Positions 1 through 26,578 of a stretch of DNA of 26,578 nt are shown piece after piece. The notes beneath the pieces are model-generated. The model did no database searches. It had not been told where the DNA came from and worked only from the letters and a program-made list of their open reading frames with translations. Positions within the stretch are counted from its first letter, which is position 1, and every line of letters begins with the position of its first letter. Source of the stretch: a virus. Where the stretch lies: IMG/VR virus record IMGVR_UViG_3300018012_000011, positions 1 to 26,578 of that record; one strand, written 5' to 3'. Position numbers and translations under genes: made by a program.

Positions 1-900
1 GATCCGGACGCCCATGGTGTTGAGCCCGGTCAGGCCCGACCACGCGAAGGTATAGCCAGCCGTGGGGATCATGATTCCCGGCTCCGGCGCGGCGTGGTAC
101 AGCAGCGCGTCTTTCGACGCGATGAACGACATGCCGGTCACGGCATTGCCCTGGGTGTCGGTCGCGATTTCCTGGCCCGACTGATAGACCGCCTTCGAAA
201 CGATGACGCGGTCGACGTCGAATGCCGCGGCGAGCAGTTCCGGCGACACTTTCGAGGCGTCGGCCCGGGTGGTGTACTTGATGCGGTCGATCACGAGCGG
301 ATGCTTGCGCAGCGCCTGGTAGACCGGAAACGACATCAAGAGGCCGTTGGCCTCGAAACCGGTGTTCTGCAGGATGTTCGTCTGCGCGGTGGCGATGTCG
401 GTGAACGGATCGCCGTTGGCGTCATCATTCCAGAATGCCGGCGTCGCAGTGCCCGGCGTGCCGCCGGCAGTGCCGGTGACGTCAGTGTTCCATACGCTGT
501 TGACGAGATACTTGCCGACGAAGAAACGGTCGCGCCGGATCAGCAGCTTCTGCATGCAGAACTTCGTACAGGCCACGTCCATGTTGACGGCCGGGTCGGC
601 ATTGCGCCGCGTCTGGCCGCCGAGATCCTTGTGATAGGCCCACACGTCCGCGGAATAGGAGTTGTTCGGATTGAGGTTGAAGCCACCGCCCGCCGACTCC
701 GTCGCGTCGGCGCGCTGCTGCGCCTCGTCGCGATAGAAGTCGTCCTTCGAGAAGGCGAAGAACTTGTCCGACTGAAACTCCACCGGCACGATCGGGAAAA
801 CCTTGTCGGCGATGTAGTAGCGCTCGTCCTGGATATAGGCGGTTGCGATCTGCGTCAGTGCCGCCTGGATGTGGACTTGTGAGAGTGTGGGTTGCGGCAT
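1..900 (-). CDS. Major capsid protein (partial, C-terminus off window)
   Basis: The reverse strand reads open for 300 codons from ATG at 900 to the left edge, so the C-terminus is missing. The start is fixed by a perfect Shine-Dalgarno GGAGGT at 907-912, six bases upstream. The protein begins MPQPTLSQVHIQAALTQIA and continues with IADKVFPIVPVEFQSDKFF, DEAQQRADATESAGGGFNL, then RIKYTTRADASKVSPELLAA and DRVIVSKAVYQSGQE. This pattern (early 'adkvfP.vpV', a central DxxR segment, a late 'llaaafdvd.v.Vg.a.y') is typical of tailed-phage major capsid proteins of the long E-loop kind. It would assemble the icosahedral head. It is the last gene of the head cluster seen here, after decoration and scaffold genes. 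Shadow frames on both strands are rejected because they lack this start. Assignment is by family resemblance and position, not by alignment. Confidence 0.85.
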   Translation of the reverse strand, partial: MPQPTLSQVHIQAALTQIATAYIQDERYYIADKVFPIVPVEFQSDKFFAFSKDDFYRDEAQQRADATESAGGGFNLNPNNSYSADVWAYHKDLGGQTRRNADPAVNMDVACTKFCMQKLLIRRDRFFVGKYLVNSVWNTDVTGTAGGTPGTATPAFWNDDANGDPFTDIATAQTNILQNTGFEANGLLMSFPVYQALRKHPLVIDRIKYTTRADASKVSPELLAAAFDVDRVIVSKAVYQSGQEIATDTQGNAVTGMSFIASKDALLYHAAPEPGIMIPTAGYTFAWSGLTGLNTMGVRI

Positions 901-946
901 CTGAATACCTCCGCAAATCGTCCCAATGGCTCAGCGTGCACCAAGT

Positions 947-965
947 GATAACAACGCTTGTTATC
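947..965. promoter_or_regulatory. Perfect dyad upstream of the capsid gene
   Basis: The sequence GATAACAA-CGC-TTGTTATC is an inverted repeat with perfect 8-bp arms and a 3-bp centre. It lies in the 233-bp gap (901-1133) between the small gene at 1134-1424 and the capsid start, 35 bp upstream of the capsid Shine-Dalgarno. No T-run follows on either strand, so a terminator is unlikely. It could be an operator or an mRNA 5' hairpin that affects capsid expression. The rest of the gap shows nothing else I can support. Confidence 0.45.
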
Positions 966-1133
966 GCTGTGAGACAGCGCTTTGCTTTCCGATGGGCTCT
1001 GCATGTGGACTTGACGGCGTTCATCCACGGGAATGCGGGCGCTCATGCGCGCGCGGGCGTCTTGCCGAAGGACGTTTGTTTGGTGGGGGAGATTGTGAGC
1101 AACGACACAGCGAGTGTCGTCAGAGTGTCGTGA

Positions 1134-1424
1134 TTAGGGGATGAGCGGCCTGCCGCCGATCATGGATGGAAGCACCAATTTCTGTCGTCCATCTGTTCCT
1201 CGAAGCACCTCATAGACTTTGATGCAGCCGACGATGTGCGCAAGAAACTCCTCAGACGAAAGAGTGATGGTGCCTTCAGGAACGGGATGGCTGTCTTTAA
1301 GGATAATCACCTGCGCCTGATTAGTGGCACGGTTCACAGCGACCGCAAGAGTGCGCTCGGGCGCTCTCTTGTTGTCCCAATTGATCAGAAGCGTATCGCC
1401 AAGCGGATTATCCATCGCGTGCAT
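1134..1424 (-). CDS. Small protein of unknown function in the head cluster
   Basis: This frame encodes 96 residues (MHAMDNPLGDTLLINWDNKR...). I do not recognise the family. It starts 3 bases after the stop of the decoration gene, so it is probably translated by coupling. An alternative ATG at 1415 (residue 4) is possible; neither has a strong ribosome site. The protein is mixed polar and hydrophobic, without signal peptide or membrane segment, and ends with a basic, proline-containing tail (MIGGRPLIP). The motif 'RTLAVAVNRATNQAQVIILKD' suggests a beta-strand-rich fold. Its place between decoration and major capsid genes suggests a head or head-assembly accessory, but that is inference from position only. 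Confidence 0.6.
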   Translation of the reverse strand: MHAMDNPLGDTLLINWDNKRAPERTLAVAVNRATNQAQVIILKDSHPVPEGTITLSSEEFLAHIVGCIKVYEVLRGTDGRQKLVLPSMIGGRPLIP

Positions 1425-1427
1425 GCT

Positions 1428-1847
1428 TTAGCTGCTCTTGGATGCCGGCATGACCACAGCGGTGACGACCTGATTCTGCGCTGTGGCAGCTTCCAAGGTG
1501 TAACCGACCGCATAGTTCGTGCCAGCAGTCGTCCACACGATGACGCGGCCGCTGCCGTCAGTCATGAGAGCAGCGCCAAAAGCAAGAGCGCCGGCAACGC
1601 CGTTGATCATCTTGGTCACGCCCAAGAATCCGATGTCGGCAACAAAGCCGAGCGGCGGATCATTCTGGAGGATGCCGACGGGAAGCACGGTCGACGCCCC
1701 CGCATTGGTGACGGTGCGGCCTGCGGTCACCAATGTCATGACGAGGAACTGACCGCTGCCATTGAACCCGTTGAGGCTGGCGCCAGCGGCCATGTTGACG
1801 GCGGCGGTGCATTGAGAATGATGCAAGAGGGGTGCTTCGGTGGCCAT
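1428..1847 (-). CDS. Putative head decoration protein (DUF2190-like)
   Basis: The 139-residue product is rich in small residues and beta-forming segments. It contains GGxxTN-type surface loops and the run VLPVGILQNDPPLGFVADIG, followed by GALAFGAALMTDGSGRVIVW. That 'G.l..g..l..d..Grv' pattern, with a preceding 'pvGil...', is what DUF2190-like capsid decoration proteins show. Such proteins bind the outside of the capsid and stabilise it after expansion. Start ATG at 1847 has GGAG about seven bases upstream. It lies directly before the major capsid gene, the normal place for a decoration protein. The family assignment is from pattern memory and could be wrong; a head-fibre base is the main alternative. 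Confidence 0.6.
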   Translation of the reverse strand: MATEAPLLHHSQCTAAVNMAAGASLNGFNGSGQFLVMTLVTAGRTVTNAGASTVLPVGILQNDPPLGFVADIGFLGVTKMINGVAGALAFGAALMTDGSGRVIVWTTAGTNYAVGYTLEAATAQNQVVTAVVMPASKSS

Positions 1848-2034
1848 GGCGGCGCTCCGTTAGGGCAAAGGGCCGCCGTGGCGCTCAAAGGCGCGGGCCA
1901 GCCGATGTTGCGGGAGAAAAGACCGTTGAGCCGGGTCGCAGCCCCGGACATCGGGATTCGGCCCTTGGCGGATTTGCTTGCCTTGAACTCAACGGTACTG
2001 CGATTTTGCCGGGAAGGAATCGGCACGCAGCCGC

Positions 2035-4644
2035 CTAAGCCGCTTCGTTGCCGCCGGAGAATTTGGCCAGGCGCTCGGCCTGGACCAGCTTCTTGTTGGC
2101 CGGGTCAGCATACACCTTGGCGAACGCCTGCGCCTCGGTGAGCTGCGGCTGCGTCTTGCGCAGTTCGGTCGCCTTGGCCACCAGCTCCTCGTAAGGCGTC
2201 ATCACGACGTCGCGGCCGTTGGCGCCGAATTCCTTGAACACGCCACCCTCTTTCGCCGCGGCGATGGCCGACGTCATGTCCTTCTCGAATTCCTCGACGG
2301 CGGCCTTTTCCTCGGGCGTCTTGGCGTTCTTGCACATGGTCATGAACGCCTTGCCCTTGGACGCCTGCAATCCCATCGCCTCGACGCGCTTGGTGAACAA
2401 GGCGAGCTGCGCGTCATCCTCAAGCTGCGCGACGCGCTTGGCGAGGGCCTCTTTCTCCGATTGCACCTTGGCGAGTTCCAGCGATTCAACGAGCGCATCG
2501 CCGCCGCGCTTGCGCATCATCTCACGGCGCTCGGCATGTTCGGCGCGGCGGAACTTCGCCTTGGCTTCGTCGTCTTCGAGGCCATCATGATGCGCGCGTT
2601 CCTCTTCGGTCATCTCGGCCTTTTCGAGCCTGGCCTTGAGGTCGGCCGCCTCCTTGCGCAATTTCGCAATTTCGTCGTCCTTGGCCTTCTCGGCGGCGCC
2701 GGTCAGCTTGGCGACGGCGGCGGTGATCTGGTCGGCGGTAGCATCAGCCGGGAGGCCGAGCGCCTTTTTCAGTTCTGCTGACATTTCGATCTCCTCGGGA
2801 GCGTCCGGGCTGCCCCCGGACAAGGCTTTGGTGAGGTCGGCCGACAGCTCCGCCATGTGCGCCGTGAACTCATCGACCGTCCTGTCGAGCATCGCCGCCT
2901 TGTCGACCGTCTCATCGTCGGCATCGACGATCGAGCGGATGCTTTTGAGCAGCGCGGCGCGCGCCTTGCCGAGCCGGCCGCCCCAGAACGCATCGACGAC
3001 ATCGGTGACGAGGGAACGCTTGAATGCGTCGGACAGCTCCGATTCCAGGCCGAGCGCCTTGGCCCGGGCGCGGATGTGCGCCTTGGTCCTGGCCGGATTC
3101 TTGGAGCGGCCGATCGCCCGCATCGCGTTGTGGAGGTCGGTGGCGGTCTTGATCGGGAACGAGTTGCCCGTCAGTAATCCGGGACCAAGGACGAATGTCC
3201 CAGTTTCAGGTACGGTTGCGCAGAAGACTTCCTCTGCTTCTTGGATACGCCCAATTTTGGTGATGAACCAGCAAGGTACTTCCGGATCTTCTCCAGGCCG
3301 ATGCGTTCCACCCAGCCGAGACTCGTATTGCAGTTGTGACAGAGAAGGCCGCGCACCATCAAGGTCGTATGGCAATGATCGATCGCCAATCGATTCCAGC
3401 GCACCGTCTCTTCCGCCTTGCCGCAAAGAGCGCAAACCGCTCCCTGCTTCTTCAGCATCGCGTCGTAGTCCGCCTGCGCGAGAGCGTAAAAGCGCAATTT
3501 CTTTTTTTTGTTCTTCTCTGAAATCTCCTCGCGATGCGCCTTGGCATATGCTCGCACTCTCTTTTTGACGCAGTTCTTGCAGTCGCGACGATAGCGACCG
3601 TCCTTTCTTCTCCAGGAAAAGGCACTCAGCGGTCGCGTCTCGCCGCAAAGCGAGCATATCTGCGTCTGTTTTTGTGCGCGCGTTTTTGGCGATGAAGTGA
3701 GTGGGAGGTTGTAATATCTCTTCCGGAACTTTTTCTTCGAACATTCCTTGCAGTCGCGTGTCAGATATCTCTGCCCTTTGTACCCGTTCGCGACATAATA
3801 CTCTGTGAGAGGAAGCAGTTTGTCGCACGTCCGGCATTGACGCTCGCCCGGCTTGGCGAGATTCTTCCTTGCAGCCATTGATCGCTCCACACAGCGGTTC
3901 GTGGTCAGGGATGGCAGCGCATGTCAGTGCGCATGCCGTCCCGCTAATAAATGGAATTGTATCACCTTGTGACAAGTCGCGGGTCATCACTTCGGTGCCA
4001 TCGGACAGAATCCAGCGATGGCCGAGCGACGCCTTCACTGAGAACATGGCCGGCCCGCAGGCAAATTCAATTTCGACGACAGGCTTTCTGCCATAGCTGG
4101 CGATCGTCGCTTTCTCCCATCGACCGAACCACTCGCTGTCTGAGGTGAGAACGTCAACTTCAGCGCCAACGAGTTCGGCAATCGGAAACGTCCCTGCCTT
4201 GGTTATGATCGGAGTATCGCCCGTGACGCAGCCGTCAGGCTCGGCGGCGCCGCTTTCGGCGTCCGATCGGCGTTCTTCCTCGCTGAATTCGCGCTTCCAA
4301 TAGGGCTCGTCATATTTCGCGATGAGGGCGGCGATGGTCTCGCCGCCCTCCGTTTCGCCGGCAGCCTTGCCGATGGCGGCATTGGCGACGCGGATCGCGT
4401 AGCCTTCGTCGCCCTTGTCCGCCAGTGCGGCGTTGGCGATGGCCGCCCAGCGCTTTTGTTTTTCCGGCGTGTCGGCCTTCTTGGTGTGGCCCTGGGCATC
4501 ACTCGGCTGCCACGGCATGGTGTCGTCCTCGCGCTTGAGAATTTTCATGCGGGCATGCGCCTGCGCCGGGTTGTCCACCGCCGATATCTCATCGAGGCGG
4601 AAAACGCGCATGATGCGGCGCCGGGTGTGATCGAGCTTGTTCAT
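2035..4644 (-). CDS. Scaffold/head-assembly protein interrupted by an intein
   Basis: The precursor is 869 residues, starting MNKLDHTRRRIMRVFRLDEI at 4644 with GAGGTC at 4651-4656. The frame stays open upstream to 4923, but no ribosome site supports a longer form. Residues 139-494 are an intein. Splicing would join ...AAEPDG to SFPIKTATDLHNAMRAIG and give a 513-residue protein. The N-terminal host part has the 'DEISAVDNPAQ' motif common to phage head protease and scaffold proteins. The segment after the intein (SKNPARTKAHIRARAKALG) is common in the same proteins. The C-terminal 250 residues are highly charged and coiled-coil (KAKDDEIAKLRKEAADLKAR), as in internal scaffolds. The gene lies between a cysteine-peptidase-like gene and the decoration gene. 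Its exact role as scaffold, minor capsid or both is inferred. Confidence 0.75.
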   Translation of the reverse strand: MNKLDHTRRRIMRVFRLDEISAVDNPAQAHARMKILKREDDTMPWQPSDAQGHTKKADTPEKQKRWAAIANAALADKGDEGYAIRVANAAIGKAAGETEGGETIAALIAKYDEPYWKREFSEEERRSDAESGAAEPDGCVTGDTPIITKAGTFPIAELVGAEVDVLTSDSEWFGRWEKATIASYGRKPVVEIEFACGPAMFSVKASLGHRWILSDGTEVMTRDLSQGDTIPFISGTACALTCAAIPDHEPLCGAINGCKEESRQAGRASMPDVRQTASSHRVLCRERVQRAEISDTRLQGMFEEKVPEEILQPPTHFIAKNARTKTDADMLALRRDATAECLFLEKKGRSLSSRLQELRQKESASICQGASRGDFREEQKKEIALLRSRAGGLRRDAEEAGSGLRSLRQGGRDGALESIGDRSLPYDLDGARPSLSQLQYESRLGGTHRPGEDPEVPCWFITKIGRIQEAEEVFCATVPETGTFVLGPGLLTGNSFPIKTATDLHNAMRAIGRSKNPARTKAHIRARAKALGLESELSDAFKRSLVTDVVDAFWGGRLGKARAALLKSIRSIVDADDETVDKAAMLDRTVDEFTAHMAELSADLTKALSGGSPDAPEEIEMSAELKKALGLPADATADQITAAVAKLTGAAEKAKDDEIAKLRKEAADLKARLEKAEMTEEERAHHDGLEDDEAKAKFRRAEHAERREMMRKRGGDALVESLELAKVQSEKEALAKRVAQLEDDAQLALFTKRVEAMGLQASKGKAFMTMCKNAKTPEEKAAVEEFEKDMTSAIAAAKEGGVFKEFGANGRDVVMTPYEELVAKATELRKTQPQLTEAQAFAKVYADPANKKLVQAERLAKFSGGNEAA
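3163..4230 (-). mobile_element. Intein in the scaffold-like gene
   Basis: The 356-residue insert begins with Cys (codon 4228-4230) in the block CVTGDTPIITKAGTFPIAEL, which is a standard splicing block A. Block B is visible as FSVKASLGHRWILSDGTEV with its histidine, followed by RDLSQGD. The C-terminal end reads TGTFVLGPGLLTGN, then Ser as the +1 nucleophile (codon 3160-3162). The penultimate residue is Gly rather than the usual His, a known minor variant that can slow or alter Asn cyclisation. The junction sequence DG/SFPIK matches the unbroken motif expected in intein-free relatives. The middle of the intein, about 240 residues, has no recognisable in-frame endonuclease domain. That part is the out-of-frame shadow of the nested endonuclease VII gene, yet it stays free of stop codons. 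Confidence 0.88.
3171..3878 (-). CDS. Endonuclease VII-type homing endonuclease nested in the intein
   Basis: This 235-residue protein lies wholly inside the intein coding region, on the same strand but shifted one base from the intein frame. Start ATG at 3878 has GGAGC about seven bases upstream; a GTG at 3890 is the alternative. Two N-terminal zinc ribbons are visible (CRTCDKLLPLTEYY...CKEC and CSLCGETRPLSAF...CKNC). The nuclease core is CALCGK...LAIDHCHTTLMVRGLLCHNCN, matching recombination endonuclease VII (beta-beta-alpha metal fold: DHCH, RGLLC..CN). It would cut DNA and could spread the intein. Local AT content and long A/T runs near 3500-3520 differ from the GC-rich neighbours, which suggests separate acquisition. 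It stops at 3171, eight bases before the intein's last codon, so its 3' end overlaps the C-terminal splicing motif. Confidence 0.85.
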   Translation of the reverse strand: MAARKNLAKPGERQCRTCDKLLPLTEYYVANGYKGQRYLTRDCKECSKKKFRKRYYNLPLTSSPKTRAQKQTQICSLCGETRPLSAFSWRRKDGRYRRDCKNCVKKRVRAYAKAHREEISEKNKKKKLRFYALAQADYDAMLKKQGAVCALCGKAEETVRWNRLAIDHCHTTLMVRGLLCHNCNTSLGWVERIGLEKIRKYLAGSSPKLGVSKKQRKSSAQPYLKLGHSSLVPDY

Positions 4645-4705
4645 GTGCTGGACCTCGATCGCCGCGCTGCAGCCGCAAGGCCTGCGAGCCGAAGGTCTCC
4701 GGACG

Positions 4706-5926
4706 TCAACGCCCGCGCCGGCCAGGATGGCCAGGCCAGCGTTCATCCCGGTGATCGTCCTCCCGAGGCTGTCCGTGCGAACTTTCAGCCGGTATCTGGA
4801 ACGACGACACATAGGCCGCATAGGCGCTGGCAGAGAGGTTATCGGCCAGCCAGGCTGCCGAGCCCGGTTCGTCGGCACCGGACCGGCGATTGTCATCCTC
4901 CAGAGACCGGACCAGGCTCGCATAGGCGCGGGCGGACAGATTTTGTCCGAGCCAGGAGGCTGAGCCGGGGACCTGTGCCACGACAGGCGGCGTGGGTGCG
5001 GGCGCTGGCGGCGCTGGCGGCGCTGGCGGCGCTGGCGGCGTGGGCGCTGGCGTGGGCGGTGTGGGCGTTGGCGGCGTGACGTTCCCGCCCAAATCGTTGA
5101 AGTCGGTCACCATCGCCGCCCAGGCGAGGCCGGTGGGTGCGAGCTGGGACGCCGTGTTGATGCTGTCCTGCATCAGCACGCTGTAGCACTCGCCGCCGGC
5201 ACTCGCGACGGCGTATGTGGCGAGCCACTGCGGCGTCACATAGCCCCACATTCCCCAGGTCAGCAGGACGTAATAGAGGGTGCCGTTGACGAGGACGTAG
5301 CCGACGATCGGGAAGCAATGCCCGTTGTCCGGGTCCGGCGGGTTGCTCGTATCGCTCCAGACGAAGCCGTTTGCGGTCGGCATGTTGCTGGTGATGTCGT
5401 CCGGCAGATTGGCACCGATCACATCATTCTCGAACAGATAAATACTCTGCTGCAATTCGGTGGCATCGGTCGCATCGACCGAGAGCCAGCCCGCGGGCGC
5501 GTTCGCCATGGTGCCGATCGGCGCGCCCTGCGCTTGCCAGGCCTGGAAGGTCGGGACGATATCGCAGCCCTGGTCGCTTGCCGGAGTGCCGTTGTAGCCG
5601 CACCAGCCGTACATCGCCAGGATTTGCGCCTGGGTTTCGATCAAGCCGCCGGCCGGATCGTCTGCGTTGCCGGTGCACACGCCGACGACGTGACCAGGCC
5701 CGGCGGCGATGACACAGTCGCCGTAGATGTCGTTGCCATACATCTGGCTGACGACATTGGGGACGAGAGTCGCGTAGTTGATCGAGGCTGGCGGTGCCGG
5801 CAGCGCACTGCGATTGAGATAGCGCCGGAGCGGCATGACGCCCTTGACGGGGAGGATGGGCGGCATCCGGCGTCCGAGCGCGTACTGCCTGCCCGTTGCC
5901 GGGTGCGTGATGATCTTGACAGACAT
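4706..5926 (-). CDS. Cysteine-peptidase-like protein with proline linker and tandem tail repeats
   Basis: The 406-residue protein starts at 5926 with AGGAGC five bases upstream. Residues 50-280 look like a papain-type fold. Cys71 sits in GNDIYGDCVIAAGPGH, His203 in NGHCFPIVGYVLV, and a TWG motif at 223-225 replaces the usual N-S-W-G. Residues 284-315 form a proline/alanine linker (PTPTPPTPAPTPPAPP). Two repeats of about 37 residues follow, each with the pattern PGSAxWLxxNLSAxAYAxxVxSx (from 320 and 354). The enzyme fold, linker and repeats suggest a virion-attached protein, perhaps a peptidase on the head surface. Asparagine of the triad is not evident, so activity is uncertain. It lies between the XkdF-like protease and the scaffold gene. 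Confidence 0.65.
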   Translation of the reverse strand: MSVKIITHPATGRQYALGRRMPPILPVKGVMPLRRYLNRSALPAPPASINYATLVPNVVSQMYGNDIYGDCVIAAGPGHVVGVCTGNADDPAGGLIETQAQILAMYGWCGYNGTPASDQGCDIVPTFQAWQAQGAPIGTMANAPAGWLSVDATDATELQQSIYLFENDVIGANLPDDITSNMPTANGFVWSDTSNPPDPDNGHCFPIVGYVLVNGTLYYVLLTWGMWGYVTPQWLATYAVASAGGECYSVLMQDSINTASQLAPTGLAWAAMVTDFNDLGGNVTPPTPTPPTPAPTPPAPPAPPAPPAPAPTPPVVAQVPGSASWLGQNLSARAYASLVRSLEDDNRRSGADEPGSAAWLADNLSASAYAAYVSSFQIPAESSHGQPREDDHRDERWPGHPGRRGR

Positions 5927-5966
5927 TCGGTGCTCCTGTGCCCGTCGAAGACGGGAGTATGGGGGG

Positions 5967-6812
5967 TCAATCCTCGAGCTCTTCGTCCTTGACGCGTGAA
6001 CCCCCGATCGAAAATCCCGTGTAGGTGCCGTCGCGGAATTTCGCGAGCACAGCCGGATCGTCCGGCTTCATCGCGATCATCAATCCGGTCGTGGCGGTGA
6101 CAATTTCGAACGCCTTGGCGATATCGGTCGTCAGCGGCCAGGCAAACACGATGCGGCCCGCGACGTCGCCGACATGCATCACCTTGGCGGCGCCGGACTT
6201 GAGCATGAAGTCGACCGTGGCGCCGAGCATCGCGTCCTCGGGAATATGATCGCCCTGCAGGTCGAAATAATCCTCGCCGTCCTGCCTGCAGATGATCGCA
6301 TAGCCGAGCACCAGGCCGTGGCCGTCATCGACCTTGAGAACGCGCGCGGCGACGCGCTTGAGCGCATTCGACAACCGGCCGACGTCCTTGTAGCGCACCA
6401 CTGCGGTGTCGCGGCCTTTCAGCCAGTCCGACGCCAGCCGGTGGTGGCCGTCCATGATCAGATTGCGGCCGTTGCCGATATGCACGACGACCGCCGGCTT
6501 CCTCGGATGGAAGCCTTCCGATGCGCCGATCGCCAGGACCTTCTCCGGATCGACGCGGTTCTGGATCGCCGTCAACGCGTCCAGCCGCATCTCCTTGAGT
6601 TCCAGCTTGTCGGGATCGGTGACCGCGCCGAACACGCGCGGCACCTGGTCGGGCCGCACCTGCGCCAGTACGGCGCCGTGATACTGGAACGGCGTCTTCG
6701 CCGTCTTGTCGTCGTAGCGCGCGAGGCGCCGCCGGATAGTGAGCGCGGTGCGCACGTGCACCCCGGTCGAGGTGACGTCCTTGATCAGGTCGGCGAACGA
6801 CATGGCGGCCAT
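5967..6812 (-). CDS. ParB-like domain fused to XkdF-type head maturation protease
   Basis: The 281-residue frame begins MAAMSFADLIKDVTSTGVHV at ATG 6812, with GGAGAG eight bases upstream. Residues 45-160 contain a ParB/sulfiredoxin-like core: LDALTAIQNRVDPEKVLAI followed by VVHIGNGRNLIMDGHHRLAS. The GxxxxxDGHHR motif is the phosphate-binding signature of that fold. Residues 165-281 match XkdF of PBSX-like prophages: LVLGYAIICRQDGEDYFDLQGDHIPEDA, then KVMHVGDVAGRIVFAW and a C-terminal GTYTGFSIGGSRVKDEEL. XkdF proteins are proposed prohead serine proteases that trim scaffold and capsid proteins. A fusion with a ParB-like domain is unusual. The next gene upstream in the module (portal) is 7.5 kb away across the plus-strand island. 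Confidence 0.8.
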   Translation of the reverse strand: MAAMSFADLIKDVTSTGVHVRTALTIRRRLARYDDKTAKTPFQYHGAVLAQVRPDQVPRVFGAVTDPDKLELKEMRLDALTAIQNRVDPEKVLAIGASEGFHPRKPAVVVHIGNGRNLIMDGHHRLASDWLKGRDTAVVRYKDVGRLSNALKRVAARVLKVDDGHGLVLGYAIICRQDGEDYFDLQGDHIPEDAMLGATVDFMLKSGAAKVMHVGDVAGRIVFAWPLTTDIAKAFEIVTATTGLMIAMKPDDPAVLAKFRDGTYTGFSIGGSRVKDEELED

Positions 6813-6896
6813 GCGGGCATCTCTCCGTCCTGAATGAACCGGCACCGGAGCGCCGGTGTCTCGCCCGCCTTGCTGGAAAAATGTAACGCACGGCGC

Positions 6897-6925
6897 TTGA
6901 CAATTGATATGTCATACGCCATATT
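6897..6925 (+). promoter_or_regulatory. Promoter with dyad operator, upstream of the ardC region
   Basis: A consensus -35 box TTGACA (6897-6902) is followed after exactly 17 bases by CATATT (6920-6925). The dyad TATGTC-ATAC-GCCATA (6908-6923) begins five bases after the -35 box and overlaps the -10 box, so a bound protein would block polymerase. Two more island promoters (8784-8812 and 9855-9883) have the same dyad in the same register. This one should drive the RNA elements at 7056-7367 and the ArdC-like gene. Confidence 0.7.
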
Positions 6926-7055
6926 AGGTACATAAGAAACAGACAAGAAACTACGGCAGCGGACGTCATGGACCAAACGGAGACCGCCGCAGCCGCCCGA
7001 ACCGAAAGCCCCCCAACGCAAGAGCGGGAAAGGGCGAATAGGGAGAAAACGAACC

Positions 7056-7191
7056 GAGAGGTTCCGGAGAGCGGGCCGCGCCGAAAGGATGCCATCCAGT
7101 CCGGCAACGTACTGGATCGAAGCCGGCCATAAGTCAGAACCCCACGGGGCGACGATCCCGGTAAAGCCCCGCCCGCTCCCCCGAACCTCTC
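7056..7191 (+). ncRNA. Long-stem structured RNA candidate, copy 1
   Basis: A 21-base arm (7056-7076) pairs with 7171-7191 at 19 of 21 positions and encloses about 95 bases. Inside, ATCCAGT (7094-7100) pairs with ACTGGAT (7111-7117). The hairpin loop CCGGC (7101-7105) can pair with GCCGG (7122-7126) to form a pseudoknot. A CCC/GGG mini-hairpin lies near 7141-7148, and GTAAAGCC precedes the closing arm. It lies in the untranslated leader of the ArdC-like gene and has a related copy directly downstream. Function is unknown: a leader attenuator, a stable phage RNA or a processing element are possible. Confidence 0.5.
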
Positions 7192-7207
7192 ACACAACGA
7201 ACCGGAC

Positions 7208-7367
7208 CCGGAAGGTTCGGCGAGCGGGGCCGCTGCAAGCCACAAGGGCAGCGGTAGCCAACAGGCCGACAGGCCGAAATGGTGCGTAAAGCCTCCCGGA
7301 TGGGAGCGGCACGGCAACCCGAGGATGGCAGCGTAAGGACGCCGGCCCCGCTCACCGAACCTTCCGG
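7208..7367 (+). ncRNA. Long-stem structured RNA candidate, copy 2
   Basis: A 25-base arm (7208-7232) pairs with 7343-7367 at 24 of 25 positions. The interior holds a CTCCC-GGAT-GGGAG hairpin (7293-7306), a GCTGC/GCAGC pairing (7232-7236 with 7248-7252) and a GTAAAGCC segment (7286-7293) like that of copy 1. The closing arms resemble those of copy 1 (GGTTC, then GAGCGGG). The element ends about 25 bases before the ribosome site of the ArdC-like gene. It is almost certainly folded when transcribed, but no known RNA class could be assigned from reading alone. Confidence 0.5.
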
Positions 7368-7404
7368 CCGAAAGGAGACCACCATAACCAATGGAGACTT
7401 TCGA

Positions 7405-8298
7405 ATGTCCCGCGATCTCTATACCGAAGTGACCAACCGGATCCTCGCCGAACTCGCGACCGGCGCCGTTCCGTGGGTCAAGCCGTGGTCGGCGACGCCC
7501 GGCCAGAACAGGCCTTGTAATGCCGTCACCGGCCGCCCCTACAGCGGAATCAATGTGATGTTGCTGTGGGCCGCGCGCGAGGCCGGCTACCGCACGCCGC
7601 GGTTTCTGACCTTCAAGCAGGCGCTCGATGCCGGCGGCCATGTGCGCAAGGGCGAGCACGGCTGGAAGGTCGTGTTCGTCAAGCAGGTGGTGGTCAAGGA
7701 CAAGAACGCCGCACCCGGCGATGACGACACCAGGACGGTGCCGATGCTGCGCGAGTTCACGGTGTTCAACCTCGATCAGTGCGAGGACCTGCCGGAGAAG
7801 ATCGTCAATCCGGCGAGCAAGGCGCCGCGCAACCACGACGTCCGCGACGCGCTGGCCGACGCATTCGCCGCCGCGACCGGGGCCGACATCCGCGAAGGTG
7901 CCGGCGAGGCATACTTCGCGCCCGGCGCTGACTTCATCAGCATGCCCGCCTTTGAAGCGTTCAGGAGCTCCGACCACTTCTATGCGACCGAGTTCCACGA
8001 GCTCGGTCACTGGACCGGCCACAAGTCGCGGCTGGACCGCGATTTCGGCAAGCGGTTCGGCACCGAGGCTTATGCGGCCGAGGAACTGGTCGCCGAACTG
8101 ACCAGCGCGTTCCTGTGTGCTGAGTTCGACATGGACGGCGACCTGCGGCACGCCGGCTATATCGAGAACTGGTCGCAGCTGCTGCGCCACGACAGCCACG
8201 CGTTCTTTACCGCGGCGAGCAAGGCGCAGGCCGCGGCCGACCATCTGCGCGGGCTCGCCCTCGCCGATCAGCCGGAAGGCGAGGAACTCGCCGCCTGA
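7405..8298 (+). CDS. ArdC-like antirestriction protein
   Basis: The 297-residue product starts MSRDLYTEVTNRILAELATG at ATG 7405, with GGAGA seven bases upstream; a longer frame from 7279 would overlap the RNA element and lacks a ribosome site. The N-terminal half has the ssDNA-binding ArdC pattern: PWVKPW, N-AVTGRPYSGIN, FLTFKQALDAGGHVRKGEHG and FTVFNLDQCE. The C-terminal half is a zinc metallopeptidase-like domain with HELGHWTGH (His198, Glu199, His202) and a downstream EELVAEL (226-232) that supplies the third ligand. ArdC proteins protect incoming DNA against type I/II restriction. It is the first gene of the plus-strand island, behind a promoter with an operator, so early expression on entry is likely. 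Confidence 0.9.
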   Translation: MSRDLYTEVTNRILAELATGAVPWVKPWSATPGQNRPCNAVTGRPYSGINVMLLWAAREAGYRTPRFLTFKQALDAGGHVRKGEHGWKVVFVKQVVVKDKNAAPGDDDTRTVPMLREFTVFNLDQCEDLPEKIVNPASKAPRNHDVRDALADAFAAATGADIREGAGEAYFAPGADFISMPAFEAFRSSDHFYATEFHELGHWTGHKSRLDRDFGKRFGTEAYAAEELVAELTSAFLCAEFDMDGDLRHAGYIENWSQLLRHDSHAFFTAASKAQAAADHLRGLALADQPEGEELAA

Positions 8299-8303
8299 CC
8301 AAT

Positions 8304-8337
8304 CCGCTCCGCTCTCCTGCCACGGGGAGCGGAGCGG
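8304..8337 (+). terminator. Strong hairpin after the ardC-like gene
   Basis: A 14-base arm (CCGCTCCGCTCTCC) pairs with 8324-8337 across a six-base loop, with one G-U pair. It begins five bases after the ArdC-like stop codon. The following bases are CCTCCTCAATATAT rather than a clean T-run, so it may stabilise the mRNA end or cause partial termination before the 59-residue gene. Confidence 0.5.
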
Positions 8338-8358
8338 CCTCCTCAATATATCAGCAGA

Positions 8359-8393
8359 CGGCGCGCTCACTTGCGCGGCCGAACCAAGGAGAC
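8359..8393 (+). repeat. Leader repeat, copy 1
   Basis: This 35-bp segment lies just before the start of the 59-residue gene and matches 8824-8858 at 32 of 35 positions (core ACTTGCGCGGCCGAACCA). Both copies end at the ribosome site of the next gene (here AAGGAGAC). It may be a shared translation leader or a small hairpin (GCGCGC/GCGCGG). Confidence 0.55.
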
Positions 8394-8400
8394 TTTCCTG

Positions 8401-8580
8401 ATGCCTATCGACTTCTTCGACGTCGAGGCCTTGGGCGAGCTTGACGCGCCCCTGCCTTCGCTGACCGCGTCCGCTGCCGAGCGGGCGAACTTCTGGGCCG
8501 CATGGCGAACGGCATGCGCCGGCAAAGAGGCCGATTATCTCGACGGTGATCGTGCCGACCACCGCAAAGCGTGGGAGTGA
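8401..8580 (+). CDS. Small acidic protein of unknown function
   Basis: A 59-residue protein starts MPIDFFDVEALGELDAPLPS at ATG 8401, with AAGGAG about eight bases upstream in the repeated leader. It is acidic and has a tryptophan-rich C-terminal half (ANFWAAWRTACAGKEADYL...HRKAWE). I do not recognise the family. It follows the ArdC-like gene by about 100 bases, across a hairpin, and is probably in the same transcript. Confidence 0.65.
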   Translation: MPIDFFDVEALGELDAPLPSLTASAAERANFWAAWRTACAGKEADYLDGDRADHRKAWE

Positions 8581-8618
8581 ACCTCCTCTGAGGACGGGGC
8601 GGCTCCGGCCGCCCTGGC

Positions 8619-8650
8619 CGCCGCCTGCTGAACGGGGGCGGCGTTTGTGT
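8619..8650 (+). terminator. Rho-independent terminator candidate
   Basis: CGCCGCC (8619-8625) pairs with GGCGGCG (8637-8643), followed by TTTGTGT. A second small hairpin, GGGCGGC-TCCG-GCCGCCC, lies immediately upstream (8596-8613). The pair closes the ArdC-like transcript before the next promoter at 8784. Confidence 0.6.
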
Positions 8651-8783
8651 CACCGGGAAGCCGACAAGCAGACGGACGCACCGCTAAGGAACCCGAAACC
8701 GGGATCGCCGCAGCGGGAATGAAACGGAGCCCCCCACCGGTCCCGGTGACACATCACCAACCCGCGCCCTTGATAAACACCGC

Positions 8784-8812
8784 TTGCATTCGCGTATGGC
8801 TTTCGCCATATT
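8784..8812 (+). promoter_or_regulatory. Promoter with dyad operator, upstream of the membrane-protein gene
   Basis: TTGCAT (8784-8789), then 17 bases, then CATATT (8807-8812). The perfect dyad TATGGC-TTTC-GCCATA (8795-8810) starts five bases after the -35 box, the same offset as at 6897-6925 and 9855-9883. It drives the 319-residue membrane-protein gene. Confidence 0.7.
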
Positions 8813-8823
8813 CGCTCCATCGG

Positions 8824-8858
8824 CGGCGCGCGCACTTGCGCGGCCGAACCACGGAAAC
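8824..8858 (+). repeat. Leader repeat, copy 2
   Basis: This is the second copy of the 35-bp leader segment found at 8359-8393 (32 of 35 bases identical). It lies between the operator promoter and the start codon at 8867. The ribosome site is weaker here (ACGGAAAC in place of AAGGAGAC). Confidence 0.55.
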
Positions 8859-8866
8859 CCGCCATA

Positions 8867-9826
8867 ATGAAACTCACGGCCTATCTCATCGCGCTGGCGC
8901 TGGCCGCGATCGGCGCCGCGGTGTCGCTCTATGGCCTGGTGCTGATGTTCGGCGTTGCCTTCCTGCCGATCGGTATCGGCCTCGAAGCCGGCAAGCTGAC
9001 CGCCGCCGCCGTGCTGCATCATTCGTGGACAGCGCTCGGCCGGCGCATCCGCTACGCGCTGACCGGTATCGTCGTCACGCTGATGGTGCTCACCTCGTCG
9101 GGCATCTACGGGTTCACCTTGACCCGCTATCTCGCCCATGTCGCCTTGATCACCCGTCCGGCGGCCGAGCGCATCGCCGCGGCCGACGAGGCGGTCGCCC
9201 GGCAGGCCGGCAAGGTGGCCGACCTTGTCAAGCAGATCGCCGACATCGATGCTGCAGCTCAACCGATCGCCGCCGGCTCAACGCGGCGAGGAACAGAGAA
9301 GTCACTTAAAGCATCGGCGATCAATGCGCAGGCCGCCGCCGATGCCGCGGCTGCCAGGCAGCGTCTGGCCGACGATCAGCGCCGGCAGGCCCGTCGCAGC
9401 GAGCTGGCGGGCCATCGTGACGCCGAGGCGGCCGAGCTTAGCCGGCTGCGTGGCGTTCGCGCCGAGGCCGGATCGGAGCAGCAGGCCGCCGAGGCCGAAG
9501 TCGGGCCGGTCAGGGTCATCGCCGATGCGCTGGGCGTCGATCCCGGCAAGGTGGTGGCCGCCGCGGTGGCGTCGATCTATGACCCGCTGTGCGTGCTGCT
9601 GCTGCTGGCCGCCGGCCACAGGCCTGCCGCACCTGTCCAGGCGGTGCCCGCCTGGACGGTTGTCCAGACCGCGGCTGCCGCGCCGGCCGGGAAGCCGGCC
9701 CGCAAGAGCAAGCGCAAGGTCAGGGCGGTCCGCAAGCGCAAGCCGGCACTGGCGCCGGACTGGCGCAAACCGGAAACCGCAAATCCGGAAAATGACAACA
9801 GCAACGTCGTCCACTTAAAGAAATGA
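8867..9826 (+). CDS. Membrane protein with coiled coil, containing an in-frame CRISPR repeat
   Basis: The 319-residue protein starts at ATG 8867. Hydrophobic segments lie at about residues 5-30, 63-85 and 228-250. The first includes the 'MFGVAFLPIGIGLEAGKLTAAAVLHHSW' region (only partly hydrophobic), a pattern seen in a widespread group of phage membrane proteins of unknown job. Residues 97-215 are alanine-rich and charged, a likely coiled coil, and the C-terminal tail is very basic (RKSKRKVRAVRKRK). Residues 130-142 (AAQPIAAGSTRRG) are encoded exactly by a copy of the 37-nt CRISPR repeat of the arrays downstream, and they interrupt the coiled coil. The gene has its own operator promoter and terminator. 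It could act at the host membrane during infection, but function is unknown. Confidence 0.75.
   Translation: MKLTAYLIALALAAIGAAVSLYGLVLMFGVAFLPIGIGLEAGKLTAAAVLHHSWTALGRRIRYALTGIVVTLMVLTSSGIYGFTLTRYLAHVALITRPAAERIAAADEAVARQAGKVADLVKQIADIDAAAQPIAAGSTRRGTEKSLKASAINAQAAADAAAARQRLADDQRRQARRSELAGHRDAEAAELSRLRGVRAEAGSEQQAAEAEVGPVRVIADALGVDPGKVVAAAVASIYDPLCVLLLLAAGHRPAAPVQAVPAWTVVQTAAAAPAGKPARKSKRKVRAVRKRKPALAPDWRKPETANPENDNSNVVHLKK
9254..9290 (+). repeat. Solitary CRISPR repeat inside the membrane-protein gene
   Basis: These 37 bases match the array repeats from the AACCGATCGCCGCCGG core to the GCGGCGAG end, with C for T in the loop and GCAGCTC in place of GTCACTC at the 5' end. The 7-bp stem TCGCCGC/GCGGCGA is intact. 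It has the same orientation as both arrays. Ten bases later GTCACTTAA (9301-9309) resembles the 5' end of the repeat, followed by a decayed ...TCAATGCG, so a second worn copy may follow. Confidence 0.8.
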
Positions 9827-9828
9827 AG

Positions 9829-9853
9829 AAAGGCGGCTACGGCCGCCTTTCCC
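9829..9853 (+). terminator. Rho-independent terminator
   Basis: AAAGGCGGC pairs perfectly with GCCGCCTTT across a TACG loop (9829-9850), giving a 9-bp stem that ends in a short T-run. It begins three bases after the stop of the membrane-protein gene and lies directly before the next promoter at 9855. Confidence 0.8.
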
Positions 9854-9854
9854 C

Positions 9855-9883
9855 TTGCGTTATTATATGGCATGAGCCATATA
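9855..9883 (+). promoter_or_regulatory. Promoter with dyad operator, upstream of the small-gene operon
   Basis: TTGCGT (9855-9860), 17 bases, then CATATA (9878-9883). The dyad TATGGC-ATGA-GCCATA (9866-9881) is perfect, extends to 9 bp per arm (TTATATGGC/GCCATATAA), and has the same register as the two other island promoters. It should drive the genes from 9971 to 11212, which include an XRE-like regulator. Confidence 0.75.
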
Positions 9884-9970
9884 AGACGGCGCGTTCTACG
9901 TCACCGGCCTGCAGGCCGTCCATGACGCAATGTTTCAGGAGGGCGAGCACGCCCCGGAAAGGAATAGGCC

Positions 9971-10180
9971 TTGAAAACCATTCTTGTCGTCATCGCAGGA
10001 TTGCTGGCGACGCTGGTATTTCTGCAACTCGAAGAGCACGGCTACATCGAGGGGCTGATGTACTCGGCCTGTGATCGGCTGACGATGCACCAAGGCCCCT
10101 ACGTCGATGCAAGGATACGCGATTCCCTCGCCGTCGAGTGTGCGGGCGAGATGAAGCGCTCGGAAAGGAACACGCCATGA
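9971..10180 (+). CDS. Small single-pass membrane or exported protein
   Basis: A 69-residue protein starts at TTG 9971, eight bases after AAAGGA. Residues 3-19 (TILVVIAGLLATLVFLQ) form one hydrophobic helix, so it is membrane-anchored or secreted. The rest contains two cysteines (SACDR and VECAG), which could form a disulfide outside the cytoplasm. It overlaps the next gene by four bases (ATGA), so translation is coupled. The family is unknown. It is the first gene of the operon behind the third operator promoter. Confidence 0.7.
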   Translation: MKTILVVIAGLLATLVFLQLEEHGYIEGLMYSACDRLTMHQGPYVDARIRDSLAVECAGEMKRSERNTP

Positions 10181-10614
10181 CGACGATCGAGGAACTGGAA
10201 CGCCGCGTGCGGACCGTCGAGGAAGAACTAACCGGCGAACGGCACGTCAGCCGGTATCAGGTCGAACAGGCAGTCCGCAACAGCGAGGTCCTGCTGGCGA
10301 TAAGGTCCGAGATCGGCTCGGCCCGGCTGGACCTCAGCGCGCTCACTCTGCGGGTGGACGCGCTTGGCGGCGACATGGCATCGGTCAAGGCCGCGCTGAC
10401 CATGCATGGACGCGCTCTGGACGTGCTGCAGCAGGATGTCCGGCAGCTACGGCAGGACGCGGCCGAATCGCGGCGCGGCCAAGAGGAACTGCACGCCCTC
10501 ATTGATGCCGTCGAGCAGAACATGAACGCGAGGTTCAATGCCGTCGAGCAGAACATGAACGAGCGGTTCGACGCCGTGCTGGCGGCGATCCGCGCCATCG
10601 GGAGCACGCCATGA
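10177..10614 (+). CDS. Coiled-coil protein of unknown function
   Basis: The 145-residue product (MTTIEELERRVRTVEEELTG...) is heptad-patterned along almost its whole length. Near the C-terminus a tandem duplication is visible: AVEQNMNARFN followed by AVEQNMNERFD. There is no membrane segment. It starts at the ATGA overlap with the upstream small membrane protein, with AAAGGA as ribosome site. The pair may work together, with the coiled coil as a partner or tether, but that is only suggested by coupling. Confidence 0.7.
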   Translation: MTTIEELERRVRTVEEELTGERHVSRYQVEQAVRNSEVLLAIRSEIGSARLDLSALTLRVDALGGDMASVKAALTMHGRALDVLQQDVRQLRQDAAESRRGQEELHALIDAVEQNMNARFNAVEQNMNERFDAVLAAIRAIGSTP

Positions 10615-10627
10615 GCAGGAGCACGCC

Positions 10628-10930
10628 GTGACCGGCGCCGAATTCAAAACCATCCGCATCAAGCTTGGACGCGCGCCCGAGGCATTCGCCCGCGCGCTCG
10701 GTTACAGCGGCTCGGCGCAGTCTTGCCGGACCACCACCTACTGTTTCGAGAGCGGACATCGTGCGATTCCGGACACCGTCGCCCGGTTGGCCGTCATGCT
10801 CGGCCGCCATGGCATTCCGGACGCGGCTTGGTTCGATGGCGACGCACTCACCCGGCTGGTGGCGATGTTCCGCCATCATGGCGTACCTGCCGAACGTTCA
10901 TTCGAGAGCAATGTCAATGCCGGCGCGTAG
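10628..10930 (+). CDS. XRE-like helix-turn-helix protein, candidate island regulator
   Basis: A 100-residue protein starts at GTG 10628 with AGGAG seven bases upstream. Residues 5-60 follow the XRE pattern: FKTIRIKLGRAPEAFARALG, a variable turn, then TTYCFESGHRAIPDTVARLA. The pieces 'lG.apeaFAraLG', 'ES.hR.IP..varL' correspond to the sequence-specific DNA-binding fold seen in phage repressors. It is the only recognisable DNA-binding regulator in the island and lies in the operon controlled by the third operator, so autoregulation through the TATGGC dyads is a reasonable hypothesis. Direct evidence for that pairing is absent. Confidence 0.65.
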   Translation: MTGAEFKTIRIKLGRAPEAFARALGYSGSAQSCRTTTYCFESGHRAIPDTVARLAVMLGRHGIPDAAWFDGDALTRLVAMFRHHGVPAERSFESNVNAGA

Positions 10931-10945
10931 CCAGAGGCGGATGGT

Positions 10946-11212
10946 ATGACGGATCCCGACCTGCATCCCGGCTATGCCGGGATATTCACCCGCGATCAGT
11001 GTCCGTTCGCGAAGTATCCGAACGGCACTCGCATCAAGAAAATCCTTTCGGAACCCGGCGACGGCAATTCCGTCGGCACGTTCGGCACCGTGCTCGGTTC
11101 GATAGGTCATCCGGATGTCGGCGTCGGCTATTTCGTCGAGTGGGACACCTTTCCGCGTTATGCGGTGTGGGTATCGGAAGGAAAGCTCGGATTGGCCTCG
11201 CGGCAGACCTAG
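10946..11212 (+). CDS. Small protein of unknown function
   Basis: An 88-residue protein starts MTDPDLHPGYAGIFTRDQCP at ATG 10946 after a GAGG-type ribosome site. The C-terminal half (SVGTFGTVLGSI...GVGYFVEWDTFPRYAVWV) is glycine- and aromatic-rich and looks like a small beta-barrel of SH3 type. It closes the plus-strand operon and converges on the minus-strand gene at 11209; the two stop codons share a CTAG palindrome (11209-11212). I do not recognise the family. Confidence 0.65.
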   Translation: MTDPDLHPGYAGIFTRDQCPFAKYPNGTRIKKILSEPGDGNSVGTFGTVLGSIGHPDVGVGYFVEWDTFPRYAVWVSEGKLGLASRQT

Positions 11213-11700
11213 CGCCGCCCGATCGTCCTGCCGTTGATGCTGAAACCTTCCGTGGGCTGCCGTTCGTTCTGGCGTGCCGGCCCCGGCCGCACCGGAGCCT
11301 TCTCGCCCCGGGGCGTCTCGCCGTTGATGGTGAAACCCTCGTCCCCACGCGGGCCAAGCACCGGCTGGCCGATGAACTCGCGCGCTGCCGCCCGCGCCTC
11401 GCGGTCGTTCGGATCGACCGGCCGGATCTGCGCCTGCCGCGGCACATAGCGGTCGACCGCCGGTTCCGGGATCGCCGGCAGGCCGCGCATCCGGCGCAGC
11501 CGGTTGTGAGCGGTGCGGAACACGGGCGACAGCTCGGCCCAGTGCGTTTCCTCGTAGCTCGCGCCCGGTGAGATTGCCGGCCGCCGCACCACCTTGACTA
11601 ACGCCGGGGTGGCCGGTATGTCGCCGAACGCGCGGAACAGGGCCGCGTCGCTGATATTGTCCGGGCCCAGCCGTTGCCACAGCGGAATATCGTCGGTCAT
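11209..11700 (-). CDS. Unknown protein divergent from CRISPR array 1
   Basis: The 163-residue protein starts MTDDIPLWQRLGPDNISDAA at ATG 11700, with GAGGT five to seven bases upstream; the longer frame to 11808 would read through CRISPR repeats and is rejected. It is arginine- and proline-rich. The C-terminal 45 residues hold two related motifs, DEGFTINGETPRGEK and TEGFSINGRTIGRR. There is no recognisable domain, membrane segment or signal. It is the only minus-strand gene inside the plus-strand island, and its start is only 25 bases from the first repeat. A regulator, a cofactor or an unrelated passenger are all possible. The upstream leader of the array must lie within or across this gene. 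Confidence 0.7.
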   Translation of the reverse strand: MTDDIPLWQRLGPDNISDAALFRAFGDIPATPALVKVVRRPAISPGASYEETHWAELSPVFRTAHNRLRRMRGLPAIPEPAVDRYVPRQAQIRPVDPNDREARAAAREFIGQPVLGPRGDEGFTINGETPRGEKAPVRPGPARQNERQPTEGFSINGRTIGRR

Positions 11701-11725
11701 GCTGCACCTCAAATCCGCAACACGT

Positions 11726-12033
11726 TGCGGGAATCCGATCGCCGCCGGTTCAATGCGGCGAGGAAGCAAGCCCTTCAAGTGCCACTTAACCGATCGCCGC
11801 CGGTTCAACGCGGCGAGATTTCAATATGGCCGACTGGGCAGCCACGAGATGCGTCACGCAACCGATCGCCACCGGTTCAATGCGGCGAGATGCAGAAGGT
11901 CTCGGCGAACGGTGGCGCCAGGTCACTCAACCGATCGCCGCCGGTTCAATGCGGCGAGGATTTGTGCGGCGGTTGGCTAATCATTGGCGTTTACGAGTCA
12001 CTCAACCGATCGCTGCCGGTTCAACGCGGCGAG
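11726..12033 (+). CRISPR. CRISPR array 1 (5 repeats, 4 spacers), upstream of cas12
   Basis: 37-nt repeats lie at 11726-11762 (5' third degenerate), 11781-11817, 11853-11889, 11922-11958 and 11997-12033. Spacers are 18, 35, 32 and 38 nt. The repeat starts GTCAC(G/T)CAACCGATCG and ends GCGGCGAG. It holds a 7-bp stem TCGCCGC/GCGGCGA around a CGGTTCAAC loop. The C/T variant in the left arm (CGCTGC) keeps pairing through G-U, so the stem is under selection. The stem sits at the 3' end of the repeat, next to the spacer, as in Cas12 crRNAs when read on the plus strand. The array ends 33 bases before the cas12 start, so one transcript could carry both. Confidence 0.93.
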
Positions 12034-12066
12034 ACGAATCAAGTCAATAGATGAAAGATTCCACCG

Positions 12067-13899
12067 ATGACTGATGATACTGCGCCCGATGACGGCGCCG
12101 GATATGCCGTGACAGTGCAGAAATACGGCTTGCTGCCGCCCCGCGATTGGGATGCGGCCTGCGAGGATGAATTGCGGGGCATGACGGCGTTATGGAACCG
12201 GCTGGTCGAGATCGAGACGGTCCATCGTGCTGCCGTGCTGGCGCTGACGGCGGCCGACGCTGCGGTCGCCGCGGCCGATGGAGATTATGAGGCCGTCCTC
12301 GAACGGCTGCGCGCGGTGCGCGAGAACCGCGCCGGACAGCGGAAGGCGGCCCGCAAGAAGGTGAAGACGCCGGAACTCGATGCCGAGATCGAGGAACTGA
12401 CGGCACGGCTCAGAGACGCCGGCACAATCCGCAAAGAGGCGCGTCGCGCTGCCCGCGCCGACGCCAAGCCGCAGCTCGACGCGCTCAATAAGGAGCGCAA
12501 GGAAGCGGTAAAGATGGCGCGGCAGCAATCGGGGCTCTACTGGGGCAACTACAACGCCGTGGTCGCGTCCTATGAGCGCGGACGCATGCTGGCGGCGAAG
12601 CGCGGCGGCGCCCTGAAATTCCGCCGCCATTGCGACCGGCCGGAAAACGGACTGAGCAGCGCCCGCATCGTCAACCAGATCCAGGGCGGCACCACGGCTG
12701 CCAGGCTCATGGCCGGTGAATGTTCGCAAGTGCGGCTGGCGGGGCTGCAGCCGGCGACATGGAAGTGGCGGCCGGATGTGCCGCGATCCAGCATTCGAGG
12801 CGGCAGAAACGGCAACCGTCAGAACGGGATTCTGTACGCGACGATCTTCCGCCACGACAATGTCCGCCGCCAGGTCGCGTGGCCGATCATCTATGACCAG
12901 CCCATTCCCGAGGACGCCATCATCCAGGAAGTCATCGTCACCCGCCGCAGTGTCGCCGGTGCGTTCGAGTGGAGCGTGTCATTTCTGCTCCGCATGCCGG
13001 CGCTGGCAGCGCCGGCCAGGGACGATACGGCGTGCGGCATCGACCTCGGCTGGCGGCGCCTCAATGACGGCATCCGGGTGGCGACGATCGTGACCGGCGA
13101 CGGTCCCGATGACCGGCAGTTCATTGTGCTGCCGGAGATCTTCATCCGGCGCCAGAACCGCGTCGCCGAACTCGATTCTATGCGCGCGCTCGCGGCCGAC
13201 AAGGCGCGCGCGCCGCTGCGGGCGCTGACCTGGCCGGACGCGCCAGAGGCGCTGCGCCCGCTGGCGATGAAGGCGCTGCGCACCAAGCGGTGCGAACACC
13301 TCCATGATCTCGCGGTGGCGTGGCGCGTGCATCCGGAATGGGAGCCGGAAGCGGCGGCGGCGCTGCATTTGTGGCGGGCGCAGGATCGCAAGGACTGGCA
13401 GGAGCATGACGGCCTGGCGCGGCGCATCGGCAATGCGCGGCGCGATATCTACCGCTGCGCCGTCAAACCGCTGGCCGAGCGTTACGGTGTGATCGGCATC
13501 GAAGACGTCGACTGGGCGGCGATCGGCCGTCGCATCGATAACGACGGCGCCGACAATGACATCGCGACGGCGACGGCGGCCTATCGGCGGCTGGCGGCAC
13601 CGGGCATGTTCCTGCTCGAATTGCGGCGCGCGGCAGCGGCGGCCGGCGCGCGCGTCCATGTCCACCGCGGCAAGTCGACCTGGATCTGCCAGGCATGCGG
13701 CACCGAACAGGCGCCTGCCGATCCCGCCGCGCTGATCCATACCTGTCCGCATTGCCACGCGGCCTGGGACCAGGACGTCAACGCCGCCCGCAATCTGCGC
13801 GCCGCCGCGATGGCGAGCGCTCCGGTGCCGCCCGATGACCCGGCAGCGCTCGCAGACGGAAACGCCGGCAATGACGAGGCGATGGACGATGCAGCATGA
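12067..13899 (+). CDS. cas12m: Cas12 effector, probably type V-M (Cas12m-like)
   Basis: The 610-residue protein is flanked by CRISPR arrays. The C-terminal half has a full RuvC nuclease: Asp326 in CGIDLGWR, Glu479 in YGVIGIEDVDW, Asp570 in WDQDVNAARNL. A zinc ribbon (Cys541/544 CQACG and Cys560/563 CPHC) lies between motifs II and III. The N-terminal region is helical, with a coiled coil at 50-155, then QSGLYWGNYNAVV (155-167), RRH (186-188) and WKWRPD (232-237). Length, GLYWxxYN, DLGWR, AxxxDRKxWxxx and 'AAPGxxLxxLRxAA' match what I remember of Cas12m. Characterised members bind DNA and silence without cutting, with an altered RuvC site as I recall; here D-E-D is intact. There is no cas1, cas2 or cas4 nearby. 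Start ATG 12067 has a weak GAAAG nine bases upstream. Confidence 0.85.
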   Translation: MTDDTAPDDGAGYAVTVQKYGLLPPRDWDAACEDELRGMTALWNRLVEIETVHRAAVLALTAADAAVAAADGDYEAVLERLRAVRENRAGQRKAARKKVKTPELDAEIEELTARLRDAGTIRKEARRAARADAKPQLDALNKERKEAVKMARQQSGLYWGNYNAVVASYERGRMLAAKRGGALKFRRHCDRPENGLSSARIVNQIQGGTTAARLMAGECSQVRLAGLQPATWKWRPDVPRSSIRGGRNGNRQNGILYATIFRHDNVRRQVAWPIIYDQPIPEDAIIQEVIVTRRSVAGAFEWSVSFLLRMPALAAPARDDTACGIDLGWRRLNDGIRVATIVTGDGPDDRQFIVLPEIFIRRQNRVAELDSMRALAADKARAPLRALTWPDAPEALRPLAMKALRTKRCEHLHDLAVAWRVHPEWEPEAAAALHLWRAQDRKDWQEHDGLARRIGNARRDIYRCAVKPLAERYGVIGIEDVDWAAIGRRIDNDGADNDIATATAAYRRLAAPGMFLLELRRAAAAAGARVHVHRGKSTWICQACGTEQAPADPAALIHTCPHCHAAWDQDVNAARNLRAAAMASAPVPPDDPAALADGNAGNDEAMDDAA

Positions 13900-13984
13900 C
13901 ATCGGCTATCGCGAACGGCATTCGTCGGGAGCGCTCGCAACGGCGTCGAATTGTGATGGACATGCCGACGGTTGCGGATAGCAG

Positions 13985-14221
13985 GCTCGAAAACCGATCG
14001 CTGCCGGTTCAATGCTGCGAGTTCCTCGGCTGGAGAACATTGCTCCGTCACAGTTCGTCGCTCAGCCGATCGCCGCCGGTTCAACGCGGCGAGATTGGGA
14101 TGGACTGGTCCCCCGCTTGCTTGATGAAAGTGACGCAACCGATCGCTGCCGGTTCAACGCGGCGAGCCGATGTGTGCAACTACTGTCACGCAACCGATCG
14201 CTGCCGGTTCAACGCGGCGGG
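13985..14221 (+). CRISPR. CRISPR array 2 (4 repeats, 3 spacers), downstream of cas12
   Basis: Repeats of 37 nt lie at 13985-14021 (degenerate at the 5' end and in the right stem arm), 14057-14093, 14130-14166 and 14185-14221 (last bases GGG rather than GAG). Spacers are 35, 36 and 18 nt. The repeat and orientation are the same as in array 1, so both arrays can serve one effector. It begins 85 bases after the cas12 stop. None of its spacers, nor those of array 1, has a match elsewhere in this window that I could see. Confidence 0.93.
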
Positions 14222-14238
14222 AGAACAGGTGAACGATC

Positions 14239-14352
14239 TTAAAGCCAGAAGAAATGCACGCGGTAGCTCCATGGCCACCGCCAGATGATCACGACCGGCA
14301 CCCAGAACGGCTTGCGCGGACCGCTGTAGCGCCGGTTTCGAAACGCTTTCAT
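14239..14352 (-). CDS. 37-residue tryptophan-rich basic membrane-type peptide
   Basis: ATG at 14352 overlaps the portal stop codon as ATGA, so the two are translationally coupled. The peptide begins MKAFRNRRYSGPRKPFW, continues with a short hydrophobic stretch (VPVVIIW) and ends RVHFFWL; five tryptophans in 37 residues. Length is below usual gene-calling cut-offs. It could sit in or on the membrane, or be a small structural accessory. It is the last gene of the upstream part of the late operon before the plus-strand island begins. Confidence 0.55.
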   Translation of the reverse strand: MKAFRNRRYSGPRKPFWVPVVIIWRWPWSYRVHFFWL

Positions 14353-15932
14353 GGGCTGCGGACCGTGACCGGCGGGCGCGTGCTCCTGATCTGTTTCGCT
14401 ACCGCACCGATGATCATCCGCTTGATCGCATTCTCGGCGCCGTCGGCGCCTCCGGCGGCGTTGGCCTCTGCGATCGCCGCCGTCGCTTCCGGCGAGGTCG
14501 CTTCCGGCAATCCCGCGGATCCGCGGATCTGCGCCTGCAGCTCTTCGTCGGGAAACAGCGGCATGCCGGCCTTTGCCAGGTTGGCGATGAATGTGCCGAG
14601 ACCGTCGAGATCGACCCGTTCCGGCATGTCCGGCTTGAATTGCGGCATCGCATCGGGCCGCAGGGCATTGAGACGCCAGCACCGCGGCAGCGCAAAGCGG
14701 TTCATCACGTCCGCAATGGCGCTCAGCCAGCCTTCGATCGCGGAATAGAACATATCGACCTTGGTGACCGCGAGGTTGTTGGTGCCGCGCACCTCATGGC
14801 CGAGCTTCACGAAATCGCACAGCAGCGTCATCAGCATGTCGAGCTTGTGCCGCTCGATGGTGTCGTTCGCCGACACCGAGCGCGAGCCATGGGCCGGCGT
14901 GAGCAATTGAAAATCGTACATGCGCACCGCCGACGGCTTGCCCTCGGCGTCCGTATAGGTATCGCTCGGAATGAGCGCGCCCATCTGCTCATTGATGCGG
15001 ACGTTGGTGACGAGGTTCTTGTAGGCGGCGAGCGTCGCCGCCGCCTGCGGATTCGAGGCCGCCTGTTCGAGCAGCTGGTTGGGCACCGACATGACGGGGA
15101 AACCCGACATGCGCTCGAACAGGATCGCTTCGAGTTCCTCCAGGCGCTTGACGAACCAGTAGCTGCGATAACAATTTCTGAGGACCGATTTACCTTCGGG
15201 GTTGTTCTTGTGGGAACTGGGTCTGAACAAAAGAAACTTTTCCGCCGGTATATCGATCAGCTCGCCGACCCATGGCTGCTGAGTGACGCCCGTCACCTCG
15301 CCGTTGGTGTCGAAGAACCATTTCAGGATCGTTTCCTGGCCGCGGATCGGCAGCCGTTTCCAGCCGATGCGGCCGTCATTGAACTGACTCGGCGGATGCT
15401 CATCCTCCGGCGCAATCGGCGGCGCGAATTTGCGGGTGACCGGATCGAAGGCCGGATCGCGCCCCGGCGTTGGCCCCATGCGGCGCTTGTAGACGATCTC
15501 GTTGACGCAGTAGCCGTACGGCAGCATCGACAGCGCTTCGGCGATGAAATCGCCCCACGTGTGGGTCATGTCGCCCATAAGCGACTCGACGAACTTGACC
15601 TCGGCGGTGGACTTGCCGCTGTCGCCCGGCGCGTGAACGCGCCAGGCGACGCCGCGCATCGCCTGTTGGATCGCGAACAGCATCGACCCGACGATGGCCG
15701 AGTTATCGAGCATTTCGCGATATACGCGAGCAGCTTCACGTCCTACAAGCGCCGATAGAAATTCGTCTCTGACCCAGCCAGAATATTGCCGGAGTCCCCT
15801 ACTGCCGACGTCGCTCCACAAAAGTCCGTAATTCAGGTGCGGAGCCGGCCACGTTCCGCTGCCATCCATGTAAGGGGAGCGATACGGATTAACTCCTACG
15901 TTTCTGTCACGCGTGTCTGAGGAGGCTGGCAT
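14349..15932 (-). CDS. Portal protein
   Basis: The 527-residue product starts MPASSDTRDRNVGVNPYRSP at ATG 15932, with GGAG eight bases upstream; a TTG start at 15947 would overlap that site. Portal features visible are VYREMLDNSAIVGSMLFAIQ near the N-terminus, the 'Q.amRGVAWRVHAP' crown-wing transition, GDMTHTWGDFIAEALSMLPY, then EKFLLFRP-SSHKNNPEGKSVLR and RSYWFVKRLEELEAILFERM. The 'fr....npeG.S.lr.aYr.w..k......ei...E' block is the usual DUF935/Mu gp29-like portal signature. It forms the dodecameric ring through which DNA is packed by TerL. It lies downstream of TerL as expected, but the head protease that normally follows is displaced beyond the CRISPR island. Confidence 0.9.
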   Translation of the reverse strand: MPASSDTRDRNVGVNPYRSPYMDGSGTWPAPHLNYGLLWSDVGSRGLRQYSGWVRDEFLSALVGREAARVYREMLDNSAIVGSMLFAIQQAMRGVAWRVHAPGDSGKSTAEVKFVESLMGDMTHTWGDFIAEALSMLPYGYCVNEIVYKRRMGPTPGRDPAFDPVTRKFAPPIAPEDEHPPSQFNDGRIGWKRLPIRGQETILKWFFDTNGEVTGVTQQPWVGELIDIPAEKFLLFRPSSHKNNPEGKSVLRNCYRSYWFVKRLEELEAILFERMSGFPVMSVPNQLLEQAASNPQAAATLAAYKNLVTNVRINEQMGALIPSDTYTDAEGKPSAVRMYDFQLLTPAHGSRSVSANDTIERHKLDMLMTLLCDFVKLGHEVRGTNNLAVTKVDMFYSAIEGWLSAIADVMNRFALPRCWRLNALRPDAMPQFKPDMPERVDLDGLGTFIANLAKAGMPLFPDEELQAQIRGSAGLPEATSPEATAAIAEANAAGGADGAENAIKRMIIGAVAKQIRSTRPPVTVRSP

Positions 15933-16126
15933 CTGCGGCGACTCCAATGATTGTCACCGCTTCGCAACGCTCCTCGCTTCACAGATTCAGGATCGTGTTT
16001 ACGTCCGACTTGTGCAGCGGAAATGCGTGCTTTCGCTTCGGCAGATGTTTCGAATGAGATAGACGACGTTGCGGGAGTCGCAATTCGCCGGTAGCTTGGC
16101 GGCAGCCATTGACGTGCCCTCATCAC
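15896..16126 (-). pseudogene. NUMOD3-like remnant of a homing endonuclease
   Basis: A 76-residue frame contains SAEAKARISAAQVGRKHDPESVKRGA followed by RSGDNHW, the repeating 'se..kakis.a..Grkhspe..kr...g.nh' pattern of NUMOD3 DNA-binding modules from phage-borne HNH/GIY-YIG endonucleases. No nuclease core is present and the frame overlaps the portal start. A second, SD-led frame (ATG at 16108, GAGG upstream) enters the same DNA but stops after 36 codons. This fits a frameshifted, truncated remnant more than a working gene. Confidence 0.4.
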
Positions 16127-16137
16127 GTTAGCGGTCA

Positions 16138-16180
16138 GGCCCTCGATCGCGTTGCCACGCGGTAGAGGGCCGCTTTGTTT
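16138..16180 (+). terminator. Hairpin with T-rich tail in the gap before the portal
   Basis: GGCCCTC (16138-16144) pairs with GAGGGCC (16165-16171), and inside it CGCGT (16148-16152) pairs with ACGCG (16157-16161). The plus strand continues GCTTTGTTT. It would act as a plus-strand terminator, which has no obvious gene to serve here, or as a structured element in the minus-strand mRNA. The remaining part of the gap 16127-16300 shows nothing I can support. Confidence 0.35.
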
Positions 16181-16300
16181 ATATAGGACGCGTCGCCATA
16201 CAGTCGGGCTCCTGTTTGGCAGGCGCTGGCGGCGTCGCGCTAGCAGATCATCTACTAAACTTTGCGGTGTGCTTCCGGAAAGCCCATTCGGCGCGGGTTT

Positions 16301-16492
16301 CTAAGTGATCACGAACCCGATCGGCTCGGGTATGCGCACGATCGTGTCGCCGCTGGCGTCGAGCAGCCCGGTATCGATGAAATCGCCGGCCGGCTCGATC
16401 ACAATGATGGTCCGCAGCGGCTGCGGCACGTCGAAGCCGTCGTCGATGTCAGCGCGGGACTGCCGCATGCGGCGGCTGGCATAGCGCGTCAT
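16301..16492 (-). CDS. Small protein between terminase and portal
   Basis: A 63-residue protein starts MTRYASRRMRQSRADIDDGF at ATG 16492 with GGGAGAGG a few bases upstream, overlapping the stop of the preceding gene (ATGA). The C-terminal half (TIIVIEPAGDFIDTGLLDASGDTIVRI) is beta-rich, with a 'GLLDASGDTIVR' turn. Such small proteins between TerL and portal are common in phages, sometimes as head-tail or packaging accessories. No family is recognised. Confidence 0.65.
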   Translation of the reverse strand: MTRYASRRMRQSRADIDDGFDVPQPLRTIIVIEPAGDFIDTGLLDASGDTIVRIPEPIGFVIT

Positions 16493-16695
16493 GCTGCCTC
16501 TCCCGTCACGCGCCGGTAAGCTTCCAGGGCATCAGGCCCGGCCAATTGCGGCATGTACGTCGTATCAACGATTTTGACATGGAAGAAAGGCACGGCCGGC
16601 GCCGAACGCCGGCATTCCGTGCCTTCCCGTATGGCCGGGGGCAACGCGACCGGTGCGACGGCCAGGAATCCGGACAGCTTGCGTCTGGTGATCAT
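16489..16695 (-). CDS. Small protein with twin-arginine-like N-terminus
   Basis: A 68-residue protein starts MITRRKLSGFLAVAPVALPP at ATG 16695, with GGAG eight bases upstream. The start shares one base with the TerL stop (TGATG), and its stop overlaps the next start (ATGA). The RRKLSGFLAVAPVALP segment resembles a short twin-arginine signal or a membrane anchor. The remainder (FHVKIVDTTYMPQLAG...EAYRRVTGEAA) has no recognisable domain. Function is unknown. Confidence 0.6.
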   Translation of the reverse strand: MITRRKLSGFLAVAPVALPPAIREGTECRRSAPAVPFFHVKIVDTTYMPQLAGPDALEAYRRVTGEAA

Positions 16696-18422
16696 CACGG
16701 TGCTCCCCCTCCCCTCTCCGGCCGTCCGCTCCATGACGGCGGCGGCCCGGCGGTCGCGCCGGGAATATCGCGCAGGCGGCCGGCGATCTCCGGCGGCGCC
16801 ACAAAGGTCTGCCCCTTGTCCTTGGGCAGCCGGGCAAAGGCGCCGCTCGACGCATCGACCTGGTCTTTCAGGATGAACGCGGGGAACCCGCACAATTCGT
16901 CCACATAGTCGGTATTCCAAGGCCCCTCGACCAGATACACGTTGCCGGCTTCGCATTGCGAGGAGAACGGCTCAGCGCGCACGTATTTGTCGCCATCGGC
17001 CGCCTCCGGGCGGGCATGAACCACGAAGCCGGCAAGCATCGCGATGAGGTCGCGCGCCTGCGTCTTGCCGGCCTGGCCGGGATCCTGCGGCAGGCTGATC
17101 TCGCAATCGCGGCCGTCGATCTCGGCAGTCGCCTTGATCGTCGTGCGGACCTCATGGCCCTCTTCGCGAGTGGTGATGACGTTGGCGACGATGATGCGGC
17201 CGTCGACCGTCTTGCCCATCTTGACGCCGGCGGTGCGCGGCGCGCGTTTCTTCTTGGTGGCCGCGAGGTCCCAATGGCGCACCCAATGCGCCGACGACGT
17301 CTGGCTGAGCGGCATCATCTTGTCGGCCGGCGGCACCTGCCGGATGATGCGGCCTTCGAACCAGTGGCGCTTGAACAAGCCGCCGCCGCGCGGCGACGGC
17401 CGCTGCTGCAGTTGTCCGGCGACGCCGAAGGCGCCGAGCGGAACCTTGTCGCGATCGACCACCCAGCGCGGGAACCGCTCCGGCCACAGCAGCTCGCCCT
17501 CTTCGGTACGCGGATCGCGCATCGGTTCGCCGGCCTTGCCGAACAGGCAATCCGTTTCGTTGAGCAGCGGCGAGATACAGCAGCGGTCGACCTCGAATTC
17601 CATCGGCAGCATGACGACGATGTAACCGAAGTGTTCGTCGATGGCGATGCCGGACAGGTCGCCCTGGTGCAGGCGCTGCATGATCAGCACGATCGCCGAC
17701 GTCGCCGGGTCGGCCATGCGCTGCGATGCCGATTCGCGGAAATTGCGCACCGTGCGCTCGCGCGTCGCGTCCGACTCCGAACTGTCGATCGAATGCGGAT
17801 CGTCGATCAGCAGCCGGTGGCCACGGCCGCCGGTCAGCGAGCCGATGGGGATGCTCTCCCGCCAGCCGCCCTTGTCGTTCTCGAACGACATCTCGGCGGC
17901 GCGGATGAGCCGCATCGGCCACAGCGCCTGATACTTCTCGCTTTCGACCAGCGTGCGCATGCGCCGCGAGTCGCGGGCGCACAGGTCGTCACGGTGCGAG
18001 GTGGCGACGTATTGCAGCCACGGCAGCCCGCACGCGCCCCACTCCCAGGCAGGCCAGAACACGTTGACGATGAGGCTTTTCATCGTTCCCGGCGGCACGT
18101 TGGCGAGCAGACGGTTGCTCAAGCCCATGGCCAGGAACTTGCCGAAGGTGATCGCCTCCAGATGCGCACACAGGAAATCGATGTTCCAGCCGTGCAGGTA
18201 GGGCATGCCCGGATGGAGCAGCGGAAAGAACTCGCGGATGAAGCCTGCCAGGGTCCTGCAGCGGTCGCGGCAGGCCTGCGGATCGCGCTCCCATTCGGCG
18301 CGGGCAGCTTCAATCGCCCGGCGGCGTCTCTCGACCCGGACCACTTCGAGCGGCGGCACCAGCGCCAAGAATTTCTTCGAGCGCCGCAAGCTGCGCGTCG
18401 GTGAGGTGGGAGACGTCGACAT
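16695..18422 (-). CDS. Terminase large subunit
   Basis: The 575-residue protein has a packaging ATPase domain: a P-loop variant NVPPGTMKS (108-116), Walker B LLIDDPH (204-210) and a coupling motif MQRLHQGDLSG (248-258). The nuclease domain begins at HWDLA (Asp385). It pumps DNA into the prohead through the portal and cuts the concatemer. The start at 18422 overlaps TerS by 113 bases; the initiating ribosome site is weak, so a later GTG near residue 22 is possible. The P-loop has Thr-Met in place of the usual Gly or His-Gly before Lys-Ser, which is within the known range for terminases. Confidence 0.92.
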   Translation of the reverse strand: MSTSPTSPTRSLRRSKKFLALVPPLEVVRVERRRRAIEAARAEWERDPQACRDRCRTLAGFIREFFPLLHPGMPYLHGWNIDFLCAHLEAITFGKFLAMGLSNRLLANVPPGTMKSLIVNVFWPAWEWGACGLPWLQYVATSHRDDLCARDSRRMRTLVESEKYQALWPMRLIRAAEMSFENDKGGWRESIPIGSLTGGRGHRLLIDDPHSIDSSESDATRERTVRNFRESASQRMADPATSAIVLIMQRLHQGDLSGIAIDEHFGYIVVMLPMEFEVDRCCISPLLNETDCLFGKAGEPMRDPRTEEGELLWPERFPRWVVDRDKVPLGAFGVAGQLQQRPSPRGGGLFKRHWFEGRIIRQVPPADKMMPLSQTSSAHWVRHWDLAATKKKRAPRTAGVKMGKTVDGRIIVANVITTREEGHEVRTTIKATAEIDGRDCEISLPQDPGQAGKTQARDLIAMLAGFVVHARPEAADGDKYVRAEPFSSQCEAGNVYLVEGPWNTDYVDELCGFPAFILKDQVDASSGAFARLPKDKGQTFVAPPEIAGRLRDIPGATAGPPPSWSGRPERGGGAP

Positions 18423-18801
18423 GGTGCTGGATCGGTCCGCCGTCCTTGCCCGCGACTTCGGCGCGCACGATTTCTTTCCAGTTCATCCGGCACTTGGTCC
18501 ACCAGATCGCGGCGGTGACGTTGCCCTTGGTGGCCTGCTGGTAGAGTGACTTGACGACGTTGGCGTTGGCCTTGACGGCGCCGATCGCGAGTTCGGCCTT
18601 GAAGTTGGCCCGCAGCGTCTTTTCGCTGAGCGGCTTGCCGGTATGCGGATTGACGATCAGAAGGCAGATGTCGCGGTGCAGCAGGCCAAAGCCGGCGACC
18701 GTTTCGACCGTAGTGCGATTGTCGGCCGTCGGCTCGAAGCGCGGGTGGCCCCGGGTCTTTTTCCGCCCCGTTTTCCGCCCCGTCGAGCGCCTTTTTATCA
18801 A
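18310..18801 (-). CDS. Terminase small subunit
   Basis: The 163-residue frame starts at TTG 18801 (MIKRRSTGRKTGRKKTRGHP); an in-frame stop lies 7 codons upstream and no ATG is available. Residues 28-85 carry the TerS-type helix-turn-helix: TVETVAGFGLLHRDICLLIV, then LSEKTLRANFKAELAIGAVK, followed by the ANVVKSLYQQATKGNVTAAI oligomer segment. The end (QHHVDVSHLTDAQLAALEEI) is typical too. It recognises the packaging site and loads TerL. A perfect palindrome CGGGAA-GTA-TTCCCG (18802-18816) lies just before the start and could be an operator or part of the packaging site. Confidence 0.8.
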   Translation of the reverse strand: MIKRRSTGRKTGRKKTRGHPRFEPTADNRTTVETVAGFGLLHRDICLLIVNPHTGKPLSEKTLRANFKAELAIGAVKANANVVKSLYQQATKGNVTAAIWWTKCRMNWKEIVRAEVAGKDGGPIQHHVDVSHLTDAQLAALEEILGAGAAARSGPGRETPPGD

Positions 18802-18828
18802 CGGGAAGTATTCCCGGAATCACGCCGG

Positions 18829-20193
18829 TCAGGCGTATTCCGCCACCTCGGGCGACGGCTCGCGCCCGTCTTGCGGCGCACTTTGCTGATGGCGTTCATT
18901 CTGCACCTGCGCGAAGGTCTTGCCCGCCAAATCGCCGTGAAGGAGCGTCGCCTCGAGCCCGGTGAATTTCTGCCACCGGATGATCGACAGGTCGCAATAG
19001 ACCGGCGCCAGCTCCATGCCGAAATGCGCGATGTTCTTGCGCTCGGCGGCGATCAGGCTGGAACCGCTGCCGAGGAACAGGTCAAGCATTGCCGCCGCTT
19101 TCGGTGCCGCCGTTTCGATCACCCATTCGGCCAGCGCGACCGGCTTCTGGGTCGGGTGCATGCGGCGCTCGCCGCGCTCCGAGGCCTTCATCAGGCCATT
19201 CCATTGATGCCGAAACAGCCGCGCGACCTGGTCGCAATTCGTCCATGCCATTTCGATATCGGCGAACGATCCCGATACCTCCTTGTCCCATACGAACCAG
19301 CAGCGCGACGGCGGCAGCGCGTTGGCGTAATAGTTGCCGCCCCATAGCACCAGTGTCGGGACGCCGATGTCGGCGAGGACCTTGTAAGCCGCGATCGCGG
19401 TGTCGGTGCTGTCGTCGCCGATCACCTCGGCGTAGACGCCGGTCTCGATGATCGCGCCGGGATTGCTGCTCAGTGCTGCTTTGCCGTGGCCGTGCACCCG
19501 GCCGGCCGGCCTGCGCTCGTTCTTGATGGCGCCGCCCTTGACGACGTGGATGCCATAAGGCGGATCGCAGTTCGCGAGATCAGGCTTGGCGCCGCCAAGC
19601 AGCTGCTCGACGTCGGAATTCGCCATCGCGTCCCCGCACAACAGCCGATGCCTGCCCAAGTTCCACAGGTCGCCTAGTCGCGTTACCGGACCGGCCAGCG
19701 GCTCCGGCATCGCATCCGGGTCGCCCTGCCCTGCCCCGCGTCCCGCCGGCGCCAGCAGGTCCTCGAGCGCGCCGGTCTCGAAGCCCAGCACGCCAAGATC
19801 GAAGTCGAGCGCCTTGAGCTCGCCCAATTCCAGCCGCAGCAGCTCATCGTCCCAACCCGCCCGCAAGGCGGTCTGATTGTCGGCGATGACATAGGCGCGG
19901 CGCTGCGCGTCGGTGAGGTGGGCGAGTTCGATGCACGGTACTTCGGCCAAGCCCAGCTTACGGGCCGCCAGCACCCGGCCGTGGCCGGCGATGATGCCGG
20001 AGCGCGCATCGATGAGCACCGGATTAGTCCAGCCAAACTCGCGAATCGAGGCGGCGATGATTTCAATTTGGTCCGGGCTATGTAGGCGTGGATTGTTTTT
20101 GAACTCGACTAGCTCGTGCGTCCCCACAAGTCGGTAAGGCGGCAATTCCGCCTGCGACACAACGGGAACTTTGACCTTTTTTGCAACAGTCAT
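18829..20193 (-). CDS. ParB-like domain fused to N4/N6 DNA methyltransferase
   Basis: The 454-residue protein has a ParB/sulfiredoxin-like domain at 20-150 (FKNNPRLHSPDQIEIIAASI, SGIIAGHGRVLAARKLG, YVIADNQTALRAGWD) and a beta-class methylase after it. The catalytic motif is CDPPYG (209-214) and the AdoMet motif is DLFLGSGSS (371-379), with the target HPTQKPVAL in between. Such fusions are common in alphaproteobacterial phages and plasmids. The protein probably methylates adenine or cytosine amino groups in phage DNA and thus hides it from host restriction. Start ATG 20193 has CGGAA seven bases upstream. It leads directly into TerS and TerL. Together with ArdC it gives two separate antirestriction routes. 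Confidence 0.9.
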   Translation of the reverse strand: MTVAKKVKVPVVSQAELPPYRLVGTHELVEFKNNPRLHSPDQIEIIAASIREFGWTNPVLIDARSGIIAGHGRVLAARKLGLAEVPCIELAHLTDAQRRAYVIADNQTALRAGWDDELLRLELGELKALDFDLGVLGFETGALEDLLAPAGRGAGQGDPDAMPEPLAGPVTRLGDLWNLGRHRLLCGDAMANSDVEQLLGGAKPDLANCDPPYGIHVVKGGAIKNERRPAGRVHGHGKAALSSNPGAIIETGVYAEVIGDDSTDTAIAAYKVLADIGVPTLVLWGGNYYANALPPSRCWFVWDKEVSGSFADIEMAWTNCDQVARLFRHQWNGLMKASERGERRMHPTQKPVALAEWVIETAAPKAAAMLDLFLGSGSSLIAAERKNIAHFGMELAPVYCDLSIIRWQKFTGLEATLLHGDLAGKTFAQVQNERHQQSAPQDGREPSPEVAEYA

Positions 20194-20207
20194 GCTCCAG
20201 TTCCGCG

Positions 20208-20248
20208 TATAGTGCGAAGCGGTACCGCTGCTGAAACAGCGGCACCGC
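20208..20248 (+). promoter_or_regulatory. Putative -10 box and leader hairpin of the HNH gene
   Basis: TATAGT (20208-20213) is a good -10 box, but the nearest TTGCAA (20181-20186) is 21 bases away, so the -35 is poor. It is followed by a hairpin with arms GCGGTACCGCTG (20219-20230) and CAGCGGCACCGC (20237-20248), 11 of 12 paired, around CTGAAA. The hairpin lies about 20 bases before the ribosome site GGAG (20268-20271). Leader hairpins that delay translation are known for phage homing endonucleases. Confidence 0.45.
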
Positions 20249-20277
20249 CTCTAACCAGTCAGACGATGGAGCGTCCG

Positions 20278-20964
20278 GTGGCTGACAGCGATCTTAGAAC
20301 TAATCTGTGTGCATGTGGCTGCGGCGAACCAGTCAAGCCCGCTCGGCATCCTCGGGTCAACAGGTTCATTACGGGCCACAACAGCCGTGTGCGGCGCAAG
20401 CCTCGTTTCCAGTTCACCTGCAATCAGTGCGGTAAGGTATCCGAAGGCACCGCCCGAGCGGTGCGCAACCGCTCTTATTGTTCAAAGGAATGCCGCGACG
20501 CATTTCGGAGAGAACGGGTCGGAACTGCGCATCCTCACTACAAGCGGGTCGAGCGGACTTGCCAGAACTGCGGCATTCCTTTTGTGGTGATACCCAGCAG
20601 GTCGAGTTACTGCTCGATGGAATGTGGACGCCGGGGTCGGGTACGGAAGATGGCCGGCAAGCCGCGTCACCGCAAAGGTCCCCAGGCCGGTATACGAGCT
20701 GCGAAGAAGCGCGATGAGTTCGCCTGCCGCATCTGCGGTTTTGACACCGTGGTTGCCGGTCATCACATCACGCCGAGGCGCGCTGGCGGGTCGAATAACA
20801 TCGAAAACATCATCACGCTTTGCCCCAACCACCACGCGATGGTCCATGCCGGTCTGCTCACAGCCGCTGATCTGCAGGCGGCCATGCCGACCGAGCCGCC
20901 TAGCCCCATGCCGGTCAGGTTCCGCCCGAAACACGTGATGAACTACCGGATGATTCGTACCTGA
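20278..20964 (+). CDS. HNH homing endonuclease
   Basis: The 228-residue protein is placed at GTG 20278 because GGAG lies six bases upstream; an ATG at 20266 has none. It begins ADSDLRTNLCACGCGEPVKP and RFITGHNSR, a zinc-binding entry common to phage HNH proteins. Two more zinc pairs follow (CNQCGKVSEG...CSKEC and CQNCGIPF...CSMEC). The HNH core is FACRICGFDTVVAGHHITPRR, then GGSNNIENIITLCPNHHAMV, with His, Asn and His in place. It is a free-standing mobile endonuclease, on the opposite strand to its neighbours, between the methyltransferase and a small gene. Its target may be the neighbouring terminase or methyltransferase genes of related phages. Confidence 0.88.
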   Translation: MADSDLRTNLCACGCGEPVKPARHPRVNRFITGHNSRVRRKPRFQFTCNQCGKVSEGTARAVRNRSYCSKECRDAFRRERVGTAHPHYKRVERTCQNCGIPFVVIPSRSSYCSMECGRRGRVRKMAGKPRHRKGPQAGIRAAKKRDEFACRICGFDTVVAGHHITPRRAGGSNNIENIITLCPNHHAMVHAGLLTAADLQAAMPTEPPSPMPVRFRPKHVMNYRMIRT

Positions 20965-20970
20965 CGGTCC

Positions 20971-21174
20971 TCAAAATGGGCGCCGGAAGCGGACAACGCG
21001 CACGTCCATGGGAACGTTTTTGTCGGCAAAAGCCCGCGCCTCAGCAGCATGATTAAACGGCCGCGCGAGGCTATGCGCGCCAGTCCAAAAGACCTCGCCT
21101 CGCTGATTTTGCGTCAAATAGTGATGCGGCAAATCTCGGCTTTCGATCAAATGGACGGGCTCCAGATCTTGCAC
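20971..21174 (-). CDS. Small protein of unknown function
   Basis: A 67-residue protein starts at GTG 21174 (MQDLEPVHLIESRDLPHHYL), with GGGAG eight bases upstream. The middle, QRGEVFWTGAHSLARPFNHAAEARAFADK, resembles small phage proteins of the 'xxWt...a..f..a..A' kind, which often modify or tune host processes, but I cannot name the family. It ends seven bases from the stop of the convergent HNH gene. A terminator at 21190-21222 separates it from the upstream basic-protein gene. Confidence 0.6.
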   Translation of the reverse strand: MQDLEPVHLIESRDLPHHYLTQNQRGEVFWTGAHSLARPFNHAAEARAFADKNVPMDVRVVRFRRPF

Positions 21175-21189
21175 AGGCGATCTCCCTCA

Positions 21190-21222
21190 AATCAAAAGGC
21201 CCCCACTGACGCGAGGGCCCTT
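21190..21222 (-). terminator. Rho-independent terminator after the basic-protein gene
   Basis: On the minus strand AAGGGCCC pairs with GGGGCCTT across an eleven-base loop, with one mismatch, followed by TTGATTT. It follows the stop of the 46-residue basic-protein gene (21245) and precedes the ribosome site of the next gene. Confidence 0.65.
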
Positions 21223-21244
21223 CTCTCACCTCCGGCAGCGCCGG

Positions 21245-21385
21245 CTACTTTGGAGCAGCAGCCTTGCGCTTGCGCGGCGTGGCCGGCGTCTTGCGCTTCG
21301 CCGTAGTCTTGGCGCGCGCCGGACGTCCCGGCTGCTTGGCGGCGGCTTTCCGCGGCGCCGCTTTCTTTTTCGGGGCAGTGGCCAT
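21245..21385 (-). CDS. 46-residue histone H1-like basic protein
   Basis: ATG at 21385 has AGAGGA six bases upstream. The product is composed almost only of Ala, Lys, Arg, Pro and Thr (begins MATAPKKKAAPRKAAAKQPG, ends PRKRKAAAPK). This composition matches the disordered tails of H1/HC1-like proteins. It would bind nucleic acid without sequence preference and could compact phage DNA or coat the host chromosome. A clear terminator follows it, so it is probably strongly expressed as its own unit. The region between it and the next gene (21386-21596) holds no other supported gene. Confidence 0.7.
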   Translation of the reverse strand: MATAPKKKAAPRKAAAKQPGRPARAKTTAKRKTPATPRKRKAAAPK

Positions 21386-21596
21386 CTGTATCCTCTCGCC
21401 CGCGCCGATATCCCGGCAGCGAGCAAGATCACAACTTGCGCGCTACGTCCAGCATTTCGATGCACAGAGCCCGATGCAGAGGGGGTTGCAGTCCGATATC
21501 CGCATGTTGGCGACGGAGCTTCCCGGGGATAGGCGCGGGCAACGGATACCGGACCGCATCTGATTGTGTTCACGATCCGCCGGCATAAAGCAACGG

Positions 21597-21878
21597 CTAT
21601 TTCACATCCGCCTGGCCGCCGATGAGAAACCGGCTGAGTGCGCGGGCGGCGGCATGATCAGTGCCGCAGGCCGTCGAGAGGATCGTTGAAATCGTCTTCA
21701 CGTCGCGCACTCGCGCCATCACGCCGTCGAGGTGGCGGAGGTCGCGATCGATTGCGCGCATCTCTTCGATGGTCAGCATGACATGGCACGGCTGCGGCCA
21801 TGCCGGCGCCACGGCTGAACGGCAGGCTGATCTGGCCGCAGATCCGCGTTTGCGATCGATTGCGACGACGTCGCCCAT
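21597..21878 (-). CDS. Small protein of unknown function
   Basis: A 93-residue product is proposed from ATG 21878 (MGDVVAIDRKRGSAARSACR); a longer frame upstream is rejected because it runs into the next gene, and an ATG at residue 34 (MLTIEEMRAIDRDLRHLDGV) is an alternative. The C-terminal half is helical: LTIEEMRAIDRDLRHLDGVM and VKTISTILSTACGTDHAAAR. No ribosome site is clear for either start. Function unknown; it belongs to the small-gene block between DnaA and the methyltransferase. Confidence 0.5.
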   Translation of the reverse strand: MGDVVAIDRKRGSAARSACRSAVAPAWPQPCHVMLTIEEMRAIDRDLRHLDGVMARVRDVKTISTILSTACGTDHAAARALSRFLIGGQADVK

Positions 21879-21948
21879 CGTAATGGCTGACTCTCTTGGC
21901 TGTTGCGGCTGGGGTCCATCGCCGGTGTACCGAACCCTTATGCGCCCC

Positions 21949-22392
21949 CTAAAACTTGACGGTGACGCTCGGCCGCCGCGCTTCGGTGAACTGGCGCTGC
22001 ATCGCCACCACCTTGTCCTCGATGAGCCTGTCGCGCAGTTTGTCCGCGAGGTCGAGGAATGCCGCGGCGTCGAGCACCGGCACAATGCCCTTGAACCTCG
22101 GAACGCTGCCGCCGGTCACCAGGATAGAGCCCTTGCCGGGGAAATCTTCCGTAAAGCCGTCGTGACCCGGCTGGCCGAGCTTGCGCAACTCGGCTTTCAG
22201 CGCATCGGCGTCAAGGTCGTCCTTGAGGACCTTGCGCACCGCCGCCTTGAGGCCGTCGACCGTGTCGTCGCTCGCCTCGGCGTACTTGCGCAGTTGCGCT
22301 TTGAGGTCGTCGAGATCACGGAACAGCTCCGCATGCTTGACGTGCAAGTCGATGCAGCGTTCGGCGATCGCGCGGCGGTCATCGTCGCTCAT
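21949..22392 (-). CDS. Helical phage protein of unknown function
   Basis: A 147-residue protein starts MSDDDRRAIAERCIDLHVKH at ATG 22392, with AGGAGA six bases upstream, one of the best ribosome sites here. The N-terminal half is charged and heptad-patterned (LFRDLDDLKAQLRKYAEASD), probably a coiled coil. The middle SILVTGGSVPRFKGIVPVLD is strand-rich, and the end is a second helix. I do not recognise the family. High expression is likely. Confidence 0.65.
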   Translation of the reverse strand: MSDDDRRAIAERCIDLHVKHAELFRDLDDLKAQLRKYAEASDDTVDGLKAAVRKVLKDDLDADALKAELRKLGQPGHDGFTEDFPGKGSILVTGGSVPRFKGIVPVLDAAAFLDLADKLRDRLIEDKVVAMQRQFTEARRPSVTVKF

Positions 22393-22428
22393 GCGAATCT
22401 CCTAAGCCGGGAACAAAAATACAGGATT

Positions 22429-22812
22429 TCAGGCGGCTGGTCCAACCAGCTCGCGCGATGGCAGGCCGTCCACGGCGGGCAAGGGTACGATCGAGGTGTC
22501 CGGCGCATAGGACGGCGCCGCCGCGATCAGGTCGCGGATATGCGCTTCGAACGGGATTAGCGCCCGCAGTAGCAGGTGCGCCTCGTTGAGCAGCCGTCCC
22601 CGGTATTCCCATTGATCGAGCACCAGCCCGGTGGCGTCCCGGGACAAGCCGATGCGCGCGGCGATCACTTCGAGCTGGCTGCGGTAGCGGCCGGCAATCA
22701 TCGCTTCGAGCTGCAGCGCGAAACAGACTTCCGTCAGCGCGGCCTCGCGCTCGGCCAGCCGCACTTCGACGGCGAGTACAGCAAGACTGGTCGGGGAGGC
22801 GGGCGGGCTCAT
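22429..22812 (-). CDS. Helical protein of unknown function
   Basis: A 127-residue protein starts MSPPASPTSLAVLAVEVRLA at ATG 22812. Most of it is helical and Ala/Leu-rich (EREAALTEVCFALQLEAMIA, VLDQWEYRGRLLNEAHLLLR). The middle ARIGLSRDATGLVLDQW could be a short helix-turn-helix, but the match is weak. The ribosome site is poor (GCGGG). No family recognised. It lies close behind the secreted-protein gene (22881-23528). Confidence 0.55.
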   Translation of the reverse strand: MSPPASPTSLAVLAVEVRLAEREAALTEVCFALQLEAMIAGRYRSQLEVIAARIGLSRDATGLVLDQWEYRGRLLNEAHLLLRALIPFEAHIRDLIAAAPSYAPDTSIVPLPAVDGLPSRELVGPAA

Positions 22813-22880
22813 GCCCGCAGTGAATCACGCGGCACTGCTTGGCGCGAAGAGATTTCACCGGCCTGAGTCAATTCGCCACG

Positions 22881-23528
22881 CTATGGGAAAGACACATCAT
22901 GACGCGCAATCCAGATGGATGTCAATCGGGGCGAGTCCGCCATGGCGTCGCGGCCGGGCGGATTCGGCGCGGCTGACAGCGGGAGATAGGTCCAGGACGA
23001 CAGCCGCCAGCCGGCCGCGCGAACCATGTCGATGTCATCGCCTGGCCCGAGGCCGGCGAGCGAGCTGCGCCGCTCGCGGCCGGCATATGCCGTCTCGAAG
23101 GCCGCTTGCATCGTATCGCCCAGGAACCAATGGACGAGGGCCGGATCATCCTCCGGCCAGACCGTGAGACGCACGCCCTGCCATCGCCCGCGAGGACGGA
23201 CGTTCGCCTTCAAGTCCGGGAATGGCGGATGCCGTTTCACGTCAGAAGGACGCTTTTGGCCGTCTTTGGCGGCCAGGGCCCCTGTGCGCGATACCGCTTG
23301 TTTCGAGTGAACGTGCCGCAACTCTCGAGTTGCCGGATACCAGCATCGCTCGCCATGGTGACCATGCAGTCGCAGTGTGTAGGAGGCCCAGGGCGCGCCT
23401 CCGGCTTTGGCTCCGGCGGCCGAGTGCAGACATGCTGCAGCCCGGGCGGGATTCACGGCCGCGACGATAACGGCAAATGCCGCCGCGAGGATGCGCAGCC
23501 GGCTCGACCTCATGCCGGCCTTTATCAT
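22881..23528 (-). CDS. Secreted protein with a GERCWYPA motif
   Basis: A 215-residue protein starts at ATG 23528 (MIKAGMRSSRLRILAAAFAV), with AAAGGG upstream; the ATGA overlap with the gene before it shows coupled translation. Residues 8-32 form a signal peptide ending ...NPARAAAC, so it is exported, perhaps as a lipoprotein. The motif HGHHGERCWYPA follows, known from many short exported proteins of rhizobia and their phages. A later segment (PRGRWQGVRLTVWPEDDPAL) is positively charged and strand-rich. Function is unknown; it may act on the host envelope. Confidence 0.65.
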   Translation of the reverse strand: MIKAGMRSSRLRILAAAFAVIVAAVNPARAAACLHSAAGAKAGGAPWASYTLRLHGHHGERCWYPATRELRHVHSKQAVSRTGALAAKDGQKRPSDVKRHPPFPDLKANVRPRGRWQGVRLTVWPEDDPALVHWFLGDTMQAAFETAYAGRERRSSLAGLGPGDDIDMVRAAGWRLSSWTYLPLSAAPNPPGRDAMADSPRLTSIWIARHDVSFP

Positions 23529-24466
23529 GCTGACCCTTTCCGGGGCGCAGGCGGTCCGCGGACCGGCCGAGCGCCGCGCAGGACTTCGCCGCCCTGGTTG
23601 CGGCATTGCGACGGCCGCCGCAGCATCGCGGCTTGCTCGCGGGTCATCTGCTGGTGCGAGGGCCGATGCAGCCCGGCGAGCACGCCCGGGTGGCCGTGCC
23701 GTTCCGCCGCGTTTCGCCACGGCGCCCATGGCGCCGCCGGCTGCAGCACGGCAGTCGCGGCCAGCCGGCCGGCCAGTGTCGCGGCAAGAATTTCAAGGGC
23801 GACATGCCAGGCGCAATACTCGGCGCGCTCGGCGACCAGGTGGCGCGGATCGGGCCGCCATTTGAGCGGACAATAGGCGCCCTGGCGATAGACGTCCTTG
23901 CGGACCGGCGGACAGGGAAATGTCCCGATCTGCACCAGTTCACGGCCGAACGCGTCCTTCATCGGCCGTTTGAAGACAATCGGCTCATCGATGAGCACTT
24001 TCGGCTTGCCGTTCGGGCCCGTCATCCATGACGGCCGCGGCCGTTCGGCGGTCCATTTCGGGCGCGTGCCCATCCGGGCATGGACCGTGACCGTTCCGGC
24101 CATCGCGGCGAGCGCCTCGACGCCGATGGCGACCGCATCGAAATCGATCGGAATGCCGCACGTGAGCGCCGTCATCTCGTTGTCGCCGAACCCGCAGCCG
24201 GCATAGGCGGCGAGGTTGCCCACCGCGGTCTCGATGGCGAGCGAGTCCGGATGCGGATCACCGGCGGCGGCGGGAAAGCCGGGCTCGCGGATGGGACCAT
24301 CGGAGGCGCCGTGGTCGCTCGCGGCCTCTGACATGCAGGACGATGACGGATAGCCGATCATCGCCCAGGCGCCGCCGCGCCGGCCGCGCTTGGGGATTTC
24401 GTCGCGATACGCCCAGCGCAGGGCCATTTCGATGTCGAGGAAGCGTTTTGCGGGCACCTGCATCAT
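23525..24466 (-). CDS. Unknown protein with Cys/His-rich middle
   Basis: A 313-residue protein starts MMQVPAKRFLDIEMALRWAY at ATG 24466 (or the next ATG). The first 35 residues (EMALRWAYRDEIPKRGRRGG) resemble the N-termini of unnamed alphaproteobacterial phage proteins. The middle holds AGCGFGDNEMTALTCGIPID and TFPCPPVRKDVYRQGAYCPL, with several Cys that could bind metal. The C-terminal part, ERHGHPGVLAGLHRPSHQQM, is rich in His and Arg. It ends in a four-base overlap with the secreted-protein gene. Function unknown. Confidence 0.6.
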   Translation of the reverse strand: MMQVPAKRFLDIEMALRWAYRDEIPKRGRRGGAWAMIGYPSSSCMSEAASDHGASDGPIREPGFPAAAGDPHPDSLAIETAVGNLAAYAGCGFGDNEMTALTCGIPIDFDAVAIGVEALAAMAGTVTVHARMGTRPKWTAERPRPSWMTGPNGKPKVLIDEPIVFKRPMKDAFGRELVQIGTFPCPPVRKDVYRQGAYCPLKWRPDPRHLVAERAEYCAWHVALEILAATLAGRLAATAVLQPAAPWAPWRNAAERHGHPGVLAGLHRPSHQQMTREQAAMLRRPSQCRNQGGEVLRGARPVRGPPAPRKGSA

Positions 24467-24591
24467 GTGATGAGCCCTGGCCGGTATCGATCAGGCTTTC
24501 ACAGCTCATGCGGCGTGGCAAGACGTCATCGCAACGCCTTGCAATACAACGCAAAATGGGAGGAGCGCGGACGGCCTGCTGCTGCGAGGTG

Positions 24592-25113
24592 CTATCCCAG
24601 CACTGCGCCGGTGACGGCATCGATGCGCAGGCCGTGCAGCGGGCAGGTGATGACGCCGCCGTCCGCCTGGATCGAACCCAGCGCCGCGTGGCGGTGCGGG
24701 CAGATCCAGCCGCTTTTCCCCTTGGCGCATTGCCGGCCGGCGAAATGCGCGCGCAGCACATCAAGCGGGCCCGTGTTCCGCCGTCCGCTGACCTCCCACG
24801 GAACGTGCACCCTGACGCATTTGCGCCGCTTCATGACCGGCGCCGGCAACGGCGGCTCGCCGCGATAGGCATGCAGCGGATAGCTAAAGACCCGCCACGG
24901 ATCCTTGAACGACGCCGGCAGGAAACGGGCATCGACGTGGAAATGATCGTCGGGAAAGTGCAAGAACTCGCGGTCCTCGTGCAACGGCCCGATCACCGGC
25001 CAGGCATCGAGATGATTGAACCACTTGGCCCGCACGATCGGCACCAGGTAGAACCGGCCTGCGATCAGCGGCGAGGTCTGGCGGTCGGCGCGCTCAATCA
25101 TGGCTTCGTTCAC
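24592..25113 (-). CDS. Rieske-type [2Fe-2S] protein
   Basis: The 173-residue frame starts at GTG 25113, with an ATG at 25101 (residue 5) as the better-spaced alternative; both overlap the DnaA stop, so coupling is likely. The C-terminal 40 residues hold [20 protein letters not shown] followed by [14 protein letters not shown]. This is the C-x-H...C-x-x-H signature with Cys138, His140, Cys157 and His160 and exactly 16 residues between the pairs, as in Rieske ferredoxins and oxygenases. The first 130 residues ([20 protein letters not shown]..., [10 protein letters not shown]) are not a known oxygenase domain. A phage-borne Rieske protein beside dnaA is unusual. It may act as a small redox carrier; the partner enzyme is not visible. 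Confidence 0.75.
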
Positions 25114-26572
25114 CGGAGGTCCAAGCTGGGGCGAGATCGGCCCGCATCCCGGCTTTTACGGACTCGATCTCAGCGGCGATCGCGGCGTCGGCCGTGATCC
25201 GTTCCGTGACCTTGCGAACGGCGTGCAGCACGGTCGTATGGTCACGGCCGCCGAACCGGCGGCCGATTTCCGGCAGCGATCGCAGGGTCAGCGTCTTGGC
25301 CAGGTACATGCCGACCTGGCGCGGCCACACCACGTCCTTGGTGCGCCGCACCGACAGCAGGTCAATGCGGCCGATGTGATAGTGGCGGCCAACGGCCCGA
25401 AGGATTTCTTCGACTCGCGGCACGGCTGGTGTGATTTGCGCGGTGACGGTCTCGATCTCCTGTGCCGCGCGCTCGACCGACGGCGGCAAGCCGTCGGCCA
25501 TGAAGGCAGCAAGGAGACGATCCAGAATGACGGCCATGTGGCCATCGCCGGGCTCCATCGCGGCGATCCTGGCGATCACACGGTCATTGAGTGCCCGTGC
25601 GAAGCTGTCATGTCCGCGGGCCGCCTTGGCGGCGATCATCGCCCGCAGGATGCTCGACCGCGCCTGCTGGTCGGGATAGCCGATCCCGACGCAAAAGCCG
25701 ATTCGCGTGCCGGTCAGGAAACGGAGTTCAGCCGCCGTGACTGAGGCGGCGAGCAGGACCTGCCGCCCTTCGCTGATCATCACGTCGAGGATCTGGCACA
25801 ACGCCGCCTGGGCCGCCCGCGTGGTGACGGCCTGAATGTCGTCGATGGCGATCAGATCGCGCGCATCGAGGGCCATCGCCTTGAATGCGGCGATGTTGTT
25901 ACAGGCCGCCAGCGAGTTGCAGGAAAGATAGAGGCCGGCGGCATCCCGCACGGCGCCGGTCAGCAGATGCGTCTTGCCCAGGCCGCAGCCGCCATGAATG
26001 AAGATCGGATTGAACTCATGCTGCCCGTTCCTCCGGGTCTCGGCTACGGCATTCTCGACCGCCGCCTGCGCCATGCGGTTGCCGGTATAGGCCACGAAAT
26101 TGTCGAGCCGCAGCGCCGGATCAAGCTTTTGCGCCGGCCGTTGTGCTTGCACCGGCTGGCCACCGTGCTGCACCGGCTGGCAGTCCCGCTGCACCGGCGC
26201 GGCGGCCGGACGCTCCGGCTTGCGCTTCGATTCCGGCCCCATGGTCCGGGTGCTGACGATGATCCGCGCGATCGCCGGATCCTCGGTGCGCCAGGCAGCC
26301 AGGATGCGATCGATATAATGCCCCATGATGAAAGTCCGCAGGAACGCGGTCGGCGCCGACAGGCTGACGGCATGACCGGCGACACCGGCCAGCTCCAGCC
26401 GGCTGAGAAAAGCGTCGAATTTGACGGCGCCGAATTCGGCGCGCAGGACGCTGCAGACCTTCGACCATTGGCGTTGGCGCAACGTGACCTCCGCGCCATG
26501 CGCCGCGATCAGCGCCTGCATTTGCCCACTGCGCTTGAGTGTCCCGGCGAGTCCTTCGCCGCCGTGCTGCAC
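25094..26572 (-). CDS. Phage DnaA-like replication initiator
   Basis: The product is 492 residues from GTG 26572, but the frame is still open at the window edge, so the start may lie outside; ATG at 26521 ([10 protein letters not shown]) is an alternative. Domain I is visible at about 30-95 ([20 protein letters not shown]...). The AAA+ core has Walker [13 protein letters not shown] (193-204) and Walker B LIAIDDIQ (240-247). Domain IV ends with [23 protein letters not shown] (430-452), the DnaA-box binding signature. It could open a phage origin, or compete with host DnaA for boxes. No DnaA-box cluster is apparent in this window. It heads the minus-strand gene series. Confidence 0.88.
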
Positions 26573-26578
26573 GCGGAA

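Follow-up and report, generated by a model that had tools for sequence, protein, structure and literature searches.

The question raised by this locus is whether a phage intein can be accompanied by a nuclease that is not part of it, encoded by the same DNA in another reading frame. The window, by which we mean the whole 26,578-nucleotide stretch of the virus record IMGVR_UViG_3300018012_000011 that was analysed, was originally predicted to encode an intein at positions 3163-4230 with an endonuclease VII-type gene lying out of frame inside it.

The intein and its insertion site

The host open reading frame is stop-free from 4923 to 2035 on the minus strand and contains the following features.

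2035..4644, minus strand: host gene, 869 codons with the intein counted; start at 4644 assumed
4231..4644, minus strand: N-extein, terminating ...SGAAEPDG, on the basis of empty-site homologues reading ...DG/SFPI (slash, insertion site)
2038..3162, minus strand: C-extein, starting SFPIKTATDLHNAM
3163..4230, minus strand: intein, 356 aa, Cys1 to Asn356 and then Ser+1; Hint fold by model and fold comparison
4192..4230, minus strand: intein block A (CVTGDTPIITKAG); TIGR01445 E=0.003, below cut-off, and alignment
4009..4041, minus strand: intein block B (VKASLGHRWI; Ser68-x-x-His71); His71 invariant when aligned with TerL inteins
3289..3939, minus strand: linker, intein residues 98-314; encoded by the DNA of the nuclease gene read in its other frame, with disorder predicted
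3187..3228, minus strand: intein block F (VFCATVPETGTFVL), overlapped by the 3′ end of the nuclease gene
3163..3186, minus strand: intein block G (GPGLLTGN), containing the nuclease stop (3171-3173); TIGR01443 E=0.07, below cut-off

The intein translation is stop-free over 356 aa (CVTGDTPIITKAG...TVPETGTFVLGPGLLTGN) and contains the N-terminal nucleophile (Cys1 at intein residue 1, aligned with TerL inteins), the block B T/S-x-x-H motif as Ser68-Leu-Gly-His71, and a C-terminal Asn356 directly before the extein Ser+1. The penultimate His is absent from the intein, with Gly355 in its place; this His is usual but not defining, being substituted in some phage inteins that splice, and the Bethlehem RDF intein has a penultimate Gly and still splices (Kelley et al. 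2016, PMC5050341). Curated models matched the intein below their cut-offs (TIGR01445, E 0.003; TIGR01443, E 0.07; PF14890, E 0.006-0.04), and a PDB sequence search with the joined splicing halves gave a weak match only, to a DnaE intein. An AlphaFold model of the intein, for which MAFFT aligned other inteins to it at ~17% identity, had pLDDT values of ~70-96 for residues 1-97 and ~60-95 for residues 315-356, the ~217-residue stretch that splits the confidently modelled Hint fold being mostly at pLDDT ~30 with one helix (234-263). Fold comparison gave the Mtu RecA intein as the best match (Z 19.4, 133 residues, 2.0 A), and all of the fold matches listed for the model were inteins or other Hint domains.

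The identity of the host gene is less clear, with matches to PF10123 (E=9e-4) and phrog_3894 (E=0.003) that are both weak; a putative Mu-like gpI or head maturation protease-like protein, encoded by a phage head gene, is weakly supported. Deletion of the intein in silico gave ...EPDG/SFPIK..., which matches the uninterrupted sequence of empty-site relatives, and the insertion is precise and in-frame within the conserved DG/SFPI of an otherwise continuous protein. A scan with the C-extein returned 29 loci, and every one with readable flanks was intein-free at DG/SFPI. The ligated extein of about 513 residues that had been anticipated agrees with the count from the ATG at 4644 (869-356 = 513 aa). 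Given the open frame, the splicing residues, the modelled fold and the empty sites, 3163-4230 is confirmed as a real intein with a predicted Hint fold, its splicing activity being inferred.

A nuclease gene one base out of phase

The nuclease gene and its associated features are as follows.

3171..3878, minus strand: endonuclease VII (HNH/beta-beta-alpha-Me) gene, 708 bp, 235 aa plus stop, +1 from the intein frame
3273..3500, minus strand: Endonuclease_7 domain (DHCH...RGLLCHNCN); PF02945 E=2e-17, invariant alignment columns
3885..3888, minus strand: Shine-Dalgarno-like GGAG, 6 nt upstream of the nuclease ATG, from sequence context

The gene predicted here with a shift of one base proved to be complete, with its own Shine-Dalgarno sequence and ATG. 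Its product matches the Pfam Endonuclease_7 profile (2e-17) and phrog_2633 (8e-34), has the D-H-x-H, the N and the paired Cys of the Endonuclease_7 domain, and retains intact all of the Zn/HNH residues that are invariant across the EndoVII alignment. A single-sequence fold model of the nuclease was uninformative (pLDDT 44), and a PDB sequence search found a weak match only, to Hpy99I. On the sequence comparisons, assignment to the endonuclease VII family is certain. As in the T4 endonuclease VII family (PF02945, phrog_2633), the nuclease domain carries the Cys/His/Asp/Asn residues; genes of that family are usually free-standing or intron-associated, whereas the window gene is nested in an intein. 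The nuclease stop lies 8 nt short of the intein end, and the last ~50 bases of the gene double as code for blocks F and G, consistent with the proposal that its 3′ end encodes the last splicing motif in the other frame.

The intein frame was also correctly described as open through all 708 bases. It has 0 stops across the nuclease, with 7.3 expected from host codon usage and 9.5 from synonymous shuffling (7-10 in round figures). Both models hold the nuclease protein constant, and an open intein frame was obtained in 0/5000 simulations under either; when codon usage was taken from a larger set of phage genes, in an earlier run, P was 0.0009. There are 5 stops in the third frame, which is unused. 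Among nuclease codons able to end in T, a T was present in 0/39 cases where it makes an intein-frame stop vs 40/126 elsewhere (p=7e-6). Of 77 surveyed EndoVII genes without the nested arrangement, the +1 frame was open in only 5 and the +2 frame in only 2. In the window, constraint on the intein frame is shown as stop avoidance only, and amino-acid selection is untestable on the window itself because no homologue of its intein was found. Direct homologues were sought by tblastn in phages, by degenerate-pattern scans of IMG/VR (full and joined splicing-domain queries), and in seven single genomes and 398 Pseudomonadota genomes, with none detected in any of these; the empty searches are weak evidence, since no positive control genome is known.

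Nested nucleases in TerL inteins

Comparison of related inteins for the same nesting had been suggested as a check. A screen of 80 EndoVII loci recovered the nested design at locus L109, and it is also present in phages Affeca, Angelicage, Vivi2, Phlyer, phi1_186018, Vincenzo and Chandler; Chandler, Phlyer, Affeca and Vivi2 belong to a family of TerL inteins with a nested EndoVII. EndoVII was out of frame in 91/91 fetched TerL loci carrying EndoVII; with seven more, the TerL set comprises 98 inteins, 79 of them non-redundant, and the nesting is present in all 79. The nuclease of this family occupies the other shifted frame (+2, vs +1 in the window). Cyanophage S-EIV1 and Gordonia phage Clown have TerL inteins with a nested nuclease of another HNH kind, and a Shine-Dalgarno sequence and start belonging to the nuclease itself are seen in the window, in S-EIV1 and more weakly in L109. 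The TerL two-layer inteins are scattered in distribution. The nested out-of-frame nuclease was absent from the other phage inteins examined (L012-L018, L143, L144). Four loci with a second frame open across the nuclease, and without intein motifs, were put down to chance (L059, L061, L067, L074), and another locus from the EndoVII screen (L121) is an EndoVII adjoining a capsid-like gene. With at least three combinations of nuclease, frame and site, and one large TerL family, the description of the nesting as rare does not hold. A homologue with an in-frame nuclease, which would have refuted the original prediction, was looked for and none was seen; no close homologue of the window intein turned up, and the TerL sampling is biased against such a case, as the selection (80 best) favours whole-length host-frame similarity and gives no estimate of the frequency of in-frame nucleases in TerL inteins.

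Because the stop-avoidance test alone is weak for individual GC-rich actinophage members, the TerL members were pooled, giving 0 host-frame stops where 90-181 were expected; the third frame had 693. Differences at the nuclease codon positions in the TerL overlap were 0.156/0.096/0.428, and those at the host-frame codon positions of the splicing domain were 0.121/0.092/0.425; within the overlap substitutions track the nuclease frame, and outside it they track that of the intein. By this measure, the predicted nuclease protein of the TerL family is under purifying selection. The nuclease start is kept in 79/79 members (ATG 62, GTG 16, TTG 1, CTG 0) and overlaps a conserved intein Trp; CTG is never used although the intein residues would be unchanged. 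The expectation of codon constraint in both frames across homologues, and of selection on both products, was met for the nuclease protein, which is constrained, and to the extent that the intein frame is kept stop-free. It was not met as a symmetric constraint, as the intein frame in the TerL overlap is only kept stop-free and substitutions there track the nuclease frame.

The TerL6-f intein of mycobacteriophage Chandler has been shown to splice in E. coli, in a study that reports no endonuclease for this intein (Kelley et al. 2016, PMC5050341). Its DNA is 1 base apart from that of the Phlyer intein. Both the Chandler intein and the window intein are of class 1 type, lie within phage genes and have a nested out-of-frame EndoVII, which for Chandler was found in the present analysis. 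The Chandler host is TerL, however, and its nuclease is in the +2 rather than the +1 frame.

Mechanism, alternatives and meaning

We consider it very probable that the locus is a two-layer mobile intein, comprising a splicing frame and a separate out-of-frame EndoVII nuclease that most likely serves homing. Translation of the host protein would run through the entire element, after which the intein (Cys1, Asn356, Ser+1; Hint from residues ~1-97 and ~315-356) would excise itself and join the exteins. The DNA between blocks B and F would double as a gene, one base out of phase and with its own Shine-Dalgarno sequence and ATG, whose product would be a separate endonuclease VII-type HNH nuclease, most likely a homing endonuclease cutting intein-free alleles at DG/SFPI, with repair of the cut allele copying the element in. 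Within the overlap the amino acids of the nuclease would matter, while the intein frame would merely stay open and yield a disordered linker; the 3′ end in the window would be a tighter overlap, where the nuclease tail also encodes the splicing blocks F and G. For the window intein, splicing, nuclease translation, DNA cleavage and homing are all inferred, homing from empty sites and a scattered distribution alone.

Known systems share parts of this design. In fractured genes, reportedly described by Dassa and colleagues in 2009, split inteins are said to have a free-standing homing endonuclease between their halves; a separate nuclease protein is likewise encoded between two intein halves in the window, but in fractured genes the host gene is broken in two and splicing is in trans, whereas the window keeps one open frame. 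Mobile inteins whose LAGLIDADG or HNH endonuclease domain is in frame, such as BAKA TerL1-b and Bethlehem TerL1-c (PMC5050341), have splicing halves around a nuclease between blocks B and F and the same homing logic; their nuclease is within the spliced-out polypeptide, whereas that of the window is a separate protein in another frame. The ShiLan domain, together with the Pacc40 gp60 insertion, is an out-of-frame HNH gene in a phage methylase (Arsenault, Gosselin and Gogarten 2025, PMC11855218), and its authors judged the ShiLan insertion to be homing. It is the closest prior art and is non-splicing.

An insertion of the ShiLan type that stays in the host protein would account for a nuclease gene out of frame in an insertion with the host frame open, which both loci have. 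This reading is improbable: no intein motifs, predicted self-splicing or ribosome site were reported for the ShiLan domain (PMC11855218), whereas the host frame of the window is a genuine intein with Cys1, the block B Ser..His, block F, Asn356 followed by Ser, and a Hint fold at Z 19, and the related Chandler intein was published as splicing (PMC5050341). A nuclease fused to the N-half of the intein by programmed frameshifting, without a start of its own, is possible in principle where two frames overlap on one strand, and is held to be about as doubtful in the face of the ribosome sites and starts in the window, S-EIV1 and, more weakly, L109, the start conserved throughout the TerL members and the intein-neutral CTG that never appears. 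HNH/EndoVII genes are frequent in phage group I introns, and a self-splicing intron carrying the nuclease would make the intein-like frame fortuitous; that frame, however, is open through the element and encodes a Hint domain, which leaves RNA-level splicing with next to no support. No Rfam match at gathering threshold was found in the window, L019, L109, L137 or L141, an absence that is not proof against an intron.

Sequencing or assembly frameshifts disguising an ordinary in-frame intein domain, also named beforehand as a possible refutation, are barely conceivable. The window is a metagenomic virus record without a second copy, but an artefact would need two compensating errors, one per side, plus a Shine-Dalgarno sequence, a start and an open alternative frame by chance, all of it repeated across dozens of independent records: the nesting recurs in about 79 distinct records and in phage isolates that were sequenced independently, and T-ending codons are shunned exactly where intein-frame stops would arise. 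It remains possible, though unlikely, that the intein splices and the nuclease is not homing or not made, as a domesticated or dying passenger. There are no activity data, the nuclease model is uninformative and the window has no homologues for a selection test; against this, the invariant Zn/HNH residues are intact, the TerL-family nuclease is under purifying selection with a conserved start codon, and relatives have intein-free sites.

The preferred reading remains the two-layer mobile intein. In the open-licence PubMed Central literature we found no account of an intein with an out-of-frame nuclease inside it, and one elsewhere is not excluded. The two-layer design is present in about 80 distinct relatives, well-studied laboratory phages among them, and we think it likely that such inteins are a general, unrecognised mobile-intein architecture with at least three origins (by nuclease families, frame offsets and sites), spread widely among phages of several bacterial phyla, and that they include inteins described without a recognised endonuclease. 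They offer an overlapping-gene system traceable over about 80 natural variants, and in cultured Mycobacterium smegmatis and Gordonia phages, and the long disordered linker tolerated within the splicing domain is relevant to intein engineering. Textbooks present an intein as a single polypeptide that may or may not contain an in-frame homing endonuclease, and inteins in which none can be recognised are counted as mini or degenerate. Should the nuclease instead be able to occupy its own gene in another frame, mobility may extend to some 'endonuclease-free' inteins, surveys reading the host frame alone would have overlooked two-layer inteins, and the spread of such inteins would have a simple cause.

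Locus layout and the predicted splicing domain

The host gene, the intein and the nested nuclease gene are arranged in the window as follows.

4923 to 2035, minus strand: open frame of the host gene
3163-4230, minus strand: intein of 356 residues, CVTGDTPIITKAG...EEVFCATVPETGTFVLGPGLLTGN, then Ser
3171-3878, minus strand: endonuclease VII-type protein of 235 residues, offset by one base inside the intein (PF02945, 2e-17; phrog_2633, 8e-34)

The host protein resembles the Mu-like prophage I protein and a head maturation protease family only weakly; its exteins, joined without the intein, read ...EPDG|SFPIKTATDLHNAM..., and homologous IMG/VR genes are uninterrupted at this site (DG|SFPI or DG|SYPI). 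GGAG lies 6 bases 5′ of the nuclease ATG, and the nuclease stop is 8 bases short of the intein end, so that the tail of the gene overlaps splicing blocks F and G. These features bear out the original prediction of an endonuclease VII-type gene, shifted by one base and with its own ribosome site, whose 3′ end also encodes the last splicing motif.

Curated intein models match the intein weakly, all below cut-off (TIGR01445, E 0.003; TIGR01443, E 0.07; PF14890, E 0.006-0.04). The class 1 splicing residues are all present (Cys1, Ser68-x-x-His71, Asn356 and Ser+1); the penultimate residue is Gly, as it is in certain phage inteins with demonstrated splicing (PMC5050341). An AlphaFold model, based on an alignment that included other inteins, has high confidence for residues 1-97 and 315-356. 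The stretch in between (98-314) is disordered, and it is here that the nuclease gene is read in the intein frame. Fold comparison of this model returned inteins and other Hint domains, including the Mtu RecA intein splicing domain (Z 19.4, 133 residues, 2.0 Å) and the Ssp DnaB intein (Z 19.2).

The gene upstream of the host gene (4706-5926, minus strand) contains a Pro/Ala-rich repeat stretch (PPAPPAPPAPPAPAP) encoded by short tandem repeats. Elsewhere in the window, a phage-encoded compact type V effector (12067-13899, plus strand; PADLOC Cas12u1, 5e-86) has direct repeats of ~31 nt on either side (11732-12033 and 13991-14221; nine copies), with a CRISPR-like spacing of 55-75 nt; effector and repeats together form a mini-CRISPR in the phage genome.

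Stop codons across the overlap

Stops in the intein frame were counted in simulations holding the window nuclease protein fixed (5000 per model). The intein frame had been predicted to be open across the whole nuclease gene, and it contains no stops, versus 9.5 expected under synonymous shuffling and 7.3 under host codon usage; 0/5000 simulations were stop-free under either model. When codon usage was drawn from a larger set of phage genes, an open intein frame had P = 0.0009. The third frame, used by neither product, has five stops in the overlap. A within-gene test is sharper than these simulated counts: where a nuclease codon able to end in T precedes a codon starting AA, AG or GA, a T creates an intein-frame stop. 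T-ending codons were used at 0/39 such places versus 40/126 elsewhere (Fisher p 7e-6). Among 77 surveyed endonuclease VII genes outside the nested arrangement, the +1 frame was open in five and the +2 frame in two.

Nested nucleases in other inteins

A search for a homologue of the window intein itself found none, so the inspection turned to every reading frame of other phage inteins. Out-of-frame nesting occurs in cyanophage S-EIV1, in Gordonia phage Clown and in a family of TerL inteins with endonuclease VII. In S-EIV1 (KJ410740), a 233-residue HNH protein is encoded out of frame within a TerL intein, from a GTG start preceded by AGGAG to a stop inside block F, with T-ending codons at 0/39 stop-making places versus 61/128 elsewhere (p 1e-9). 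The Clown intein, which interrupts TerL immediately ahead of a similar IDDP-V/I-K motif, likewise contains an out-of-frame gene for a related HNH protein.

A screen of the 80 IMG/VR endonuclease VII loci nearest to the window nuclease yielded a TerL intein (L109) whose out-of-frame endonuclease VII uses the other of the two shifted frames. Among its relatives are inteins of the isolated phages Affeca, Angelicage, Vivi2, Phlyer, phi1_186018 and Vincenzo, each of them nested alike. An intein of this type also lies in a plasmid gene, annotated merely as terminase family protein:

1308-3749 of locus L306 (Streptomyces anulatus plasmid NZ_CP108377): terminase gene with L109-type nested intein

A profile search reported 500 relatives in IMG/VR and more in GTDB genomes. 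Of the loci fetched, the 80 best viral ones and 11 genomic ones had endonuclease VII out of frame without exception; the genomic loci came from Nonomuraea, Bradyrhizobium, Gallionellaceae, Endozoicomonas, Mycolicibacterium, Sulfuritalea, Geobacteraceae, Chloroflexi, Berkelbacteria and others. As the ranking favours host-frame similarity over the entire intein, the lack of in-frame versions is not a census. With seven earlier members, the TerL family comprises 98 inteins (79 non-redundant at 90% nucleotide identity), all inserted at one TerL site (...|C...N|T-R/W-W...). At the identical site, locus L237 carries a 148-aa mini-intein without a nuclease (2747-3190), possibly the ancestor or a loss state of the nested inteins. 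The three groups of nested inteins differ in nuclease family, in frame offset (+1, +1, +2) and in insertion site, from which independent origins are inferred.

Within the 79 nucleases there are no host-frame stops, versus 90 expected from own-codon shuffling or 181 from extein codon usage, and 693 third-frame stops. The pooled P of ~10^-55 (own-codon shuffling) assumes independent sequences, which these are not; it is safer to rely on the stop count itself, zero in 79 where the expectation is above zero, and in single GC-rich members the evidence for stop avoidance is weak.

Selection, known elements and the proposed mechanism

Since no relatives of the window intein were found, amino-acid-level evidence of selection comes from the TerL family. 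In pairs 15-25% divergent, differences by codon position 1/2/3 were 0.156/0.096/0.428 in the overlap (nuclease frame) and 0.121/0.092/0.425 in the splicing domain (host frame). The fast-changing site in the overlap corresponds to host-frame codon position 2; the residues that the host frame encodes there can thus vary, provided that the frame stays open. Selection had been proposed on both products; in the TerL family it holds for the nuclease protein, whose frame the overlap substitutions follow, and not for the overlapping host-frame residues, which are merely kept open. The nuclease start falls at a conserved intein Trp codon, which together with the base before it gives ATG in 62, GTG in 16 and TTG in 1 of the 79, and never CTG. 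A four-base Shine-Dalgarno-like motif lies upstream in 46/79, a weaker one in 30/79 and none in 3/79. This fixed start codon and the upstream motifs support, on sequence grounds, putative internal initiation of the nuclease rather than frameshifting.

No description of an out-of-frame nuclease inside an intein was found in the open-licence literature, the only part searched; some annotators may have noticed one, as phage Vincenzo carries the note 'homing endonuclease in intein'. In the split-intein 'fractured genes' of Dassa et al. (2009), a free-standing nuclease reportedly lies between the halves; they differ from the window in having two host genes. Locus L145 (2001-3715; Streptococcus phage vB_SagM-GXN1) has an intein N-part terminating at a stop, with the C-terminal part and extein continuing in the +1 frame from ~3340; a frameshift would account for this, as would a split (fractured) intein. 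Among published elements the ShiLan domain comes closest: a phage methylase has an open insertion with an HNH gene in a shifted frame, reported to lack both intein motifs and a ribosome site (PMC11855218). The window element has a splicing domain and therefore does not fit this description. At locus L121, an endonuclease VII gene (2501-2977) overlaps, in another frame, the first half of a capsid-like ORF (2496-3815). Intein motifs are absent, and the arrangement could be an intron or a ShiLan-like case.

The window element is best read as a two-layer mobile intein, in which the intein would splice out of the host-frame protein and the separately translated nuclease would promote homing. Published support for the splicing step exists for one TerL-family member, the Chandler TerL6-f intein, for which splicing was seen in E. 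coli and no endonuclease is mentioned in the portion of the report available (PMC5050341); its DNA, which differs from that of Phlyer by one base, contains the nested nuclease. That the nuclease is translated, cuts DNA and promotes homing is inferred.
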